Part shown: in pieces, positions 1-62,867 of the stretch | Numbering within the stretch: the first letter of the stretch is position 1 | Layout of the letters: every line of letters begins with the position of its first letter | Virus record (IMG/VR): IMGVR_UViG_3300024518_003743 | Coordinates: 1-62,867 of that record | Direction: 5' to 3' (one strand) | Length of the DNA stretch: 62,867 nucleotides | Source: a virus | The notes under the pieces: generated by a model | Databases searched by the model: none | Seen by the model: the letters and a program-made list of their open reading frames with translations, nothing else | What the model was told of the DNA's origin: nothing | Made by a program: the position numbers and the translations under genes

Positions 1-56
1 AACAAGCGGGGCAATTTTGGGATGAAGAAAGAAAGGTTGACACAAGAAAGGAGTAA
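1..56 (+). CDS. 3' end of a 54-residue protein that starts at the right edge (62759)
   Basis: Read alone, these bases are open in more than one frame. Joined to the right edge, the leftover C at 62867 plus bases 1-2 completes a CAA codon, and the frame continues with QQAGQFWDEERKVDTRKE to TAA at 54-56. This reads far more like protein than the alternative frame that stops at 58-60. The join is an inference about circularity. The function is unknown. Confidence 0.5.
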   Translation, partial: QAGQFWDEERKVDTRKE

Positions 57-126
57 TTAAACCTAACGCAAGTATAAAAGTAAGCTTGTGCGACCCGAAG
101 GGTTACTTTTATATAGTGTTGAAAAA

Positions 127-414
127 ATGTGTAATTGTGTAAACATATCAGCCCAAACGTACGACAATGCTACGGCTTTAAGTAAGCCATTTGGAAGGGG
201 TAACACCGTATCAATAGACAACTGTCTATTAGATGAAATTAAAAGCCTATGGAGTAAAGGCATAAAAACAACAGGGTGTTGTTGTGGGCACAACTATCTT
301 CTGCCATTCATTGGTGTAGAACAAGAACACTATAACACCATGAGATCATTAGGCTATCATGAAATAAAAGATAATCAATTCACACCGCTATCGTTAATAT
401 TAATAAAAAAATAA
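127..414 (+). CDS. small phage protein with a TTGCCCGHN motif
   Basis: This is a 95-residue protein of unknown function. It contains the Cys/His motif TTGCCCGHN in its middle, which is seen in many small phage proteins and may bind metal. The frame is open upstream to a GTG at 88, but the ATG at 127 follows an A-rich stretch (ttgaaaaa), as expected in Bacteroidetes, and the protein then begins MCNCVNIS with two more cysteines. It is the second gene of the early operon after the edge-crossing gene. Confidence 0.65.
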   Translation: MCNCVNISAQTYDNATALSKPFGRGNTVSIDNCLLDEIKSLWSKGIKTTGCCCGHNYLLPFIGVEQEHYNTMRSLGYHEIKDNQFTPLSLILIKK

Positions 415-415
415 T

Positions 416-523
416 ATGTATAATAGTATAGAAGAACAGGAGGCCTTAGATTATCTAGAGACCGTCAAGAACAAGCAAGAGCCTTTCCGCCCCGCGAAGC
501 ACCTCATCATACAGAGCCATTAA
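416..523 (+). CDS. 35-residue hypothetical protein
   Basis: A short frame begins with ATG at 416, one base after the stop of the preceding gene, and ends with TAA at 521-523. It encodes an acidic N-terminal half (MYNSIEEQEALDYLETV) followed by a basic tail. The tight spacing is typical of this operon and is the main support. No function can be given. Confidence 0.4.
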   Translation: MYNSIEEQEALDYLETVKNKQEPFRPAKHLIIQSH

Positions 524-599
524 ATCTAGGCAGAGACTATACGGCATTTCAGTTAAACATGTGCAATAGTACATAGAAGTTAAAAAAAAATCAACACTC

Positions 600-848
600 A
601 TGGCGAAGAAGAAACTAAGTAGTTACCAGAAGCTCAAAATTAAGATTGCCGAGCAAAGCAAGGAGATACACCAGCTTCGGAGTGCGATATACTACAACGA
701 CGAGTACTTCTTATCAATAGTCAAGAAGCAGTTTCAAATGGCTCTCGACCTAGAGAACGCAATGTGGAATGGAGACGTGAGCCTGACTCCAAGAAAGCCC
801 GCTCAAGGATTTTTAGCACTTATAGATATAACAAGAGATAAAGAATGA
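600..848 (+). CDS. hypothetical protein, basic N-terminal coiled coil
   Basis: An 82-residue protein with a lysine-rich start (MAKKKLSSYQKLKIKIAEQ) that looks like the beginning of a coiled coil. The ATG follows an A-rich leader (taaaaaaaaatcaacactc). The stop overlaps the start of the RNase H gene by four bases, so the two are probably translationally coupled. Function unknown. Confidence 0.65.
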   Translation: MAKKKLSSYQKLKIKIAEQSKEIHQLRSAIYYNDEYFLSIVKKQFQMALDLENAMWNGDVSLTPRKPAQGFLALIDITRDKE

Positions 849-1318
849 CTGACGCAATCCAAATCTACACAGATGGATCTTACAAGCACCTCCAAAAGAA
901 AGGCGGGTTCGGGGTAGTCTTCATTCTAGGGAAGAGAATGAAAAAGTACCACTCAAGGAGCTTCGTCGATACAACCAATGTTCGCATGGAGATTCGAGGA
1001 GTCATTCACGCCCTTGAGAAGTGTAATCCGGGACACACGATTGATATCTACTGCGATAATGAACATGTTATCAATATGGCCAATGAGTGGCTTGACAACA
1101 ACATCGCCAACAACACCATGTCCTCAAAAGCGAACATCGATCTATGGCGTAAGTTCTACCTCGCCAGAAAAGTACACCTGGACGGCAAGAGCAAGCTTAA
1201 ATTCATTTGGATAAGGGGACACGCAGGCAACCCATTCAATGAGATGGCCGACAAGCTCGCCACCAAAGCATCAAGAAAAGGAAAACCAATCATCTGTAAA
1301 AGAAACACTTACACTTAA
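845..1318 (+). CDS. rnhA: ribonuclease HI
   Basis: RNase HI cleaves the RNA strand of RNA:DNA hybrids, for example replication primers. The 157-residue protein has the normal family length and catalytic set: D10 in YTDGS, E49 in RMEIRG, D71 in YCDNEH, H126 in RGHAGN and D136 in EMADKLA. It overlaps the preceding gene by four bases and sits in the early DNA-metabolism operon, which supports primer or R-loop removal during phage replication with borrowed host polymerases. Confidence 0.95.
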   Translation: MTDAIQIYTDGSYKHLQKKGGFGVVFILGKRMKKYHSRSFVDTTNVRMEIRGVIHALEKCNPGHTIDIYCDNEHVINMANEWLDNNIANNTMSSKANIDLWRKFYLARKVHLDGKSKLKFIWIRGHAGNPFNEMADKLATKASRKGKPIICKRNTYT

Positions 1319-1319
1319 T

Positions 1320-1532
1320 ATGGCACTAGAAGTACAACCACTACACCGTCAGATAGGGATGATGAGAAGGTATCGCAACATGACCCAGACCGAACTGGCC
1401 GAAAAAGCCGGATGGAATCGAGGGTACTATTCCCAGTGGGAACGAGGCGAAGAAACAAATGCTTCCCAAGAGAAGCTAGAATCTCTACTAAAAGTCTTAA
1501 ATTGCAAACTAATAGCAACACCTCTAGGATGA
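1320..1532 (+). CDS. XRE-family helix-turn-helix regulator
   Basis: A 70-residue protein containing a Cro/CI-type helix-turn-helix (MRRYRNMTQTELAEKAGW followed by YYSQWERGEE). The frame is open upstream to 1239, but the ATG at 1320, two bases after the RNase H stop, gives a compact single-domain protein. Its last bases overlap the next start as ATGA. It is likely a DNA-binding regulator of phage or host genes; the target is unknown. Confidence 0.8.
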   Translation: MALEVQPLHRQIGMMRRYRNMTQTELAEKAGWNRGYYSQWERGEETNASQEKLESLLKVLNCKLIATPLG

Positions 1533-2032
1533 GCACAGAAACAGCAGAAGCCCCGAAGAAAGAAAACGCTAAGACCGGGTACAGCGACAAGGAATACCAT
1601 TCACTGGTAACCTACCACGCATTATTTCAAATAGCATCTAGCCACATGGCCGTTGTCAATGACGCCGACATGCAGATTGAAAGATACTGGCTCAGGAAAC
1701 GCCTTAAAGACGGCAACAGAGCCCAGCGTAGAAGCGCTGAGAAGCAAGGGTCGCTTCGAGTACTTCAGGTTGAGAGAAACCTCGAAAAGAAACTTAAATC
1801 ACTTACCGGGCCAGTTGAGATATTCCTCGACAAGCTAGATGAGACCGAAGGTGCCGTCGAAGAGTTTGGTGGATACTCCAACTTCTTGAATGACGTGCTT
1901 ACACAAGCCTCATACGTTCCGCCAAAGGATCGATTCAAGATGGTTCAGATTATGAGCATGGCTCGACAAGGGATGTTCGACGAAGCCTTCCAAGCTATTG
2001 TTGACAAGTCTAAGTCTGACGAGGAAGAGTAG
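1529..2032 (+). CDS. hypothetical protein
   Basis: A 167-residue mostly helical, charged protein with no family I recognise. The chosen start is the ATG in an ATGA overlap with the preceding XRE gene, giving MSTETAEAPKKENAK; the upstream in-frame extension is antisense-like filler. The C-terminus is acidic (DKSKSDEEE). The stop overlaps the next start by one base. Position suggests an early role, perhaps in DNA metabolism or host takeover. Confidence 0.7.
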   Translation: MSTETAEAPKKENAKTGYSDKEYHSLVTYHALFQIASSHMAVVNDADMQIERYWLRKRLKDGNRAQRRSAEKQGSLRVLQVERNLEKKLKSLTGPVEIFLDKLDETEGAVEEFGGYSNFLNDVLTQASYVPPKDRFKMVQIMSMARQGMFDEAFQAIVDKSKSDEEE

Positions 2033-2409
2033 TGGCTAAGGACTGCTTGAAGGGCGATTGTACTAACCCGAGATTCGGGAAGGGCTACTGTAAGTGGCAT
2101 CAGTATCTTCGTACCGACAAGAAACCCAACAAGAAGAAATCTCTTTCTAAGCGTATAAAGCCTGTCTCTGACAATAGATTAGAACAACTGGCTAGATATC
2201 GATCAGAAAGAGATAAGTACATGAAAGCGCATCCTAAGTGTGAATACGAGGGGTGTGGGGATGACTCGACCGAGCTCCACCACAAAGGGGGTAGGAACGG
2301 CGAAAGAGTTTATCACGTCCCGTGGTTCATGGCTTGCTGCCATGATTGCCACATAATAAAGATTCACCTGCATCCAGCCGATGCACGAAAGAAAGGGTAT
2401 TTGATATGA
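2032..2409 (+). CDS. HNH endonuclease-like protein
   Basis: A 125-residue protein with an N-terminal Cys/His cluster (CTNPRFGKGYCKWH) and a C-terminal HNH-type core: TELHHKGGRNG, then CCHDCHIIKIHLHP. The layout resembles NinG-like and related phage HNH nucleases. It starts with GTG overlapping the preceding TAG. HNH enzymes nick or cut DNA using a beta-beta-alpha metal fold. It could be a recombination nuclease or a free-standing homing endonuclease; no host gene is interrupted here. Confidence 0.75.
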   Translation: MAKDCLKGDCTNPRFGKGYCKWHQYLRTDKKPNKKKSLSKRIKPVSDNRLEQLARYRSERDKYMKAHPKCEYEGCGDDSTELHHKGGRNGERVYHVPWFMACCHDCHIIKIHLHPADARKKGYLI

Positions 2410-2654
2410 TAAAAATTGAGATTAATGTAGGTAAGATTACCAACATCGAACAGCCTAACGCGATGCACATGGAGGTTCTTGAGCAAATCGTTCTAGGTAA
2501 CGGTCATGCGCTAATCGCCAACAACCTCGGGATAACCATCCAGGCGGCTGTTTCAAGAAGACGAAACCTCCTAGGTATATTCGATGTCAAGAACGACACG
2601 ATGCTGGTGTATGCAGCAATGAATAATGGAATTATTGATCTAAAAATTATCTAA
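2406..2654 (+). CDS. LuxR/GerE-type helix-turn-helix protein
   Basis: An 82-residue protein whose central part (EVLEQIVLGNGHALIANNLG, then ITIQAAVSRRRNLLGIFDV) follows the GerE pattern: an initial helix, an IA..LGI turn, a recognition helix and the NILxKLxV-like tail. The start is an ATGA overlap with the HNH gene. It lacks any receiver domain, so it is probably a stand-alone DNA-binding regulator. Confidence 0.7.
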   Translation: MIKIEINVGKITNIEQPNAMHMEVLEQIVLGNGHALIANNLGITIQAAVSRRRNLLGIFDVKNDTMLVYAAMNNGIIDLKII

Positions 2655-3127
2655 TGTTTAAGGTTTACCACATCGCAAAAATGCCGGACAGCGAATCAAT
2701 AGAGCTAGGAATGACATTCAAGCTCTTCAAGAACAAATACTTCGCTAATGACATTCGAATACACTCATCAGTCCCAGCGATGAGAGCATACCTGCAAGGG
2801 TCTAAAAAGGACGTCATACTCTTTAATCTGGAGCACTTCACGCTATCATTTGTGAACGACCCAGAGCTAAAGGACGCACTTAGAGTTACAGCCGAAGAAC
2901 GCCTCACAGCCCTGTTGAAATGGTGCTTCGACAATCAGGAGAGATACAAAAGTATCCTTGAGTTTGTTGATAGATGTGAGAGTTTTATGCTTACCTTAGT
3001 GAACTCGGCTTCCGGGAAACACCGAGAAGAGGCTATCATGCAATACAGGTTGCTAATAGGCTTCGTTAAAGCAGAACTAGAAGAACTCAAAGAAGGTGAC
3101 AACAACGTTTCAAATAAAGCCCAATAG
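2654..3127 (+). CDS. hypothetical protein
   Basis: A 157-residue protein of unknown family. It starts with ATG sharing one base with the preceding stop and overlaps the next gene by about 30 bases. The middle and C-terminal parts are helical and rich in Leu, Lys and Glu. Nothing catalytic was recognised. Confidence 0.65.
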   Translation: MFKVYHIAKMPDSESIELGMTFKLFKNKYFANDIRIHSSVPAMRAYLQGSKKDVILFNLEHFTLSFVNDPELKDALRVTAEERLTALLKWCFDNQERYKSILEFVDRCESFMLTLVNSASGKHREEAIMQYRLLIGFVKAELEELKEGDNNVSNKAQ

Positions 3128-3683
3128 ACTACAGTCACAGACGGACAAAGCCTACCTATTCAAGAGATTCAAAAACCACACCTTCTGGATCCCCAAGAGC
3201 CAAGTCATCTCCATGGAGGAAAAGGACGGATGGCTATATGTAACGGTCACAAAGTGGGTCTGGGACAAGGCCAACCTTCACAGGATTCTTTCTACCCTCA
3301 AAGAGCAGGGGGTCGTTCACTTCAGAGATAGAGGCTATTTCAACATTGACTGGGACTTCGTTATCGAGCACTCCAGAAACAAGGAGGTATGCTTCTTCTG
3401 CAGGCTCCTCATGCTTCCCAACAAAAAGACTAAAGACCACCTCATCCCGAGCATGGTTCTCAAGGCTTACGGTATCAGCAACCTGCCTAACAACAAGGTT
3501 CCTTGCTGCTATGATTGCAATCAAGAGAAAGCCTACCTCATGCCTGACGTTTTCCGGCGCTTAGTTCGTCTCAAACTACATGAGACCGGCGACCGACGAT
3601 ACGAAGAAATTCTAATTACACTAAATCGACTAATCTACTATGGAACTAACGAAGACATTGGAGGAGGCAAAGAAGTTCATTAG
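3096..3683 (+). CDS. HNH endonuclease
   Basis: A 195-residue protein with a C-terminal HNH domain: CFFCRLLM as the first Cys pair, TKDHLIPSMVL with the catalytic-type DH, and CCYDCNQEKAYLMP with the second Cys pair and Asn/His-type residues. This is the classic zinc-stabilised HNH layout. The start appears to be GTG at 3096, inside the preceding gene. It is the second HNH gene in 1.7 kb. It may act in DNA processing or as a mobile nuclease. Confidence 0.8.
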   Translation: MTTTFQIKPNRLQSQTDKAYLFKRFKNHTFWIPKSQVISMEEKDGWLYVTVTKWVWDKANLHRILSTLKEQGVVHFRDRGYFNIDWDFVIEHSRNKEVCFFCRLLMLPNKKTKDHLIPSMVLKAYGISNLPNNKVPCCYDCNQEKAYLMPDVFRRLVRLKLHETGDRRYEEILITLNRLIYYGTNEDIGGGKEVH

Positions 3684-4107
3684 ACGAGGCTTTCGTAAAG
3701 GATGCCACTGTCCAGCGTGTGGGCAATACGTCAAAGAATACAAGAGACCTCTAAACTCAGGGATGGCCAGGATTCTGATCGAAATGTACAGACTTGGAGA
3801 CTCCGAGTACCATCATGTCAAAGACCACCTTCGAAAGAACAGCATCAAGAACGGTCATGATTGGACGCTGCTGAGGTTCTGGGGACTCATTGACCCTATG
3901 ATTAAAGAGGAGGAAGACAAGGGCGCTACGAAGCTCGGACTATGGCGTATCACCGACCAAGGGAAGGCGTTCGTTAGGGGAGAGATTAGAATTAGCCGGA
4001 GAATTCGAATGTACAACAAGAAGATGCTGGGATTCGAGCCCAATGAAATGACTACGATCCAGGAAGCCCTTGGTGACCACTTCAGTTACGAACAACTTAT
4101 GATGTAA
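3640..4107 (+). CDS. zinc-finger / winged-helix-like phage protein
   Basis: A 155-residue protein with an N-terminal GCHCPACGQ zinc-binding motif followed by a winged-helix-like region containing LLRFWGLIDPM and LWRITDQGKAFVRG, as in MarR-type folds. It overlaps the HNH gene by 44 bases and the next gene by one base. The protein type is common in phages of several hosts but has no assigned function; DNA binding is the best guess. Confidence 0.65.
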   Translation: MELTKTLEEAKKFIRRGFRKGCHCPACGQYVKEYKRPLNSGMARILIEMYRLGDSEYHHVKDHLRKNSIKNGHDWTLLRFWGLIDPMIKEEEDKGATKLGLWRITDQGKAFVRGEIRISRRIRMYNKKMLGFEPNEMTTIQEALGDHFSYEQLMM

Positions 4108-4592
4108 TGAAAGCACACTTCACATTTACCCCAGTAGAGGGACACACGACCAGAGGAATGGCCAAGGAGCTCATCATGAAAACTGAGTTTCGCTCCTATA
4201 TGTTCGAAAACCTTAACACTGAACTCATTGTTACCATTCAGCCCAAGGTCAAATCACAAGAGAAGCTTCGCATGTATGCCTACTACCGAGGTCCACTACT
4301 AGATGTGGCTATGATGGGGCTAGTGAATGCTGGTTACGAGGGAATGGACAAGGCTAAGGCTCACTACTTCCTGAGCTCATATTGCGCCAAGGAGATGATG
4401 ATTCGTAAAGGTGAAGAGTTTCCATATATCCTAAGTGTTGGAGATATGACCAAGAAGCGACTGCACAAATACATCGTTGACTGCATCCACTTCATGGAAG
4501 CCAACCTAGATATTAGAAGCATCCCTGATGCTGAAGAGTACAAGAACGCCGAAAAGTTCGGTGAAGGATTTAAGAAAGTTGAAAACGAATAG
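4107..4592 (+). CDS. hypothetical protein
   Basis: A 161-residue soluble protein. It contains an RMYAYYRGPLLDVAMMGL segment and a C-terminal KKRLHKYIVDCIHFMEANL helix; NinB-like recombination proteins came to mind but the match is too weak to claim. ATG overlaps the preceding stop by one base (taATGa). Function unknown. Confidence 0.6.
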   Translation: MKAHFTFTPVEGHTTRGMAKELIMKTEFRSYMFENLNTELIVTIQPKVKSQEKLRMYAYYRGPLLDVAMMGLVNAGYEGMDKAKAHYFLSSYCAKEMMIRKGEEFPYILSVGDMTKKRLHKYIVDCIHFMEANLDIRSIPDAEEYKNAEKFGEGFKKVENE

Positions 4593-4594
4593 CT

Positions 4595-4819
4595 ATGATT
4601 TTTAAAAAGATTGGGGTAGTATTTCTCTGGATTTTTTACGTGCTTATCACGAACAAGGAGAGGCATGAATACCTACTCGCAAAAGAAAGGGGCCACAAGG
4701 TGTCAGACCTGAAGAACGGCATCTTCTCAGGCACTATTAAATGCCACATAAACGAACCCGTTCAAAAAAGAGGGTACTTGAACTGGAAAGAGTTTAAAGA
4801 ACTTCGCTGGCCCAAATAA
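4595..4819 (+). CDS. small membrane-associated protein
   Basis: A 74-residue protein with one hydrophobic N-terminal segment (IGVVFLWIFYVLI, about residues 6-18) and a basic, polar remainder. This predicts a single-pass inner-membrane protein with a small cytoplasmic domain. It ends the first tightly packed block; a 44-base gap follows. Function unknown. Confidence 0.55.
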   Translation: MIFKKIGVVFLWIFYVLITNKERHEYLLAKERGHKVSDLKNGIFSGTIKCHINEPVQKRGYLNWKEFKELRWPK

Positions 4820-4833
4820 CTCAATTATTTTTC

Positions 4834-4841
4834 TATCTTTA
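4834..4841 (+). promoter_or_regulatory. possible promoter -7 element before the nuclease gene
   Basis: TATCTTTA matches seven of eight positions of the Bacteroidetes -7 consensus TAnnTTTG and lies 22 bases before the ATG at 4864, in one of the few intergenic gaps of the operon. No good TTG was found at the -33 position, so support is weak. Confidence 0.25.
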
Positions 4842-4863
4842 CTGGCTCAGATCAGCAGACTTT

Positions 4864-5874
4864 ATGGGAACACTAATAACGAATAAACACGGACTTCCTG
4901 ACGCTATAGTTAGAGCCGTAATGGTGGACAAGCACCGAACCTATGGAGACATCTCAGTTACTCAACTTATCGATGCTCCCCAAGTAAGAATCCTAAAACG
5001 ACAGAACGACTTTGAAGTAGACGCCATGGACATGATATGGGCCGTCATGGGCACAGCCGTGCACAAGGTTGTCGAGCTTGGAGAGATTAACCAGGTGGAA
5101 GGTCAGAAGCTGTTCGAAGCCAAGGCGGTCCTAGAAGACATGGGGCAGGAGAAGGGCGCTGCATACATCCAAAAGATTATTGAAGAGAACTTCCCGGACG
5201 CATTGAATCCTGATGTCCTAATGGAGAAATCTCTTACCATTGAGGTCGAAGGTATGGTCATTTCCGGCACCCTCGACAAATACACCAAGTCATTAGAGAA
5301 GCTTTCCGACTACAAGAACTGTAGTGTATGGATGGCTATCTTCGAAGAGTCCAAAAAGAAGTGGTACGCGCAGCTCAACACGTACGCATACATGCTTCGA
5401 ATGAACGGACTCCCAGTTAAAGAGGCTGAGATTGTCGCCATTTTCCGCGACTGGTCTCCTAACGGCCTAATGCGAAGCAGAGACTACCCAAAGCACCAAG
5501 TTCAAACGATTCCCATCCAGCTCTTTGATGACGCTACAATGGACAAGTACCTCCGAAAGAGAGTCAACATCCACAAGCAGGCTCTTCTAGGTAACGTAGC
5601 TCAATGTACAGGAGCTGAGCGATGGTCTACCGAATCCAAGTACGCTGTAATGAGAAAGGGCTACAAGAAGGCTGTGAAGCTTTGCGCTTCTATGGCATAC
5701 GCTGACCAGTACATGCACGAGAACCGGAACAGGTATTCTGATATGTATGTGCAGCACCGACCGGGGGAAGACAAACGATGTGAGAGATGGTGTCCAGTGA
5801 AGGACAAGTGTCCACAGTATCAAGGAGCATTGAATAAGATCGCTGAAGACACTAGCGATGGAACTATTAAATAA
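4864..5874 (+). CDS. PD-(D/E)XK nuclease, RecB/Cas4-like
   Basis: A 336-residue nuclease of the RecB/Cas4 type. Motifs in order: GTAVHKVVELGE (about residue 61), SGTLDKY (catalytic Asp, about 137), LSDYKN (D-x-K, about 150) and QLNTYAYML (motif QxxxY, about 170). The C-terminus has CERWCPVKDKC (C-x3-C-x5-C), reminiscent of the iron-sulfur cluster Cys triplet of Cas4/AddB; a fourth ligand could be C in QCTGAERW. The next gene is an SMC/RecF-like ATPase, so the two probably act together on DNA ends in recombination. Confidence 0.85.
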   Translation: MGTLITNKHGLPDAIVRAVMVDKHRTYGDISVTQLIDAPQVRILKRQNDFEVDAMDMIWAVMGTAVHKVVELGEINQVEGQKLFEAKAVLEDMGQEKGAAYIQKIIEENFPDALNPDVLMEKSLTIEVEGMVISGTLDKYTKSLEKLSDYKNCSVWMAIFEESKKKWYAQLNTYAYMLRMNGLPVKEAEIVAIFRDWSPNGLMRSRDYPKHQVQTIPIQLFDDATMDKYLRKRVNIHKQALLGNVAQCTGAERWSTESKYAVMRKGYKKAVKLCASMAYADQYMHENRNRYSDMYVQHRPGEDKRCERWCPVKDKCPQYQGALNKIAEDTSDGTIK

Positions 5875-5892
5875 CCGACAACAAACGACTAA

Positions 5893-7212
5893 ATGCAAGA
5901 AGAAGGTATCAAAATACTCAAGGCTGAGATTACGAATTTCAAGAACATCTCTCACAAGACAGTAGTCTTCGAAGGGCGCTCAGCTATTATCATCGCTCCA
6001 AATGCCGGAGGCAAGTCCAGCCTTATCCAGGCGATTCAATCTCCTATCAACTCCAAAATAATCCCTCTGCAACCAGTTAAGGAAGGTGAGGAAAGAGGCT
6101 CAGTAGAGCTTCTAGTGGGCGGTAAGTTCAAAGGAGAGAGCGTCAAATACAACATTGGCCTATACTTCTCCCCTGAGCATCAGAAGGGGCGTATCACTAT
6201 TACCAACGAAGACGGGGGTAAGGTTCCCGGCGGTAAGAGTGTTATTAACGACATTGTAGGCAACATCAGCTTCAACATGATGGAGTTCCTTAGGCTGGCT
6301 CGTACCGACGCTGGCGGAGTTTCCGACGCTGGTCGTAAGAAGCAGGTGGAGATCCTAAAAGCCTTACTTCCTGATGAGGTTGTCGATAAAATGGCAGAGC
6401 TTGACGTTGAGCGTAAGAAGGTTTACAATGAGCGGTCAACAGTCAATGCAGAGGTAAAGGTTATGAAGACCAACCTCGAAGGGCATGAATATACACTGGA
6501 AGACATTGAGAACTACTCGACCAAGAAGGACGGCGAGGCTATCAGAACTCAAATTAACGGGCTTTCCACCTATATCGAGAAGCACTCGAAGGCTACCTCA
6601 GCTCAGGCTAGGTTCATGGAGACTATAAGCTTCAAGGAAGAGCAAATAGCCTGCCTTCAGAAAGAGCTGGACGTGGCTAGACATAATCTAAACACTACCA
6701 ATGAATGGCTCCAGAAGAATGAGAAGCCAAGCATCGGGTACCTATCAGCTCAACTCAAGGACATCGATGACCACAACGCAATCTGTGATGAAATTGCCAA
6801 GCTAGAGAAGTCTAGGTCCGACATGGACACTAAAAGCGCTGAGTCCGACAAGAAGACTGAGCGAATGAAGGAGATTGACAAGGAGAAGGCCGAAGTGTTT
6901 GCTTCCAGCCCTCTACCAGTTCCCGGATTAGCGTTCGACGAGAACATGGTTACCTACAAAGGACTTCCTTTGGATGAAGACCAGCACTCTACCGCTATGC
7001 TTATAGGGATAGGTATTCGAATCGGGATGGCCATGAATCCAAACCTCAAACTACTGGTCATCAAGGACGGCTCGCTCCTGGATCGTCAGACGCTGAGATT
7101 CATCATGAAGATTTGCGAAGAGCAAGGCTACCAAGTCCTAATCGAGAAAGTTGATTTCGAAGGCGAGAACGAAGAAGTAACAGTTGAATTTACAGAATCA
7201 GAAGAGATATGA
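5893..7212 (+). CDS. RecF/SbcC-like AAA ATPase
   Basis: A 439-residue ABC/SMC-type ATPase. The start KILKAEITNFKNI followed by the Walker A APNAGGKSSL (about residues 35-44) is typical of RecF, SbcC and Rad50 proteins. The centre (about residues 165-330) is coiled coil. The C-terminal lobe has LLVIKDGSLLD, resembling a Walker B/D-loop in which Lys-Asp replaces the usual Asp-Glu. It directly follows the nuclease gene and overlaps the next gene as ATGA. It may be an SbcCD-like or RecF-like partner of that nuclease. Confidence 0.75.
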   Translation: MQEEGIKILKAEITNFKNISHKTVVFEGRSAIIIAPNAGGKSSLIQAIQSPINSKIIPLQPVKEGEERGSVELLVGGKFKGESVKYNIGLYFSPEHQKGRITITNEDGGKVPGGKSVINDIVGNISFNMMEFLRLARTDAGGVSDAGRKKQVEILKALLPDEVVDKMAELDVERKKVYNERSTVNAEVKVMKTNLEGHEYTLEDIENYSTKKDGEAIRTQINGLSTYIEKHSKATSAQARFMETISFKEEQIACLQKELDVARHNLNTTNEWLQKNEKPSIGYLSAQLKDIDDHNAICDEIAKLEKSRSDMDTKSAESDKKTERMKEIDKEKAEVFASSPLPVPGLAFDENMVTYKGLPLDEDQHSTAMLIGIGIRIGMAMNPNLKLLVIKDGSLLDRQTLRFIMKICEEQGYQVLIEKVDFEGENEEVTVEFTESEEI

Positions 7213-7622
7213 AAGCTATAAGAGACAAGATTGACCTATCCATCCACTTCATGACGAAGATTGGAATCAACACTAAATACGGCGGACTAGCCCAGATAGA
7301 GCTCGAGAGAGCCAACAACTGGGTGACTCAGCTCTACCATATCAGCAAGCTCGACTATCCGAGCCACGACCAGACTGGTATTGAGTTTCCCGAGGACTAC
7401 AGTAAGTTCGATTACATCAAGGACAATCGCAAGAGAATCCAAGATACTGTCAACGAACTCGTGAAGCTGTCCGTCTCTAACCCACAGGTTCAGATGATTT
7501 CTATGCAAATCATGACAGCCCTAATGGAAGCGAAAATGTGGCTGGGGAATCAGTTAGACATGGAGACTAAAATTCAAGCGCTTTCAGGAGGGTCTATTGC
7601 CCCTTCTCACACTGACAAATAA
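7209..7622 (+). CDS. hypothetical protein
   Basis: A 137-residue, mostly helical protein with no recognised domain. ATGA overlap with the ATPase gene indicates translational coupling. It is placed between recombination and helicase genes, so an accessory role in DNA metabolism is possible but not shown. Confidence 0.6.
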   Translation: MKAIRDKIDLSIHFMTKIGINTKYGGLAQIELERANNWVTQLYHISKLDYPSHDQTGIEFPEDYSKFDYIKDNRKRIQDTVNELVKLSVSNPQVQMISMQIMTALMEAKMWLGNQLDMETKIQALSGGSIAPSHTDK

Positions 7623-7638
7623 TATTCTTACTAGGCCA

Positions 7639-9354
7639 ATGCAACCATTCGATATACTCGACCGATACAGGGTGCGCCTGTTTAAGAACCACTGGCTAGA
7701 TAATGAGTTTGAAATAGCTCATTGTCTAGGCTTTGAATTAAACGGGAACATCATTACTGTAGACATCAGAAGGACTTACCCTGAAGCTCTACTTGAGTTC
7801 ATCAAGACCTCCTTCTCTATAGTAATGCTTAGCGCTCAGTATCAGGCTTATCGGACCGGATTTTTCAATCATCTCAAGAAGATGTATGTGGATAGTCGAA
7901 ACGAGTTCAAAGCGAACTACGAGGCAAAGCTGAATTATCCCAACGATCTATTCATGCACCAGGGACACACGCTGGCGGTGAGCATCTACAATCAATGGAA
8001 CTACTGGGCTTTCGAACAAGGGCTCGGTAAAACGATCACCTCAGCAACCCTCTCGAAGTCCATGTCGGTGCCAAGGACAATCATTATATGCCCAGCGCTG
8101 GTGAAGTGGAACTGGTTCCATAACATGACTGATGACTGGGGGTTCAATCCTATTCTATGGACGATACTTGATAGCAAGAAGAACAAGTGTGTATACGCTT
8201 TCCGCGAACGGTTTGTAGTAATCAACTACGAGATGATTAGCAAGTTCTTCGACTACCTCAACAGAGACGTCATAGGACACATCATCATCGATGAATGTCA
8301 TTACATCAAGAACCACAAGACCAACAGGTTCAAAGCTGTTGAGAAGCTGGTCAGAAACAATCCTAAAGCTAGGGTTACTCTTCTTTCTGGTACTCCAGTT
8401 ACAAACCGGTCGATTGACTACTTCGCGTACTGCAAGCTTGCTGGCCATCCTTTAGGTAAGAACTTCGCTAAGTTCAAAAAGGATTATTGCCTGAGTAGTT
8501 CGACTAGAGGAGGCAACAAGGTCAGTGGGTCAAAAAACATTGGTGACCTAAGAATCAAGATGTCCAACTTCATGATTCGAAAGAAGTCAGAAGAGTGTAT
8601 TGATTTACCGGCCTTGATTATCAAGAAATACTACTTCGATGTAGGCGAGCTGTCCTCAGAGTACAACGATGCTTTGGAAGAGCTCTACATGGCCAAGAAG
8701 AAGTACGAGTCTGCAGAGCAGAAAGAGAAGGCCAAGCTTCGTCTCACGATGAGCGCTAACATCCACTCACTCAACAGGATAATGGCCACCAGCAAAGTGC
8801 AGCCCATCAAAGACCTCATCAATGAGATTAGAGCTGAAGGGCGCAAGGTGGTTGTTTTCTCAGGATATACAGACCCGCTCAAGATGCTCGAACAGGAGTT
8901 TTTAGGCAACTGCGTCCGTATCGCCGGAGATGTAGGCTCCCACAAGAGACAACAGCTCATTGACAAGTTTAAGAAGGAAGATGACTGCTTCCTGTTCCTG
9001 GGGAATTTCCAGGCTGCAGGAATCGGGATTAACCTGACCAATGCCAATGATGTGATATTCATGAACTTCCCTCTTACTCCTGACCAGCTAGAGCAGCCAT
9101 ACAAGCGTTGCCACAGGATAGGCCAGAAGGAAGCTGTTCGGGTTTATTACACGATCGGTAAAGAGACTATCGATGAGCATGTGTTCCGAATTATCGTGGA
9201 CAAGAAGCGAGACATTGACGAACTCGTTGACAAAGGAAAGCAGGGAGTTGTTCATTATGACAACCTCCAGGGACAGCTATTCAGTAGCCTGTTCAATGAT
9301 TACGAGAAGATGAAAGGCATCCAATCGACAACACCACAATTTCAAAAAGTATGA
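7639..9354 (+). CDS. SNF2-family DNA helicase/translocase
   Basis: A 571-residue superfamily 2 ATPase of the SNF2 type. Motifs: QGLGKT (Walker A, about 127), IIIDECHYIKN (DEAH-like box, about 218), LLSGTPVTNR (motif III, about 250) and QLEQPYKRCHRIGQKEAV (motif VI, about 490). The frame is open to a TTG at 7597 inside the preceding gene, but the ATG at 7639 just after that stop is a better start. Near the C-terminus is QGQLF (544-548), which fits a sliding-clamp-binding pentapeptide. Likely role: DNA remodelling during replication or recombination. Confidence 0.92.
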   Translation: MQPFDILDRYRVRLFKNHWLDNEFEIAHCLGFELNGNIITVDIRRTYPEALLEFIKTSFSIVMLSAQYQAYRTGFFNHLKKMYVDSRNEFKANYEAKLNYPNDLFMHQGHTLAVSIYNQWNYWAFEQGLGKTITSATLSKSMSVPRTIIICPALVKWNWFHNMTDDWGFNPILWTILDSKKNKCVYAFRERFVVINYEMISKFFDYLNRDVIGHIIIDECHYIKNHKTNRFKAVEKLVRNNPKARVTLLSGTPVTNRSIDYFAYCKLAGHPLGKNFAKFKKDYCLSSSTRGGNKVSGSKNIGDLRIKMSNFMIRKKSEECIDLPALIIKKYYFDVGELSSEYNDALEELYMAKKKYESAEQKEKAKLRLTMSANIHSLNRIMATSKVQPIKDLINEIRAEGRKVVVFSGYTDPLKMLEQEFLGNCVRIAGDVGSHKRQQLIDKFKKEDDCFLFLGNFQAAGIGINLTNANDVIFMNFPLTPDQLEQPYKRCHRIGQKEAVRVYYTIGKETIDEHVFRIIVDKKRDIDELVDKGKQGVVHYDNLQGQLFSSLFNDYEKMKGIQSTTPQFQKV

Positions 9355-9551
9355 AATTTGAATTAGAAAAATGGAAGTCTTTGCTCGGTAAAACCGTAAG
9401 AGACGGAAATGGGAAGTTTGGCACCTTAAAGGGGCTAACACTTGACGGAGACCTGTTAGTAAATGAATTTTGGTGGTATCACGACCAAGTAAATGAATTC
9501 GTAGACCCTAACCAAACAAAATTATTCGAAGATGAAGATAACGGCCAATAG
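9351..9551 (+). CDS. small protein with a clamp-binding-like C-terminus
   Basis: A 66-residue protein lying directly upstream of the sliding-clamp gene and overlapping it by 20 bases; it also overlaps the helicase stop as ATGA. The N-terminal 45 residues are a small beta-rich domain (KTVRDGNGKFGTLKGL). Residues 55-59, QTKLF, match the QxxLF clamp-binding pattern and are followed by an acidic tail. It may load onto or modulate the phage or host clamp; this is inference from motif and position. Confidence 0.6.
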   Translation: MKFELEKWKSLLGKTVRDGNGKFGTLKGLTLDGDLLVNEFWWYHDQVNEFVDPNQTKLFEDEDNGQ

Positions 9552-10680
9552 AGAGTCACTCGTAAAAGTCCTCGACGTTGTAGCTCGTGGGATTGAAAAG
9601 ACAACTATTCACGCTTGGGAATGCCTTTACATGACCGTAAAGGGAGACAAGTGCTACATATACTCGAGGTCTTCGGACATGCAAATCAAAGGATACATCA
9701 CAGTTGAATCTAGTGAAGACTTTGATATGTGTGTTCCGGCCCAGGTGTTCTGCCAAACCATTAGGCTTCTAGACTGTGAGAACGTTATAATCACTTCGAA
9801 GGTAACTAAGAAGGAAGGCTCTGCAGACCACTACATGACCATCATTTCTGTCAAGGGCCAGAAGAGAAAGTATCGAATCTCCAGCATTAACCCGAAAGAG
9901 TTCTCGGTAGTCACCATGGACAAGGAGAAACTTAAAGGTTTCCCGATCTCAGGAGAGGCGTTCGTAGGAGCCATGACAACATGTAGCCCGATTGTGAACC
10001 CGAAAGACCTTCGTGAGATGATGTCAGGAGTGTCTATAAAGACCGTAGACGGCGTTGTTGAGGTTTCAGCTACAGATGGAACCGTGATATCCAGAATGGG
10101 CCTACACGTCGAAGAAGAGATTCCAGAGATGATGATTCCAAAGCGTACAGCCATGATGTTGGACGGTGTTGATATTTCCCCGCAAATCAAAGTAGGAACG
10201 GATGGCAACAGCGTTCTAGTTCAGAACGGACCAATTACATTCATCGCTAAGCTCCTATATGGGAAGTATCCACCAGTGAAGGAGTTCTGGAACTTCCTCA
10301 AGAAGGACAACTTCGTGTGTATATCCCGAGTTGAGATGATGAACACCCTCAAACGACTCAACCTGTACTCGAAGAATGAATTCAACTCGACTAAAATGGT
10401 TTCAAAAGAAGGAGTCATAGCCCTTACGGCTGTGAACGAATTCGAGGAGAACTACGCATACGAGGAGCCGGAGATAATATCCAACACGCTCGTTGATTGT
10501 GCTACCGCCTTCAACTCTAGATACATGCTCACTGCTCTCGACAAGATGGAGTCCGATGAGATTCTTGTTCACACTGAAGGCAATAAATCTTCTATATTCC
10601 TATTCGAAAAGAACGGGTCAAAAACACCAGAGCAGATGTGGCTAATAGCCCCTGTGTCAATAGGGAAAAGAGATAATTAA
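9532..10680 (+). CDS. dnaN: DNA polymerase III beta subunit-like sliding clamp
   Basis: A 382-residue protein with the length and pattern of bacterial beta clamps: the start MKITANRESLVKVLDVVARG, a first-domain LYMTVKGDKCYIYSRSSDM, and the second-domain region SGVSIKTVDGVVEVSATDG close to the conserved LRxVATDGHRL-type segment. The clamp encircles DNA and tethers polymerases. The phage has no polymerase gene here, so the clamp probably works with host Pol III or directs phage repair proteins. It shares one base with the next start (taATG). Confidence 0.88.
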   Translation: MKITANRESLVKVLDVVARGIEKTTIHAWECLYMTVKGDKCYIYSRSSDMQIKGYITVESSEDFDMCVPAQVFCQTIRLLDCENVIITSKVTKKEGSADHYMTIISVKGQKRKYRISSINPKEFSVVTMDKEKLKGFPISGEAFVGAMTTCSPIVNPKDLREMMSGVSIKTVDGVVEVSATDGTVISRMGLHVEEEIPEMMIPKRTAMMLDGVDISPQIKVGTDGNSVLVQNGPITFIAKLLYGKYPPVKEFWNFLKKDNFVCISRVEMMNTLKRLNLYSKNEFNSTKMVSKEGVIALTAVNEFEENYAYEEPEIISNTLVDCATAFNSRYMLTALDKMESDEILVHTEGNKSSIFLFEKNGSKTPEQMWLIAPVSIGKRDN

Positions 10681-11603
10681 TGGATCACGCAAGATGTAAC
10701 ATATTCCCCAACGTATGGCCTAAGGCATGTACACACACCGTGTACGCCCTTCGGGTTATCGAGGGAATCCAAGAGGGGAGGTGGAAAGAGCCGATTGAAC
10801 GGCTAAGAAGCATAGACCCGAAGGACAAGGATACTGTGAAGAAAGTAAAGTTCAGGCTCCCATGTGTTACGTTTTCCGGAGTGTTCTCCCCTGAGAGATT
10901 CGACGACAAGCTCATTGAGTACTCTAACATGGTTGTTTTAGATGTTGACGATATCAGCAAAAAGGATCTCGTTCGATTCAAGAGGGAGCTCATGAATGAT
11001 GAGCATGTAGCTTGTTTCTTTGATGGACCAACCAAGGGTGTTAAGATTTTGTTCCATGTATCAACGGAAGCCAAGGAGCACAAACTAGCTTTCTTCGCCC
11101 TTAGCAACTACATCAAGGACAACTACGATATCATTATCGATAGGAGCGGGAAGAACGTGTCCAGGCTATGCTTCGTAAGCTACGACCCTGACCTGTACTA
11201 CAATCCTAGCTACAAGATATTCGAAATCAAGCACGATGATTCTCAGAGGGAGATGTTTAGCAGGGTGTTTTCCCCGGCCAAGCTTCCTAGCAGTGTCGTT
11301 ATGTCATTCGATATGAGCCACATTTTCGATACTTGCATCAAGATTGTCAAGGCGAGCAGCGTAGGGTCGTATCACCAAGGGAATAGGAATAATTACATTT
11401 TTGCCCTAGCTTGCACATTGAATCGTGCAGGCATGGATGAGGAGCACGCTTTAGCGATGATTTGGAACAAGTACTCGTCGCTGGACTACAAGGAGCTCCA
11501 GGGGAGCGTAGGCAGTGCGTACCGCCACAACAAAAGTGAATTTGGATCCAAACCAATCACTGAGAGAAGGTCAAACCAAGGAGATTTTTTTAGAGTAAGA
11601 TGA
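10680..11603 (+). CDS. VirE-N/BT4734-type primase-like protein
   Basis: A 307-residue protein with the N-terminal domain common in Bacteroidetes phages and mobile elements: VTFSGVFSPERFDDKLIEYS, MVVLDVDDISKK, and FFDGPTKGVKILFHV, a primase/polymerase-like core with an acidic VDD pair. The C-terminal HQGNRNNYIFALACTLNRAG region resembles primase C-terminal helical modules. The last residues include QGDFF (300-304), a clamp-binding-like motif. Likely role: primer synthesis or initiation of phage replication next to the clamp. Confidence 0.82.
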   Translation: MDHARCNIFPNVWPKACTHTVYALRVIEGIQEGRWKEPIERLRSIDPKDKDTVKKVKFRLPCVTFSGVFSPERFDDKLIEYSNMVVLDVDDISKKDLVRFKRELMNDEHVACFFDGPTKGVKILFHVSTEAKEHKLAFFALSNYIKDNYDIIIDRSGKNVSRLCFVSYDPDLYYNPSYKIFEIKHDDSQREMFSRVFSPAKLPSSVVMSFDMSHIFDTCIKIVKASSVGSYHQGNRNNYIFALACTLNRAGMDEEHALAMIWNKYSSLDYKELQGSVGSAYRHNKSEFGSKPITERRSNQGDFFRVR

Positions 11604-12133
11604 TACACATAGGAATAGACCCCGGAGCAGACGGGGCAATAGCAGTTCTAGACGAAAACGGGAAGATACTTTACCGCGCAGGGTTCCCCAAAATTGGCAA
11701 CAAGTTCGACCCCCACGGTCTGAACAAGATTATCAAAAAGACAAAACAGAAGTATCCCGACCACAACTTCACCCTGGAGCTGATAGGGATTATATTCGGA
11801 GTCAGCAAGAGTTCAATGGTTTCCCTCTCAAAGAATTGCGGACAAATTGAAGGGATTCTAATTGGTAACGAATGCCGTCATGCCATGGTTCCTCCAAAGG
11901 AATGGCAGAAAGAAATGTGGAAAAACATCAAACCAATCCGAAAGGCTTCGACCAAGAGAAAGAAGGACGGAACCCCAGCTATTGGCTCGGTAAACACCAA
12001 AGCAACATCCCTATTAGCCGCCAAAAGACTATGGCCAACAGAGGACTTCTTGAGAACCGAAAGGTCTACCAAGCCTCACGATGGGATTATAGACGCTCTA
12101 CTACTTGCCGAATATTCTCGACGGAAGTTTTAA
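11600..12133 (+). CDS. ruvC: RuvC-like Holliday junction resolvase
   Basis: A 177-residue RNase H-fold nuclease. The four expected acidic residues are visible: D7 in GIDPG, E60 in FTLELIG, and D161 and D165 in KPHDGIIDALLLAEY. RuvC-type enzymes cut branched DNA, in phages to resolve recombination or clear replication forks before packaging. ATGA overlap with the primase gene supports a replication and recombination operon. Confidence 0.92.
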   Translation: MIHIGIDPGADGAIAVLDENGKILYRAGFPKIGNKFDPHGLNKIIKKTKQKYPDHNFTLELIGIIFGVSKSSMVSLSKNCGQIEGILIGNECRHAMVPPKEWQKEMWKNIKPIRKASTKRKKDGTPAIGSVNTKATSLLAAKRLWPTEDFLRTERSTKPHDGIIDALLLAEYSRRKF

Positions 12134-12178
12134 TTCTCAGTATGAATCGTTACATTTGGGAAACCAAAAGAAGGGCAG

Positions 12179-12544
12179 ATGTTCATAGAAGTAAATAAGA
12201 TTGTAAAGGATAAGAAGCGGGATAACACTGGCAACGACGTGAGAAACCCTCACTCGAAGAAGTTCGTCAGAGATAAATCAAAGATCGTATCGGAAATGAT
12301 AAGCGGCGGCGAAATCAAGTCAGCTAGGCCGTGGCATAAAAGCTCCTCAGACGAAGCTGAGTTCCCAGGTATCGACATGACACTCCTCTACATGAAGGGA
12401 GACTCCGACAACAGCGACAACAGTAGTGACGACGAAGACGAGAAGAAGAAAAAGAAGAAATCGAAACAGGCCGAGATTATGATAGCAGAGAAATATCAGG
12501 ACTTCATGAAGAGACTAGGCGCAAAACGCCTTAAGGATGATTGA
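12179..12544 (+). CDS. hypothetical protein with acidic/basic low-complexity stretch
   Basis: A 121-residue very polar protein. Residues about 75-95 are an Asp/Ser tract followed by a Lys tract (DNSDNSSDDEDEKKKKKKSK), so this part is probably disordered. The start is preceded by a 46-base gap after ruvC. Function unknown. Confidence 0.6.
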   Translation: MFIEVNKIVKDKKRDNTGNDVRNPHSKKFVRDKSKIVSEMISGGEIKSARPWHKSSSDEAEFPGIDMTLLYMKGDSDNSDNSSDDEDEKKKKKKSKQAEIMIAEKYQDFMKRLGAKRLKDD

Positions 12545-12899
12545 CGGAAACACTCGAAGCACTGGGCAGAGACAGCTCAATAAAGACTATCTTGACATTA
12601 TCGTTTCTTCATCTGAGATCAAGAAACTTATCAAAGCCAGAGCCGAAGCGCTCGGCCTAGACCTATTCAAGGTCGCCAAAGAGGCCGGAGTCAGCTACAG
12701 AGCTTTCAAGAAACAATACCTACAACAAGACCAGCCAATGTCTAGCCCTCAGCTACGACAGGAGCACATCATAAAGATTCTCCAGGTGCTGGGAGTGTTG
12801 GTAAAAATAACAGTGGTCGAAACTCCGCTCGACAAAATGAGCGAGACCTACATTAGTTCAATCCGAGACAAGTACTACATTGACCATGGAAGTAAGTAG
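12537..12899 (+). CDS. helix-turn-helix protein
   Basis: A 120-residue protein with an XRE-like core (IKARAEALGLDLFKVAKEAG then VSYRAFKKQYL). It resembles small phage regulators with an extended helical C-terminus. It overlaps its neighbours on both sides. Probably DNA-binding; regulated genes are unknown. Confidence 0.65.
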   Translation: MIDGNTRSTGQRQLNKDYLDIIVSSSEIKKLIKARAEALGLDLFKVAKEAGVSYRAFKKQYLQQDQPMSSPQLRQEHIIKILQVLGVLVKITVVETPLDKMSETYISSIRDKYYIDHGSK

Positions 12900-13218
12900 C
12901 GGCATATCGAAGATAAGGCTGCTTTTAAACGACCCTAGAGGCGAAAAGGTATGTCTTAGTGATATTATCGAGAAAGTCTCCGACATGTCTCCTGACGCAG
13001 CGAGCTTGGAGATTCAGAACACTAAAGCGGCTGTCGCGAGACAGAAGCGGCATATCAAGGAACTCAAGACCTTGATAGACCAGTACAAGGCTCGAATGAG
13101 TGATGAGGTGTATCCTGAAGTGGAATACGCTCTAGCAAGCCGTAAGAAAGGCAAACCGAGAGGTCGTCAAGAGAATATCACCGAATTCAATGAAAAAAGA
13201 AAATCAACAAATATCTAA
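12886..13218 (+). CDS. hypothetical coiled-coil protein
   Basis: A 110-residue protein. A TTG at 12880 is also in frame, but the ATG at 12886 is preferred. Residues about 50-75 (AAVARQKRHIKELKTLIDQY) form a coiled coil, and the C-terminal RKKGKPRGRQ is basic and could bind nucleic acid. Function unknown. A 17-base A-rich leader separates it from the SSB gene. Confidence 0.55.
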   Translation: MEVSSGISKIRLLLNDPRGEKVCLSDIIEKVSDMSPDAASLEIQNTKAAVARQKRHIKELKTLIDQYKARMSDEVYPEVEYALASRKKGKPRGRQENITEFNEKRKSTNI

Positions 13219-13235
13219 CAATAAAACAAATCAAC

Positions 13236-13784
13236 ATGAATAGAGATGACTACACCGCTGTAGGCGGCGGAAACGGCACCACGTGGGAGCCAAAGCAAAC
13301 TGGAAAGAAAAAGGACAACAACCTTGTTGCTCTTGCTGCAGACGAGAACTCTTGGGTTCAAGGGTACTACCTTGGGACTGAGCACGACCAAGGTCCGGAC
13401 AAGAACTCACAGGTTCACAAACTTAAGCTTGTAAAGGCTGGTAACCCGGCTCACCTTGCTGGAGACCCAGCAGATACAAACGGAGAAATCAGCATCTGGG
13501 GTACAGGTGTGCTAAACGACAAGTTCACCAAGGTTCCTGTAGGAACGTCAGTGATTGTCGAATGGAAAGGGAAGCAGAAGCCCAAAAAACAAAGTGGTAG
13601 AGAATACCATGGGTGGGAGCTTCTTCAGAACCCTAACGATACAATCGATTCAGGGAACGCTTTCAAGCCTAGCACAGAGCCAGCTCCGGCTGTTGCCCCT
13701 ACAAGTGAGGCAGCTCCTGTCGAAGGTGCTCCTGCAGTCGCAGGGGCTCCAGCGGTCAACCCTGAAGACGACCTACCATTTTAA
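13236..13784 (+). CDS. ssb: single-stranded DNA-binding protein
   Basis: A 182-residue protein. The first 130 residues are beta-rich and OB-fold-like (WVQGYYLGTEHDQG, VPVGTSVIVEWKGKQK). An Ala/Pro-rich linker of about 40 residues ends in the tip PEDDLPF, the hallmark acidic C-terminus of bacterial SSB that recruits replication and repair proteins. The ATG follows an A-rich leader. It coats ssDNA during phage replication and, through the tip, can call in host proteins. Confidence 0.85.
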   Translation: MNRDDYTAVGGGNGTTWEPKQTGKKKDNNLVALAADENSWVQGYYLGTEHDQGPDKNSQVHKLKLVKAGNPAHLAGDPADTNGEISIWGTGVLNDKFTKVPVGTSVIVEWKGKQKPKKQSGREYHGWELLQNPNDTIDSGNAFKPSTEPAPAVAPTSEAAPVEGAPAVAGAPAVNPEDDLPF

Positions 13785-13823
13785 TAACCTGGTCCCTTCG
13801 GAGGCCAATTAACACTACTTGAA

Positions 13824-14201
13824 ATGACTAGATTACATTGTAAAGTAAAAGACAGCGATGACCTGAAGGATTTATTCGAAGGGATTTGCGAAGACCTGCA
13901 GCTTGACTTGGAAGAGACCAAGAAGAAATGCAAGGTGAAGGTCAAGGTATCCCTGGCCTCGATCTGCCAAATTTGTGAAGCCAATGACTTGTTTATGCAA
14001 GTGGACTTCCCAAACAACAAGATTTCTGTTTACCTGAAGGATTTTGCGCCTAGCGCATTAGCTCCTGAAAATAACGAGATCCTTGGGCCTGTGCTTGAGG
14101 AGCAAACAGAAGAAGTTGTTGATGAAACTGTAGAAGAACCAACGTCTGATATCCCTCCAGTAATGGAGATGGATGATGATGAGGACGATCTACCGTTTTA
14201 A
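13824..14201 (+). CDS. unknown protein ending in a second SSB-type tip
   Basis: A 125-residue protein with a Cys- and Lys-rich N-terminal domain (KKKCKVKVKVSLASICQIC) and an acidic linker ending MEMDDDEDDLPF. The tip is nearly identical to that of the SSB encoded just upstream, but the N-terminal domain is not an evident OB fold. It may be a diverged second SSB or a decoy that binds SSB-tip partners. It is the last gene of the early operon and stops two bases before the convergent late operon ends. Confidence 0.75.
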   Translation: MTRLHCKVKDSDDLKDLFEGICEDLQLDLEETKKKCKVKVKVSLASICQICEANDLFMQVDFPNNKISVYLKDFAPSALAPENNEILGPVLEEQTEEVVDETVEEPTSDIPPVMEMDDDEDDLPF

Positions 14202-14202
14202 C

Positions 14203-14475
14203 CTAGGAAGCGCTAACAGTAACTGTCATTGCAGGAACTGTTGGCGTCTCTCCTTTTTTCTTTGCCTTGTTGAACATGTGAAGTTCTTTCAGTTTATCAA
14301 AGGCAGTGTCGGTTTCAGAGTCTCCAAAGACTAACTCTCGGTCAGTCCACTCATTATCGGAGAACGTTTTACCGTCGCTCGAAGGACGAATCTCAGTCCA
14401 ACTCAAATTCCATCCATTTTCAGCCTCAGTCAGCCTAATCCTCTTTAGCTCTTTTACGTTTGCCGTGTCGCTCAT
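14203..14475 (-). CDS. hypothetical protein, last gene of the late operon
   Basis: A 90-residue soluble protein of unknown function. It contains a conserved-looking ENGWNLSWTEIRPSSDGKTF segment. It is the final gene of the 37-kb late operon and meets the early operon tail to tail with one base between stop codons. The start overlaps the upstream gene as ATGA. Confidence 0.6.
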   Translation of the reverse strand: MSDTANVKELKRIRLTEAENGWNLSWTEIRPSSDGKTFSDNEWTDRELVFGDSETDTAFDKLKELHMFNKAKKKGETPTVPAMTVTVSAS

Positions 14476-14660
14476 GATAACTCCTTTTTATTTGTAAAAA
14501 ATTTCTTCTTAACCCTGCCTACAATCCACTTAGCGGCCATACCACCAATGGCACCGGCAGCGCCTAAAACAAATGCTTTGAATACCACTCCAGCTAAAGC
14601 TCCACCAGTGACGGCTGCAATAACGTAATCTCCTGTCTCGTTCCAATTTACCCTGTGCAT
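14472..14660 (-). CDS. small glycine-rich membrane protein
   Basis: A 62-residue protein with a hydrophobic, glycine-rich stretch (about residues 13-45, ITGGALAG-like and VLGAAGAIGGMAAKWIVG) and a basic tail (RVKKKFFTNKK). One or two membrane segments are predicted. It could be an additional holin-like or virion membrane-active protein, but it lies 5 kb from the lysis cassette, so no firm role is given. Confidence 0.55.
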   Translation of the reverse strand: MHRVNWNETGDYVIAAVTGGALAGVVFKAFVLGAAGAIGGMAAKWIVGRVKKKFFTNKKELS

Positions 14661-14690
14661 TATTCGATATTTTTGTTACTACTTAATAAC

Positions 14691-15050
14691 TTACAACTCC
14701 TCTTTTTTTCTCTCCGTTCCGACCGGCCCTAGCCCTCGAATATACTTCATGAACTTTGAAGTGTCCTCGTGTACGATTGGCCATCTTCCGTTAAAGTCTT
14801 CTACGCATTTTTGAAGCACCTTTGCATCGTGGTCTTCGATTTCGAAAACATCTCCAACTTCCTTGTCTTTCAAAATGCCTATGACGCGAAGTCTTTCATC
14901 TATTTCGTTCTCAAAGAAGCCTTTGCCTGATGTAGACTTCAAGCATTGGATCATAATTTCACCATAATGGTGAGTTCCAACTAGCGCCGCTTCTCCACCT
15001 ACGATTCCGTACTTCTCAATCTCTGTGTTTTTGATTTCAATCTTAGTCAT
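14691..15050 (-). CDS. hypothetical protein
   Basis: A 119-residue protein, probably soluble, ending in a basic-acidic tail (ERKKEEL). No domain was recognised. It lies near the end of the late operon with short A/T-rich gaps on either side. Confidence 0.55.
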   Translation of the reverse strand: MTKIEIKNTEIEKYGIVGGEAALVGTHHYGEIMIQCLKSTSGKGFFENEIDERLRVIGILKDKEVGDVFEIEDHDAKVLQKCVEDFNGRWPIVHEDTSKFMKYIRGLGPVGTERKKEEL

Positions 15051-15085
15051 CTGATTCTGGTTTTGTTTTACTCAAAAATAAGGAA

Positions 15086-15532
15086 TTAATCTTCCTTATT
15101 AAAAGTAAATCCACCAAACCACCTAACCCCTCGATATCTGGTACGATTATCAAGGTTCATCCAACTGATTTTTATGGTTCCTTTAGCGGCTATAGACCAC
15201 TTATACATCTCCAAATCAGCAAATTTTCGAGCCTGGTAGTTGCCCACGTCACCCACAAATAACCTCTTTCGATACAGGTAGTCATGAATAAGGGATGCAA
15301 TCTCATGGTCTCCATCAGGAGGAAGGATCGCCCAGAAAATTCTTGGCACACTTGATAAGTCCCATTCAAACCCCTTAGGGATAGTAATGGTTCGACCATT
15401 AGAAAGTCGGATGTTGACGTCTTTAAGTAACTTGTACTTACGCCATTTGTCTGTCGGGTGATAAAGCCTCTCCTTCTGTATTACTCCTCCGCACTCTAGC
15501 CTCTCCCGAACGTTATTGAGGGCTATATACAT
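15086..15532 (-). CDS. DUF1353-family protein
   Basis: A 148-residue protein with the DUF1353 pattern: TIPKGFEWDLSSVPRIFWAI, then PPDGDHEIASLIHDYLY. This family is widespread in tailed phages, usually near lysis or tail genes, and has no established activity. The motif is strong here. Confidence 0.8.
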   Translation of the reverse strand: MYIALNNVRERLECGGVIQKERLYHPTDKWRKYKLLKDVNIRLSNGRTITIPKGFEWDLSSVPRIFWAILPPDGDHEIASLIHDYLYRKRLFVGDVGNYQARKFADLEMYKWSIAAKGTIKISWMNLDNRTRYRGVRWFGGFTFNKED

Positions 15533-15542
15533 TTCGCTTGTT

Positions 15543-15812
15543 TTAAATCGTTTCTGGCGCCTTCTCGGTTCCTGGAGCAGGTAGATACTCGCAGGAGTTT
15601 TTTAGGAAGTTCTTAAGGAAGACCTCAATAGTCTCCCTTGTCGCATCCATGGCAATGTCAGTTTCAGCCCAATCAAATTGGTATGATTCACCAACAGATG
15701 AAGCGAAAGCAATCTCTGTGCGACCTTTTGTGGCGTCCGACTTTAGTTTGTATCTGTGAATACTGCAAGATTCTACCGCAGCGTCCGCTTGTTCTTGATT
15801 GAAGTTTGCCAT
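15543..15812 (-). CDS. hypothetical protein
   Basis: An 89-residue protein. A start six codons upstream is possible but would overlap the previous gene; the ATG at 15812, one base after that gene's stop, gives MANFNQEQADAAVES. Content is unremarkable. Probably a minor virion or late protein. Confidence 0.55.
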   Translation of the reverse strand: MANFNQEQADAAVESCSIHRYKLKSDATKGRTEIAFASSVGESYQFDWAETDIAMDATRETIEVFLKNFLKNSCEYLPAPGTEKAPETI

Positions 15813-15813
15813 T

Positions 15814-16572
15814 TTACCAAGTGTTATCAATTACTTTCAGCAGTTCGTCTGCCACCGAGTCAGGGGTATGTCCTGTTCTAAATTTGCTTGAGTCAAGACC
15901 CCTAAATCCCTTTCCGTTCGCAAACGGAGTGCCTGCCGTCTCGTCAATGTAGTCTTTGATGGCAACAACCCCATCGTTTTCCTCAGACTCCAAGCCCTCA
16001 ACGTACATTCTGGTCATCCTTTTCGACTTAACCGGATTTACAAGCTCTTTTGTTAGGTCATGGATATCAATAACCGTGTCCTTTGTTATCTGGTTTAGAT
16101 CTGCAAGAACTCCTTTTGCGTAGGCGACGTCTAAGACTCTCCGGAACACAATAGCTTCCATTATCTCAAGTCTCTCCTGGCGAACGGCCATCGTCCAACA
16201 TCTGTATTCGTGAGCTTTTACACTCCAATATCTATCATCGTTTACTACTTCCAACTGGAAGTCTTCTTTTCCTACAAGGAACCAGTGAGTAGCTATTGAT
16301 TTTTCTTCGTCAGTTAATAAGTCAAACTTCGCTTGGTCCTCTACGTCTGCAGGTGCCGTTACTTGCATTTTAGCGTAAACGGCAGTTTTTAACTTCCCTC
16401 TCACGCACTTCTTGTCATACCAACCGCTAATGTTGATGTCGATTCCTTGTACACCGTAACGCTCAAGCTCAACAATATCCGTAACCTCAACATACCCGGA
16501 AGGGGTAGGTGTTGCATCGTCTTGAACTTTGACTGCTGGGTAATCTCCTGTTGATTCCTTGTAAATCTTCAT
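15814..16572 (-). CDS. hypothetical late protein, possibly virion-associated
   Basis: A 252-residue protein in the fibre region. The N-terminal third is mixed alpha/beta (GYVEVTDIVELERYGVQGID), and the rest is largely helical. No family is recognised. Position between the fibre genes and the operon end suggests a tail-associated or chaperone role; this is inference. Confidence 0.6.
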   Translation of the reverse strand: MKIYKESTGDYPAVKVQDDATPTPSGYVEVTDIVELERYGVQGIDINISGWYDKKCVRGKLKTAVYAKMQVTAPADVEDQAKFDLLTDEEKSIATHWFLVGKEDFQLEVVNDDRYWSVKAHEYRCWTMAVRQERLEIMEAIVFRRVLDVAYAKGVLADLNQITKDTVIDIHDLTKELVNPVKSKRMTRMYVEGLESEENDGVVAIKDYIDETAGTPFANGKGFRGLDSSKFRTGHTPDSVADELLKVIDNTW

Positions 16573-16578
16573 GGTCGT

Positions 16579-17022
16579 CTATTGAGGGTCATTATATGGC
16601 CTCCACATAAGAGACGTTGTGTCGTAATAAATTGTGTAAGCACCGGTTTTTTCAATGGTGACATCGGCCTTAAACAAGAACCTGTTGGCTACCGCACTTC
16701 CTCCGTTCAGTTTCTTGAGCTTAATTTTTTTGCTGGCACTAATGTTCGATATCGTGACAATGTTTACCGTGGCTGTTGCCGAAGGAACTATGCCTGTTAT
16801 CTCCACATCAGCCGTGCAGTCGACTCTAAGAACTGACTTTACAATTTCTCCAGAAACACGAAATCCAGTGGGGTCGTAATCGTCCTGGTTGGAAGACAAA
16901 GTTGCTGGAGTCAAGATAGCGCCAGCCCCTAGAGAAATCGAACCGTTAAATTCGAAATCATCAAGATCATCCTGGGTTACTACCTCAGTATTGCTGTCGA
17001 TTGATCCTACTCGCATTGCCAT
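16579..17022 (-). CDS. small fibre-like structural protein
   Basis: A 147-residue, Ser/Thr- and beta-rich protein with features of phage fibre fragments: NTEVVTQDDLDDFEFNGSIS near the start and GAYTIYYDTTSLMWRPYN at the end. A role in the host-contact apparatus is likely from composition and position. Confidence 0.55.
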   Translation of the reverse strand: MAMRVGSIDSNTEVVTQDDLDDFEFNGSISLGAGAILTPATLSSNQDDYDPTGFRVSGEIVKSVLRVDCTADVEITGIVPSATATVNIVTISNISASKKIKLKKLNGGSAVANRFLFKADVTIEKTGAYTIYYDTTSLMWRPYNDPQ

Positions 17023-17029
17023 AACTCTA

Positions 17030-17200
17030 CTACTTTAATTCGTGAACAGGGATTGAAGGAACAACCCTTGCCTCCATCTTTTTTGAAATCTTGTTCGCCT
17101 GTTCTTGTGCTAACTTTTTTGTCTTGTAAATAGTTGGCTTACCAGCCTTGCCAACCATGATTCGCTCACCACCTACTAATACTTTGATACTGAAACCCAT
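17030..17200 (-). CDS. 56-residue basic protein
   Basis: A short gene fitting exactly between its neighbours: ATG at 17200-17198 after an A-rich leader and TAG at 17032-17030. The product is basic (MGFSIKVLVGGERIMVGKAG, later KTKKLAQEQANKISKK). The first 30 residues form a beta-hairpin-like start. The good fit in an otherwise gapless operon supports it. Function unknown. Confidence 0.55.
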   Translation of the reverse strand: MGFSIKVLVGGERIMVGKAGKPTIYKTKKLAQEQANKISKKMEARVVPSIPVHELK

Positions 17201-17205
17201 ATTTT

Positions 17206-18594
17206 TTAGTTTAATATTCCTATTGATGCAAGGTCTGTGTAAATAGCAAACACAACATCTCCTAATTCGTCTAGCGTAAAAGTACTCAAATCTATGGATC
17301 GATCAATGACTCCGTTTGTAATCGTGTACGTCTGACCTGAATCTAAATCTGATTTGAACGCAACCTTCTCCCAGCTTCCGCCTTCATAGCCCCATATTCC
17401 TGTTTCTGTGAAAGTAGCATCTGTTGTCGTCGCTCTGGACATCATGCCTTCTTCTCCTGTCACACCAGAAATAGTTGCGGCAGCAGCGCCTCTGAATCGA
17501 AGGATAGAGTTTCCAAGGATGTCAAGAGCCACACCTGATGTTGCTTGGTCTGTTGTTAAAAGGTTCAGATTGCTTATGGCAATACCGCTAGTTCCAACAT
17601 TCATTCTACGACCTGTGCCGGTGCTATTTGCCCATAAAGTTATTCCGTCTCCAGAACCAGCCTTTGCTGTAATCTGAGCTGAAGCCCCTGAGCCTGAGAA
17701 GTTGTATCCGTTTGTGTCTCCAGTTAAAGCGTCGTGTCTGAACCCGTGAACGGTTCCAAATCTTAACCCGTTCGACCCAAGATTTCTACCTCCGTTTGTT
17801 AGTGGCCCCAGGGCTAAACTTGAAACAATGTGCTGATACCCGCTATCTTTGAATCCTCCCGAACCATCAGCAAACTGTAATCGATTATCTACTCCTGCCG
17901 AACCCACAATATCGCTAGTCATTGCTACTGTTCCTCCTTTATCAGGAAGCGCCCAAGTGTGGCTACCAGTTAAAGCAGTGTTGGTAAGAATCCCTTCTCT
18001 GTCAGTAACTCCGTCTAAATGATAGAATCCTAATCGATCGACGTAAGCCGTGTTGTCGGAGAGAACTTTAGCTCCAATGGTTCCAATAGCCGCAGAGTTA
18101 ACAATTCCTGCTACAAACGTCGTATTTTCTGTAGAAATCGACACAGGGTACTTGTCTGTACTATCAGTAGTTTTCGCTGCTGCTGAGTTGTCAAATATGA
18201 TTAAATCCCCTACGGTTATACCTCCTACTGGCTTCGCGCTCAGCTCTAAGTCTTCACCTACAATTCCGTTTCTAAGTTCAATAGATTTTGAACCTCCAGT
18301 GTTGTTGAATGCTAAGAACTGACTATACGCAGCGCCCCAGATTCCCACGAAGTCAGGATACATCTCAATACCGGTTTCACCATAAGAAAGTCCATCAGTG
18401 GCAAGTACAATAGAATTATCTCCAAAAGGATTTAGGTTAAGTTCACTCCCTCCGCTGGCCGAAGCGTACACTTGGCCAACCGTCATTTGAATGTCATTCG
18501 CTCCAGAAACGTTTCCTACAGCAAGGACAGCGCTAAGAGGGGCCGACCCTGCAGCTAAATCAAAATTACCAGTAAATGGGTTAAACTTGAACAT
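17206..18594 (-). CDS. tail fibre or spike protein
   Basis: A 462-residue protein with fibre-like composition (Gly, Ser, Thr, Asn and Ala rich, beta structure). It starts MFKFNPFTGNFDLAAG, a common beginning of fibre proteins in Bacteroidetes and other phages, and includes a TALTGSHTWALPDKGGTVA segment typical of phage fibre shafts. Probably binds the host surface. It is the largest protein of the distal fibre cluster. Confidence 0.7.
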   Translation of the reverse strand: MFKFNPFTGNFDLAAGSAPLSAVLAVGNVSGANDIQMTVGQVYASASGGSELNLNPFGDNSIVLATDGLSYGETGIEMYPDFVGIWGAAYSQFLAFNNTGGSKSIELRNGIVGEDLELSAKPVGGITVGDLIIFDNSAAAKTTDSTDKYPVSISTENTTFVAGIVNSAAIGTIGAKVLSDNTAYVDRLGFYHLDGVTDREGILTNTALTGSHTWALPDKGGTVAMTSDIVGSAGVDNRLQFADGSGGFKDSGYQHIVSSLALGPLTNGGRNLGSNGLRFGTVHGFRHDALTGDTNGYNFSGSGASAQITAKAGSGDGITLWANSTGTGRRMNVGTSGIAISNLNLLTTDQATSGVALDILGNSILRFRGAAAATISGVTGEEGMMSRATTTDATFTETGIWGYEGGSWEKVAFKSDLDSGQTYTITNGVIDRSIDLSTFTLDELGDVVFAIYTDLASIGILN

Positions 18595-18597
18595 ATT

Positions 18598-19188
18598 CTA
18601 AGTTCTAATTACGTTAATAAGTCTGTCGCTTGCATCGTAGCTCATTGTCAGGGTGCCTACAGTCGAAGCTAAAAGCTCATAAACAACAGTGTCAATTTCG
18701 CCGATACCGTTTCCAGCAGCGACATAAGTGATTGTAAGTTCGTCATACTCGAATGGAGTAAGAGATCCTGAGATTCGATCTTCGATTAGCGCTAGAGTCG
18801 TCTCAGTAGCTAATCCAGCTCCTCCGCCACCAGCGGAAGCGTTGCAAGCCGTAATCCAATCACATACATCTGCAGTCGCCTGGTTCAATCCTGCCAAGTC
18901 GGCAGTCCATCCTGCTTGGTTCGAAACATCTTGGATGTCAAACCTTAAAGAAGGATTCTCATGCTCGTTGTGGAAGTTGATTGAAATAACAATCAAGTCA
19001 GTATGGAAGTACGCTCGTTCAAGCTGGTTCGTAACTGGGTCACGAGGCGCATATCCCGGCTGAAAACTAGCCGTCACAGACTTAATTCCTTCAAGAGCAT
19101 AATACTCATACGGGTTCGCAGGAGTTTTTACGTTCCTAACCCGGATACAGCAATCAGCTACGTCTATTTCAATTTGTTTAAGGCTCAT
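18598..19188 (-). CDS. tail-associated structural protein
   Basis: A 196-residue protein. The N-terminal half has a regular beta pattern (GIKSVTASFQPGYAPRDPVT), and residues about 105-125 form a Gly/Ala linker (CNASAGGGGAGLATETT) before a C-terminal beta domain. It lies among fibre genes and is likely a baseplate or fibre-attachment protein. Confidence 0.5.
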   Translation of the reverse strand: MSLKQIEIDVADCCIRVRNVKTPANPYEYYALEGIKSVTASFQPGYAPRDPVTNQLERAYFHTDLIVISINFHNEHENPSLRFDIQDVSNQAGWTADLAGLNQATADVCDWITACNASAGGGGAGLATETTLALIEDRISGSLTPFEYDELTITYVAAGNGIGEIDTVVYELLASTVGTLTMSYDASDRLINVIRT

Positions 19189-19198
19189 GATCTATTTT

Positions 19199-19630
19199 TT
19201 ACAATGATGCTTCAATAGTGTTAATATCTTCGGAAACAACGTACTCTACTGGAACGCTGACCCCGTCTTCATGGTAGAAAAACTTACTACCACTTCCATC
19301 TTCTCTAATTCCGCCAACGACTCTGCTCGCAACAAAACCAAGGGATGAAGAACCTGATACCGGTGGCCTTCCGTCCATGGTTACGACTGTAGCTACGAAC
19401 ATTTCCACAGAGAGACCCGCAACAGTAGCTAAGTCCTCATCAACAATGTACTGAACAGAGTTATTGGCTTCCGATTGACGGCCTTCCATGATAGACTCTT
19501 GAACAGATAGAACGGTCTTGCTCAATGTGTTTTGAACCATTGGTCGGTTGATAGCTCTTGTATCAATAAGCATCAACTCGCTGGCGATAGCCACACCGTT
19601 TCTTTCAATCTGAGTTAGTTTTACTAGCAT
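19199..19630 (-). CDS. hypothetical virion protein
   Basis: A 143-residue protein in the fibre and lysis region (MLVKLTQIERNGVAIASELM at the start; FVASRVVGGIREDGSGSKFF near the end). It shares one base with the spanin gene upstream. Likely structural by location. Confidence 0.5.
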   Translation of the reverse strand: MLVKLTQIERNGVAIASELMLIDTRAINRPMVQNTLSKTVLSVQESIMEGRQSEANNSVQYIVDEDLATVAGLSVEMFVATVVTMDGRPPVSGSSSLGFVASRVVGGIREDGSGSKFFYHEDGVSVPVEYVVSEDINTIEASL

Positions 19631-20097
19631 TACGGTAATTTTTTGTTTTTAAAGTACTCGTGTATCTTCTTCCTATTAAGGACAATAATGTACACAAGGA
19701 AGCTCAAGCCTCCTATCAACAGAATGATCTCAAGCCATTCCCAAAAGCCTCGTTTTTCCGCGACAATCTTTTCTACCTCAACTTCCTTTTCAACGTACTC
19801 AGTGATTGTGATTGTATCACACTCTCCTTGGATGTACGAAAGCTTGGTAACCGTGTCGTAAAAATATTTGATAGTAAGGTTGTTCTCCTTTACTACAACG
19901 GTATCGTTCTGAAAGAAGAAAAGGCTGTCCTTTGTTGTTCGGTCAGTCGTTATAGTAACGGTGTCCTTAACCACTATTGTTTCAGTCGTGGTCTTAAGAA
20001 GACCAGGGTTCTTTCGAACAATACGGTTTAGTCTGGTCTGAGGTGAACAAGACGCCACAACCAGCAAAAGCATTATATATGAAATGAGCTTTCTCAC
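19630..20097 (-). CDS. unimolecular spanin (u-spanin)
   Basis: A 155-residue protein with a lipoprotein signal at the N-terminus (lipobox VASC, Cys17) and a single membrane segment near the C-terminus (WLEIILLIGGLSFLVYIIVL, about residues 119-138) followed by a basic tail. The middle is periplasmic, Thr/Val-rich and beta-like. A protein anchored in the outer membrane by lipid and in the inner membrane by a C-terminal segment is the u-spanin design, which fuses the two membranes at the last step of lysis. It lies next to the endolysin and holin candidates. Confidence 0.8.
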   Translation of the reverse strand: MRKLISYIMLLLVVASCSPQTRLNRIVRKNPGLLKTTTETIVVKDTVTITTDRTTKDSLFFFQNDTVVVKENNLTIKYFYDTVTKLSYIQGECDTITITEYVEKEVEVEKIVAEKRGFWEWLEIILLIGGLSFLVYIIVLNRKKIHEYFKNKKLP

Positions 20098-20771
20098 TTT
20101 TTCTTAGTTCTCTTTTTTGCTCCGGATTTTACTCCAGCCTTAGAGGCTGCCTTCACAGCAGCCTTCACACTCTTTTTTGGCTCAACGTCCGCTTTCGTAA
20201 GAAGCGTATAAGTATGAGTGTCGTTACCGTGAACCTTCTCTTCCATCTTCACCAAATTCATGAACTCGTGAAAATCAGCAACCCTCTTAAATACCTGGCA
20301 TCCTGCTGACCATTTGTCAATCTGATAGCTCTCGCTATACGGATTTGATCGGTGGATGTTAATTCCGAAACGCCCCTCTTGGATTGTCTCTTCTTTCATG
20401 TCGTGCTTAGTGTCTCGGTCACCGTCTCGGTATACTTTGACTTTTCCGCCTCTCTGACACAGTGCGGAATACTTTCCTGCATGAAGGTCAGTTTTGTAAA
20501 CCCCTCTATACTGTCCAGGAACAAGGATAGCAGTGCCGTTCTTGTTTAAAGGGTTTTTCAACCAGTATGAACCAGGGTCGGTAGTAGCAGGGTATGTTTT
20601 CACAATCTCGCTTCCGCTCTCGTCAATGTATGCAACACCGATAACATCATCAAATGTGTTCTCGTCCGTTTCAATTCTAACACCAAATAGATTGAGATCC
20701 ATTTTCTTGGTGAAGAACGCATATTTCTTGTTCTTGAATACCTTCTGAATTCCGCTGTACGTCAATTCCAT
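20094..20771 (-). CDS. L,D-transpeptidase-like cell-wall enzyme, probable endolysin
   Basis: A 225-residue protein. Residues about 135-160 read GINIHRSNPYSES then DKWSAGCQVFKR, the His...Ser-x-Gly-Cys pattern of the YkuD (L,D-transpeptidase) fold with catalytic Cys. The C-terminal 30 residues are a Lys/Ala-rich, histone-like tail. Placement between a holin-like gene and the u-spanin gene (ATGA overlap) supports a lysis role. If so, the fold has been adapted to cut rather than form peptide cross-links; that is inference. Confidence 0.65.
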   Translation of the reverse strand: MELTYSGIQKVFKNKKYAFFTKKMDLNLFGVRIETDENTFDDVIGVAYIDESGSEIVKTYPATTDPGSYWLKNPLNKNGTAILVPGQYRGVYKTDLHAGKYSALCQRGGKVKVYRDGDRDTKHDMKEETIQEGRFGINIHRSNPYSESYQIDKWSAGCQVFKRVADFHEFMNLVKMEEKVHGNDTHTYTLLTKADVEPKKSVKAAVKAASKAGVKSGAKKRTKKK

Positions 20772-20781
20772 CTTTCTTGCT

Positions 20782-20982
20782 TTATTTTTCTTCGTCCGCG
20801 AAGAAGCTGGTTAAAAATTTCCCGGCCACACCTGAGGTGAAAACAATGAACTCTACACCAGGCCAGTCCATGGCCATAGCATATCCAGAAATGGACGTAG
20901 AAAGAAGGAGGCAGCCGTTTCCAATTCGTCTCCATTTCTTAGGGGTTAGCTTCCCGGTATTGCTTGTCTTAAATGTGCTCAT
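20782..20982 (-). CDS. putative holin
   Basis: A 66-residue protein with a basic start (KLTPKKWRRIGNGCLL) and two hydrophobic stretches (about residues 20-37 and 42-60) separated by a short polar turn, ending in acidic residues. Size, topology and position immediately upstream of the endolysin and spanin genes fit a class II-type holin, which permeabilises the inner membrane to release the endolysin. Confidence 0.6.
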   Translation of the reverse strand: MSTFKTSNTGKLTPKKWRRIGNGCLLLSTSISGYAMAMDWPGVEFIVFTSGVAGKFLTSFFADEEK

Positions 20983-20984
20983 AA

Positions 20985-21662
20985 TTATGCTACTATTACG
21001 TTAACACTGTTGATGTCGCATCCGTTCGCGTCTAGGACAAACACTTGATATGTTGCCGCCACAAGACCGGTTGCCGTTCTGGTCGTTTGAACAATAGGCG
21101 TTCCACCGTTGTCTCTCCACTCGTAAGTGTAAGGCCCGGTTCCACCAGTAACGTTTGCCGTTGCTGTTCCGTTTCCACCGCCTCCATCTGGAGTAGTAGC
21201 AGTCGTCAATCCTAGAGCCGCTGGCTCTGTGATGATGAATGTGATTACTCTGCTTGTTCCAGCAGTGTCAGTCACTGTCAAAGTGAAAGAGCCTGCAGGT
21301 AAAATAGCTGGGTCAGCTACCGCTGGAGTTACATCTTCCCAAACCAATGTGTAAGGAGCAACGCCGCCAGTAACCACGGCTGAAGCTGTTCCGGTTGAGT
21401 CTCCGTTACAAAGAACGTTAGTCAGGGTTAAGATTACTTGAAGAGGCGCTGTAGCGCTGATTCCGTGAGCCACAGACCCTGTGAGAGGGTCGATAGTAAT
21501 CACAGAATGAATGTCAAGGTTCTGCATGTAGCTGAGGTAATCAGCCACGGTAATAACACCCTTGGCTGCAGCGCAAACAAGTTTGTCTGAAGCTGTCTCA
21601 ACTATTGCGCACAGGCAATCATCGATTTCTGTCGCTGTTGGGATTGAGGTTGGTTCTGCCAT
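20985..21662 (-). CDS. SprB-repeat virion protein
   Basis: A 225-residue protein with two SprB-type repeats in its C-terminal two thirds. Each has the pattern GTATANVTGGTGPYTYEW ... LVAATYQVFVLDANGC (the first at about 80-155, the second at about 165-225). SprB is the mobile cell-surface adhesin of gliding Bacteroidetes. The N-terminal 60 residues are helical with several Cys residues and may attach to the virion. The protein probably forms part of the host-contact apparatus. Confidence 0.72.
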   Translation of the reverse strand: MAEPTSIPTATEIDDCLCAIVETASDKLVCAAAKGVITVADYLSYMQNLDIHSVITIDPLTGSVAHGISATAPLQVILTLTNVLCNGDSTGTASAVVTGGVAPYTLVWEDVTPAVADPAILPAGSFTLTVTDTAGTSRVITFIITEPAALGLTTATTPDGGGGNGTATANVTGGTGPYTYEWRDNGGTPIVQTTRTATGLVAATYQVFVLDANGCDINSVNVIVA

Positions 21663-21668
21663 TTTATT

Positions 21669-22310
21669 TTACGTTAGTGTTAGTACTACAGGGATGACTT
21701 TAGTTACGCCCGCACCAACCAACTCAAGGTTGAAGTTGTATACGTTTGCAGCGACGCTAGCATCGATGTTGATTTGAATAGCTTTCGTGCTCTCTGGTCC
21801 GTCGATAACAACTGGAGACGCTACAAGTGTAACGCCAGCAGGCGGAGGAGAAACGAGTGGAGCCATTTGAATAACGATTGGATCAGAAGTATTCACTCTG
21901 TCAATCTCAACGGTCATGTCGTGCAAGATCCCTGCGCCAGCAGACCCGTTGATTGTTTCGACTCCGTTAATAACATTGAATTGTTCACTAGTTTCAGGAG
22001 TAGGAACAGGATCGATAGTGTCGCTTAATTGAGCAAGAAGTGTAGACGCCTCTTCAGGAGTTACACAGCCAAGAAAGTCTCCGGTGTTTGGGTCAACTAG
22101 CTTCATGTAGCCTTCGCCGCAAGTATGCTTGTTCTTGTTGTAATGCTCAGCATCGTGAGGGGTAAGGCATCCAGCCTTGTTTCCGCATTCATCGAAAACA
22201 GCAACTAACCCAGGAGGGCAGCACTCGCAAGTGTCTTGAGTTGCGTCGCATCCAGCTTGGTGCTTCGAATAAATGTTTTGATCGTCGTACTTTGGTGGCT
22301 CTAGTCCCAT
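21669..22310 (-). CDS. Cys-rich virion protein with Ig-like C-terminus
   Basis: A 213-residue protein. The first 95 residues hold many cysteines (AGCDATQDTCECCPPG, ECGNKAGCLTP, HTCGEG, GDFLGCVTP), suggesting metal or disulfide-bonded small domains. The C-terminal 110 residues are beta-rich and Ig-like (ESTKAIQINIDASVAANVYN). It sits between the SprB-repeat and collagen-like genes and is likely a decoration or fibre component. Confidence 0.55.
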   Translation of the reverse strand: MGLEPPKYDDQNIYSKHQAGCDATQDTCECCPPGLVAVFDECGNKAGCLTPHDAEHYNKNKHTCGEGYMKLVDPNTGDFLGCVTPEEASTLLAQLSDTIDPVPTPETSEQFNVINGVETINGSAGAGILHDMTVEIDRVNTSDPIVIQMAPLVSPPPAGVTLVASPVVIDGPESTKAIQINIDASVAANVYNFNLELVGAGVTKVIPVVLTLT

Positions 22311-22327
22311 ACCAATAACTTTTTATA

Positions 22328-22699
22328 TTAACAACTAGGGCAAATCACCCTAATCCTATCAATTACGTTACAAAGTTCTTCTGTGGATAGACAATTTATG
22401 TCTTCTGGAGTTACTGGTATCTTCTTGCCTTGTGACACCAAATATAGCGAATTCTTTTGAGATGCTACGATTTGTTCGTCTCTTAAATGTATTACGCCAT
22501 CCAGCACAAAATCGTTACCATTAGGGAACTCATAATTTTCAACACTTCTTATCAGGCAGCGCAAGTAATTAAGCTTGTCCAGCTTTGCTTCCGCCCCCAT
22601 ATATCCATAAGTGACATCTACCACATAGTCGCACGCAAGCTTAGATGAACAGCCTCTAGCCTTCACCAAGAAATTACATATATCCTGAGTAGTTATCAC
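22328..22699 (-). CDS. hypothetical virion-cluster protein
   Basis: A 123-residue protein with seven cysteines, including a C-terminal CPSC. It is predicted alpha-helical at the N-terminus (ITTQDICNFLVKARGC). Together with its neighbours it belongs to a Cys-rich set of late proteins. Function unknown. Confidence 0.5.
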   Translation of the reverse strand: MITTQDICNFLVKARGCSSKLACDYVVDVTYGYMGAEAKLDKLNYLRCLIRSVENYEFPNGNDFVLDGVIHLRDEQIVASQKNSLYLVSQGKKIPVTPEDINCLSTEELCNVIDRIRVICPSC

Positions 22700-22709
22700 T
22701 TATTTATTA

Positions 22710-23045
22710 TTAATAGTCTTCTACGTATCCTACAACGTCAGCCGTTCCACCCGTTACAGTATAGTTAATGTCTACACCTGCAGAAATGTTTAAATACTTG
22801 TTTCCTCTACTGTCCAAAGGAAGGGGAGCGCTGTCAAACAGGTTGTCTCCCGCTGAAAGAGAGCTGTTTACCAGAAGGGTCTCTCCGTCAACAATAATAG
22901 TTATAGCTGTCCCTGTTGCTGCAGTAACGTGAAGCATGAGTAGCTTTGAGCCCTCAGCTCCTGTGGTTAGAAGAGTTCCGCCAGTTGAACTGTCGTGAAT
23001 TGTTCTGCCTTCTAACGTGAAAAATATGTCTTGATTCTTTGCCAT
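22710..23045 (-). CDS. small beta-rich virion protein
   Basis: A 111-residue Thr/Gly/Val-rich beta protein (LMLHVTAATGTAITIIVDGE) resembling small capsid- or fibre-decoration domains. It follows the collagen-like genes in the late operon. A structural role is inferred from composition. Confidence 0.5.
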   Translation of the reverse strand: MAKNQDIFFTLEGRTIHDSSTGGTLLTTGAEGSKLLMLHVTAATGTAITIIVDGETLLVNSSLSAGDNLFDSAPLPLDSRGNKYLNISAGVDINYTVTGGTADVVGYVEDY

Positions 23046-23055
23046 GTCTGTTTAT

Positions 23056-23415
23056 TTAAAAGCAACTAAAATCTCCCGCACAACCTCCGGCGAGAGCTAA
23101 CACTAATGGGAGGTTCGCGTCTTGACCGTCGGCTCCAGGGACTCCCTGAGCTCCGGTGTCACCCTTGTCCCCTTTGTCTCCTTCGGCTCCTGGAGGGCCT
23201 TGAACTCCTTGTGAGCCCGCTCCTCCAGCGGGTCCTTCAGGTCCAGCTACTCCAATCGGACCTGGATCGCCCAAGTCGCCCTTGTCCCCTTGAGCTCCTT
23301 GCTCTCCTTGAGGACCAATTTCTCCTTGATTACCTTGATCACCTTTTTCTCCCTGAGGTCCAATGTCACCTCTGTCACCTTTCGGTCCTATTGGTATTTT
23401 ACAATCGTCGCTCAT
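23056..23415 (-). CDS. collagen-like protein 1
   Basis: A 119-residue protein, nearly all Gly-X-Y repeats (for example [16 protein letters not shown]) after a short head [10 protein letters not shown] and before a Cys-containing C-terminus ([10 protein letters not shown]). Such repeats form collagen-like triple helices in phage fibres. The head is almost identical to that of the adjacent collagen-like protein, indicating duplication. Confidence 0.85.
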
Positions 23416-23921
23416 TACTGACCAATTAATACTGTTGTTATTGCCTGAGGGCCTGTAGTTCCTACTATGAAGTTGGCCTCTAGATCACCTGTAGTTTTGT
23501 TTACTCTAACGTCTGCTACCATTCCGGCCAGAACAGCGTCTGTGCAGAATGACAAAGCGATACCATCGTCAAACCAAATTTTGTACGTATACCTCAACGA
23601 AGCCTGTGTAATAGACAGTGAAGCAAAGTTTGCGGCCACCATGATTGTGACGTAAATCCCAGTCGTGGGCACCACAATGGTTTGTGTAATCGATACTACC
23701 GAACCTGCTGGACCCTGAGGACCCTGAGGACCGTTAGCTCCTTGTATTCCTTGAGCTCCGTCGTTTCCTTGAACACCCTGAATACCCTGGGCTCCAGAAT
23801 CTCCGTCGTCACCTTTTGGCCCGTCAAAACCTCTCGGCCCCATAGTTCCGGATTTGCCGGTTGCTCCCGGGTCTCCTTTGTCCCCTTTCGGACCCACTGG
23901 TATTTTGCAGTCGTCACTCAT
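23415..23921 (-). CDS. collagen-like protein 2
   Basis: A 168-residue protein: head [10 protein letters not shown], about 60 residues of Gly-X-Y repeats ([16 protein letters not shown]), then a C-terminal beta domain ([20 protein letters not shown]) that is probably the trimeric knob. Its stop shares a base with the start of collagen-like protein 1. Likely a short fibre or decoration protein. Confidence 0.85.
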
Positions 23922-24592
23922 TATATGTTCTCAGAAACAACAGTTGTTCCTAGAATGAAGTTAATTAGGTTTCCGCCAGTGTTTCCAATAATTCTAACAT
24001 TGAGAACCCCTGCACTCATCTGCATCCTGGCAGTGAATGGCTGAGGAAGCGTTGAAATGGCTGTCGCATCATTTACATACGGCTCAACTCCTTGACTGAA
24101 GAACTCTCTGTCTGCAGAAAGTATTCCGGTCAAATCAAGAGCGAAATCAACCACAGGCTTGGTTCCAGGAACTGTTTCGCTAGTATTCAATGAAATATTC
24201 AGTCTTATCAACATAGAGAAGTTCGGGTCTAGCCCTCCCCCTCCAGCATAGATTGGCTGAGAAATTACGTTTGATGTGTTGATAGATTGCGCGTTCAAGT
24301 CCGCAGGCGTCGCCGCTGTAGCAGTGTATGTGCTGTTTACAGCCGAGCCTATGGTAGGAACCAAATCGATGTTTAACCCTCCAGCAGGCTGGATATTGAA
24401 TTTCACACCTTGGGCTATAGCTCCATCGGCTCCGGCTGGTCCAATAGGGCCTTGAGCACCTGGATCACCTGTTCTGCCTTGACGGCCAGGAGGGCCTTGA
24501 CCACCTTGAGGACCTCTTTCGCCTTGCTTGGTGATTACCTTCTTTTGGACACAATCGCATCCCGACACCTTTCTACATTTAGGGCAGCTCAT
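23921..24592 (-). CDS. collagen-like protein 3
   Basis: A 223-residue protein. A start nine codons upstream would overlap the previous gene; the ATG at 24592 gives MSCPKCRKVSGCDCVQKK, a head with two Cys pairs and possible metal or disulfide site. About 45 residues of Gly-X-Y follow (GERGPQGGQGPPGRQGRTG), then a 130-residue beta-rich knob. Probably a host-contact fibre. Confidence 0.82.
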   Translation of the reverse strand: MSCPKCRKVSGCDCVQKKVITKQGERGPQGGQGPPGRQGRTGDPGAQGPIGPAGADGAIAQGVKFNIQPAGGLNIDLVPTIGSAVNSTYTATAATPADLNAQSINTSNVISQPIYAGGGGLDPNFSMLIRLNISLNTSETVPGTKPVVDFALDLTGILSADREFFSQGVEPYVNDATAISTLPQPFTARMQMSAGVLNVRIIGNTGGNLINFILGTTVVSENI

Positions 24593-24593
24593 A

Positions 24594-25223
24594 TTATACC
24601 TTCTTAAGTTTTTTAACAACTAGCCTTTCTAGTATGCCATCGCCAACACCGTCGTTCATGTTGATTTTGAATGTGTTTGTCACAGCGAAGTTGTATGGAG
24701 TCACATCGAACAATGAAACTGCAGGGACAGCGAACACACCGTTAATATCGTTCAGGTCGAAGTAACCCTTAAAGTTGCTTCCTTCTTTCATAAGCATTCC
24801 TTTTACCATAAAGGTGCTCGAGTCTTCAACAACAGTCTTAGCTAAGAATACAGCTCCAGAAGAGTTGTCTGTTATAGAGAAGTCTGATGCAGAGTTGGCC
24901 ATCGTTATGACAGCCTCAATTTCAATAGCGTCTCCATCGGTTACCAACGTGTTAGCTGGAAGCGAAAAGAACGCATCTGTAGGTGAGCTTGTTTGGCTAA
25001 GCTGGAAATGAATAATAGAAGCTCCAGCTTCTCCCGTCGCTCCGGCTGGGCCTGCTGGGCCTGCTGGGCCTTCTGGTCCGCCCGCTGGTCCTTCTGGGCC
25101 TGCTGGGCCAGGTTCTCCCGGAGGTCCCGAAGGTCCTTGAGCTCCGCGAGGTCCGCGAATACCGGTCTTGGTCACCACTTTTACGTGGCACTCTTCACTT
25201 GAACAACATCCCTTATCACACAT
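24594..25223 (-). CDS. collagen-like protein 4
   Basis: A 209-residue protein with the Cys-rich head MCDKGCCSSEECHVKVVTK, about 50 residues of Gly-X-Y (GPRGAQGPSGPPGEPGPAG) and a C-terminal beta domain ending in a basic tail (VVKKLKKV). It shares head style and plan with collagen-like protein 3, the next gene, so they are likely paralogues. Confidence 0.85.
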   Translation of the reverse strand: MCDKGCCSSEECHVKVVTKTGIRGPRGAQGPSGPPGEPGPAGPEGPAGGPEGPAGPAGPAGATGEAGASIIHFQLSQTSSPTDAFFSLPANTLVTDGDAIEIEAVITMANSASDFSITDNSSGAVFLAKTVVEDSSTFMVKGMLMKEGSNFKGYFDLNDINGVFAVPAVSLFDVTPYNFAVTNTFKINMNDGVGDGILERLVVKKLKKV

Positions 25224-25232
25224 AGCGCTAGT

Positions 25233-25772
25233 TTATGAACAACATTTACATTGAAGGTCAATGTAAGTTATAATTTTTTGTGCCTGGTCAATCCGTCCTT
25301 CACACGCTGCCCATCGGGCATTGTCGAGAAGAGTTTCTAGCTCTACAGTCTTCTTGTTTTCATCAGAAGATGCGTCGTAAGGATCTGAACCGGCTTTTCT
25401 TTTTTCAATACAGCATTCAACTACTGCGTCAAAAAGCGCGTAGCATGTGGCAGCAAGAGACACCTCGTCGTTCGACGCTCTGTACTCTATCTTCCAGATA
25501 CCGCTTTTTATTTCATCCAGCCCAAGGTCTTGAGCTAGGATTTCGAAGCCGATTTCCGAGTCATTCGGAAAAGTAGGGTGTACATCAATTACAATAGGTT
25601 CTGACGTCTCCGGAGGAAACACTGAAATTTCTGCTTTCGTAATGTCTGTAACCCTCAGGTTTGGGTCGCCCCATCCACCTTCGTTACACTTCTTCTGATA
25701 CTTACCTGTCTTGTCAAAGACGTGAATGGCCCCTTTGTCGGCCTCAACACTAAGTTGAAGTAATTCAGCCAT
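25233..25772 (-). CDS. virion protein with Cys-rich C-terminus
   Basis: A 179-residue protein. The N-terminal half is beta-rich (AISVFPPETSEPI-like segments, IWKIEYRASNDEVS), and the C-terminal half is helical, ending LQCKCCS. It lies between the giant internal protein and the collagen-like genes and may be the adaptor to which the Cys-capped fibres attach. That link is inference. Confidence 0.55.
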   Translation of the reverse strand: MAELLQLSVEADKGAIHVFDKTGKYQKKCNEGGWGDPNLRVTDITKAEISVFPPETSEPIVIDVHPTFPNDSEIGFEILAQDLGLDEIKSGIWKIEYRASNDEVSLAATCYALFDAVVECCIEKRKAGSDPYDASSDENKKTVELETLLDNARWAACEGRIDQAQKIITYIDLQCKCCS

Positions 25773-25794
25773 AAAGCAAATCTAGTTAAATAAT

Positions 25795-28700
25795 TTAATT
25801 TATCCTATCAACAGCAATCCCAATCTTGGCAGATTTTCGATTTAGTGATACCCTTTTGTTTATAATGTCCTGCGATTGGCTTGGCTCGAGAGATTCGAGC
25901 AACTCTAGATTCTCGTTGATAAAATCGTAAGTCGCTGTCCCTGACTCCTTAATGTACTGATAGAACTCTTCGTGAGTCATATCAACTCCGTCAAGCATCT
26001 TTACGTTTGGCGAAGCTCCAGGTATGAATATACCTTTACGCCCTAAAAACAGCCACACCTTGTCATCTGTAACGTCAGTAAAGAATCGATTACCCTGCTT
26101 CTTTATTACGCCGCCCAGCGCATTTAGTTTTGGATTCAAATCAATATTTGACCGAACAAACGGAATTTCCTTCAGGATAGACGCTTGAATGGTCTTCCCG
26201 TCATAAACAGTGTTGTCAAAGAACCCTTTGTCAATTTGCTTAATGAAGTTAGGGATGAATGACGTTCCAGTTCTTCCAATCGACTTAAAAAGCTTGTCCG
26301 CCTGCTTCTCTGGGTTGCTGTCACTTGTTAGAGCGCTCATCAAGCCAGACAGACCTGACAAGAACGACATGTCGAATATGCCTCCTGCTGAAGACTGAAG
26401 CGCCCAGGCTGACTTTGTAATCATATCCTGTTCTCCAAGCTCTCCAAACTCCTCATTGTCCATCCAGTTACCTACGAACGACAGCCCAACTCCGAGAGGA
26501 GTAAACTGATAGCTCCATGTTCTATCTCCAATCTTAACGCTGTAAGGCCTATTCCCTTGAGACAGCCACTGGTTTTTCTTTCCGAAGTCACTTGGCCCAG
26601 CTCCTGTGATTTTGAAGAATGGGTCTTCATCGTCTCCGTATGCTTTTGCCATCATGTAGATTCCAGACATGAGAAGCGTTCCCATCGTCGCTTTTATCAC
26701 CTGACGCTGGCGTTGTTTGTTGTTTTCTGGAGCCAAAGTATCTAGCCTTGTGAAATTCCAGTTACTAGGGCTGACACCCATAGCTCTCAAATAACCCCAA
26801 GGAGTGTAATCAATTTGCTGGTTGAGTACGTTTGCAACTACATTCGTAAAAGGAACAACCAACTTGAATGGAGAAAACTTCTCTCCTATGGTTCCCATTG
26901 CTCCTGAGATCATTCCAATTACACCTTTAGGCTTGTAGTTGAATGTTACAAACGCAGCGAAGTCCTTAGCGTCAGACAGAACTTCTTCCGGAATACTTTC
27001 CTCAATAATTTCGTTTGCTCTAATTCGAACACGTCTTTTTCTTTCGCCTGGGGATATAGCACCTTCAACCTCTTCGATTGCTTGGATTTCTTGTTCCGCC
27101 TGCTCTTTGGCGTTGTTGAACGCCTCTGTAGAGTTGTTCATTAGCTCAGAAGTTCTTTCTCGGAGCTTTCTTCCGCTTAACCCCTCTTCTTTAGCGGCGT
27201 CTCTAGCGACTTCATGCTTCATCATCCCAGCACCAGCCATGTATGCTGAGGCATCTACAGCGGTCATTGCTCTAAGTACAAACTTGTAGTAGTTGAGAGG
27301 TCTGAACTTTCCGCCTTTAAACTTGTAATTCTCAAGCACTGGCTTGGCCTCTATCTTCGATGTAATCTTCGAAGGAGATACCCCAGTCTTAAGAATTTGG
27401 CGAGCTTCATCAGCCGCTCTTTTAGATCCTTCAAAGAATCCGAGTATACTTCCTCCAATCGCCTTCGGGTCTCCTTTTATCACTGCCTGTTGTATTCCAG
27501 ACACAGTAAACTCAAGCCCCAGGTTAAGAATGTTGGCGTATGCGTTAAGCAGTTGGGTTTCGTGACCTGAAAGAACTGACGCATACCATACAGACCAGAA
27601 TAGGTCTGACTTTTCTATTCCAGACTCTTTCTCAATAAGAGACAGCATCTCCTGAGTCTTCTCGGCTCTCAAAAAGCCTTCTGGACGATTCTCTCTTTCA
27701 GCCCCTAGCTCGTTTAGCTTCTCAAGTGTTTCGGGACGAAGCTCCGTGAATCCAAATGCTTTTTCCAGTTGGTCTTCAATTTGCTTGTCAGTGAGGTTGT
27801 TCTCTTTTGAAATATTGTCTATCGCCTCTATAGAAGTCTTGCTCGGAGTGCCTACTGCTCTCTTCATTGATTTCTTTCTCTCTGCAGATACAATGTTTTC
27901 AAATTCCGCCTCAATCTCTTTAGCAAGACCGTTTGCAGTGTCAGCATCAAGACCAAAGCTCTCCTGGAATTTCTTCGATAGGTCTGAGTCTTTCTTCGTT
28001 GAGGTGAAGTGCTCAACCACCATGTTCTCAATATCAGCGACCTCAGAAAGCTCGCTTAGAGTTTTTCCGGTTTCATTTTTAGCAGAAGCCCATATTCCTT
28101 TCAGAACATCATCGTCTTGCACATTCAGGTCGCTTCTCATGGATGCAGCCCATTCTTTGAACGTTCTAACCCCGCCCGCAAATAACGCGAATCCATACTC
28201 TCCGAGAGCTTCTATTTGCTCTTGGTTCAAGGCAATCAAAGAAACCGAAGCAGAGCTGCTTTTGGCTTTGTTGTATTTAGCTAGAGCGTCTTTCTTCTTC
28301 TTTTCAATTTGAGACTTGGTAAGCCCGAACGCCGTGACGTTCTTCTTTTTAATGTTTTTGGCCGACTTTTCGAAAGCCTTCTTAGCGGCGGTGGTAGTTC
28401 CTTTTTTGTATCCGGATTTTGTTCCCGAGTAAAGCACTCCCGCCTTCTTCTTGAAGTTCTTCTTCGCCTTTCTGAGCTGCTTCGAATACGCTACGGTCAA
28501 TCCCTCTACTGAGATGTTGTCCCATAAAGCAAATGCCTGAACTCCCTGACCTAGCTCAGTGGCTAGTCTAGAAACCTCGCTTGCGATCTCAATGGCATTA
28601 TCTAAAGCTTCTGGAGTCCCCTGGTTGTTGTACTCTTTGATAAGAGCCTGAGATAAAGACACGCGAACTCTAGGCGACATCTTGTTGTCTGCGTCTAGAA

Positions 28701-31700
28701 CGTCCTTAGTCGTTTGCTCCAAGCCTTTCTCTTTAATAATCAAATTGACCTCATCAACAGTGACGGCGTTCGAAATAGGGATGTATTTCTTCGCGTCTTC
28801 AGAAAGACCCTCCTTAATGTCTTCGCTTAGATTCTCGTCTTCGATTAGCCTTTCCGGAAAAGCTCTGTCTTTTGCTTTCGGCTCTTTGCCTGACTCGTCA
28901 ACGTCTTCCGTTGGGGACTCCTCTTTAACTGGTGCCTCAACAACGCCTTCGGCAACCGGCTCAGCGGCTGGCTCCTCTTTTATGAAAGCATCTTCCTTAG
29001 CGACTTGCCCTCTGTATGTGTTTTCGAACATCTGTTCAGATGCTTTCTGACCATTCTTAGAAAGGCCTTTGTACCATTCTGATTGACGGAGAGACTCAAG
29101 ACCCTTGTTTACCGCCTCAGAAACCTTCTGAGTAGCCTCAAGAGTTGTCGCCGCGATTTCAAGAGCGCCGTCGATCGCTCCTTTAAATAGCCCGGTTGGG
29201 TCAGACTTTAATCGGTTCATGTCGTTGAATGACTTCACGAACTTCTTGCTGCGCAGGAAATCTGCTGCCTGCTGAAGCTTGCCTGGGGCAACTTCCTCAA
29301 CTATCGTCTTGGGCGCCTTGACAGGCTTCACTACAGCAGCCTTAATTTCTTTGAATTGCTCACTAATATCTTCTTTCGAGATTCTACCGTCAGTAGCGGC
29401 CTCGATTCTTTCTGCAACAGTATTTTGAAGGTCTTTCGCTTTCACCCCTTCGTTCGTAGCATCTTGAGCCACCTCAACTACCGAATCAAATACAGCGGCA
29501 TTAGACAAAGGGGCTTGCGGGGAGCCTCCCATCTTCTCAACGGCTATCTTTAGGTTTTCTTCACCCTTGGCTTCCGCTACCTCTGCAGGGGGCTTCTCTG
29601 CGGCCTTAGCGTCCTCTTCTTTGATGGATGCAATCTCTCTCTCAAGAAACTCAACATTCTCCTTATTTCCGAACTCGCTTTCTTTTTCCACCTTCAAGTC
29701 TTCCTCAAGGGACTCGAGCAGCACTTGTCGAGGTGTCTTTTCTTCTGCCTCCTCTTTAGTCTCTTGCTCTTCTAGTACGGTCTCTTCGACTTCCTTTTCG
29801 GGTTGCTCGTCTTTGGTTTGCTTATCTGGCGTTTTGCCGGTTTTGGCGCTGTCCTTTTTGGGCTGTGCTTCTTGTTTGGCATCTTCTTTCTGTTTTGTTT
29901 TTTCCGCCTCAACGTCCTCCTCAGACTTCGCTTCTACGGTGTCTTCGGGAGATTTCACAAGGCCGGCCTCTTGCAGTTTTTTCATAACTGAATCAGAAGG
30001 GCTAGAAATGTCTAGCACCGACTCATTGTTCCTTATCGACTCAACAAACACAGGGTCGTCAAGCTTCTCGATGATCTCTTGCTCGCTGAAAAAGCTGTCG
30101 TTTATCTTGTATTCAGTTTCGGGCTTGTCTGAAATCACAACAGAGTCTCCCTTTTCTTTTACAGATGAGTCCCTATCAACAACCGCTTTAATTTCTTTGT
30201 CTATTGCGCCAACCTTCTCAGCTCGCTCCTGTTCCTTCTGCTCTTTGAAGGCGGGGTCAACATATTCAGAAGACTGCTTTTCAAGAAGCTCTTTCTTTTC
30301 CTGAACAAGGCCAAGCAATTCAATTTTCGCGTTGTCGCTTGCTTTGTCAGGCATGCCGTCAAAAATAGCTTTTGTCTCGTCAAGAATGTCAACAACGCTC
30401 TGGGCTTGTTCCGGAGTTATCTCCTCATTTAACAGCATTCTTTGAGCTTTGGCTTTCAGCTCAGGAATGGACTCCATTGACTCAAGCAAGGCAGCGCTGT
30501 TCAGCTTGCTTTTGGTGTTCGAAGAAATGGATCCAGGAGTTGAGGCCGTTCCGGTCAAAAGTGTCGTTATTAAAACCGTCTCTAATAGGTCCTCCGAGGT
30601 AAACTCATCATCAAAGGCTCTTCGGCCAAGGACGTTGTTTGCCATTACGTTCATCTGAGTCTCTGAAAGGCCCTGCATAATCTCCTGAAGGTTCTCCGCC
30701 TTTATCTCTCTAGACCACGTTTTAAAGGCCGCCGACAGCGCGTCTTGGGTAGACGCCCCTTTTTTAATGTTCTTTATTGTTCCAGAAACAATGTTCTTTT
30801 TTCCGACCAGCAACTGGTTGGGGCTTACAAGTTCTAGCAAACTTGTAGCCAAAGTGGTAGGAAGTGTATATGCTACCGCTTGGTCCTCAGTCAGCCCAGC
30901 ATCAATAGCCGCCTGATAGTTTTTAGCGTGCTGAAGATTGAAGCTTGAAGCGACAAGCCCAACGTTCCTTGCCTTTTCTTCTGACCCCAAAGCTTTTTTC
31001 AGCTTGGTCATTTTTCCAAACTGGGTTGCAGGGACTAGTAGTCCCGCCATGTCTGCTCCCGCGTACAGAGTTTTATTGATTACCCCTTTCCAGTTTACCG
31101 AACCGTCCTCGTTAAAGGTGTTCTTCAGGTCGGTTGGAATTAGGTTCTCAAACTGCTCGTCGTTTAAATACTTGTCAGACTGCTCTGCTATTTTGTCAAA
31201 AAAGTTTCCAATCTCAGCCGTGTTCTTTCCTGTGATTCCAAAAGACCTTGGAAGGGTTGAAAGACCGTGAGTTACAGAGGTAGCCGTTCTCTTCAGAGGG
31301 TTTCCTATGTTGATTTCCAGAAAGTGGTCCAGCGACTCTACGGGTCCCATTGCGCCGCTCTTGTACCGCTCGTGCTTTTCGTCGGTTATCTTCTGAAGTA
31401 ATTGCTGCTCCTCAATTTCTTCCCAATTATCCTCAATGAACTTAAGGTCTTTTCCGAGGTTACTTCTAACGTTTTCTGTGGCACCCATCTCGAGAAGGAT
31501 GTCAAACATTTGGTACTTCTGGTTGATTCGATCAATCTCCGCTTTAACCAGGTCAGACGTTGGTTCGTCGGGGCTTCCCGCAACTGACGCGGCACCAGAC
31601 TCAACTGCTGACAATGGAGAAAATGCGTTTGCCTGAGCAAGCTCTTTGGCTTTCTCTCTCTCAAGAATATTTCTTTGGTGGTCAAAAGCATTCATAGTGA

Positions 31701-32898
31701 AGTCTATGTTGCTCTCCTTAAACAACTCCTCTGCCGTCTTCTTGCTTCCAGAAAGCTTTAAGAAGTTAGAGTAATCACTAAACACCTTAGCGTCAAGAGC
31801 CGTTATCTTAGACATGTTAACGCCTTCTGGATTGTCTGCTGCACCTGAGAACTTTGCGTCTGTAGAAACAGTTGGAAACAAGTGCGCTGTAAGGGCGTTC
31901 ATCCCCTCCTTAAACTCTTTGCTCTGAAAATCAGAAACTCCCTGAAGCTTCTCTATATGCTCTTCTCTTCTCTTTACAAATGCTTCAATTTTTTCAGGAG
32001 TGTCAACCCCTTTCATTCTTCCAGCCCTAGCAAGTCGAATCTGCTCCTCAGTCTTTTCTATCCCCTCTTTGTTGGCCTCTGCATTAGCTCCCTCTCTAAA
32101 AATCTTAGAAACATCTATCCCTAGCTGTTCTCCAGTGCTGGCAAACCTTCTCAGGGTGGCATCATAAAAAGTCTTGGTGTCCGGAGCCGTTAATTGAGCT
32201 ACCGCATCAGGGTCATCCTTGTTTCGTTCTACAGCGCTTTGAAGCTGAAAGTCCAAGTGCTCTCCAGCCGTTAAGGTTCGGCTCTCGGGGTCTCTAAGGA
32301 AATCAATAGCTGTTACAACCGTGCCCTCTTCAGGAGACGACCCCCTAATTGTGTGAGATAAGTCTAGGCTTTGCTCTAGCCTAGCAGCCCTGTCGTCTTG
32401 GGATTCAATATCAACAATAGGAGGAGTTACTGCGCCCGCGCTCTCAGCAGCGAACTCATTTAGCTTAACCCCTTCGAGAAGCTGCTTTTGAAAGTCTGGT
32501 CTTTGAAACTGTTCTGGTACGACTACCTCAGGAGCCGGAGTCGTCTCCCCTGTCGGAAGCTGTTGATCCAATTCTGGTGACGCCGAAACGGAAGGAACCA
32601 AATCTGATGTAGAAGAGACCGATTCCGACGGGGTCGTTGTAGTAGGTACTTTTTTTTTAAAGCGAATAGCCGGAGGGAGAGCCCCTAAGCCTGTCGCCAT
32701 CGGGTCAGGTGCGAAGAACTGCGTATTAAACTCTTCAAAGCCCTTAGTGTAGTCTCCAGAACCAGAAAGCGATCCGTGTAGCCTGCCTATTGCTTCAGGT
32801 GTGCTAAACTGAGCTTGAAAATCCTCGAAGCTTTTCGTGTAAGTACCTTTCTCAACTAAGGATGCGTGTAATTTTCTTTTACTTTCTTCTCCTGGCAT
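25795..32898 (-). CDS. giant internal virion / ejection protein
   Basis: A 2367-residue protein, the largest here. The N-terminus has two copies of a short motif (LHASLVEKGTYTKSFEDFQ and LHGSLSGSGDYTKGFEEFN), a repeat seen in large podovirus internal proteins. Residues about 980-1130 are a Lys/Glu-rich, probably coiled-coil tract. The C-terminal third contains hydrophobic helices (ATMGTLLMSGIYMMAKAYG, about 2075) and a SYQFTPLGVGLSFVGNW segment. By size and by position next to two other internal-type proteins, it is probably packaged and ejected with the DNA. Enzyme domains are not evident. Confidence 0.7.
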   Translation of the reverse strand: MPGEESKRKLHASLVEKGTYTKSFEDFQAQFSTPEAIGRLHGSLSGSGDYTKGFEEFNTQFFAPDPMATGLGALPPAIRFKKKVPTTTTPSESVSSTSDLVPSVSASPELDQQLPTGETTPAPEVVVPEQFQRPDFQKQLLEGVKLNEFAAESAGAVTPPIVDIESQDDRAARLEQSLDLSHTIRGSSPEEGTVVTAIDFLRDPESRTLTAGEHLDFQLQSAVERNKDDPDAVAQLTAPDTKTFYDATLRRFASTGEQLGIDVSKIFREGANAEANKEGIEKTEEQIRLARAGRMKGVDTPEKIEAFVKRREEHIEKLQGVSDFQSKEFKEGMNALTAHLFPTVSTDAKFSGAADNPEGVNMSKITALDAKVFSDYSNFLKLSGSKKTAEELFKESNIDFTMNAFDHQRNILEREKAKELAQANAFSPLSAVESGAASVAGSPDEPTSDLVKAEIDRINQKYQMFDILLEMGATENVRSNLGKDLKFIEDNWEEIEEQQLLQKITDEKHERYKSGAMGPVESLDHFLEINIGNPLKRTATSVTHGLSTLPRSFGITGKNTAEIGNFFDKIAEQSDKYLNDEQFENLIPTDLKNTFNEDGSVNWKGVINKTLYAGADMAGLLVPATQFGKMTKLKKALGSEEKARNVGLVASSFNLQHAKNYQAAIDAGLTEDQAVAYTLPTTLATSLLELVSPNQLLVGKKNIVSGTIKNIKKGASTQDALSAAFKTWSREIKAENLQEIMQGLSETQMNVMANNVLGRRAFDDEFTSEDLLETVLITTLLTGTASTPGSISSNTKSKLNSAALLESMESIPELKAKAQRMLLNEEITPEQAQSVVDILDETKAIFDGMPDKASDNAKIELLGLVQEKKELLEKQSSEYVDPAFKEQKEQERAEKVGAIDKEIKAVVDRDSSVKEKGDSVVISDKPETEYKINDSFFSEQEIIEKLDDPVFVESIRNNESVLDISSPSDSVMKKLQEAGLVKSPEDTVEAKSEEDVEAEKTKQKEDAKQEAQPKKDSAKTGKTPDKQTKDEQPEKEVEETVLEEQETKEEAEEKTPRQVLLESLEEDLKVEKESEFGNKENVEFLEREIASIKEEDAKAAEKPPAEVAEAKGEENLKIAVEKMGGSPQAPLSNAAVFDSVVEVAQDATNEGVKAKDLQNTVAERIEAATDGRISKEDISEQFKEIKAAVVKPVKAPKTIVEEVAPGKLQQAADFLRSKKFVKSFNDMNRLKSDPTGLFKGAIDGALEIAATTLEATQKVSEAVNKGLESLRQSEWYKGLSKNGQKASEQMFENTYRGQVAKEDAFIKEEPAAEPVAEGVVEAPVKEESPTEDVDESGKEPKAKDRAFPERLIEDENLSEDIKEGLSEDAKKYIPISNAVTVDEVNLIIKEKGLEQTTKDVLDADNKMSPRVRVSLSQALIKEYNNQGTPEALDNAIEIASEVSRLATELGQGVQAFALWDNISVEGLTVAYSKQLRKAKKNFKKKAGVLYSGTKSGYKKGTTTAAKKAFEKSAKNIKKKNVTAFGLTKSQIEKKKKDALAKYNKAKSSSASVSLIALNQEQIEALGEYGFALFAGGVRTFKEWAASMRSDLNVQDDDVLKGIWASAKNETGKTLSELSEVADIENMVVEHFTSTKKDSDLSKKFQESFGLDADTANGLAKEIEAEFENIVSAERKKSMKRAVGTPSKTSIEAIDNISKENNLTDKQIEDQLEKAFGFTELRPETLEKLNELGAERENRPEGFLRAEKTQEMLSLIEKESGIEKSDLFWSVWYASVLSGHETQLLNAYANILNLGLEFTVSGIQQAVIKGDPKAIGGSILGFFEGSKRAADEARQILKTGVSPSKITSKIEAKPVLENYKFKGGKFRPLNYYKFVLRAMTAVDASAYMAGAGMMKHEVARDAAKEEGLSGRKLRERTSELMNNSTEAFNNAKEQAEQEIQAIEEVEGAISPGERKRRVRIRANEIIEESIPEEVLSDAKDFAAFVTFNYKPKGVIGMISGAMGTIGEKFSPFKLVVPFTNVVANVLNQQIDYTPWGYLRAMGVSPSNWNFTRLDTLAPENNKQRQRQVIKATMGTLLMSGIYMMAKAYGDDEDPFFKITGAGPSDFGKKNQWLSQGNRPYSVKIGDRTWSYQFTPLGVGLSFVGNWMDNEEFGELGEQDMITKSAWALQSSAGGIFDMSFLSGLSGLMSALTSDSNPEKQADKLFKSIGRTGTSFIPNFIKQIDKGFFDNTVYDGKTIQASILKEIPFVRSNIDLNPKLNALGGVIKKQGNRFFTDVTDDKVWLFLGRKGIFIPGASPNVKMLDGVDMTHEEFYQYIKESGTATYDFINENLELLESLEPSQSQDIINKRVSLNRKSAKIGIAVDRIN

Positions 32899-32901
32899 CT
32901 G

Positions 32902-34575
32902 CTACAAGTTATCAAGGCTTCCGCCTGTAGGTTTAGTTCCTGTTGCTGCTTTTCTCATTTCTCCTGCAACTCCTTTTCCAATCTTAAGACTTCCTCTGTC
33001 AGTTTCCATTCTCTGCTCCATTGATTCATCAAAAAGCAGAGGGATGTCTTCGGTAATTTCTTTATCTACAAGCTTTCCGGCGTCAGGGTCAGATACAATA
33101 GCGGCCTGTCTTTCAAGATCGCTAAGCCCCTCAAGAGGGTCTACTTTCACGGTCTTGGTGCTTCTAGCAATTACTACAGGCTTGGTCACCGTATTGCCGC
33201 TTGCGTCAGTGTACGTTGCGTCCTGAGACGTTACTAGCTTAATGTCTCCAATTCCCGCCTGAAGCTCCTCTACCTGTCCGGAAGAGTTGATTCTCTTAAG
33301 ACCAACAGCGTTGATCGCCTTACCGTCGGTAGGGAAGTTGTTTCTGACCGTTGAGGTCATGTTAAATGTCGTGGCGTTCCCTTGAGCGTCTGTTGTGTTG
33401 AGCTTTACAACGTTTGGCGCTCCTTGAGTCTTGTTTACGTCTTCAACCTTCACTGATACCTGCGCAGCCTTAGGCTTAGCGCTAATCTTGAGACTAGATA
33501 CCTTCTCGCTTCCAAGGATTCCTTTCAAGTGATTAGCAATGTCCTCCTTGCTTAATGGAGAGCCTTTGAACTGATCTCTTTTGAAGTCAGACGACAACTG
33601 CTCAATAGCTTGGTCGAACTCTTTCGTCTTCGTGGTTCTTACGCCCATGAACTCGTCGAAATCTTTCACTCCGGCTCTCTGAACAATAGTCCCCTTAATT
33701 TTTTCTATAGTCTTGTTGTCGTTTAGGAACTTGTCAAGACTAATTGAGCCCTGAAGTGTGTTCAGTTTGTCTCGCATGTTTCCAAGGTTTTGAATGTCGC
33801 CACCCTCTACCGCGCCCGTAAGCGTCTCAAATTCTTTTCTTAAAGCAATCGTTTCGTCCGAAAACACAAGGTCTCCACTCTCAAGCCCAGAGTCTACATC
33901 AGCAAACAACTCGATTATTTGGTCAGACTCTCTCGCTAAAACATCAAGGTTGTCCATTGCTTGAGTAAACTCTCTACCAATTTTTGTTTTTGGATCTTGA
34001 AGCGCTGCGAATTTCAGCTCTTCACCAAACTCGGTTCCTGCTCTAGCAATAAAGTTCTCCTGCGTGTTTACAACAGCCTGGTTTAAGCTCTTTTGGAATC
34101 GAGGGTCTTGTACGGTTGGCCCCTTCGGTAAGTCAAAAGGCTTCAATGCCTTCGCTCTCGCTTTTGCTGCGTCATCCAAAGCTTTCTCACGAGCCTGAAC
34201 AACTCCAGCAGGGAACGCGCCCCCCCTTTGAACAAATATAGGCTGAGAACCAATTATTTGACCGGACTGCTGACCCACGTTAATAGGCTGAGAGATTCCA
34301 GGGAACAACGAAGCTCCTGGGTCACCAATTTCAGCGCTAGGAACTTGAGCGTTTATAGAAGCTTGAATAGAAGCTATCTCCTCCGGCGTCGCTCCTTCAG
34401 GCGTAAACTGTCCAAGAGTTTCTTGAGTAATCAGCGAGCCTAAATCTCCTCCGTTTGGAGGGAGGGCAACGTCAGGCGGCAACACAGGCTCACGAAACAT
34501 AGCGTCATTGTTAGAAACTAACGATGCCGGGGCCAAGCTAGGAAGCTTTTGTAGTTCTTCTTCTCCGTTCGCCAT
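32902..34575 (-). CDS. internal virion protein
   Basis: A 557-residue protein with a Pro-rich, disordered N-terminal 120 residues and a mainly helical remainder (for example AREKALDDAAKARAKALK). It shares one base with the upstream gene and lies three bases before the giant protein gene. In podovirus gene order this position holds ejection or pilot proteins that form a channel across the envelope. Confidence 0.6.
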   Translation of the reverse strand: MANGEEELQKLPSLAPASLVSNNDAMFREPVLPPDVALPPNGGDLGSLITQETLGQFTPEGATPEEIASIQASINAQVPSAEIGDPGASLFPGISQPINVGQQSGQIIGSQPIFVQRGGAFPAGVVQAREKALDDAAKARAKALKPFDLPKGPTVQDPRFQKSLNQAVVNTQENFIARAGTEFGEELKFAALQDPKTKIGREFTQAMDNLDVLARESDQIIELFADVDSGLESGDLVFSDETIALRKEFETLTGAVEGGDIQNLGNMRDKLNTLQGSISLDKFLNDNKTIEKIKGTIVQRAGVKDFDEFMGVRTTKTKEFDQAIEQLSSDFKRDQFKGSPLSKEDIANHLKGILGSEKVSSLKISAKPKAAQVSVKVEDVNKTQGAPNVVKLNTTDAQGNATTFNMTSTVRNNFPTDGKAINAVGLKRINSSGQVEELQAGIGDIKLVTSQDATYTDASGNTVTKPVVIARSTKTVKVDPLEGLSDLERQAAIVSDPDAGKLVDKEITEDIPLLFDESMEQRMETDRGSLKIGKGVAGEMRKAATGTKPTGGSLDNL

Positions 34576-35426
34576 TACAGTCCAAATGTTTGAGGAACGT
34601 CAATAGCAGGCGTAGCCGCTTGCTTATCAATACCTAAGCGAATGTTGTCAATCGTTTGGTTTTGAATCTCTTGTGCGTTCGGGTTAATACCAGGTGTCGC
34701 TAAAGGTGGAGCTCCAGCGTTTTCGCCCGCTCCTCCACCAAGGAGTCCAGACACGCTTTGAATGATGTTTCCTATGTCTCCAGCGACTCCGGTTGCTCCG
34801 GTTGCTCCGGCTGCAGGTGTGGCTGCGCTTGAGGCTGCTGGATTTTGGCCAGGTAAAGTTCCTTGGAGCGCTGCTAACGAGCCTAAGTTTTGTAAGGCGT
34901 CCGTTCCCGCCTGAGCAGAGGCCGCTTTGGCTCGGTTTTGATTAAGCAATCCGAGCTCTAATGTTCTTTGGCTTATTCTGGTTCCAAGCTGCTGAGTAAG
35001 CTGTTCTACGAAAGGAAGCCTTTGTTGTCCCTGAACTACCGCTTGGTTTGTAGCTGCCTGGGTTCCCTTTTGTGCTTTAATCAATGCGTTTACCGTGCTT
35101 CCCACATCTCCGCCTGTTGACCTAGCTATACGCCCTTGAGTTGTAGCCCCAACTTTCTGGGCCTCCCCAATGGCGCCTTGAGTGGCCGCGTCTGAGCCAG
35201 TAGAAATGTTTTTTCTAATCTGGTTAAGCTCGTTGATTCTTTGTTGCTCCAAAGGATCTACAAGCCCAGGAGCAAGCTGATTCGCTTTTCTGCCCTGAAC
35301 ACCAGATTCTATAAGGCCTCCAGCCGTCTGCCCAATCTGAGCTCCAACTGCTCCTCCAACGCCCGGTGCGATAGTTGTTCCAGCTACGCCTCCTAAAATT
35401 GCGCCTATTGATTGTCCGTTTGCCAT
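34575..35426 (-). CDS. small ejection/pilot-like protein with glycine zipper
   Basis: A 283-residue Gly/Ala/Gln-rich protein. The N-terminus has a glycine-zipper membrane segment (GAILGGVAGTTIAPGVGGAV), the middle is Gln-rich helix, and residues about 195-215 are Ala/Gly repeats. This matches small internal proteins of podoviruses that insert in the host membrane during DNA delivery. It is between the nozzle protein and the larger internal proteins. Confidence 0.65.
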   Translation of the reverse strand: MANGQSIGAILGGVAGTTIAPGVGGAVGAQIGQTAGGLIESGVQGRKANQLAPGLVDPLEQQRINELNQIRKNISTGSDAATQGAIGEAQKVGATTQGRIARSTGGDVGSTVNALIKAQKGTQAATNQAVVQGQQRLPFVEQLTQQLGTRISQRTLELGLLNQNRAKAASAQAGTDALQNLGSLAALQGTLPGQNPAASSAATPAAGATGATGVAGDIGNIIQSVSGLLGGGAGENAGAPPLATPGINPNAQEIQNQTIDNIRLGIDKQAATPAIDVPQTFGL

Positions 35427-38400
35427 TACTTAATCGGTTTATATTGAAGAACAGTTTCTACAACCTTAAAGTCTTCCTCAAAAATATGAATTACTTTGCA
35501 GAATAGCAATCTAGCTTGTACCCGATCTCTGGTTGCTGAAACCGAAAGGTCCTTTCTAGGAATCTGCTGACCCCATCCGTCGTATTGCTTAAGATACAGC
35601 GGACCTTGAATTCCTGGGTCTAGTGCACAGACTAAATCTCTGTCCTCATCCAAAAACTCTATTCTACTTGGTTTTTGTTCGCCTCTCTTTCCGGTCATGA
35701 CCTCGAAGCGAATGTATTCTTTTTCTACGGCTGGTGAAGGGGAATAGTTCGTTATAAGCGAATATTCTATCGGGCCTCCATTTATTTCAAACCCTCTTTC
35801 GAGCTTGTAGGTCTCAAGACCTCTAAATCCGTACATGTCGTTGTCGCTGAACAGGTAGGTGTCGAACTTATAGTCAAACGACCCCAGCCAGTGATTAGTG
35901 TCTTGAGCAAACACAAACGTTTCCGAGTCTACCGAATCTCGCTCAGTTTCTCCTTCTACAAGAAATTCCGGAAGCCTCTGAGGGTCAAGCTGTAACCAAT
36001 ACTCATTGTGGTTATGGTTGACGCCTCCAGCAATGCGATCAAGATATCCAGCCCTCATTCTGATTAATACAGGGTTAAGCCTGGAGAAGTAGGTGTCCTT
36101 CGCTATGTCTTTTACCACGTTGCTCATTAGCCTATACACGGAGTGGTTGTTAGGAATGTAAAGAGCTTCTTGTTTAACTCTTCCGTCCTCAGTTATAATG
36201 TCCATGGTGCCTTCGCCCATTCCTCTCCACATTTCATCGCTAGAGCCAACCTCATGGTCTAGCCAGTACTGACCTCCAACAAACCTGTCAGAAGCAAGTG
36301 TTGATAAGTCGTTAGCCTCAAGGCTAGAAAGTATTGTTTTGTTGGTCAGGATAAGGCATATCCCTGACTCACAAATAGCGTACAGGTTGTCGCCCTTTCC
36401 TGGGGTTGTTGCATCCCAAGCTTTCTTGATTTCGCCGTCATCATCGTCTAGGTCAAATCGATTCAGCGAAAGGAAAGTCTTTAAACCGGGAGAGTCTTGT
36501 TGATTTATCGCTCTAGACAGGCTCCATGTGACTCCAGTACAGAAGTCGTTCTCCTCTTCGAATCCAAAGTCCGGCTTTGACAAGAACTCAATAGGCCCTC
36601 TAACAGCATAATCAAGATTGATGTTCTGCATGAATCTAAGACCTCCAAACTTCCAAATACTATATTCAAGAGGGTAGTCTTCGAAATAGTCTTCGAACAT
36701 GTTGTTGTCTGACGCAATATCTTCAATGACCCCGGTCGCGAAGCTTGAGTTGTCAAATCGATTCGGACGCATAATGTAGTGAGTCAGCGGGAAGTACTGG
36801 TCAGAAGTTGCCCCGTTGTGGGCATAGTGAACTGCCACCCGGCTTTCGCACGCGAACATAATGCACAGTTGTCGGATATACCCAAGGCTTCCCTTGTTTA
36901 TGTCCTGAATCTTGTTAATCCCTGTGGTTCTAGCAACGATGTACTGACGAGGGTTGATCTCGTACTTTCTAAACGGGAACCCAATGTTGAACACGAACTG
37001 AGTGTCTTCAGCGTTGTCTGAAGCATCTGCCTCACGATCGATTGGAGAGAAGATGGCTTCTCCTACCGTGCTATCTCCTCCGAATACTCGTATTGGCCGT
37101 CTATTGTCATACCTGACTAATATTTTCTGGTCTACCGTTGGGTAGAAATTTGGGACGTTGAATTCGACTGTAAACGCCGTGTCTCCTGCGTTTGTGTGCG
37201 TGTACAATCCAACAACCTCGTTCCCAAGTGCTGCGGCATAGAATCCGTTTGTTGTAATGTCTGTTAAGATTGCTGTTACCTGAGCAGCCGTCAAGAACGT
37301 GCTATCCATAAACACTTCAATGTTTCCGGCTCCGTCTTGGAGGTAGACAAACACCTCATCAGCAGCTCTTGGACCTGTAGAAGACAAATCAGGAATACAG
37401 TCTTCCCACCTTTCGTCTACAAGCTCAAAAAATTGGTCAGGAGTTCCGTCAGCTTGGCCGATAATGCTCTCTACCTTCTGGTAGTGCCCTGTTCCGTAAT
37501 ACTGGTCAATATTTTGATCGATTACATTCTTTCCGTCCTGAACGATGTTTATGATGTACATCGGCTCAGTAAAATCCTTCAGTCCAGCATCGTCGAAGTC
37601 GTTGTTTCCGGTTCCGCCAGAGCCTCCGGCATTGTACACGTTTCCTGTAAGTGAAAGCTCGTAGTACACACCTCTGCCCTCCGTAACAGAAGCTATGCTG
37701 TCAATACTTATAAGAGTATCTCCTCCGTCAGGACCAACAAAAGCTCCTCCGCCAGCAGCGTGAGAATTTCTGTACTTGTTGTATGCTACATATCTGTTTC
37801 CTCCAGAACCAACACCCATTCCCGGGTCTTCTCCTGGGTTTATCTGGCCTTCGTCATGAAGCACCCGCGCGTAGGTAATCATATCTACAAGCCTGTCTCG
37901 TGCCGAGAGCAGTGAGTTCTCTTCAAATGAATACACCTCCGAGAAGAAGCCCAGAGGAGAGACCACCTGAACGCTGTAGTTCTGAGGGTTGCTCGAAATA
38001 TCATCAATAACCGACTGGCTGATTATTCCAGCCTCAATGTCTGGTGAGAAGAACCAAAACTTGTCTTGGTCTTTCGTGGCCGCCGATGCGTTACCAGCAG
38101 CATTAAAGTCTCCTTGGTTTAGGGCATACGATCCAATTCCTTGGCATACAACCCTCCCTGCAGGTGCTGTTCTAACTACTGAAAATGCTTTTGCCCACGA
38201 CGGAAGATTGCTAATACCTCCAATGGCAACTCCATGGGCATAATAGTTTGGCGCGAAGCCCTCAGGGTTGTACGCTCTAGTTACCGGACCAGCATCTGCC
38301 TCGAAATTGACTTGGTAGTTGTGGTCTCCGGTTGAGTCGTTCTGGTCGGTAGGCCTGTATGGGTCATAGCCAATTTCATCGCCACCAACGAATAGTCCAT

Positions 38401-39895
38401 GCCCAGAATCCGGACACCCAAGGCTATTTACCTTTCCTTGAGACTTTGATCCGTCGTCTAGTATGTTTTGGAACCCACATTTGTCCGTCTTACTGACAGC
38501 ATCTTCCAAATCGAATATCTCATGCGTCTGAGTTACGGCACTCTGCAGGTTTGCTGCCTCGGCAGTTCCGAAATACGAGAGCAGTTGAGAGTCGACGTCT
38601 GCCTCAGCTCTTCTGTTCGGTATTTGGAAGTTCTGAATCCCAGCATCGTCCTCGGCAAAACCTCGACCGCCAAGTGCGTCGAATAGGTTTACAGCAAAGC
38701 TGAACCTCTCTCCGCCGGTGTAGTTTTTGTAGTACGTGTGATTCACCGGGTCGTTGTGCCCTGCTTTTCCGAGCTTCTGAACGATTGGGAAAATCTTCTT
38801 GCCATTGAACTCGTCAAATACAAGGTTAGTCTCTTTTGAAGCGGTGCTGTAGTTCATTAGAACTATCTTCTTGTCGTGGTATCTGATTGCTTTCGCTTTC
38901 TCGATAAACGACAATTCGCTTTCTCCTTCTCCGTCAGCAAGGGTGTCTTCTACGTTTGATTGAATCGGGTCAACAAACTCTCGAACAGATATCTCCCCTG
39001 GAGAAACCTCAAGTTTTGCGATTACCTCTCCTTGCGGAACAAAGTCAAGACCTCCAGCAGCCTGATAGGACACTCGACGGATCTCAATAAAATCATAGTT
39101 AACCAGATTCGTAATTCGAAACTTAAGCTTAATCCCGAAGCTCGTTGGAGCTGTTACGTCAGGACTGTCGCCATAACTCTTCGTATACGGGTACTGGTTG
39201 CTTCCTGTTCCCGACCCTTGAAGCACAGGAATTGGAGGGGTTTGGTGCCCCCAGTTTGTTCGGTCTCCTTCGTCATTAACGTATCTAAGAGAGTACTGAT
39301 AAGAGCCTATAGGAAGTCCGCCTCCGCCCCCGACATTCTCAAGACCTGTAAAAACAGGGATGTCAAGTGGAGAATCTAGATTTACCGTGTATAAAGCTGG
39401 ATTGAAGTTCGTGAAATACTTGTCAGGGTCTAGCGTGAGTGAGTCGATGATGTCCTGAATGTTGAATATCATCGGAGTCGTGTTATTGTCGGTGATATAC
39501 CACTCTCCTCCTTTACAGTTCTCGTTTCTGTCACACTGGATAGGGAAGTCCACTAGCCAAGGCATGTCTGGGGACTGACCCATTATAACGCCGTCGATAC
39601 GGATGATTGGAGCCTCTGCCCCATTTCTATCCACCCAGATTTCAACAATGTTCTTGTTAATATCTTTTTCACCTATGCAAACCCAATCGCCAGGAATGTT
39701 CTGAGCTGGGAACTCAACCTCTTCTCCGCGAATCTTAACGTGTGATCGTTTTCCGCCAGTAGAATCGGATATGCGACCGTTCTTACTGTCGTAGTATTCT
39801 CCGTCATTATCGGCACCAGAAAGCTCAGGGTCAATGTCAACATTCGCCCCTTTCCAGTTCGATTTTGCGTCTTTTGGATGGTGTTCCGTCTTCAT
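35426..39895 (-). CDS. tail nozzle / DNA-stabilisation protein
   Basis: A 1489-residue beta-rich protein placed directly after three ring-like proteins. The start (ELSGADNDGEYYDSKNGRIS) and early GDWVCIGEKDIN segment resemble the large stabilisation or tail tubular B-like proteins of crAss-like and P22-like phages, which form the tail muzzle as a beta-propeller-like hub. Size exceeds the usual 700-900 residues, suggesting added domains for host contact. Confidence 0.65.
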   Translation of the reverse strand: MKTEHHPKDAKSNWKGANVDIDPELSGADNDGEYYDSKNGRISDSTGGKRSHVKIRGEEVEFPAQNIPGDWVCIGEKDINKNIVEIWVDRNGAEAPIIRIDGVIMGQSPDMPWLVDFPIQCDRNENCKGGEWYITDNNTTPMIFNIQDIIDSLTLDPDKYFTNFNPALYTVNLDSPLDIPVFTGLENVGGGGGLPIGSYQYSLRYVNDEGDRTNWGHQTPPIPVLQGSGTGSNQYPYTKSYGDSPDVTAPTSFGIKLKFRITNLVNYDFIEIRRVSYQAAGGLDFVPQGEVIAKLEVSPGEISVREFVDPIQSNVEDTLADGEGESELSFIEKAKAIRYHDKKIVLMNYSTASKETNLVFDEFNGKKIFPIVQKLGKAGHNDPVNHTYYKNYTGGERFSFAVNLFDALGGRGFAEDDAGIQNFQIPNRRAEADVDSQLLSYFGTAEAANLQSAVTQTHEIFDLEDAVSKTDKCGFQNILDDGSKSQGKVNSLGCPDSGHGLFVGGDEIGYDPYRPTDQNDSTGDHNYQVNFEADAGPVTRAYNPEGFAPNYYAHGVAIGGISNLPSWAKAFSVVRTAPAGRVVCQGIGSYALNQGDFNAAGNASAATKDQDKFWFFSPDIEAGIISQSVIDDISSNPQNYSVQVVSPLGFFSEVYSFEENSLLSARDRLVDMITYARVLHDEGQINPGEDPGMGVGSGGNRYVAYNKYRNSHAAGGGAFVGPDGGDTLISIDSIASVTEGRGVYYELSLTGNVYNAGGSGGTGNNDFDDAGLKDFTEPMYIINIVQDGKNVIDQNIDQYYGTGHYQKVESIIGQADGTPDQFFELVDERWEDCIPDLSSTGPRAADEVFVYLQDGAGNIEVFMDSTFLTAAQVTAILTDITTNGFYAAALGNEVVGLYTHTNAGDTAFTVEFNVPNFYPTVDQKILVRYDNRRPIRVFGGDSTVGEAIFSPIDREADASDNAEDTQFVFNIGFPFRKYEINPRQYIVARTTGINKIQDINKGSLGYIRQLCIMFACESRVAVHYAHNGATSDQYFPLTHYIMRPNRFDNSSFATGVIEDIASDNNMFEDYFEDYPLEYSIWKFGGLRFMQNINLDYAVRGPIEFLSKPDFGFEEENDFCTGVTWSLSRAINQQDSPGLKTFLSLNRFDLDDDDGEIKKAWDATTPGKGDNLYAICESGICLILTNKTILSSLEANDLSTLASDRFVGGQYWLDHEVGSSDEMWRGMGEGTMDIITEDGRVKQEALYIPNNHSVYRLMSNVVKDIAKDTYFSRLNPVLIRMRAGYLDRIAGGVNHNHNEYWLQLDPQRLPEFLVEGETERDSVDSETFVFAQDTNHWLGSFDYKFDTYLFSDNDMYGFRGLETYKLERGFEINGGPIEYSLITNYSPSPAVEKEYIRFEVMTGKRGEQKPSRIEFLDEDRDLVCALDPGIQGPLYLKQYDGWGQQIPRKDLSVSATRDRVQARLLFCKVIHIFEEDFKVVETVLQYKPIK

Positions 39896-40698
39896 TAGTA
39901 GTTCATTCTAGCTAGGTACTCTTTAAAGTCTTGTCGCTGTTTGTTACTCAGTGCGCTTACCCTGTGCTCAGCCTTAGCCCAGCTACCGTCAAACGGCTTG
40001 TCTTTTCTGGATGTTATTTTCGCCTGTATGGTGCTCCACTTGTTAAATTCAACACCTTCTGCGTCTGCAATCCTAGTGTCTAGCCCTGCTTCGGAAACGT
40101 AGTCTTTAACCGCCTGACGAAGCATGTTCGGTATAACCGGCAAGTCTCCAATATCAGCGCCCATTCCGTTGAATTCAATCAATATTTTTCCAAACTTTCT
40201 ACAGCTCTCGCTAAGCATGATTACGCCCTGCTGTACATTGAAGAAGAAGAGCTCATTGACTCCACCTACGCCCGTAAGGTTGTTATCTCTTCCTAGCCGG
40301 TTTGTAGCGCCTCTGAATCTGTCCCTGTGAAAAGGGTCGTTGTGGTTGTCGAGCCTGTCTTTAGCAACAAAGCCGTTTCCAGACTTAGAATTGATAAAGT
40401 TTCTCTTCCAGTACACGTTTTGGCTTCTTGAGATGTCGCACTCTGTTCCGTTGAACAGGTACATGTTCTTTAGGTTAAACGCGCCCTTAGGCATGTCTAG
40501 CCTCAGGTCTGCAGGAACCTCAAAAACCTCGCTTCTCTCGTCGAAATAAGTGTCGAACGAAAGCTCTTCTAGAGCCTGCTGAATCTGAGATACATAGAAC
40601 CCTCTAGAGTTCACCTTGAATGATGAGTCCTTTACGATCTTCAAAACGTCAGCCAAAATCTCGTTGACCGTCACAAAGCTTTGTCTGCTAAAATCCAT
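39895..40698 (-). CDS. ring/connector protein (tail tubular A-like)
   Basis: A 267-residue protein. Its start VNEILADVLKIVKDSSFKVN and the segment GFYVSQIQQALEELSFDTYF are typical of the head-tail ring proteins of crAss-like podoviruses, which form the dodecameric collar below the portal. It overlaps the nozzle gene by one base. Confidence 0.65.
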   Translation of the reverse strand: MDFSRQSFVTVNEILADVLKIVKDSSFKVNSRGFYVSQIQQALEELSFDTYFDERSEVFEVPADLRLDMPKGAFNLKNMYLFNGTECDISRSQNVYWKRNFINSKSGNGFVAKDRLDNHNDPFHRDRFRGATNRLGRDNNLTGVGGVNELFFFNVQQGVIMLSESCRKFGKILIEFNGMGADIGDLPVIPNMLRQAVKDYVSEAGLDTRIADAEGVEFNKWSTIQAKITSRKDKPFDGSWAKAEHRVSALSNKQRQDFKEYLARMNY

Positions 40699-41432
40699 TA
40701 CTTATTGGTTGGAGCGTCTTGGCTCAATTCGTTAACACTAACCAACTTATTAGTTGGAACTCTTTTATTTGTGGTGCTGTCTGCACCGTCATTCACTCGC
40801 TCTTGAGGAATAAGAAGCACAAATCTACCCAAGTCGAGCACTTGTCTCTTAAGCTGAATCAACAGCTCTTCCGGGAAATCGAACGGCTCATCCAAATCAA
40901 CCTTTGTGATTGGATCAAACGTGCTATAAATTCCGATTTCAATTTGCGTTACATTAACGCATTCGAGCCCAAGCAAATATAAGTGGTCTCCCGTTCTATA
41001 CCAGTACGGGTTCTTCGGAGATGGCTTCTCATATTTTGTGTAATACAGTCTCTCTGAATCTCCAGGGGTAGTTCGTAAAATCTTTTTATGCGTAAAAGGC
41101 GGCGGACACCCCTCTGCCTTCTCCTCGATGTAGTACGACATGTACTCAACTCCGTTGTCCTTATCATAATCATAAATACTCTTTGGGAGTATAATGTGTT
41201 TCCGGCCCTTGATTTCGTTCGGATTAGCGTTGACAGCATGAACCTGTACGGGAACAATAAAAGTGCTCAGGAACGCCCCAGAATCTCTTTTGGCGATGTG
41301 TTGAGACTTTAGTCGATTACCAAGCATCAGCGTCCAGTAAGCAACTTGTGACTTCTGAACTATCTTGTCATCGAAGGTCTGTTTTAGATCCTTCGCAATG
41401 TCGTCTACGATATGTCTTAAGAGTGTTGCCAT
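40698..41432 (-). CDS. ring/connector protein
   Basis: A 244-residue protein starting MATLLRHIVDDIAKDLKQTF, with YWTLMLGNRLKSQHIAKRD nearby. Length and order between two other similar-sized proteins fit the set of stacked ring proteins found between portal and nozzle in crAss-like tails. The stop and start codons of these genes overlap by one base. Confidence 0.55.
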   Translation of the reverse strand: MATLLRHIVDDIAKDLKQTFDDKIVQKSQVAYWTLMLGNRLKSQHIAKRDSGAFLSTFIVPVQVHAVNANPNEIKGRKHIILPKSIYDYDKDNGVEYMSYYIEEKAEGCPPPFTHKKILRTTPGDSERLYYTKYEKPSPKNPYWYRTGDHLYLLGLECVNVTQIEIGIYSTFDPITKVDLDEPFDFPEELLIQLKRQVLDLGRFVLLIPQERVNDGADSTTNKRVPTNKLVSVNELSQDAPTNK

Positions 41433-42187
41433 TACATCATGAGTTGAACTAGGTCAGCAATGTCCTTTGTGGTAACATTGTACAAATTAGTTTGGTCCCC
41501 CTGCTTGAAAGCGATGAAGTTCAATGCTTTCTGAACAATCAGGTTTATCATCGTATCAGGAAACTCTATTGAGTCTGTCTGCTGAGTGATAGGGCTAGGG
41601 TATTTTAAATAAGTAACACCCACGAACTGACCAGCAGCCGAAGGACGAACCTCTATTTCCGATCCAGGAGTGCTGTACGACGTAGAGCCATAGTTTGCGT
41701 CAGTAAGGTACGCATAGCTAACAAGAGAGCCTGTAAGGATGTTGTTTCCAGCCTCAAATACGTTTTTCTTATTCTCGTCCCATTCTTCGAGTGTTAGCCT
41801 TCTCGCAGACTGTTCGCTGTCCACATAACTAAGACCATCCATGAATGCTGAATCTTCCGGGTTCGAAAGGAGGGCTGGGGCTGTGCTAGGGTACACAGTA
41901 GCCAGTGGGTTTACTCTCATCACCGTCCAAACCTTATCCGTAAAGTTCGGCTGGTTAAAAGCTATTCTTGAAAATTGACTAGCTTGAAATATTCTAACGA
42001 AAATTAGCTCTCTGAAATTTTCTCCAGAGAGCTTCTTCTCATCAAAAGCTTTATTTACAACAGCAGATAAAAACTCAACAGAATAGTTGATTGCTGGTTT
42101 GAGATCCTGCTCAAAAAGATAACGGTCAGAACCCTCGGCGTCCAAAGCTGATTTAATCCGTTCTATTACGCTCTGAACTTGTATCAT
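41432..42187 (-). CDS. ring/connector or head-completion protein
   Basis: A 251-residue protein with a helical N-terminus (VIERIKSALDAEGSDRYLFE) and a beta-rich C-terminal half (VRPSAAGQFVGVTYLKYPSP). It follows the capsid genes and precedes the other ring proteins, as expected for a head-tail connector component. Confidence 0.55.
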   Translation of the reverse strand: MIQVQSVIERIKSALDAEGSDRYLFEQDLKPAINYSVEFLSAVVNKAFDEKKLSGENFRELIFVRIFQASQFSRIAFNQPNFTDKVWTVMRVNPLATVYPSTAPALLSNPEDSAFMDGLSYVDSEQSARRLTLEEWDENKKNVFEAGNNILTGSLVSYAYLTDANYGSTSYSTPGSEIEVRPSAAGQFVGVTYLKYPSPITQQTDSIEFPDTMINLIVQKALNFIAFKQGDQTNLYNVTTKDIADLVQLMM

Positions 42188-42198
42188 TCATTTTAGTT

Positions 42199-43026
42199 TT
42201 ATCCAGGCACTTCGCCTAATAGTTTCTCGGCTTTTTGAGTTTCTACAAGCCTCATTTGAGACTCGCTTTTCTCTCTAGCCATTTCCTCTTCAGCCAGCTT
42301 GTTGGCTAATGCAATTCGCATATCGTTCACGTTCTCCATCATTCCGATTCCGTGAGCTTTTGCCGTCCTTGCAACTCCAAACTGATCCTGAGCCTTCAAA
42401 GAAGTCATGTACTTGGCAAGCTTCGCAGCCTTTCTAGCATCCATGCTAAGAGCTTCTTCAGCTCTCGAGTAGAAGATGGTGCCATAATAGGTGTGCTCCA
42501 TCAACCACGCTGCCTCCTTCTTGCTTTTACAGACGTAAATAGAAAAGTTGAACAACTCAACCTCTTTACCCGCTTGTCGTCTTCTCGTTGCTTGATATTT
42601 GAAAATGATCTCCTTTCCAAAAGGAGTTCTAACAGGGAGCCCCTGTCTGATATCATCAACAATCACATAACCTGTTTTATGTGCGTAAAAGACAATTTCT
42701 TCACCCTGGTCCAGCAAATCGTCTGGGTCAAGGTCTGCAACATCCACGTATCCGTGTCCGGAACCATACTTATCGGCGTCAGACTTAGCGCTCATTGCTT
42801 CAATGGCCTCCATGGCCTTTAGCAACGCTTTATTGTCTTGTGGCGCCTCTACCGGTTGTCTCTCCCTCTTCTCGAAGGCGTCTAACCGTTCCTGCATCTT
42901 CTTCATCTGAGATAGAATCTCATCTGCTGATGGAGGGGCTGGTGCTTCTGCTGGGTTTGTATTTGTATTTGCCGGTTCTTGTGGCAAACGTTCTTCTGGT
43001 TTCTGTTCGTCTCTTTCTAGAGCCAT
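42199..43026 (-). CDS. capsid-associated protein after the MCP
   Basis: A 275-residue protein with a Pro/Ala-rich start, a short coiled coil (EILSQMKKMQERLDAFEKRE), a central mixed domain and a helical C-terminus. An intrinsic terminator lies just upstream, so it is probably made at a lower level than the MCP. Possible minor capsid or head-maturation protein. Confidence 0.5.
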   Translation of the reverse strand: MALERDEQKPEERLPQEPANTNTNPAEAPAPPSADEILSQMKKMQERLDAFEKRERQPVEAPQDNKALLKAMEAIEAMSAKSDADKYGSGHGYVDVADLDPDDLLDQGEEIVFYAHKTGYVIVDDIRQGLPVRTPFGKEIIFKYQATRRRQAGKEVELFNFSIYVCKSKKEAAWLMEHTYYGTIFYSRAEEALSMDARKAAKLAKYMTSLKAQDQFGVARTAKAHGIGMMENVNDMRIALANKLAEEEMAREKSESQMRLVETQKAEKLLGEVPG

Positions 43027-43048
43027 CTTTTCTGCTTTATCTGAAGTT

Positions 43049-43077
43049 AAAAAAAAGCCAGGGCCGAAGCCCCGGCT
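43049..43077 (-). terminator. intrinsic terminator after the major capsid gene
   Basis: On the - strand a nine-pair stem AGCCGGGGC/GCCCTGGCT (one G-U pair) closes on a UUCG tetraloop and is followed by a run of T. It lies eight bases after the MCP stop and would cut back transcription of downstream genes after high-level MCP synthesis. Confidence 0.85.
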
Positions 43078-43084
43078 AAAAATT

Positions 43085-44356
43085 CTATTGGATATCCAAA
43101 ATGAAGGATGCCAATGGGTTGTTGAATCGGATGCTCAACTGTCCACCTACCCAAAAGTCGATGAAGTCTCTGAAGCTACCTTTTTCAAGGTCGTCAGTTT
43201 GTCCCATTTCAAATGCAGGCAAGCCTTTCATTTTCTTTGGAGCTACTGTCTCCTGATCCAAAACAATCACTCTTCGTTGCCAGTCTGCTGGGAAGCAAGA
43301 CTCTTCACGCCAAAGCTCACAAGGAACTAGAACGTAGTTTGAAGTACCCAACTCAATTCGCTTAAGGTTCAACTTAGCGATTTCGTCGTTCGGCTCGTAA
43401 CGAAGTCCAGGCTGCTTGTACACCTTCGAGAACTCGTTCAAAATTTGATCGGTTCCGTAGATGAAGCGTGTCGCCCCTTCTTTCTTGAAGTTAGTTGAGA
43501 AAGCAAGCGTCTCGAAAGCCGACTGCAAACCTGCAACTGTTGGATTCGACGTTGCAGATCCAGCCGCAATCATCGAAGGATAGATACCACCCATTGCTTT
43601 CGCAACATGGCTGTTAGCGATGGCGTATTCCCCACGCTCACCATTCCAGAAAGAGTTGAACATGTCAATTCTTAACTGCTTCATTTTCTCCTCTTTGTCT
43701 ACGTTGAGGTAGTTCGTAGTTCCAGAGTTTTTATACTTCTGAAGCTCTCTACGTGCCCATCTCTGAGCTCTCAAGAAGAACTGAACGTAGTTGTAACGAG
43801 TGATCGTTTCCAAACGCTCGTAGTTAGAGAAAGAATCCATACCGTCGGCACGAATCGTTGACTGAATGGAGAATATGTCTCCAATCGCTACCGCAGGAAG
43901 ACCCGCGTTGGTTAGTGAGTTAACCGTGATATCGGCAGCACCGACAGCGGCAACAACACCGTGTGAACCATCTGGAAAGATGATAACCAAATCCGGAGAA
44001 ACATGCGCGATGCTCGCCGCAGTCATCGGGATGACCTGAGTTTGGTTAGTTCCTGGAACCGCCGCAGCAGCACCTACAATAGCAGTTGCCTCAAGAGGAC
44101 TTCTACCGAAAGTGTGTTCCAAATATTCGAATTCATCATTGTTCACATCCTCGAAAGGCTTCATGAACAACAACTTCAAGGTATCGAATTGTGCCGGAGC
44201 AGCATCGAAAAGGGTACTCTGAATCGCTTTCGCAATCAGGTTAGCCTCTGTTACCGAGAATTGTGATTCAACACCGTAAAACGATGCTTGTGGGTTGGTG
44301 TTTTGGTTACCAAAAGGGATGTTCCCTGGACCCGGAGTGTAATTAGTATTACTCAT
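43085..44356 (-). CDS. major capsid protein
   Basis: A 423-residue protein placed after the scaffold-like gene and followed by a strong terminator. Features fit HK97-fold capsids of podoviruses: a flexible N-terminus, a long helix-rich region (YVQFFLRAQRWARRELQKY) resembling the spine helix area, and a C-terminal FIDFWVGGQLSIRFNNP. Expected to form the icosahedral shell. Identity rests on order, length and terminator more than on a single motif. Confidence 0.8.
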   Translation of the reverse strand: MSNTNYTPGPGNIPFGNQNTNPQASFYGVESQFSVTEANLIAKAIQSTLFDAAPAQFDTLKLLFMKPFEDVNNDEFEYLEHTFGRSPLEATAIVGAAAAVPGTNQTQVIPMTAASIAHVSPDLVIIFPDGSHGVVAAVGAADITVNSLTNAGLPAVAIGDIFSIQSTIRADGMDSFSNYERLETITRYNYVQFFLRAQRWARRELQKYKNSGTTNYLNVDKEEKMKQLRIDMFNSFWNGERGEYAIANSHVAKAMGGIYPSMIAAGSATSNPTVAGLQSAFETLAFSTNFKKEGATRFIYGTDQILNEFSKVYKQPGLRYEPNDEIAKLNLKRIELGTSNYVLVPCELWREESCFPADWQRRVIVLDQETVAPKKMKGLPAFEMGQTDDLEKGSFRDFIDFWVGGQLSIRFNNPLASFILDIQ

Positions 44357-44377
44357 TACTTTTTAGTTTAGTTTGAC

Positions 44378-45658
44378 TTAATAAGTGTTTCTCTTGTTAA
44401 GCCCTCCTGTAATAATGTCGATATGATTCAATACCTCTGGTCTTACTTCTTCTGCAGAAGCTGAAGATCCACCGCCTGCTGCTGGTGGAGTGTCAGCTCC
44501 TCTTGATAGAATCTCTTGTCGCTCTGAGCTTTCAGCGGCTCTAGTAGCAATGGTCTGATATTGTGTCATCAGTCCCATGCCGTCCTTAGCCATGACCGCT
44601 CTTTCAACTGCGTCGGGTTTATAAGTACCATCAGCCTCAAAAAACAAATCTCGGATAAGTGTGTCCAACATTCCTTTCTTGATGTCCTGAATATACTGGT
44701 CGCTGACGCCTTCAATTCTTCCTGCGAAATTAGCTACTGAAGCTTCTAGTGATTGATTAACAGCGGTTGTTGTTTTCGCTGCGTCATCTATCGTTTTCTG
44801 CGTTCTTAAAGCTATTCCGGCTTTATCACTACCAAACTGATTCTTCACAGAATCAAGCGCAGTGTTAATGGCTAGTTTAACGTTCTGATCTCCATCAGCA
44901 TCGTTATATTCTTCCCATTGTTCTTTTGTAAAAGACTTCCCATAAGCATTCAGTAGCTCTTGGTCTTTGTAGTCTGATACTTCTTTTTGAAAGTCGAGAG
45001 CTGGTCTGCTTACCAAGTCCTCTCTCCATTCTTTACCTTTACTGAACGAGTCTATTGCCTGATAGAGCTCTGGCGGCATTGTTTTGAACAATCCCTCCAT
45101 TCCTTCTAACTTCTTAGACGTTCCCTCAGTGGTCTTTTCAACTTCTCTTAGCCTCATCACCTCTGTGTTGAGACTTGAAAAATCTTCGATTCCAAGATTC
45201 TCCTTTAAATACGAATTAACCTGTTCAAGGTTTTCGATTTGCGGAGCTGGAGTCTGTGATTCAGGAGCTTTATCCCCAAGTTCCACTGGCTTTTCCCCAA
45301 AAATAGGGCTAGTTATGGTAACTTTTTCTGGCTCTTCCGCTGGTGGAGGAGCATCGTTGGCTGGAGGTGTGTTCTCTCCTGCCGGTGGAGCTTCCTGATT
45401 TTCTGGTACAGGCGGTGCTGCTGGTGTTTCTTCTACTACCGGTGGGGCCTCATTTGGAGGAGGTTCGTTCGCTGGAGGAGTATTCTGCTCCTGCTGTTGT
45501 CTCATCTCACCTAAAGCGTTTGCTAGTGCTGACCCTCCGCTCATACCCTGAAGGGCATTTAGGGCTGGATTGTTAGGTAGCGCTGGCGGTGCTGTCGCCG
45601 GTGTCTGGTTTTCTGCTGGTGCTGATGCCTGTGGTGCACTTACTGTTTCGTCTGCCAT
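44378..45658 (-). CDS. scaffolding-like protein
   Basis: A 426-residue protein with a 140-residue Pro/Ala/Glu-rich disordered N-terminus and a helical C-terminal half, ending in a basic tail (GGLNKRNTY). It lies between the portal and the MCP, the normal place of the scaffold. Acidic, helical and disordered composition agrees with an internal scaffold that guides capsid assembly and is then lost. Confidence 0.7.
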   Translation of the reverse strand: MADETVSAPQASAPAENQTPATAPPALPNNPALNALQGMSGGSALANALGEMRQQQEQNTPPANEPPPNEAPPVVEETPAAPPVPENQEAPPAGENTPPANDAPPPAEEPEKVTITSPIFGEKPVELGDKAPESQTPAPQIENLEQVNSYLKENLGIEDFSSLNTEVMRLREVEKTTEGTSKKLEGMEGLFKTMPPELYQAIDSFSKGKEWREDLVSRPALDFQKEVSDYKDQELLNAYGKSFTKEQWEEYNDADGDQNVKLAINTALDSVKNQFGSDKAGIALRTQKTIDDAAKTTTAVNQSLEASVANFAGRIEGVSDQYIQDIKKGMLDTLIRDLFFEADGTYKPDAVERAVMAKDGMGLMTQYQTIATRAAESSERQEILSRGADTPPAAGGGSSASAEEVRPEVLNHIDIITGGLNKRNTY

Positions 45659-45697
45659 TCTTCTGATTATCTATTCACAAATATAATTAAAAATTCA

Positions 45698-47992
45698 TTA
45701 CGGCGCTGGGGTCGGAGAATTTTGTTGATTAGAAAAGTCCGCCATTCCCTTCGCGAAAATCTTATCTATCTCATGGTCTTGAGCTCGGGACTCTTTAGCG
45801 TCCTCTCTCTGCTCAAGCCTTCCCTGCTCCTGCTGAGCTCCCTGGACTGCCTGTTCTTGCGCTTGGGCGTCTTTCTGGGTCACTTGCTGGGTCGCTGCGC
45901 TGTTTCTTCTTTCCGCCTCAGCCTGAACTCCGGCAAGCCTTCTCATCGCTGAGGTTACCTGAGTTGGAGTTGATCGCCCAAATAGGTCGGTGAATGTTGT
46001 TCTGTCTATCATTTGAGACTCAAGGAAGATTGTGAGCATCTGGTCAGCCTGCTTTTTAAGCATTGCGTCTGCGTTCTCTCTCTCCACGAACGCGCGGAAG
46101 TCTTCTAGGTTCATGTCCTTAGAAAGCCTGATTACCTCAGCCGGTCCGTCTCCAACAGCTATTGATAGCGAGCGCTCATGCTCAATATAGTATCGTTTTC
46201 CAACTGTAGCGATGTGTTGGTACATCTGAACGAACACTCTAGCGATAGCGTCATAAAAAGGCTCTTGCATCAATGAACCACGCTGTATTAGTAGCTCTGT
46301 AACCCCAACAAGCTGGTCTTGACCAATCGATTCACCCTTAAGCCCCTCGTTAACACCTGTGGTGTTCTGGATGAGGTTCGACATGAGAGGAATGATGTTG
46401 AACATCTGGTGCACTCCGTTTGATATGGTCGCGTCGTATGAGCCCACTGAGTTCGGTATACCTCTACCTTTCGTTCGAACGGTAATCGGGTTACCCATGT
46501 TAATGTCTGCGTAAATCTGGTCTCTTTCCTGCGGGTTGATAGTGTCTTCATCAAGAATAACACCTGCACCCCCAGCATTGTTGAACTGAGACTCGATAAC
46601 CGATAAAATTCTGTTAATGAACCTTTGAGGGTCAATAGCGTCGTCTACCGGGCTGAAGATCTCTCCATCAACATAACCCCAAGCCATACACTTGAATGGG
46701 AACTTGACGTTTGACAAATCTTGATAGTCAGTTTCTTGGTACGGAGAAAGACCCCACTCAAGAGCAATGTCAAATGTCTCCTGCTCGTTATTCGAATTGA
46801 TTCTTCTCGCCCCAACAGTCTCCCCTGGAATGAATATGCAATATCTTAGAACATCAACGTAAAGCTTGCGCTTCTTCTTTCCGCCCTTGAACAGGACTCT
46901 ATTTTTCGCGCTGTCTGGTGGCGCAATAAGGTCTTTTTCGGTCCACTCAGGCTTTTCCTGCCCTGGCTTTGTGAAGTTGATTCTAACTAGGTACGGATAT
47001 CCATACTCGTCGAGCACCCATCCGTAGTCGTATCTATCAAAGTCCTTCCAGTACGTTTTGTAAACAGGGATTCTTCCTCCGCTGTTAGTTCTGTGGTCAA
47101 CTCCCCCGTGCAGGCTGTTTCCAGGCTCGGTGTTGAAGTTGGTGTCGCCGTTAGACATTACCGACAGGTAGTTCTCTACAGCCTTTCTAGATTCGTGGCT
47201 TATTTCCTCCCATCTCTCGAAAATCATTGAAGCATCCATCGGCGTAACCGTGCCCATGAAGTTTGCGTCAGTTAAATCCTGCTTTTCAGCATCTCTATCG
47301 AAAAAGAATTGGTTAGACTTTCTAGTTTCAAACCTCTGGTGCCCTCCGTGCTGAAATGCCTCGGAAACAATAAGACCTGTTAGCCCCAGGTTCTGAGCGA
47401 ACATGGTTTGCATGTTCTGAAATTCGTTCAGGTCAGCAACATACCTCATCAAAGAGTTCATTGCATCCACAAAGCTGTCTACATACAGATTGTTGTGGAT
47501 TTGAGTAGTTTCCTCTTCGTTTTCACCAATAGACCTGTCGAACTGGCGAACAACAGCTCCAAGTCCCGGAAATTGGTTTGCAACGTCTGTTTTGAATAGC
47601 TGCTTGGCCAAGGATTGCTCTCTTCGGTTAATCGATCGTTGAGATACGCTTTTCGCCGCAGCGTTTACGCTCAACCTAATAGCGTTACCTCTATACTGCT
47701 CAATAATTGGACGGATGAGGTTATGAACAATCTGGATTCTGTTTCTGGTCTGCCCAGTAGTGTCTTTTAAGAAGGCTTCGAGGTCTTCGTCCTCAATCCA
47801 TTGGTCTCCCTTGTAAAATCGCTTATTGATAGCGATAGACTGAAGCCAGTCATTGTGCTGGCTGTTGAATGCTTGTCCTACAGTCCATTTACCATAGTCT
47901 AGGTGATACTGTTCGTTGTTTGCCTTGTCGGGATAAGCCTTCTTATCCATCCGGTTTGGCTTGTTTGGTGTTGAGAGTACAAGGTGTGACAT
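45698..47992 (-). CDS. portal protein
   Basis: A 764-residue protein of portal type: early LKDTTGQTRNRIQIVHNLIR then PIIEQYRGNAIRLSV, which is the characteristic podovirus portal segment, a central beta/alpha wing and stem, and a Gln/Glu-rich helical C-terminus (QAQEQAVQGAQQEQGRLEQR) that may form the barrel. The portal is the dodecameric gate for DNA packaging and ejection. It lies between the terminase cluster and scaffold. Confidence 0.88.
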   Translation of the reverse strand: MSHLVLSTPNKPNRMDKKAYPDKANNEQYHLDYGKWTVGQAFNSQHNDWLQSIAINKRFYKGDQWIEDEDLEAFLKDTTGQTRNRIQIVHNLIRPIIEQYRGNAIRLSVNAAAKSVSQRSINRREQSLAKQLFKTDVANQFPGLGAVVRQFDRSIGENEEETTQIHNNLYVDSFVDAMNSLMRYVADLNEFQNMQTMFAQNLGLTGLIVSEAFQHGGHQRFETRKSNQFFFDRDAEKQDLTDANFMGTVTPMDASMIFERWEEISHESRKAVENYLSVMSNGDTNFNTEPGNSLHGGVDHRTNSGGRIPVYKTYWKDFDRYDYGWVLDEYGYPYLVRINFTKPGQEKPEWTEKDLIAPPDSAKNRVLFKGGKKKRKLYVDVLRYCIFIPGETVGARRINSNNEQETFDIALEWGLSPYQETDYQDLSNVKFPFKCMAWGYVDGEIFSPVDDAIDPQRFINRILSVIESQFNNAGGAGVILDEDTINPQERDQIYADINMGNPITVRTKGRGIPNSVGSYDATISNGVHQMFNIIPLMSNLIQNTTGVNEGLKGESIGQDQLVGVTELLIQRGSLMQEPFYDAIARVFVQMYQHIATVGKRYYIEHERSLSIAVGDGPAEVIRLSKDMNLEDFRAFVERENADAMLKKQADQMLTIFLESQMIDRTTFTDLFGRSTPTQVTSAMRRLAGVQAEAERRNSAATQQVTQKDAQAQEQAVQGAQQEQGRLEQREDAKESRAQDHEIDKIFAKGMADFSNQQNSPTPAP

Positions 47993-48002
47993 AACAGTAT
48001 TC

Positions 48003-48620
48003 TTAGTTTGTTTGTTCGTGGTAATCGTCTGCTAATGAGTCCCCATCGTATTCATAGGCGTCCTCCTCTTCAATCTGTTTTTCTGTTACTCCGAACCCAT
48101 GCTCTGACTTAAGCACAATGGCGTCTAGGGCTTTTACAATATTGTTTTGCGATGTGACGTAGGCGTTCTTCTTTGTGTAGTCAACCTTCCCGTCTTCGCC
48201 GACAAATGAAGCATCTGTCATCTCTACGGAAGACAACCTGCTAAAGTTATTTAATGTGTTCTCAATAATCCTTCGTGAGATATCCCTAGCACTAGGATTA
48301 TACTTCGACATCCTGTCGATAGCTCTTTTGATTTTGGATCCAAAGTTACAACTAGCGAACTTATCCCTAACAGCAGGCTTCATCTGGTTTTCTTTTCCAA
48401 GGTGGTCAAAAGACCTCTTTAAAGCCTCTTCTGAACGAATTCTAGACCTTTCAACGTGAGATATTGGGCTCGCTTTACAAGCGAAGAACCAAACGAACAG
48501 GATTTCGGACTTGTTTAGGTCTTTCAATTCTGGCGCATCTTTGAGCTCAGGATAATCTTCCAGAAGACCTCTTTTCGTCTTCGGAGCAAATAATGATATA
48601 GACTCTTCTTTTTTTTCCAT
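48003..48620 (-). CDS. unknown protein between terminase and portal
   Basis: A 205-residue soluble protein, helical and charged, with an acidic C-terminus. Position suggests a packaging or head-assembly role; a diverged small terminase was considered, but there is no visible HTH typical of that family. The upstream terminase gene stops one base before it. Confidence 0.5.
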   Translation of the reverse strand: MEKKEESISLFAPKTKRGLLEDYPELKDAPELKDLNKSEILFVWFFACKASPISHVERSRIRSEEALKRSFDHLGKENQMKPAVRDKFASCNFGSKIKRAIDRMSKYNPSARDISRRIIENTLNNFSRLSSVEMTDASFVGEDGKVDYTKKNAYVTSQNNIVKALDAIVLKSEHGFGVTEKQIEEEDAYEYDGDSLADDYHEQTN

Positions 48621-50951
48621 TTAATAGATTGGAACTCTCACTTCTACCCTGGTTAGCTTTCCGTCCTTGCCCCTAACAAGCTTCTGCTGAGTCTTGTATC
48701 TCTCCATTTCGGATTTGATTTCGAAAGGGGTTAGATGTTCGTAGCTTAGACTACAAATATAGGCAAAAACAATAGCAAACAACACATCATCGTGGTACTT
48801 CTGCGGGTCTACTGTCCCCCAGCTCTCGTTGCCTGATTTTGTGATCGTGCACACAAATGTTCTGAGCTGCACAAAAGGGGTGGTCATGTATACGCGGTCT
48901 CCGTACACCGTAAAGAACTCGTGCATCTTGCTGACAATGAATCTGGTTCTGTTCCCTCTGTTGTCAATTCCGTAAGTGTTCTGGCCGCCGTGGAAGGCTT
49001 GCGGAAGCTCCGTTCCCCACACCAATGAGTCCTCAAAGCCCTTTGCTTCCTTGTAATCGGTGTAGGCAGTTCCAATATTAGCCTCCACTAGCTCTTTTGC
49101 AGACTTGGACGACTCCGCCGAGTAGTATATGCCCAGCAACATGCACTGCAGGAAGGTGTACTTGTGGTCGGAGTCCCTGTAGTCCACAAATGCAGATACG
49201 GTCTTGTAGTGGGCATCAAATATAGCTGAGGCCATGTTCGAGAACCCGTTGTCTGACATAATGGGGTCAGTTCCCATGTAGTACCTGTGCATCCAGTTCT
49301 TCTGAGGCTCCATGAACATCGTTACGGATGCTCTCGGGTCTCCATCGTCTACCGCCACAAATGTAGCTCCTGTTATAGCGTAAGGCACGTCGCTGTTCTC
49401 GTCTGATGGTTTGGAGGTGTCGAATATCGGTTCGAAATACCCCTTCTTGGATCTGAGCCTATGTTCAACATTGTAAATCTTCTCGATGTTCTGGTTAATC
49501 CAATCGATTCCCACCAGAAGCTTCGATGAGGTCAGGAACATGTCTTCAACGATAGACGGGTAGTGCTGGCGGAACTGAACTCTTCTAGATTCCTTTTCCG
49601 GCCCTTCGATCGTATATGCTCTACGCTCAGATTCGTAGTGCTCCTTGGTAATACCTGGTCTGGTGGTCCAATCGAAGAATATAGGGATGATGCCGTATGT
49701 AAAGTCACGATTCTTCCATGCAGTGAGAGCCCGGAAGTATTCTTCCTCGTATGCCTTACCTCCTTTATCCATTTCGCCACCTGTACCCCAGATAATGATT
49801 TGACGCTTCATCTCAATCTTGTTTGTTTCCGGGTTCTGCCAGAACATGGTCGGACGAGCTTCCTTCATCATCTTCCCTAGAATGCCAATGTAACCAGCCT
49901 CATCAATCATAACGAGTTGAGGTGAACCACCGTTAATCGCTGCAACCGATGGAGCAACCACCCTGATGGATGAGTTCATTCCTTTCTTGACGCCCTTCTT
50001 GATGCCTTTTTTCCGGAGGCGGAACAGGTTGTCACGGTCGTTATCTACAGTAGGCCGGAACCACCTAGGGAGCTCCGTAAATGGATACTTAATCTTATCA
50101 TCGAAAATCTCAATACCCGATTCCTTATCCATGGTAATGAACTTGAGGAAGAAGTTTCTGTTGGTCGTAATCTTCTTCAGGGCACAAGCCCCGTATGTCG
50201 ATGTTGCTGCAATCTGACGAGGCTTACCCGTCATGCTGGAGTATCCACAATCGAACATGAAAGCGATAACCTTGTGCACAGGCTTGGCGATGTATTTCAT
50301 GGAGCCGGAAGACATGTCCCCTTCCTTAAGCATCAGGTACTTGTCCATGAAGTAGAGGGTGTTTTCCCGGCACCGTCTTATTTCCTCGTAGGCGTAGGCT
50401 CTAGCATCTCCGTCGTTACTGTAGTCGGTAATGTCTCCGTTTTCGGCCAGCCAATCGGAGGCCTGCTGGCAGTACATCTGGAAAGGAACATACGAACGCA
50501 TGTTCTGGAATCCATTGTTAATGCTGTCTATCCAGCGAATGAATTTTTCGTCGTGCTCGATGACACTATCAGGCATCCAATCAGACGTCTTGACGTCCTT
50601 TCCTCCCCTGTACTTAAATAAATCTGATTCTTGAAGCTTATCATAGGTCTCATTGTCAAGGATCTCGAAATCCCTGTGCATTCCTTCACCATCGTCTTCG
50701 ATGATGTCGATAAGTTTGTCTGATTCTATTTGCTTCTCCGTTTTTACGGAGTCGTCGGTCTGGACAGCCCTTCTCTTACGAGATTTCTTAGGCTTGTCAA
50801 TTACATCGATTCTGCCGGCATCTTTGAGCTGCTCTTCTTGCTCCAGGGATATCGGTAGTCCTTTGCTGTGAAGGTCTTCTATGAAGTCGAGATAGTTCTC
50901 TCTAATGACCTTCTTCTCTACTGCTTTCTGCTTTCTTTCTTCTGACATCAA
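48621..50951 (-). CDS. terL: terminase large subunit
   Basis: A 776-residue DNA-packaging motor. The ATPase has a deviant Walker A (GKPRQIAATSTYG, about residue 240), Walker B LVMIDEAGY (about 345) and coupling motif IIIWGTGG. The nuclease shows YYMGTDPIM (first Asp), AFVDYRDSD and YHDDVLFAIVFAY with the last acidic pair. Lengths and motifs match T4/crAss-like TerL, with an N-terminal extension rich in charged residues. It cuts and pumps concatemeric DNA into proheads through the portal. Confidence 0.93.
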   Translation of the reverse strand: MMSEERKQKAVEKKVIRENYLDFIEDLHSKGLPISLEQEEQLKDAGRIDVIDKPKKSRKRRAVQTDDSVKTEKQIESDKLIDIIEDDGEGMHRDFEILDNETYDKLQESDLFKYRGGKDVKTSDWMPDSVIEHDEKFIRWIDSINNGFQNMRSYVPFQMYCQQASDWLAENGDITDYSNDGDARAYAYEEIRRCRENTLYFMDKYLMLKEGDMSSGSMKYIAKPVHKVIAFMFDCGYSSMTGKPRQIAATSTYGACALKKITTNRNFFLKFITMDKESGIEIFDDKIKYPFTELPRWFRPTVDNDRDNLFRLRKKGIKKGVKKGMNSSIRVVAPSVAAINGGSPQLVMIDEAGYIGILGKMMKEARPTMFWQNPETNKIEMKRQIIIWGTGGEMDKGGKAYEEEYFRALTAWKNRDFTYGIIPIFFDWTTRPGITKEHYESERRAYTIEGPEKESRRVQFRQHYPSIVEDMFLTSSKLLVGIDWINQNIEKIYNVEHRLRSKKGYFEPIFDTSKPSDENSDVPYAITGATFVAVDDGDPRASVTMFMEPQKNWMHRYYMGTDPIMSDNGFSNMASAIFDAHYKTVSAFVDYRDSDHKYTFLQCMLLGIYYSAESSKSAKELVEANIGTAYTDYKEAKGFEDSLVWGTELPQAFHGGQNTYGIDNRGNRTRFIVSKMHEFFTVYGDRVYMTTPFVQLRTFVCTITKSGNESWGTVDPQKYHDDVLFAIVFAYICSLSYEHLTPFEIKSEMERYKTQQKLVRGKDGKLTRVEVRVPIY

Positions 50952-50962
50952 TACTAAATACG

Positions 50963-50993
50963 AAAAAAAGCTGTCCCCGGTTATGAGGACAGC
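50963..50993 (-). terminator. intrinsic terminator before the terminase gene
   Basis: On the - strand the stem GCTGTCC/GGACAGC with an eleven-base loop is followed by seven T. It lies 13 bases after the stop of the first late gene, so that gene is partly uncoupled from the terminase and structural genes; readthrough or antitermination would be needed for the rest. Confidence 0.8.
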
Positions 50994-51005
50994 CTTAAAA
51001 CGAAA

Positions 51006-51485
51006 TTACTCACCTTGTTCTCGTGCTTCAATCACATCTTCCAATGCGATGACCGCTTTCTTTAAGTTCGTAAACGTAGAGCGCTGTTGTCCGAAATACT
51101 TCTTCGAAAGCTTTACTCTCTTGTTTGTGTTATCGATCAAGCTTTTGTATTTTCTTGCGTGCTCCTTCTGATTGAACTTATGAACCAGGTCACGCTTGTT
51201 CATTAATGTTGAGAGCACATCTGTAAGCTTCGAATCATCCGAAACCATCGGTCGGTAGTTCTTCGGTGCTGCGATGTACGACTTAGGATCGTATGGAGAA
51301 ATGTGTTTTTCGAAGCCCTGGGCTACATAAATCTCATCCAACATGTTTCCTAGTCCATTGATTGCCTTTGAGATGTTTTCCGGCGGACCGTCCAATTCAG
51401 GCATGACAAATCTTAGTGTACTCTTGCACTGGCATAACTCCTTCCGAGTCTCTTCTACCAACTGTGTAAACGCTGTTAATTTCAT
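51006..51485 (-). CDS. first gene of the late operon, unknown
   Basis: A 159-residue helical, basic protein beginning MKLTAFTQLVEETRKELCQC. It is transcribed from the putative late promoter just upstream and separated from terL by a terminator. It could be a small packaging or regulatory protein (for example a small terminase analogue or antiterminator), but no family is recognised. Confidence 0.6.
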   Translation of the reverse strand: MKLTAFTQLVEETRKELCQCKSTLRFVMPELDGPPENISKAINGLGNMLDEIYVAQGFEKHISPYDPKSYIAAPKNYRPMVSDDSKLTDVLSTLMNKRDLVHKFNQKEHARKYKSLIDNTNKRVKLSKKYFGQQRSTFTNLKKAVIALEDVIEAREQGE

Positions 51486-51514
51486 CTTATCTAATTTTAG
51501 TTATATAACACTAA

Positions 51515-51522
51515 CAAATTTA
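51515..51522 (-). promoter_or_regulatory. putative late promoter, -7 element TAAATTTG
   Basis: TAAATTTG on the - strand is a perfect match to the Bacteroidetes -7 consensus TAnnTTTG. It lies 30 bases before the first late gene, allowing a leader of about 20 bases. The -33 position has TTT rather than TTG. It lies within a 90-base divergent region with a + strand promoter candidate on the other side. Confidence 0.6.
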
Positions 51523-51548
51523 TTGTTTTTCTTCAGAATAAAAAATCG

Positions 51549-51556
51549 TACTTTTA
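51549..51556 (+). promoter_or_regulatory. putative + strand promoter, -7 element TACTTTTA
   Basis: TACTTTTA matches TAnnTTTG at seven of eight positions, 20 bases before the ATG at 51576. A TTG at 51523-51525 gives a 23-base spacer, at the long end of the accepted range. It is divergent from the late promoter. Confidence 0.45.
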
Positions 51557-51575
51557 TCGGATTAAACATCTAACT

Positions 51576-51836
51576 ATGCTAGATAAACCATTTTTAGTAT
51601 CCGAGAAAGGCATTGGGTCACCAGACCCACTGAACATGAACAAGGTTGTGTCTTTCGCAAAACATGAAGATGATGGCATTCAGAGTGCCAATAAGCCGGG
51701 GAGGAATCAAATCCGATTCACCCGAGATGAAAACAGTGTCGGGCCTAAAGAAGTATTTTGGAAGTTCGAATCAGAAGCAGACCGTGATAGCGAATACGAC
51801 AAAATTGTTTGTTTGGTAGCCACCCCAATTACGTAA
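51576..51836 (+). CDS. small protein, paralogue A
   Basis: An 86-residue protein. It shares with the next gene a KP start, an SDPxN-type segment (GSPDPLNMNKV) and a C-terminal PKEVFWKFESEADRDSEYDK pattern. The pair is a tandem duplication directly behind a good promoter, suggesting abundant expression. Function unknown. Confidence 0.65.
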   Translation: MLDKPFLVSEKGIGSPDPLNMNKVVSFAKHEDDGIQSANKPGRNQIRFTRDENSVGPKEVFWKFESEADRDSEYDKIVCLVATPIT

Positions 51837-51856
51837 CAATTAAATCTATATAGATC

Positions 51857-52120
51857 ATGAGTGCACTTGCAAAACCACTTATCCATAGCGTCAACGTGCT
51901 TTCTGGGCAATCAGACCCAGTAAATGTTGAAGAAATACAAACCATGACGAGAGTTGTGAATGACAATCCAGGTATTAACACTACTTCGGAATTTCATTTA
52001 GCTTTCGCAATGAGAGACCACGACCAAAACCCTAAGTCGGTGACTTGGAAGTTTGCGGACGAGACAGCTCTTGACGCAGCTTACGCAGCTATCTTGGCAT
52101 TAGCCTCGACTGCAGTCTAA
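51857..52120 (+). CDS. small protein, paralogue B
   Basis: An 87-residue protein related to the preceding one: SGQSDPVNVEEIQ and PKSVTWKFADETALDAAYAA align with it, including the WKF..E motif and C-terminal Y..I..LA. It is separated by 20 A/T-rich bases. A strong hairpin region follows. Function unknown. Confidence 0.65.
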   Translation: MSALAKPLIHSVNVLSGQSDPVNVEEIQTMTRVVNDNPGINTTSEFHLAFAMRDHDQNPKSVTWKFADETALDAAYAAILALASTAV

Positions 52121-52163
52121 TTTGGAAAAGCCATTTATTTGACATACATTTGTTGTCACTTGT

Positions 52164-52224
52164 GTTTTTTAGCGAGAACATTTCCCCCTGAAAGGCTTCG
52201 GCCTCAAGGGGGTTCGCTAAAAAC
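52164..52224 (+). repeat. long inverted repeat / structured leader
   Basis: Outer arms TTTTTAGCGA (52166-52175) and TCGCTAAAAA (52214-52223) enclose a second stem CCCCCT/AGGGGG and an apical AGGC-TTCG-GCCT. It is not a normal terminator because T precedes rather than follows the stem on either strand. It lies just before the ATG at 52237 and could act as a leader structure. Confidence 0.75.
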
Positions 52225-52236
52225 AAAGATAACACT

Positions 52237-53031
52237 ATGTTACTCGCTAAGAAAATTAAAACACATAGCCTCCTGCTCTCCACAATCGTGGAAATGAACG
52301 AGTTAAGAACCTACTCCTATTTTCTTAGATTCAAGTCATTATTCAATTCTTCGGCATTGAACAAAGGCAATCGCGCGAAACTATCTAGGCTCACCGGCCT
52401 TAGTGACAAGACCTGCAGAGTGTATGTAGGCAAGATGAAGCGACTAGGATGGATCAAGCAGAACGGAAGCGATTACGTTTTCATCAGCTACAAGGAAATG
52501 TTCATCAAGTACAAGCTGAACAAGAAACAATTCAATTACCACAAGATAATAAATGTAAGCTCCGACGACAGTACGGATTTGCTCATAACAAAATTAGCCT
52601 CCATTCTGTTGGAGGCTAACATTGATCGACAAATCTCTACAATAGCGGTCCGTGCAGAAATACACAAACCAACTCACTCACAATCGAGCGTTGGAAGACT
52701 TGCCACCAAATATAAGAATAAAGGGTGGAACTACAAGTATTCAACCAATGTGAGTGCGAGATTCAATGATGTTGTGCTTTCATGCAAGGGATTCGGTGGA
52801 CTTATAGGCAGAGGAAGGACGGCTGGGAAGCTCCTAAAGAAGAAACTCGTAGAAATGGAGTGTATCACCGTTGAAACGAATCAAGTGCTTCTGAGGGACT
52901 TTAAAGGGCGTTACGATTTATATCTTCTCATGAAAGCGAGGTCCAAAACTCCGGAACGCATGTTCTGGTACAGTGGAAAAGCTTGGAATCGTGAGCCGGA
53001 TTTCATCGCCTCTTTTAATTATATTGCATGA
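52237..53031 (+). CDS. winged-helix DNA-binding protein
   Basis: A 264-residue basic protein. Residues about 42-75 form a winged helix-turn-helix (NRAKLSRLTGLSDKTCRVYV then GKMKRLGWIKQNGSDYVFIS). The rest is mixed and Lys-rich. It might be a transcription regulator or a replication initiator-like protein. It is preceded by the long hairpin, part of which can also pair with codons 3-5 (see findings). Confidence 0.6.
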   Translation: MLLAKKIKTHSLLLSTIVEMNELRTYSYFLRFKSLFNSSALNKGNRAKLSRLTGLSDKTCRVYVGKMKRLGWIKQNGSDYVFISYKEMFIKYKLNKKQFNYHKIINVSSDDSTDLLITKLASILLEANIDRQISTIAVRAEIHKPTHSQSSVGRLATKYKNKGWNYKYSTNVSARFNDVVLSCKGFGGLIGRGRTAGKLLKKKLVEMECITVETNQVLLRDFKGRYDLYLLMKARSKTPERMFWYSGKAWNREPDFIASFNYIA

Positions 53032-53048
53032 AGAAGAAAGTATGAACT

Positions 53049-53065
53049 TGCGGTTTCTTACCGCA
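53049..53065 (+). terminator. short hairpin between genes
   Basis: TGCGGT-TTCTT-ACCGCA forms a perfect six-pair stem 18 bases after the winged-helix gene. There is no T run after it, so it may be a weak terminator, an RNA-processing site, or a leader for the next gene. Confidence 0.35.
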
Positions 53066-53090
53066 TACATTTAACAGAAAAAAAGAACAG

Positions 53091-53522
53091 ATGAAACTAT
53101 TCAAATTCGGAGCCCACAAGAAGCGGGCAGACAAAGCAGAAGTCATGGTGTACGAACTACGTCAGGAGCTTGTGCGTATTCTCAAGGAAAGCTACGAACT
53201 AGGTGAAGGGCTTAGAGACGAAATATTCATTCCTGAATATCTTGGCTTCCAAGAATCAACAATGGACAATGAAGAGTCCGGAACGGTCCGCATATACTCT
53301 CGAGACGGGTTCAATATCTCCCGAGCATCCCAAGGCAATACCTGGATCATGCTTCACCCGAGCGGGGCGAAGGTCTCCTTCACCATCGAAAAGATGTTCG
53401 ATGCAATCACCGTGCTCAAGTCGCTTGGCTTGAACATCTCTATCACGGACTACCTCAAGCAGACTCCAATGACGGACAAGTTTAATCTACTACTACATGG
53501 ACCAGATGCAGGAAAAGATTGA
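53091..53522 (+). CDS. hypothetical protein
   Basis: A 143-residue protein with a basic start (MKLFKFGAHKKRADKAEVMV), a helix, then a beta-rich domain (GTVRIYSRDGFNISRASQGN). The leader is A-rich (agaaaaaaagaacag). It overlaps the next gene by 26 bases. Function unknown. Confidence 0.6.
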   Translation: MKLFKFGAHKKRADKAEVMVYELRQELVRILKESYELGEGLRDEIFIPEYLGFQESTMDNEESGTVRIYSRDGFNISRASQGNTWIMLHPSGAKVSFTIEKMFDAITVLKSLGLNISITDYLKQTPMTDKFNLLLHGPDAGKD

Positions 53523-53715
53523 GGAGCAGAAGAGGAAGAATAACGGCATCCCTGGAGTTGTTCAGCAACACGTCGAGGGCGTGGCGAATAGAGACGGGGC
53601 GTTTGTGCCCATGGCTATTACCATCGGCTACTTCGATATCACAACCGAAGTACCTAGAATTCAAGTAGATATTAATTTTCACCCTTCATTAGAAGGATTA
53701 ATCGAAGTATCATGA
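53497..53715 (+). CDS. hypothetical protein
   Basis: A 72-residue protein with a polar helical start (MDQMQEKIEEQKRKNNG) and a beta-strand C-terminus. It overlaps both neighbours (the next as ATGA), consistent with translational coupling. Function unknown. Confidence 0.55.
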   Translation: MDQMQEKIEEQKRKNNGIPGVVQQHVEGVANRDGAFVPMAITIGYFDITTEVPRIQVDINFHPSLEGLIEVS

Positions 53716-54218
53716 AAAGAGAATTGCTAATATTTTTAGGAGGAGCGACTTGGGCTATTTTTGTCTTCTGGACGTTCGGATTGCTGGTAGGACCAGAAAA
53801 GGAAATAGTTCACAAGGAGCCTGGACACTTTGTGGAAACGCAAGTTATACACGACACATTGTTCATAGTCAAGGAATGGCCACCGGTTTTGCAACTGACA
53901 GGGACAACCTATCAGCCTACAGTGGCTCAGTGCGACAGCACTCCATTCAACACTGCTGACGGTTCGTTCATCAACGCCGTGGAGCTCCAGTATAGAAAGC
54001 TGAGGTGGTGCGCCGTAAGCAGGGACCTGCTCAAGCACAAAGGTGGCCCGTTCGAATACGGCGACACGATTACCGTTGTGTGCGAAGAACAGTTTTACTG
54101 TGATAGGTGGGTTGTTCACGACTGCATGGCAGCTAAGTACAATAACTGCATTGATTTTTTAACCTGGTTCGACCGTCCGAGAATTGGTCGGGATCCAAAT
54201 ATACTCGTGTTCAAATGA
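53712..54218 (+). CDS. membrane-anchored 3D-domain (double-psi barrel) protein
   Basis: A 168-residue protein with an N-terminal membrane segment (LLIFLGGATWAIFVFWTFGL, residues 5-24) and a periplasmic 3D-type domain: TGTTYQPTVAQCDSTPF, then AVSRDLL...GPFEYGDTITV and WVVHDCMAAKYNNCIDFLTW. The spaced aspartates match the family that includes the catalytic part of lytic transglycosylases such as MltA. It may remodel or cut peptidoglycan, or modify the envelope of the infected cell. It is not in the late lysis cassette. Confidence 0.65.
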   Translation: MKRELLIFLGGATWAIFVFWTFGLLVGPEKEIVHKEPGHFVETQVIHDTLFIVKEWPPVLQLTGTTYQPTVAQCDSTPFNTADGSFINAVELQYRKLRWCAVSRDLLKHKGGPFEYGDTITVVCEEQFYCDRWVVHDCMAAKYNNCIDFLTWFDRPRIGRDPNILVFK

Positions 54219-54457
54219 GTAAGGAAGAGCATAAGCTACCCTTGCCCTATATCCAGCTATGGCTATCCAAGACAGAGAAGGAAGGTAGAGGGTTTGCGGT
54301 ATCGGATGAGATGATGCCTCACCTAGACGAGGCGCTATTCTTTGGAAAGGATGACGCGAATCGCATTATATCAACACTGATGAAGCAAAGGGAGTGGAGA
54401 TTCCTCCCCTGCACGGACATCGAGCGTATTTTATTCACGAACAACAAAATGTTTTAA
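54215..54457 (+). CDS. hypothetical protein
   Basis: An 80-residue soluble protein (for example LPYIQLWLSKTEKEGRGFAV). ATGA overlap with the 3D-domain gene and a one-base gap to the next gene place it firmly in the operon. No function recognised. Confidence 0.55.
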   Translation: MSKEEHKLPLPYIQLWLSKTEKEGRGFAVSDEMMPHLDEALFFGKDDANRIISTLMKQREWRFLPCTDIERILFTNNKMF

Positions 54458-54458
54458 T

Positions 54459-54773
54459 ATGGAATGTGTATTCTGCGGGGACGACTCGCACAGCTACAGG
54501 GACTGCCCGGAGAAGATAACTCCTCACTCGTCCCACATCTACGCGACTCCCATGCGAGACCTCGAGAGAAAGAAGGGGGATTTGATTCTCCCGCCGGACA
54601 AACGAACTACCGCGCCGAAAAGAGCTCGCATAATCTCCGTGGATCCGAGAATAGAGGATTGCGAAGTGAAAGAAGGGGACGTAATACTATATCCAGCGAA
54701 CCTCGCCTGGAAAATGAATGATCGACTGTTTCGAATTTTCGAAGCAAACATAATGGGGATAATACCGGAATAG
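54459..54773 (+). CDS. zinc-knuckle / GroES-like fusion protein
   Basis: A 104-residue protein of two parts. Residues 3-16 (CVFCGDDSHSYRDC) match the CX2CX4HX4C zinc knuckle exactly. Residues about 37-104 resemble a Cpn10/GroES fold: KKGDLILPPDKRTTAPKRAR, then IISVDP, VKEGDVILYPAN and a final FEANIMGIIPE, matching GroES positions such as VKVGDxVLF and xxExDILAI. It could be a phage co-chaperonin for capsid folding with host GroEL, with a nucleic-acid-binding addition. The mobile-loop sequence is not typical. Confidence 0.6.
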   Translation: MECVFCGDDSHSYRDCPEKITPHSSHIYATPMRDLERKKGDLILPPDKRTTAPKRARIISVDPRIEDCEVKEGDVILYPANLAWKMNDRLFRIFEANIMGIIPE

Positions 54774-54774
54774 T

Positions 54775-54987
54775 ATGAGCAAAGATTGGATCCAAATAGA
54801 AACATGCAAGCAGGCAAACGACCGAGTAGCGGCAATGGTTGACATTGAAGCAATGAAGGCCGAGAACCAGATGATGGTACACCTCGGAAAGAAGCCTAAA
54901 TACGAATGGGATGACTTCAACGCCGTGAAGGTGCGGTACGACCTAGACTACACTGGACTTCTGAACAAGAAGAAGAAACTAGAGTAA
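54775..54987 (+). CDS. hypothetical protein
   Basis: A 70-residue charged protein (KPKYEWDDFNAVKVRYDLDY near the end; KKKKLE tail). It starts two bases after the preceding stop and is the last gene of this + strand operon before the convergent RNA genes. Function unknown. Confidence 0.55.
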   Translation: MSKDWIQIETCKQANDRVAAMVDIEAMKAENQMMVHLGKKPKYEWDDFNAVKVRYDLDYTGLLNKKKKLE

Positions 54988-54990
54988 TGC

Positions 54991-55013
54991 AAAAAGGGGC
55001 CTAAAAGGGCCCC
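54991..55013 (-). terminator. intrinsic terminator at the end of the RNA gene cluster
   Basis: On the - strand GGGGCC-CTTTTA-GGCCCC is followed by TTTTT. It would end - strand transcripts coming through the RNA gene region. Read on the + strand, the stem is preceded by A instead, so it is one-directional. Confidence 0.8.
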
Positions 55014-55135
55014 AGCTTGGTCGTGTTCCAGTCCTAGTGCTCAACCTCGGGTTTGACTTTGAAATCTTACCTCGGGAGCTCCGGTGTTTTTCCACCGCTG
55101 ATCGCTTTCGCATCCACAGCTTACCACGAATATAC
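55014..55135 (-). ncRNA. candidate small structured RNA of unknown type
   Basis: About 110 bases lie between two - strand terminators with no frame of note. On the - strand TCGTG (near 55130) can pair with CACGA (near 55025), and inside lies CGGTG-GAAAAA-CACCG. The octamer CCCGAGGT occurs twice. It does not fold as a tRNA, and hammerhead or other ribozyme cores were not seen. Strand and ends are inferred from the flanking terminators. Confidence 0.35.
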
Positions 55136-55140
55136 AAATA

Positions 55141-55167
55141 AAAAAGCACCAACCAATGGCTGATGCT
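55141..55167 (-). terminator. terminator at the end of the tmRNA coding piece
   Basis: On the - strand GCATCAGCC-ATT-GGTTGGTGC (nine pairs including two G-U) is followed by six T. It lies right after the proposed tmRNA coding piece and is its likely transcription stop. Confidence 0.8.
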
Positions 55168-55455
55168 TCTTCTACAGACGTGTCGTGCCTATGGGACGTT
55201 TCTACGCCACAGCTCTAAGCTGAGGTGAGAAAAGAGGTATTACTTTTCCTGTTATAGGATCAGACTCTCGAAGTATACATTTATAATGCAGTCAAAACCA
55301 GTCGGCCCCAGTATAATCGCTTTACGTCATTACCTTTACACTCTTCCACAATGGAGATGAGGTTTGTCCTAGACGGGCAATACTGTTTTCTTGTGGAGCC
55401 GGAGGGTATCGAACCCTCGTCCAAACACCGTTTCTTCTCAAACGAATCTGGTGCA
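55168..55455 (-). ncRNA. ssrA: circularly permuted (two-piece) tmRNA
   Basis: Read on the - strand, the 3' tRNA-like half comes first: T arm GAGGG-TTCGATA-CCCTC (55402-55418), acceptor strand CGGCTCC (55401-55395) and discriminator A. After an 84-base spacer comes the 5' half from 55309: GGGGCCGACTGGTTTTGAC, which matches the conserved tmRNA start. GGGGCCG pairs with CGGCTCC along all seven positions (one G-U). Downstream, CAGC-TTAGA-GCTG (H5-like) holds the tag stop UAG (55217-55215) in its loop. The tag frame before it ends in codons for SNTSFLTSA; the resume codon is uncertain. A terminator follows. tmRNA rescues stalled ribosomes. Confidence 0.72.
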
Positions 55456-55467
55456 AATATAATAAAG

Positions 55468-55538
55468 TTCTCCGAGATAGATTCGAACTACCGTTTTCTG
55501 GCCCAAAACCAGACGTCCTGCCCCTAGACGACCGGAGA
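55468..55538 (-). tRNA. tRNA-Gln (anticodon TTG)
   Basis: A full cloverleaf can be drawn: acceptor TCTCCGG/TCGGAGA, D arm GTC...GAC, anticodon stem TCTGG/CCAGA with loop TTTTGGG (anticodon TTG), T arm GGTAG-TTCGAAT-CTATC, discriminator A. CCA is not encoded. It reads CAA codons. Confidence 0.93.
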
Positions 55539-55544
55539 GTTATG

Positions 55545-55618
55545 TCGGGGTGACAGGGATCGAACCTGCGACCTGATGCTCCCAAAGCACCCGCGCTACC
55601 AAACTGCGCTACACCCCG
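55545..55618 (-). tRNA. tRNA-Pro (anticodon TGG)
   Basis: Acceptor CGGGGTG/CACCCCG, D arm with GGTAGCGC, anticodon stem GGTGC/GCATC with loop TTTGGGA (anticodon TGG), T loop TTCGATC, discriminator A. CCA is not encoded. It lies seven bases before tRNA-Gln in the direction of transcription, so the two are probably one transcript. Confidence 0.94.
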
Positions 55619-55630
55619 ATTTACTACAAC

Positions 55631-55659
55631 AAAAAAGCCCCACTATAAATAGCAGGGCT
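55631..55659 (-). terminator. terminator-like hairpin before tRNA-Pro
   Basis: On the - strand AGCCCTGCTA-TTTA-TAGTGGGGCT forms ten pairs (two G-U) followed by six T. It lies only 13 bases upstream of tRNA-Pro, leaving no room for a promoter, so readthrough or processing here must supply the tRNAs. Confidence 0.7.
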
Positions 55660-55687
55660 CCAAAGTATTGTATGCGCAACTGCCTTC

Positions 55688-55738
55688 CTATTCGGTAGTG
55701 GGTTGCGGTTGTTGAGTTTCAAATGAAATCTTCTTCAT
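55688..55738 (-). CDS. possible 16-residue leader peptide
   Basis: A micro-frame MKKISFETQQPQPTTE lies between two terminator-like hairpins, followed by an inverted repeat CGCAAC/GTTGCG. TACATTAG, a promoter-like octamer identical to the one upstream of the GIY-YIG gene, lies five bases before the ATG, so the RNA could be leaderless. Weak but suggestive. Confidence 0.25.
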   Translation of the reverse strand: MKKISFETQQPQPTTE

Positions 55739-55751
55739 GGGGCTAATGTAC

Positions 55752-55781
55752 AAAAAAAGCCCCACATTCCCATGCGAGGCT
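55752..55781 (-). terminator. intrinsic terminator
   Basis: On the - strand AGCCTCGCAT-GGGA-ATGTGGGGCT gives ten pairs with two G-U, followed by seven T. With the promoter at 55828-55835 it could define a transcript of about 70 bases. Confidence 0.8.
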
Positions 55782-55827
55782 TTTAAAATGATCGATAGTA
55801 AGTAGGCCAATACCGTTTGCGACAAGA

Positions 55828-55852
55828 CAAATGTAGTAAACTTTTCTTTACA
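55828..55852 (-). promoter_or_regulatory. promoter TACATTTG with palindromic operator
   Basis: TACATTTG (55828-55835, - strand) is a perfect -7 element. Touching its upstream side is AGTAAACTTTTCTTTACA (55835-55852), which matches 16 of 18 bases of the operator at 58885-58902. The promoter therefore looks co-regulated with the - strand accessory operon. Its transcript would run into the terminator at 55781. Confidence 0.55.
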
Positions 55853-55888
55853 AAAAGAAACCCCTCTCCGAACAAGTCAGAAAGGGGT
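55852..55888 (-). terminator. terminator after the accessory operon
   Basis: On the - strand ACCCCT/AGGGGT and an inner TCTGA/TCGGA stem are followed by TTCTTTTT. It lies 255 bases beyond the last - strand gene (56143) and is the probable end of that operon's transcript. Confidence 0.75.
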
Positions 55889-55964
55889 GTCGATTGAGGG
55901 CCCCGTGGGTGGGGCCTTTCACACACGGTAAATGTACGGAAATTTTCTTATCTTACACCTGATG

Positions 55965-56156
55965 GCTACTTCACAAAATCTTCGACCAATATGCGTTTAC
56001 TGCGGTGAACCGGTCGCCCTGGCTTTAGTGAAGGATGGAAACAGACCTCCTGAGGGAGATAATTTCCTAGACTGGCACCATGTCAAGCATACATGTGAAG
56101 AGTCGGAGCAAGCCTTAAAGATCCGGAACGCTGGGAAGCCGCTTAAGGTTGTTTAG
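55965..56156 (+). CDS. small zinc-ribbon-like protein
   Basis: A 63-residue protein with ICVYCGEP near the start and DWHHVKHTC later, giving a Cys2-His-Cys type zinc site. The ATG at 55965 is preferred to one 11 codons upstream whose added residues are hydrophobic and unlikely. It is the only + strand gene in this stretch and overlaps the end of the convergent gene by 14 bases. Confidence 0.5.
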   Translation, partial: ATSQNLRPICVYCGEPVALALVKDGNRPPEGDNFLDWHHVKHTCEESEQALKIRNAGKPLKVV

Positions 56157-56430
56157 GCTCTTCTTCGAAAATTATAGTCGTTGTTCTGGTTACGCTGACA
56201 AGCTCAGCTTTAAGAAGCTTGTTGTAATTCGCATTCACCCCGCATGTGTTTTTTGGGTCGTACGTCATGTCGGTGGTCTTCTTACAGAATTCCGGATCGA
56301 TTATGTCGGCCCTATCGAAAGAAACGAAATCAGGAGAGTCATATCCGTCAACCCCCCAGTACTTACCTTCGAACTTAGCTGCCACGCCTTTCTCGATGTA
56401 TACGCTCTCAAACAGCATCTCCTTGCTCAT
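56143..56430 (-). CDS. hypothetical protein, end of accessory operon
   Basis: A 95-residue acidic protein (GKYWGVDGYDSPDFVSFDRA in the middle; EEEPKQP end). It overlaps the upstream HTH gene by 23 bases. The gene end overlaps the convergent zinc-ribbon gene. Function unknown. Confidence 0.6.
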   Translation of the reverse strand: MSKEMLFESVYIEKGVAAKFEGKYWGVDGYDSPDFVSFDRADIIDPEFCKKTTDMTYDPKNTCGVNANYNKLLKAELVSVTRTTTIIFEEEPKQP

Positions 56431-56614
56431 CCTTTACAATTTTAATAGTGAATCCTATCTTCTCCAGCCCGTTGTACATCTTGCACAGTGGCATCTCCGA
56501 CCCTTTCAGGTAGGAATTGATCTGCTGTCGGGACACTCCGAAAATCTTCGCGAGCTCGACATTGTTCATTCCTCGCTTCTTCTTGAGCGATCTAAGTATT
56601 TTTCTAGTTGTCAT
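56408..56614 (-). CDS. XRE-type helix-turn-helix regulator
   Basis: A 68-residue, single-domain Cro-like protein (KKKRGMNNVELAKIFGVSRQ then QINSYLKGSEMPLCKM). It is in the operon that has two TGTAAA-N6-TTTACA operators at its front, so it is a good candidate for the protein that binds them. The start shares a base with the upstream stop. Confidence 0.75.
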   Translation of the reverse strand: MTTRKILRSLKKKRGMNNVELAKIFGVSRQQINSYLKGSEMPLCKMYNGLEKIGFTIKIVKDEQGDAV

Positions 56615-56862
56615 TATTTTTTGTTCCAGTCCATGAAGTCTTCAAAGGTTACTTCGTTGACGTTTGTAATATCGATTGTCTTCCAGGGAACCCCAAGGTA
56701 TGCCCCCTGGTCTATGGCGAACTTAACAGAGCTTATGTATGGAGCTCCTTTTTTCGGATCGTTCATTGGAGCATAAGTTATGCAGTCTCCGTCATAGAAC
56801 ACCCTCTCTCCTCGAGAATTTAGAGTAGTGTAAAATACAATAAAATATCTTCGCCTCTTCAT
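56614..56862 (-). CDS. hypothetical protein
   Basis: An 82-residue protein with a basic start (MKRRRYFIVFYTTLNSRGER) and a KTIDITNVNEVTFEDFMDWN end. A small alpha/beta fold is likely. It is coupled to both neighbours by overlapping stop and start codons. Confidence 0.6.
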   Translation of the reverse strand: MKRRRYFIVFYTTLNSRGERVFYDGDCITYAPMNDPKKGAPYISSVKFAIDQGAYLGVPWKTIDITNVNEVTFEDFMDWNKK

Positions 56863-57401
56863 GACATCACCCCCACTTGTTTAAGAACCCGCTTGAGTTC
56901 GGATTTGTTTTTGATCACTCCCTCGAAAACCTTGTCCCTGATTTTCCAGTTTTTGCCTGTCTTCGAAATCTTGACAATGTTTCTTTCGTACATCGAAATA
57001 AGGAAATCGTCATCGTTCAAATCGACTGCATAAGACCCTTCAAACGGAGCTCCGGCTGGGAAGCCTCCCAAATTAAGGATGTCTGCTTCGTCCAAGTACT
57101 TGACGCGGATAGCATCATTTTCAACAGCTCTTACAACATCGCCTATGTACATTTCAGCCGGATCATCGAAATGAAGCTCCCCAGGGAAATCCGGGTCTTC
57201 TAGCCTCTTTCTGAACTCAGCCTTTTTCCATTCTTTTTCGTATGTAATCGGGAGGGTCATGTGAGCCATAACCCCCAAGTAAATCCGAGGCCTGTACTCG
57301 AACTCGAATCCGGGATGGAACTCCCCAATCTCTGGCACATAGTACCTCGAATCAATACTTGCTTTTGTGGCTGGAAGGCCTTCTTTTTCTTCTTTTTTCA
57401 T
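56859..57401 (-). CDS. hypothetical protein
   Basis: A 180-residue protein. The ATG at 57401, preceded by an A-rich leader, gives MKKEEKEGLPATKASIDSRY; a start 19 codons upstream exists but has a low-complexity Lys-rich N-terminus. The centre contains GELHFDDPAEMYIGDVVRAV. ATGA overlap with the next gene. No family recognised. Confidence 0.6.
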   Translation of the reverse strand: MKKEEKEGLPATKASIDSRYYVPEIGEFHPGFEFEYRPRIYLGVMAHMTLPITYEKEWKKAEFRKRLEDPDFPGELHFDDPAEMYIGDVVRAVENDAIRVKYLDEADILNLGGFPAGAPFEGSYAVDLNDDDFLISMYERNIVKISKTGKNWKIRDKVFEGVIKNKSELKRVLKQVGVMS

Positions 57402-57519
57402 ATTTTTTTTCTTCGTGAGAAACTTCACTAATACTTTTATCTTCTTCCGCGTGAGCACCGGCTTCCGTCGAGAATGTTCTCATTGGATTCTTCATCTGTA
57501 TCCCTCCGAGGGATCTCAC
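57352..57519 (-). CDS. possible overlapping small gene
   Basis: A frame starting with GTG at 57519 reads VRSLGGIQMKNPMRTFSTEA and continues to TGA at 57352, overlapping the start of the next gene. The same frame is open further upstream with protein-like residues (KITDEEKKEFY) but has no ATG; the only nearby ATG leads to a three-codon frame. It may be a real gene with an unusual start. Confidence 0.25.
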   Translation of the reverse strand: MRSLGGIQMKNPMRTFSTEAGAHAEEDKSISEVSHEEKKYEKRRKRRPSSHKSKY

Positions 57520-57560
57520 ATAAAACTCTTTTTTTTCTTCGTCAGTTATTTTATCATTTT

Positions 57561-58004
57561 TTAGCGCGGAGAAGAATCTCCTTCAGCAAAAGCACTTGAC
57601 AACACGCATACAGTCATCTTGGTTTTTATCATAACAGGAACCGATGACTCTGCAGCCAAACAAACGTCTCCGTTTTTACGAAAAGCAATTACATAGAATC
57701 TGGTGTTTTCACTCGAAATAACAGCGTCGCAGATTCTTATTGAACCATCAACGCTGCCAACAACATCAATGCTGTAGCGGGTCATAGTCTTTTTTGGTAA
57801 AAAACGCCAAAACCCACGCCTCTTAACTTTACGATTCAGTAAAGTGATATTCACTTCGCTTACTTCAACTTGAGCGAGGTTGTCCTTGATAAACATCTCC
57901 TCATGGTGTTCATACTTTTCTTGCATCTTGTTTGGTTTTTCGGCGCGGTAAAAATAAGCCTGTATATCCTCGCGCATGTTGTGACTGTTATTATTCCTTG
58001 CCAT
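57561..58004 (-). CDS. hypothetical protein
   Basis: A 147-residue protein. The ATG at 58004 (MARNNNSHNMREDIQAYFYR) is chosen over one ten codons upstream because of its smaller overlap with the previous gene. The C-terminal 75 residues are beta-rich (RYSIDVVGSVDGSIRICDAV). Function unknown. Confidence 0.55.
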   Translation of the reverse strand: MARNNNSHNMREDIQAYFYRAEKPNKMQEKYEHHEEMFIKDNLAQVEVSEVNITLLNRKVKRRGFWRFLPKKTMTRYSIDVVGSVDGSIRICDAVISSENTRFYVIAFRKNGDVCLAAESSVPVMIKTKMTVCVLSSAFAEGDSSPR

Positions 58005-58383
58005 CTGTCTCGACAAATTTACGTAAGTAATCAATAGGGTTCTCTTCCAGCACCATCTGCTGGAGGTGGTACTCCCATTCTTTCGGAGGTGTACGCCATT
58101 TTTCGGTCGGGAGCTTCATAGTAAAATTACGACCCCCAACTTTCACCGCGTAAAAACCAGTGTAGTTTTCCTCTCCCCAAAACGCCTTAGCGAAGTCGTG
58201 GGAGAAGATAAGGCCGTAGCAGTCCTCCGGAGAGAACCCGTTAGCCATTTGAGTGTTTCCTGTTCTGGTCTTCACCATAGCATAAACCTGGTAGAAAGTT
58301 CCGTTATCAACAACGCTAGGGCTCATGCCGTTCTTCAGGGCCTTATTAATGACTTTCTCAAGCACGCTTCTATCAGTCATCAT
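57991..58383 (-). CDS. hypothetical protein
   Basis: A 130-residue protein with a helical start (RSVLEKVINKALKNGMSPSV) and a C-terminal EWEYHLQQMVLEENPIDYLR region. The style is common among small accessory phage proteins. ATGA overlap with the upstream gene. Confidence 0.6.
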   Translation of the reverse strand: MMTDRSVLEKVINKALKNGMSPSVVDNGTFYQVYAMVKTRTGNTQMANGFSPEDCYGLIFSHDFAKAFWGEENYTGFYAVKVGGRNFTMKLPTEKWRTPPKEWEYHLQQMVLEENPIDYLRKFVETDGKE

Positions 58384-58820
58384 AGCTCAATCCCCCAGTT
58401 TTTGAATAATCTTTTCAGATCTCCTTCTCCGTTTATAGTGTCCTCGTAGACACAAAAAGAAGGCTGTTTTGATCCAAAGTAAATTCTATAATACGTATCG
58501 ATGTATCCGTCTTTAAAAAAAGAGAACACCCAAATCCTTGTATCCTTGTCCAGCGTTTCAATAGACCACCCACGCCCCTTTCCCTCTGAAAAAGAGCGTT
58601 CGAACCCAAGTCTTTCCCAGTTGCTATAAGAGTCCCAGTTCTCAACTGGCTCGTTTTCACACGCGGTAAGCCTAGAATCAACAGGACCATTGTCCCTGTC
58701 GCGCATCCGCTTTTCAATGTCCTCCTGAGCATTTGACATGCGAAGCGAAACAATAACCAAGCTCTCCTGAGCAATAGCAATCCTCTCCTGCGCCTCTGCT
58801 ATTCTTCTAAATAATCCCAT
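58380..58820 (-). CDS. hypothetical coiled-coil protein, first gene of accessory operon
   Basis: A 146-residue protein. The ATG at 58820 gives MGLFRRIAEAQERIAIAQES, a coiled coil; a start eight codons upstream is less likely. The C-terminal half is alpha/beta (GWSIETLDKDTRIWVFSFFK). It lies 25 bases downstream of the operator-promoter region and leads the operon that runs to 56143. Confidence 0.6.
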   Translation of the reverse strand: MGLFRRIAEAQERIAIAQESLVIVSLRMSNAQEDIEKRMRDRDNGPVDSRLTACENEPVENWDSYSNWERLGFERSFSEGKGRGWSIETLDKDTRIWVFSFFKDGYIDTYYRIYFGSKQPSFCVYEDTINGEGDLKRLFKNWGIEL

Positions 58821-58844
58821 TACCTTGCATTTAATAGTGAACAA

Positions 58845-58902
58845 CGAATGTAAACAATACTTTACACTTATCCTAACAATATAGTGTAAACTTTTATTTA
58901 CA
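58845..58902 (-). promoter_or_regulatory. promoter with two TGTAAA-N6-TTTACA operators
   Basis: The -7-like TACATTCG (58845-58852, - strand) overlaps operator 1 at 58849-58866 (TGTAAACAATACTTTACA). Operator 2 (TGTAAACTTTTATTTACA) lies at 58885-58902. The two have identical half-sites and spacing and are 36 bases apart centre to centre. Binding would block the promoter of the - strand operon, as for a dimeric repressor. Confidence 0.65.
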
Positions 58903-58939
58903 TACGCAAGGATACCCTAGGGTCCCAAAACACACCCCC

Positions 58940-59617
58940 CTACTTTTCAAGATCCGACAAATGCTGCTCCGCCTCAAGAAGGGTCTCAAAAAATTTCTCC
59001 CGCATTCGACCATCCCTATACTTCTGTGCCTTAAAGCAATTTCCGTTAGTGTATATACCGGCGCTTACCCTCTCAAACTTCCCTCTAACAACCAAAGACT
59101 CCCCATAACTGCCGCCTTCAGTACCCTTAAAGTCGTTCGCCATTCTATTAAGCGTAGCCGGAATCTTAGGGTCCTTTTTAGCCTCTTCCATTTTCTGCTT
59201 CAGATCATCATAAGGAACATTCATCCCCTTCACCCTCTTGAACACAGCTGCACGGCTCACATCAAAGTGGTTCGCTATGTAAGCAACGCTCTTCCCCTGG
59301 CACAGCAACTCATAATCAAGAGGCACCTTAACATCAGAACCAACCTGCTCAAGCTTCTCAACGATAGAAGCCAGGTCAGTCGTGAACCACTCCCCATAAG
59401 TGCGGTCAGCATCAAACAACTCGTGCAAGCGCTTCTCAAGCTTCTCGCAATAAAACCGCAGCAACGGCCTAGTAGTATACTTCAACTCTAGCAAACAGCC
59501 CCCGGCGCACTGAAGGGTCTTCATCCTAGCGTGTACGTCCTGGCTAATCCCGATCTTCCTGATGCCAGCAGTTGCGTTCTCTATCACATATACCACCGAA
59601 GCCTTCTCTAAATTCAT
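58940..59617 (-). CDS. GIY-YIG (T5orf172-type) protein with HTH domain
   Basis: A 225-residue protein. Residues about 6-72 match the T5orf172/MUG113 GIY-YIG domain (VVYVIENATAGIRKIGIS, HARMKTLQ, EKLEKRLHELF, YGEWF). Next is a helix-turn-helix (GKSVAYIANHFDVSRAAVFK), followed by a C-terminal beta domain resembling an AP2/integrase-type DNA-binding module (YRDGRMREKFFETLLEAEQH). The ATG at 59617 is chosen because two operators begin directly upstream; the upstream in-frame start would lie inside them. Probably a DNA-binding nuclease-like regulator that controls itself. Confidence 0.75.
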   Translation of the reverse strand: MNLEKASVVYVIENATAGIRKIGISQDVHARMKTLQCAGGCLLELKYTTRPLLRFYCEKLEKRLHELFDADRTYGEWFTTDLASIVEKLEQVGSDVKVPLDYELLCQGKSVAYIANHFDVSRAAVFKRVKGMNVPYDDLKQKMEEAKKDPKIPATLNRMANDFKGTEGGSYGESLVVRGKFERVSAGIYTNGNCFKAQKYRDGRMREKFFETLLEAEQHLSDLEK

Positions 59618-59672
59618 TGTAACTAGTTTTTTGGTTACAGCTAATGTAACCATTTTTTTAGTTACATAACAA
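59618..59672 (-). promoter_or_regulatory. promoter flanked by two TGTAAC-N10-GTTACA operators
   Basis: Operators lie at 59618-59639 and 59645-59666, both perfect TGTAAC-N10-GTTACA and 27 bases apart. Between and partly within them, on the - strand, is TACATTAG (59641-59648) with TTG at 59670-59672, 21 bases away, a good Bacteroidetes promoter. Operator 1 abuts the ATG of the GIY-YIG/HTH gene, so occupied operators would shut off that gene. Confidence 0.7.
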
Positions 59673-60239
59673 CTGTATAGGGAATATTCTGTCCGGAGGG
59701 TGAAAAGTAGATCGTGTGTGTGGGGTATAGTATAGATAAGACTGCCCCCACCCCCTAACGAAAGGAAAACAGCAAACGCATAGAGAGGGGGCGGGGGGTG
59801 CCCCTTGTTATATATCCGGTTTGGTTCGTGTGTTGCTCTATGCTCTACGCCTTGAGGCTCTAAGCGCTGGTGTCGGTCGGTGCGCTGTGTGTTTTTTTGG
59901 TGGCCTGTGTGCTCTGTGCCTTGCTAGGGTAGGGGATAGGTGACCTGCCAACCTGGCCTATTTAACATAATAAATATTATGAGACAGTATAGGCGCCTAG
60001 TATCTGAGCAGTGAAGGAAAGCGGGTGTATTTGTGTGCCCAACATAATAAACCCTACCTTCTACCCTCTCGAATTCCTTGGTATCACTGCCTTTGGCGTT
60101 ATCCGTTTGTAGTCGTTTGTAGTCCTCTGCTACTGTGGCTACTATTTAGAATGGCTCTAAATAAGCACCTATCAATCATTTTATTGTTGTTTTGTTTGGT
60201 GTTCTGGATTGTTTGCTGTATGTTTGTATTGTTCGATTG
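59667..60239. other. gene-free region, G/T-rich on the + strand
   Basis: No convincing gene was found in 570 bases. Contents: a long hairpin CCCCCACCCCCT/AGGGGGCGGGGG (59745-59756 with 59786-59797), the palindromes ATAATA-AA-TATTAT (59967-59980) and TAGGCGCCTA (59990-59999), the direct repeat AACATAATAAA (59964-59974 and 60041-60051) and the tandem CGTTTGTAGT (60104-60123). The + strand is poor in A between 59820 and 59960. Possible origin or regulatory region. Confidence 0.5.
60104..60123. repeat. tandem 10-base repeat
   Basis: CGTTTGTAGT occurs twice head to tail without a spacer. It lies in the gene-free divergent region and could be an iteron-like element, although only two copies are present. 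Confidence 0.6.
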
Positions 60240-60241
60240 AG

Positions 60242-60256
60242 ACACACACACACACA
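60242..60256. repeat. AC dinucleotide repeat
   Basis: A run of seven AC units marks the point at which the + strand changes from G/T-rich to A/C-rich, between the - strand accessory operon and the + strand early operon. Confidence 0.85.
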
Positions 60257-60996
60257 GCCACTAGTATAAAGGCACGAGTCAATACAACTGCAAGACTTAC
60301 TAGGGCGATAGGACTAAGACACAACGAGGCGATGGCCTTGAATACCGTTAACACTATCAGATTGAGTGTCACACAATCCAACAGGTACACGAATGATGTT
60401 AGAATCGTTCTTTGACATAGATTAACAGAAGCGTAGACCGCTATAGAGGAAGCCTCGCCGCTACAACTCTATAAGAAGCGTAAAACGTTAGTGACTGGGC
60501 ATGGCAGCTAACTACCTGCAGGCAATGCAACGAAGCACCCTAAAGACGTCCCAGAAGCTACAGAGCTGAGTACTTGATACTCTTAATAACTAGCTATAGT
60601 GTTGCCTCTGTTAATTGTTAGTGAGTTGGTAGAAACTTGGTAGAGTCAATCTTAAAGCTTTACCGCGCCTAGGGTCATTCCAAAGCGCTCCAAAATTAAC
60701 CCCGATGGGGGCAACACGTCAAGACAGCAGGCGCGTACCTAGTACGCCACCACTTGAGGCGAAGGAAGCCAACTGCACGAGTATAAACACAGACCGCGAA
60801 ACTATGGAACTATCCTAATAAGGGTCTCTAAACTAAACTAGTAAACCGTTGACATCTCTAATGTAATAGAGGAAAGAGAAGGCGTTACCGCGCGAGGGTT
60901 CGAATCCTGAACAACGGCTATAAACAACATGTATGCACTCGACTCCAACTGATCTCAAAAACCAGGGGAACGTGCGTCCATTCAAATCTATACACC
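60257..60996 (+). ncRNA. candidate large structured non-coding RNA
   Basis: No plausible gene was found in 740 bases, but many hairpins were: TATAGAG/CTCTATA (60442-60448 and 60467-60473) around GAGG-AAG-CCTC, CCCC-GAT-GGGG (near 60700), GCGTAC-CTA-GTACGC (60733-60747), and a tRNA-like 3' segment. TTGGTAGA occurs twice near 60630. The region precedes the first early gene on the same strand. Ends and strand are uncertain. Confidence 0.35.
60845..60918 (+). other. tRNA-like relic
   Basis: CCGTTG and CAACGG can form six acceptor pairs. A D-arm-like CTCT-AATGTAAT-AGAG follows, and a T-arm-like AGGGTTCGAATCCT precedes the 3' strand. However, the T stem has two mismatches and no anticodon arm is visible. 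It may be a decayed tRNA or a tRNA-like part of a larger RNA. Confidence 0.35.
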
Positions 60997-61116
60997 ATGT
61001 CGAAAGATAAATTGACGAATGCCATTGCTAAACTAAGCAAGGCTAACAAGAAATGGCCATGCAATGACCGCGAGGCAAAAATTAACCGCCTAAGGGCTCA
61101 ACTGCAAAACGCATGA
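60997..61116 (+). CDS. 39-residue hypothetical protein, first early gene
   Basis: ATG at 60997 to TGA at 61114-61116 encodes a basic helical peptide (MSKDKLTNAIAKLSKANKKW then REAKINRLRAQLQNA). The stop overlaps the next ATG (ATGA). It opens the chain of coupled + strand genes that continues across the edge of the window. Confidence 0.55.
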   Translation: MSKDKLTNAIAKLSKANKKWPCNDREAKINRLRAQLQNA

Positions 61117-61211
61117 GATTGACGCGTAGAGAAAAAGCACAGGCACTAAGAGAGGCCGTAATATTAACGGGCGGGCTCCTGCTCTCCCTTGTCCTAATCA
61201 TAGCACTATGA
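61113..61211 (+). CDS. 32-residue single-pass membrane peptide
   Basis: MRLTRREKAQALREAVIL is followed by a hydrophobic stretch (LTGGLLLSLVLIIAL) to the end. The basic N-terminus should stay in the cytoplasm. It is linked to both neighbours by ATGA overlaps. Possible membrane-active or host-interfering small protein. Confidence 0.5.
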   Translation: MRLTRREKAQALREAVILTGGLLLSLVLIIAL

Positions 61212-61360
61212 AACCATATCTAGTCATCATACGCCTACCAGAAGGAAGGCAAGCCCGTAAATACTCAGGGCCAGCCGAATCGAAACACCACGCAATTTCA
61301 CAAGTCTACGCGCAGTGGTGCCACATACAACCAAGTTATTCTAAATACACCACGATATGA
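61208..61360 (+). CDS. 50-residue hypothetical protein
   Basis: ATG at 61208 to TGA at 61358-61360. The product is basic with a beta-hairpin-like start (MKPYLVIIRLPEGRQARKYS). The stop overlaps the next gene's ATG (ATGA). No function recognised. Confidence 0.55.
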   Translation: MKPYLVIIRLPEGRQARKYSGPAESKHHAISQVYAQWCHIQPSYSKYTTI

Positions 61361-62211
61361 ACACTTACCAACTCAAACAAGACGGAGAACTGAAGCACGA
61401 AGGCAGCGAAAACGATTGCTATTACAGGCTGCAACGATTACAAAGTCAATCGGCTGACTGGGCAATGACCCACGAAGGATGGACAATAACGGTTAAGATT
61501 GACGAAAAGTACAAGAACAACCAGAAGATTCTAAAAGACCGCACCAAGTTATTCAATGAGAGACAAGGCCCACGAGTAGGGGATTATTTAGAACTACCCA
61601 ACGGCCTCGGACACACTCGATTTACTCATGATTGGGAAACTTCAATGCAAACAGGCGGCGGGGCTGGCTCTTACTACTTAGGTGGTGGGGGAAACTTTAG
61701 CTATTCAGGCGGACTGGACTCAGGAATGAAGAAAGCAGACATCGAACCAACCAACGAAACAAAAGAAGGGCGAATGTGGTTCTTTGACCAAGGTTACGCA
61801 GGAGCTAATAGAGGGGTTGACTTTGATATTCAATTCAGAGTCTTCCGCCCTAAAAAAGGTGCTGACGTGTCAGGCCTTCCGCAAATCGAAGCAGCAAGAA
61901 AGCAAGCCATTCGAGACAGCGCCGAAACTATTACACGAATCAACGGCAACGGGCAAGAGTATATACTACCAGTGCCTGAAATATTACTAATATTACGAGA
62001 CAGCAACAGAGCAAGCACAACGGCCCGATCGATTAAAAAGGCTACAGGGCTCACAATGAGCATAACAGCAGGTTACCAACTCAAAGTGCAACCGCTATTT
62101 ATTAAACAGTGGGAAACCGTTAAACAAATGTTTTCCGCGCCTCGATTCAAGTCAACCTATTACAATAATGGGATGACTAGAAACACCACAGTAATAAAAC
62201 AACTCTATTAA
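61357..62211 (+). CDS. hypothetical protein
   Basis: A 284-residue protein with an alpha/beta N-terminus (YYRLQRLQSQSADWAMTHEG), a central Gly/Tyr/Ser-rich loop (GGGAGSYYLGGGGNFSYSGG) and a C-terminal IKKATGLTMSITAGYQ segment. It may be a nucleic-acid-associated early protein, but no family is recognised. Confidence 0.6.
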   Translation: MNTYQLKQDGELKHEGSENDCYYRLQRLQSQSADWAMTHEGWTITVKIDEKYKNNQKILKDRTKLFNERQGPRVGDYLELPNGLGHTRFTHDWETSMQTGGGAGSYYLGGGGNFSYSGGLDSGMKKADIEPTNETKEGRMWFFDQGYAGANRGVDFDIQFRVFRPKKGADVSGLPQIEAARKQAIRDSAETITRINGNGQEYILPVPEILLILRDSNRASTTARSIKKATGLTMSITAGYQLKVQPLFIKQWETVKQMFSAPRFKSTYYNNGMTRNTTVIKQLY

Positions 62212-62222
62212 AACCACACGAC

Positions 62223-62747
62223 ATGCAACCAATCAAATTACTACCACTTAGCCAAAAGGCGCTATATTCTCAACTCTTCGCCTTCATAGGCTATTCAAAC
62301 CACGACAGATTTGACAGAGAATCAAAACAGGGGCAGGTTACAGACACCGAAACGGGTCAAGTGTACACTCTAGCCACAGCAGAAGAGGAAGACGCTTACA
62401 AGCAAGAAAAAGCACGTTTTGACGCTATCGAAGAGGCACGGAAAGCAAACCTTTACAACAATCATCCGACGCCTATCATCGACTACAACAACCCAACAAG
62501 ATGGCGCGAAGGTCTCGACCTGCTCAAAGAAGGTAGGCTAATTGAAATGTGTGAAGAGGCTTACTGGCACTTCTTAGAATGCGTGCCACCACGTCGGCAA
62601 GGGGGTAACTCTTATGTAAGCGGGGAACCGCACCACCACAACAGCGAAAACGAAGCCGTTTACCTCTGTGGTATCCAACGAGGGGAAAAGTATTACGCCC
62701 AGTACGGGACCGTGAAACAGTACGAGAAAAAAGAATTATTCAAATAA
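62223..62747 (+). CDS. hypothetical protein, DUF1419-like C-terminus
   Basis: A 174-residue protein. The C-terminal half has the pattern CEEAYWHFLECVPPRR, GGNSYVSGEP and YYAQYG, which recalls the DUF1419 family of plasmid and phage proteins; this match is from memory and moderate. The N-terminal half is charged and helical. It follows the preceding gene by 11 bases. Confidence 0.55.
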   Translation: MQPIKLLPLSQKALYSQLFAFIGYSNHDRFDRESKQGQVTDTETGQVYTLATAEEEDAYKQEKARFDAIEEARKANLYNNHPTPIIDYNNPTRWREGLDLLKEGRLIEMCEEAYWHFLECVPPRRQGGNSYVSGEPHHHNSENEAVYLCGIQRGEKYYAQYGTVKQYEKKELFK

Positions 62748-62758
62748 CACCACGCACC

Positions 62759-62867
62759 ATGTTAAATGTAGTATCATCAACAAGAGCAGGAGATAATAAG
62801 ACCCGAGACGAAGGCATATTCCAGCGATACAAATCAAATCAGGCAGATTTTGAAGCCTGTGGTATAC
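62759..62867 (+). CDS. 5' part of a 54-residue protein crossing the window edge
   Basis: ATG at 62759, 11 bases after the preceding stop, opens a frame (MLNVVSSTRAGDNKTRDEGI then FQRYKSNQADFEACG) that reaches the edge with one base left over. That base plus the first two bases of the window completes a codon, and the frame goes on to a stop at position 56. Function unknown. Confidence 0.55.
   Translation, partial: MLNVVSSTRAGDNKTRDEGIFQRYKSNQADFEACGI

Follow-up and report, generated by a model that had tools for sequence, protein, structure and literature searches.

A putative clamp-binding tail on an archaeo-eukaryotic primase encoded beside a phage beta-type sliding clamp

Where a virus encodes a sliding clamp of the bacterial type, the question arises which of its own proteins use this clamp and through which peptides. 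Such a clamp is encoded in a stretch of viral DNA of 62,867 nucleotides (positions 1 to 62,867 of IMG/VR record IMGVR_UViG_3300024518_003743, here called the window), and a sequence-only reading had proposed that three neighbouring gene products, an SNF2 helicase, a primase-like protein and a small modulator, are brought together on it by pentapeptides near their C-termini. The three peptides, QGQLF, QGDFF and QTKLF, respectively, are all present in the sequence as described. Phage-encoded bacterial-type clamps are little studied, and a combined literature search on them found no paper.

The clamp gene and its neighbours

The gene that had been called dnaN-like (9532..10680, plus strand) encodes a protein of 382 aa which is a true beta-clamp homologue and keeps most of the peptide-binding pocket. 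It matches all three Pfam domains above cut-off (DNA_pol3_beta, 8.8e-14; DNA_pol3_beta_2, 1.5e-6; DNA_pol3_beta_3, 4.3e-9), PHROG_947 'DNA polymerase processivity factor' (2.7e-32) and solved bacterial beta clamps, the latter with values down to 4.9e-15. With reference to the E. coli beta clamp, pocket positions R152, T172, G174, P242, N320, Y323 and P363 are kept and L155, L177, V360 and M364 are still hydrophobic, the substitutions being H175->T, V247->F, M362->A and R365->S. With its three domains and the residues of pocket subsites I and II, the protein is a bacterial-type beta clamp that may form a ring and be loaded on DNA.

The next gene on the same strand encodes a stand-alone primase of 307 aa (10680..11603), identified from Pfam matches, a structural model and catalytic residues. 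The protein matches BT4734-like_N (7.2e-24) and PriCT_1 (9.1e-7), and the nearest solved folds to its AlphaFold model (pLDDT 84.6) are the RepB' primase and the PrimPol of cyanophage S-2L, comparison with the S-2L and NrS-1 PrimPols giving VIA Z of 8.6 and 6.4, respectively. D88, D90, K122 and D154 are invariant in 9 sequences, and the archaeo-eukaryotic primase (AEP) catalytic motifs hhDhD and hD are represented by D88, D90 and D154; motif II, sxH, is not conserved in this set, the invariant K122 standing in its place. The protein is an AEP primase/PrimPol of the BT4734-like type and may have polymerase activity.

Upstream of the clamp, a 66-aa protein is encoded (9351..9551, plus strand) by a gene that overlaps the SNF2 gene by 4 nt and the clamp gene by 20 nt. 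No Pfam or PHROG match was obtained for this protein, and searches of phages, viral contigs and the L007 and L009 records gave no credible homologue of its body; a match in L004 was discarded as due to chance, as it falls outside any gene and in a frame interrupted by stops. The SNF2-family helicase (7597..9354, plus strand) comprises 585 aa when started at TTG 7597 or 571 aa when started at ATG 7639, and matches SNF2-rel_dom (6.9e-18), Helicase_C (1.1e-16) and PHROG_62 (1.8e-85). Its gene falls beyond the interval 9351-11603 quoted in the sequence-only reading.

A possible relation to crAss-like phages (Crassvirales) is raised by 35426-39895 of the window, which matches crAss_MUZ (muzzle protein, a signature gene of this group; 4.5e-9). 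DnaB and PolA/PolB are common in crAss-like phages (PMC7886860); neither DnaB nor a polymerase of families A, B or C (PF00476, PF00136 and PF07733 only) was detected in the record, and for want of a detected polymerase host replication proteins may be needed.

The order SNF2–(small gene)–clamp–primase recurs at six related loci and in one fragment ending inside the clamp. Records L001, L003 and L006 were dropped as relatives because, with 100% identity over 12,130 nt, they represent the same virus and are not evidence of conservation, and two Staphylococcus phage clamp matches (20% identity, unannotated records, one flagged unverified) were left out. Searched with the primase alignment, 46 genomes from the order to which the L098 genome belongs gave just two more matches, both weaker (G016 and G058), and among the neighbours listed for clamp-like ORFs following other SNF2 genes (L120, L121, L127) no comparable C-terminal motif was found.

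C-terminal peptides of the helicase and the small protein

Across the whole window the pattern Q..[LMF]F occurs 7 times versus 4.6 times expected from shuffled proteins (P=0.17, no enrichment), and within the last 40 residues it occurs in 4 ORFs versus 0.63 expected (P=0.003); the fourth of these ORFs, of 64 aa and on the minus strand, is probably spurious. As a background of real ORFs, 2,427 ORFs of other phage loci were used, of which 0.87% have the motif within the last 30 residues and 0.45% within the last 15. The C-terminal clustering of the motifs exceeds chance, yet the three motifs are separable only by conservation in relatives. In all ORFs of these relatives, the strict motif is found in the last 30 residues of only three proteins, the L095 small protein and the L095 and L105 primases, all of them clamp-flanking. 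The lack of a whole-window excess would fit the alternative that the peptides are coincidental short matches in fast-changing tails, the small-protein tail being a by-product of the overlapping clamp start, and so would the fact that the motif is missing or degenerate in some relatives.

In the helicase, QGQLF (9268..9282, plus strand; residues 544-548 from the ATG or 558-562 of 585 from the TTG) lies 23 residues before the end. The Q of this peptide is replaced by S, P, G and P in 4/4 close relatives, the SNF2 proteins of L103-L105 have no Q..LF at this position, and the peptide opens a predicted 17-residue helix (557-573) of which only the hydrophobic face is conserved. QGQLF is not supported as a clamp-binding motif; alignment and predicted helix suggest a coincidence, and the helicase could bind the clamp through another surface. 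Simultaneous docking of helicase, primase and small modulator as one complex would explain why the products of three adjacent genes each have a Q..[LF]F peptide close to the C-terminus, a placement above shuffled expectation, but given the unconserved Q of the helicase and the helical setting of its peptide we consider it very unlikely.

In the 66-aa protein, QTKLF (9513..9527, plus strand; residues 55-59) is located in an acidic C-terminal tail, 7 residues before the end. The known motif is Q-aliphatic-x-[L/M]-[F/L] or a hexameric form, in which Q is important but not essential and whose surroundings are frequently acidic residues or the free C-terminus (PMC11139829); Q1, L4 and F5 fit, T2 is not aliphatic, and acidic residues follow. 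The protein encoded in this slot of L095 has 173 aa and an otherwise different sequence but the same tail, PNQ(KE)LF-DEDNGQ, so that the motif is conserved as QKELF in the sole locus with a comparable tail, there being no such tail in the small-gene slot of L096, L103 and L098. Between the window and L095, the amino acid is changed only at the two free positions of the seven PNQxxLF codons, and the P and L codons show silent differences. As the tail overlaps the clamp translation start and the two free codons of L095 read AAGGAG, a ribosome-binding-like sequence, some of this conservation could be regulatory, in keeping with a by-product of the clamp start. Against this, the window tail keeps PNQxxLF without AAGGAG. 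From this DNA comparison QTKLF appears plausible as a clamp-binding motif.

The primase tail and the clamp pocket

QGDFF (11577..11591, plus strand) forms residues 300-304 of the primase, 3 residues before its end, and residues 299-307 have pLDDT <50 in the AlphaFold model and are predicted to be disordered. Compared with the canonical motif, Q1 and F5 fit whereas G at position 2 and F at position 4 (L/M in known motifs) do not, and affinity may therefore be low; the tails of relatives carry the canonical M or L at position 4 (QTNMF, QQNLF, HGSLF). Stand-alone primases that are 29–47% identical to the window protein have the tails NQTNMF, QQNLF or HGSLF, and two other stand-alone primases end in QQTFDLL or LGLDL, the L007 primase being without a Q..LF tail and L096 having just the looser form QQTFDLL. 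For the stand-alone primases with complete C-terminus and adjoining clamp (n=6: window, L095, L096, L101, L007, L105), Q..[LMF]F was found in the last 15 residues in 3/6 and [QH]..[LMF]F in 4/6, and same-residue shuffling gave P of about 8e-6 and 1e-7, respectively, with tails treated as independent although the only six or seven relatives are mutually related, and with patterns partly loosened after inspection.

These tail positions are conserved though the linkers have diverged, which at shuffled-tail probabilities of about 1e-5 to 1e-7 argues against coincidence. An internal match, QREMF (residues 189-193; 11244..11258, plus strand), served as unconserved control: it is absent at that position in relatives, was rejected as a second primase motif and likewise speaks against a chance origin of the tails. 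Such an origin is possible but not probable, and comparison of tails and modelled disorder support the primase tail as a putative clamp-binding motif.

At loci with Q in the primase tail, positions N320/Y323/P363 of the clamp read N-Y-P (window, L096, L105) or S-Y-P (L095), whereas at loci without this Q they read D-L-A (L101), N-Y-K (L007) or D-N-S (L103). In L103 a helicase domain is fused to the primase, the motif is missing and the clamp pocket is degraded. The association of tail Q with an N/S-Y-P pocket over the seven loci gives 1/35 in an exact test, for a comparison that was chosen after viewing the data. This covariation, in a small sample, and the position of the tail-bearing genes next to the phage clamp gene argue against the alternative that the tails target host DnaN and so enter or disturb the host replisome, the phage clamp being a separate tool. 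A host target would be compatible with the generic nature of the motif, with the ability of clamps of different bacteria to bind the same ligands (PMC11139829) and with the failure to detect a family A, B or C polymerase in the record. We regard it as unlikely and infer that the phage's own clamp would be the target.

Predicted tethering of the primase and known systems

Conservation in homologues bears out the primase tail and, in the one comparison available, the small-protein motif, and it speaks against the SNF2 motif; what persists of the proposed clamp-centred complex is a plausible part formed by primase and small protein, whereas helicase recruitment via QGQLF drops out. Considering sequence, gene order, tail conservation, pocket residues and predicted fold and disorder together, it seems moderately probable that a C-terminal motif tethers the AEP primase, which may be a PrimPol, to the phage clamp, with the small protein probably sharing the pocket and the SNF2 helicase not being a motif-dependent partner. 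In this arrangement a replication operon would encode its own beta-type clamp and, directly downstream, a stand-alone primase whose disordered, motif-ending tail docks in the hydrophobic clamp pocket, so that the enzyme would be held at primed DNA or at the fork. The small protein, encoded just upstream by a gene overlapping that of the clamp, may regulate the pocket or compete for it through QTKLF.

A similar design is known from the bacterial DNA polymerases Pol II, Pol IV and Pol III alpha, whose free C-terminus, or the region close to it, carries a short Q-x-x-hydrophobic-Phe/Leu peptide for a cognate beta-type clamp (PMC11139829). Unlike these enzymes, the carrier here is an AEP primase and both partners of the predicted interaction are encoded by the phage, in adjacent genes. 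With the BT4734-like AEP family and the PrimPols of S-2L and NrS-1 the primase shares the BT4734-like_N and PriCT_1 domains and an AEP-like fold, but it is without a fused helicase domain and has an adjoining clamp gene and a clamp-binding-like C-terminal tail; the word 'clamp' is absent from the S-2L paper (PMC8065100) and from the AEP family survey (PMC5862659). In phage T4, gp45 likewise is a clamp serving as hub for small phage proteins, gp33 and gp55, via C-terminal motifs (PMC9690074). However, the gp45 partners are transcription factors, whereas the window encodes a clamp of the bacterial beta type, whose small neighbour has no known family.

S-2L has no candidate polymerase other than its PrimPol (PMC8065100). 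That the AEP enzyme of the window is the replicative or gap-filling polymerase of its phage, made processive by C-terminal docking on the phage clamp, is a tentative and rather doubtful extension of the tethering proposed above. If true, PrimPol and clamp would constitute a minimal two-protein replicase, in which the clamp tether replaces the helicase fusion of related primases. If an AEP primase does dock on the clamp through a conserved tail, a phage in which no polymerase of its own is recognised would have a concrete way of organising its replication, and the short tail peptide would provide a means of asking whether a clamp can make a PrimPol processive.

The replication operon and its relatives

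A compact replication operon occupies the plus strand of the window and contains genes for an exonuclease (4864-5874), an SMC-like ATPase (5893-7212), a 137-aa ORF, a SNF2 helicase (7597-9354), a 66-aa ORF (9351-9551), a beta clamp (9532-10680), a BT4734-like primase (10680-11603) and a RuvC-like resolvase (11600-12133). IMG/VR contains one near-copy, which represents this same virus. Related loci were found by scans with SNF2 alignments, with SNF2 identities of 59% (L098/L101, on a contig of a Flavobacteriales MAG), 53% (L095 and L096), 44% (L007), 40% (L103), 39% (L105) and 38% (the fragment L104). An arrangement in which SNF2 is followed by clamp and primase, with or without a variable small gene after SNF2, is found repeatedly among them. 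L104 and L105 have SNF2 genes whose stop overlaps the start of the clamp gene, and many other genes lie in a row between SNF2 and clamp in L098. As a distantly related phage locus (L121:3442-5757) has a weakly clamp-like ORF (E 1.5e-8) directly after its SNF2 gene, this adjacency may be wider. Between the ATPase and SNF2 genes, where the window has the 137-aa ORF, L095 encodes a methyltransferase-type-looking protein (VVFDPPHL; L095:7516-8010).

Elsewhere in the window, a 1489-aa protein (35426-39895) matches the crAssvirus muzzle protein (PF25731, 4.5e-9) and 45698-47992 matches a P22-like portal, which together suggest a crAss-related podovirus. Two adjacent proteins (13236-13784 and 13824-14201), neither with a convincing family match, both finish with acidic residues and DDLPF, resembling the SSB C-terminal tip. 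Their counterparts in L007, L096 and L103 have similar acidic C-termini. The first of the two window proteins may be a phage SSB. On the minus strand (23056-25223), several adjacent ORFs have collagen-like Gly-x-y stretches close to their N-termini.

The primase and its C-terminal tail

The sequence-only reading had proposed a clamp-centred complex joined through QTKLF in the 66-aa protein, QGQLF in SNF2 and QGDFF at the primase C-terminus. All three peptides are present where it placed them, the SNF2 numbering holding for an ATG at 7639. The strict motif Q..[LMF]F is not enriched across all window proteins (7 vs 4.6 expected); it is enriched in their last 40 residues (4 vs 0.63 expected, P=0.003), one of these four ORFs being probably spurious. 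Of 2,427 ORFs taken from other phage loci, 0.87% carry it within their final 30 residues and 0.45% within their final 15.

The comparison covered six stand-alone primases encoded next to a clamp, which end in NQGDFFRVR (window), NQTNMFRS (L095), NQQTFDLL (L096), GHGSLFD (L101), PTLGLDLTGLT (L007) and KQQNLF (L105). When the last 15 residues were shuffled, at least three strict matches arose with P ~8e-6 and at least four with Q or H with P 1e-7, values that overstate the case because related sequences are counted as independent. In the alignment no such tail appears in L103, L090, L091 and phage records L086 and L087, whose primase domains each continue into a fused, longer C-terminal part. 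The window tail (residues 299-307) is predicted to be disordered, with pLDDT below 50.

All three Pfam clamp domains are recognised in the window clamp, and numerous bacterial beta clamps of known structure match it. In an alignment to E. coli DnaN it keeps R152, T172, G174, P242, N320, Y323 and P363 and is hydrophobic at E. coli positions 155, 177, 360 and 364, all belonging to the two pocket subsites listed in PMC11139829; subsite II, which includes 320, 323 and 363, is the binding place of Gln (PMC11139829). At these three positions the four loci with Q in the primase tail have N-Y-P, S-Y-P, N-Y-P and N-Y-P, and three loci without it have D-L-A, N-Y-K and D-N-S (exact test 1 in 35, with residues picked after inspection).

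The primase itself matches the Pfam domains BT4734-like_N, from a recognised archaeo-eukaryotic primase family (PMC5862659), and PriCT_1, with D88, D90, K122 and D154 invariant. Its model (pLDDT 84.6) matched RepB' primase (Foldseek E 2.7e-5) and the PrimPol of cyanophage S-2L (VIA Z 8.6, 139 residues, 3.9 A), that phage's sole possible polymerase (PMC8065100); NrS-1 PrimPol stood lower among the structural matches. The enzyme may serve as a primase only or may also polymerise on the clamp. In the possibly incomplete records of the window, L007, L103, L095 and L096, no match to DNA_pol_A, DNA_pol_B or DNA_pol3_alpha was found, and DnaB_C occurred only in L103, inside its fused primase.

The helicase and the small protein

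Aligned to SNF2 QGQLF, relatives have SDTLI, PNELF, GNMMF and PGDLF, with no Q..LF at this position in L103-L105; what is conserved is a hydrophobic pattern, and AlphaFold, run on 30 sequences (mean pLDDT 86.9), models residues 557-573 as a helix. A clamp-binding role for QGQLF is not supported.

The small genes found between SNF2 and clamp are unrelated from phage to phage (9351-9551; L095:9748-10269; L096:6778-7047; L103:11626-11991), and this junction with its translational overlap is a hot spot of gene replacement. In L095 the slot encodes a 173-aa protein whose body has no visible similarity to that of the window 66-aa protein, yet the two end alike, in PNQKELFDEDNGQ (L095) and PNQTKLFEDEDNGQ (window). 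Conservation of DEDNGQ says little, because it is the other reading frame of the clamp's MKITxNR start. PNQxxLF lies upstream of the clamp ATG, and between window and L095 its amino acids change at the two free positions only, with silent differences in the P and L codons. In L095 the two free codons read AAGGAG, a potential ribosome-binding site; no AAGGAG-like sequence occupies them in the window. The motif is absent from the small proteins of L096 (89 aa) and L103 (121 aa), and L105 lacks a small protein between SNF2 and clamp.

The proposed complex is retained in reduced form, without the helicase: the small protein is a plausible putative clamp partner, and the best-supported part is a putative clamp-docking tail on the primase.

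Follow-up and report, generated by a model that had tools for sequence, protein, structure and literature searches.

Organization of the tmRNA locus

We analyzed a viral DNA stretch of 62,867 nucleotides (IMG/VR record IMGVR_UViG_3300024518_003743, hereafter the window), whose minus strand carries the two halves of a circularly permuted tmRNA. To judge from its sequence, the gene is real and looks intact. Two tRNA genes, tRNA-Pro (TGG; 55618-55544) and tRNA-Gln (TTG; 55538-55467), were reported by both ARAGORN and the Rfam scan; the latter lies directly upstream of the tmRNA. With its counterpart in Synechococcus phage S-RIM8 the tRNA-Pro gene shares 91% identity over 78 bases, which gives no pointer to Bacteroidota. 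All coordinates of the tmRNA locus below refer to the minus strand.

The acceptor piece, delimited by sequence reading (55450-55394), lies upstream of the coding piece and contains the T arm GAGGG-TTCGATA-CCCTC (55418-55402) and the 3' acceptor strand CGGCTCC (55401-55395), both also placed by alignment to the Rfam model RF04321. CGGCTCC is followed by A55394 and then CAA, so that CCA is not encoded. An intervening sequence of 84 bases (55393-55310) separates the halves; by analogy with known permuted tmRNAs, this linker is expected to be cut out of the transcript, and an RNase P site is expected directly before 55309. The coding piece, which starts with GGGGCCGACTGGTTTTGAC, opens with the 5' acceptor strand GGGGCCG (55309-55303). 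All seven acceptor pairs form, including G3-U, the alanine identity pair. The D-loop region ACTGGTTTTGAC follows (55302-55291, RF04321 alignment); its TTTGAC is invariant across 17 aligned sequences. The tRNA-like domain comprises a seven-pair acceptor stem with G3-U, a T arm and a TGGTTTTGAC D-loop region. The anatomy proposed by the first-pass annotation, including the T arm, CGGCTCC, the 84-base gap, the start of the 5' half at 55309 and the full acceptor pairing, was read here in the same way.

The two pieces can be joined by an interrupted helix H2. Its outer strand CAGATTC (55450-55444) forms seven pairs with 55267-55261 by both inspection and duplexfold, and its middle strand GAAG (55437-55434) pairs with CTTC (55273-55270) in duplexfold, which places the partner strands CTTC and GAGTCTG of the coding piece at 55273-55261. 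The inner strand GGTGT (55429-55425), adjoining the tRNA-like domain and found by inspection and in the RF04321 alignment, can pair with GCATT (55289-55285, by inspection); this pairing is absent from the duplexfold optimum for the window halves. Further downstream are the tag frame, from GGA to GCG TAG (55249-55202), and, within the tag codons, an H5-like hairpin CAGC-TTAGA-GCTG (55222-55210). A small putative pseudoknot at 55198-55174 would pair CGT (55198-55196) with the loop ACG (55186-55184) above the stem ATAGGC/GTCTGT; folding gave the hairpin only, the rest comes from inspection, and a putative CGT/ACG pseudoknot 3' of the tag is visible by eye in several related loci. The terminator described earlier is present as an intrinsic terminator-like hairpin with a T run (55172-55140), whose hairpin appeared again when the coding half was folded.

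Detection by covariance models and existing tools

The permuted tmRNA model RF04321 matched the locus with 46.5 bits (E-value 3.3e-8 when 421 bases were searched, 1.2e-9 for the whole record). The curated gathering cut-off of this model, a detection threshold and not a biological feature, is 47 bits, and the gathering scan missed the window tmRNA because its score lies 0.5 bits below. ARAGORN made no call on the locus with default settings or with -ps; at a 50% threshold it produced three structures, none of them on the tmRNA strand. The gene was therefore overlooked by both default ARAGORN and the Rfam gathering scan, although the standard tools miss it by a narrow margin. The standard model RF00023 matched only the 3' half of the locus (28-33 bits) and no second locus in the 62,867-base record. 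A one-piece tmRNA was rejected, since the order of the halves is reversed and RF00023 matches the 3' half alone and no other place in the record. The Infernal comparison suggested in the first-pass annotation gave a match to the permuted model just under its cut-off, and to the standard model in the 3' half alone; a conventional one-piece tmRNA elsewhere, which would have spoken against the proposal, was not found in the record with RF00023.

Of 19 relatives given to RF04321, one (L104) lacks the acceptor piece; all 18 with both halves passed the cut-off that the window fails to reach, which speaks against the window. We also built a covariance model of the coding half from 16 relatives (15 members of the tag group described below and Maribacter phage Panino), with the window excluded. 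This leave-out model matched the window at 55168-55309 with 79.7 bits (E-value 7.4e-15), the next-best match there having 13.1 bits. Among 42 other loci, the highest scores, from 122 to 88 bits, belonged to L020, L103, L104, L121 and L092, three of which (L103, L121 and L092) were part of the training set; Chryseobacterium phage MA9V-3 scored 52.9 bits and all remaining loci less than 45. Together with the RF04321 result for the record and the sequence reading, this match bears out the earlier proposal that the phage carries a circularly permuted tmRNA gene. Folded alone, the coding half gave a z-score of -2.7, with one of 200 shuffles as low; this fold was not used as evidence because the acceptor strand pairs internally in it.

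Relatives of the window tmRNA

Pattern scans of viral contigs yielded 74 distinct permuted sequences including the window, whose stretch occurs in identical form in contigs L005 and L012. A scan with a D-loop pattern added L103, L104 and L105, and a scan with a tag pattern added L109-L112. The other three of the seven new tag-pattern loci (L107, L108 and L113) were chance matches in other sequence, the D-loop-pattern loci L102 and L106 look by eye like one-piece phage tmRNAs, and the 3' half was not found upstream of L101, a further locus from that scan.

Contig L109 encodes a TerL that shares 39% identity over 638 residues with that of the window (the latter a weak PHROG assignment, E-value 6.8e-5) and a protein 33% identical over 265 residues to the window portal. 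From the tmRNA to terL, which lies downstream, the distance is about 4.5 kb in L109 and about 4.3 kb in the window; the tmRNA gene seems to have retained its position despite the divergence of the proteins. L109 also contains a match to the Pistol self-cleaving ribozyme at 12718-12780 (plus strand; 58 bits, cut-off 34.5).

Several other loci showed features of their own. In three of the 12 loci given, a tRNA gene lies inside the tmRNA linker: tRNA-Ala (TGC) at L084:3674-3748 (minus strand), tRNA-Arg (TCT) at L086:1250-1324 (minus strand) and tRNA-His (GTG) at L117:1544-1616 (plus strand). With a whole tRNA in the linker, one transcript could yield the two tmRNA pieces and a tRNA. Permuted phage tmRNAs at L018:1354-1439 (plus strand) and L004:586-696 (minus strand) have the tags ANGNFAIAA and DNTVNMIATRATRIAA, respectively; L018 has TGGAATTGAC at the position of TGGTTTTGAC in the window.

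Base pairing across the family

The acceptor positions left free by the search patterns, two per side, pair in all 148 cases across the 74 distinct sequences, compared with a mean of 109.9 and a maximum of 121 in 5,000 shuffles, the best of three registers being taken. All seven pairs form in 73 of the 74 sequences (49 with fewer registers, 73 once a further register was allowed); the exception is L086, with A-C at the first pair.

For H2, true halves had a mean duplex energy of -15.0 kcal/mol over 23 loci (L065 was omitted owing to its short upstream sequence), compared with -10.1 kcal/mol for swapped halves, a difference reached in none of 20,000 permutations. For a set of 16 loci, made up of Panino and 15 group members, the values were -13.8 and -9.8, again with 0 of 20,000 permutations. 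The energy of the window itself (-12.2) is not beyond chance, with 309 of 1,000 shuffles as low; among 16 possible partners, the true one ranks first for the acceptor piece of the window and fourth for its coding piece. A helix H2 between the pieces is thus evident at the level of the family, and is not significant for the window alone.

To examine H5, we aligned the nine final codons and the stop of the 16 group members without gaps. The four hairpin pairs are present in 79.7% of cells, compared with 58.3% in shuffles (a value as high in none of 500), and slid versions of the pairing in 23-45% of cells. In 17 cells both sides have changed, compared with 5.8 in shuffles (none of 500). Of the five measures, two cruder ones did not exceed the shuffles: any both-sides change (226 of 500) and further pair types (141 of 500). 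By eye, L110 and L071 seem to use another register.

Promoter and host

TAnnTTTG is described in PMC6847099 as the -7 element of Bacteroidota promoters, with the transcript starting 4-5 nt away. A motif search found a promoter-like element of this Bacteroidota type, TATATTTG, at 55461-55454, for which this spacing gives an expected transcript start near 55449-55448. When the region 30-70 bases before GGAC was searched in 23 loci (L065, too short, was left out), TAnnTTTG started 39-45 nt before GGAC in nine of them, with 0.58 expected; the nominal probability of 1e-9 is too strong because the loci are related. The motif also occurs in the matching stretch of seven of 58 other permuted loci. Across the window as a whole it is not enriched (50 sites against 40.9 expected, a count reached in 10 of 100 shuffles; 2 sites against 1.57 expected when a TTTG box was required upstream), so the case for a promoter rests on the fixed position at the tmRNA gene, where no -33 box is evident in the window.

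Neither the portal nor TerL had a tblastn match among 50,697 phage records, named phages included, and we therefore infer the host by other means. The position of TAnnTTTG and the occurrence of permuted tmRNAs in Bacteroidota phages suggest that it is probably a member of Bacteroidota, which gives moderate support to the host assumed in the first-pass annotation. The helicase matches 1,385 phage records and the ATPase 102, from many host groups including Bacteroides, Parabacteroides and Cellulophaga. Elsewhere in the window, 9532-10680 (plus strand) encodes a sliding clamp resembling the bacterial DNA polymerase III beta subunit (tblastn matches to two phage records, 20% identity), and long reading frames of 2367 and 1489 aa occupy 25795-32898 and 35426-39895 (both minus strand). 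The 2367-aa frame matches only two phage records, one of them annotated as internal virion protein D of Desulfovibrio phage ProddE.

Tag reading frame

Comparative alignment and the alignment to the leave-out model support the tag GKVIPLFSPQLRAVA, which would end at TAG 55204-55202, a stop that begins five bases beyond the H5-like hairpin. This tag resembles those of other phage permuted tmRNAs, such as GKVINLFSAPVRLAA (L043) and AKVINLFTPQLRVAA (L109). Loci with a KVI-like tag and both halves form a group of 16 including the window; L104, with no acceptor piece on its contig, and L020, near-identical to L043, were left out. The remaining tags are GKVVQMFSPSLRAVA (L060), VKVIQMNTTPLRMAV (L065), GKVIQMNEPAKLAA (L071), SKVINLFREPLRMAV (L072), GKTFEMFHAPLRAVA (L078), GKVISLNNAPLRAVA (L083), DKVINLFNEPMRLAS (L086), GKTINIFDSEAKAAA (L092), PKVINLFEPQLRAVA (L103), DKVINLFNEPLRMAS (L105), GKVINLFGNTVQAAA (L110), GKVISLFNEPMRLAS (L111) and AKVINLFGNEAKLAA (L112). 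Of the 15 relatives, 11 were retrieved by scans made without the tag, though they were afterwards grouped by it. Eight further permuted loci examined in detail have other tags, e.g., NKTIKINNYVGIIAA (L049) and that of Panino, GKVMNVSFAPTVRQFA. No copy of the tag family was found in 84,980 cellular species by two strict pattern scans, whose narrow patterns would miss variants.

Several observations agree on the frame. Unaided, ARAGORN calls the GKVIPLFSPQLRAVA-type frame in seven of the 16 members (L071, L078, L092, L105, L109, L110 and L112), gives another tag in four (L060, L065, L072 and L086) and is silent in five (the window, L043, L083, L103 and L111). Third codon positions are the most variable in the supported frame across the 16 members. 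Before the resume codon, A stands at -4 in all 16 and U at -5 in 14; in E. coli tmRNA, U-A at these positions sets the tag frame (PMC2481249). By group comparison, the window has this U-A at 55254-55253, equivalent to U85/A86 of E. coli tmRNA, and it points to GGA 55249. The window thus has a resume codon, a U-A signal and a stop. The final residue of the 16 tags is A in 11, V in two and S in three, so that the -AVA end of the window tag is ordinary within the group. It is also a small hydrophobic end as in other tmRNA tags, and the argument of the first-pass annotation from an atypical LTSA end therefore falls.

Proposed function and alternative explanations

Judged on the sequence evidence, the locus very likely is a functional phage-encoded permuted tmRNA that would act with host factors, and its role would most likely be trans-translation with host SmpB; SmpB had no match in the record, so function would depend on the SmpB of the host. 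The sequences themselves show the order of the gene parts, their pairing, and a tag frame conserved across phages. The course that we infer, from transcription, cutting and charging to the use of SmpB, the benefit to the phage and the fate of tagged proteins, would begin with a single transcript, started at the TATATTTG element or by read-through from the two tRNA genes and ending near the 55140 terminator. Host tRNA enzymes would excise the 84-base linker and the host CCA-adding enzyme would complete the acceptor end, while the acceptor stem and the interrupted helix H2 would hold the two pieces together. Charged with alanine, the RNA would enter, with host SmpB, ribosomes stalled on broken messages. 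The ribosome would resume at GGA 55249, add Ala-GKVIPLFSPQLRAVA and stop at TAG 55204. The phage would likely benefit from the ribosomes released in this way, and the tag would probably still be a degradation signal.

The first-pass annotation had the same permuted tmRNA end its tag in LTSA, at TAG 55217-55215 in the loop of the H5-like hairpin. In one-piece tmRNAs, H5 lies inside the tag codons and the tag stop in the hairpin loop, a likeness that favors this stop, and the LTSA frame is indeed open to it in the window, L043 and L109. In the other 13 of the 16 members, however, the LTSA frame is closed earlier or lacks a stop at this position; L103 shares the stretch CCTCAGCTTAGAGCTGTGGC yet has a TGA just upstream in this frame. 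Moreover, the U-A signal favors GGA 55249, and an out-of-frame stop arises by itself when the tip of the hairpin holds a codon pair such as CTT AGA. The hairpin itself is therefore retained, whereas the TAG in its loop is out of frame, and a tag ending in LTSA is hardly credible.

Two other explanations were weighed. The tRNA-like domain could reduce host trans-translation by competing for SmpB or the ribosome, as a decoy comparable to the tag-less tmRNA of mycobacteriophage DS6A, a type of molecule reported in PMC4131195 and PMC11915505 to inhibit tmRNA. Such a decoy would need no tag frame, resume signal, H5 or stop, all of which are kept across the phages, and we consider this role very improbable. 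A decaying relic of a captured tmRNA would fit the RF04321 score just below the cut-off and an H2 energy that, for the window alone, lies within the shuffles; but the seven acceptor pairs, T arm, tag, H5 and terminator-like site are all intact, the tmRNA sits at a similar place in L109 despite a TerL only 39% identical, and the locus scores 79.7 bits against the model of its relatives, which makes decay very unlikely. A working rescue RNA therefore remains the preferred reading. The locus adds evidence for permuted tmRNA genes in Bacteroidota phages, with one kind of tag common to diverged phages, and makes both the origin of the two-piece tmRNA and the reason why phages carry their own rescue RNA testable.

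Comparison with known systems

The tmRNA of Bacteroidota themselves is of the one-piece type, and Cellulophaga phage Calle_1 has a standard one-piece tmRNA (RF00023). The window shares with RF00023 the parts of the tRNA-like domain and presumably the role, and differs in piece order. RF04321, which merges the alphaproteobacterial (RF01849), betaproteobacterial (RF01850) and cyanobacterial (RF01851) permuted families, agrees with the window in piece order, T arm, acceptor stem with G-U, D-loop sequence, tag frame and the H2 between the pieces. The window differs from it in the KVIxLF..PLR tag family and in its score (46.5 against 47), a pseudoknot before the tag was not recognized in it by eye, and the probable host of its phage lies outside the three bacterial clades named in PMC11915505.

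Among phages, methylophage Melnitz carries a two-piece tmRNA that, like that of the window, is phage-encoded (PMC9004378). The same source reports 133 unique tmRNA structures from 402 of 18,146 phage genomes; 53 were suggested by ARAGORN to be two-piece, 50 of them from marine or aquatic samples. It relates the Melnitz tmRNA to alphaproteobacterial ssrA and describes its linkage to a glutamine riboswitch, whereas no riboswitch was found in the window at the Rfam cut-off. Crassvirales infect Bacteroidetes (PMC10136315). The crAss-like phages cr60_1, cr114_1, cr10_1, cr125_1 and cr50_1, as well as Chryseobacterium phage MA9V-3, have genes annotated SsrA that ARAGORN calls permuted, and their tags, e.g., GNFYVTDYTRIAA, GNTSYVMDYTRLAA and GNVIDINKYVAKLEVAA, differ from the KVIxLF type of the window. 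In crAss-like phage cr53_1 (L122:1430-1900), an unannotated tmRNA with the T loop TTTGATC, not called by ARAGORN, is apparently permuted by eye. Maribacter phage Panino (PP540027) likewise has a gene annotated SsrA and called permuted by ARAGORN, which scores 97 bits with the coding-half model that Panino itself helped to train; its tmRNA sits in a large tRNA array, and the window portal and TerL have no match to Panino.

As the genes of Panino, MA9V-3 and the crAss-like phages are annotated SsrA, permuted tmRNAs of Bacteroidota phages have already been deposited, and permuted tmRNAs in phages are not new, either in print (PMC9004378) or in GenBank. Among the literature matches listed, no paper described a KVI-type tag or a permuted tmRNA of Bacteroidota phages. 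We tentatively raise the possibility, itself rather doubtful, that Bacteroidota phages have their own two-piece tmRNA lineage, apart from the three bacterial ones, with a selected phage-specific tag xKVIxLFxxPLRxxA, so that proteins rescued during infection would receive a phage tag in place of that of the host and a different fate. What is new, as far as our searches reached, is the shared KVI-type tag family (KVIxLF..PLR) and its occurrence in phages only.
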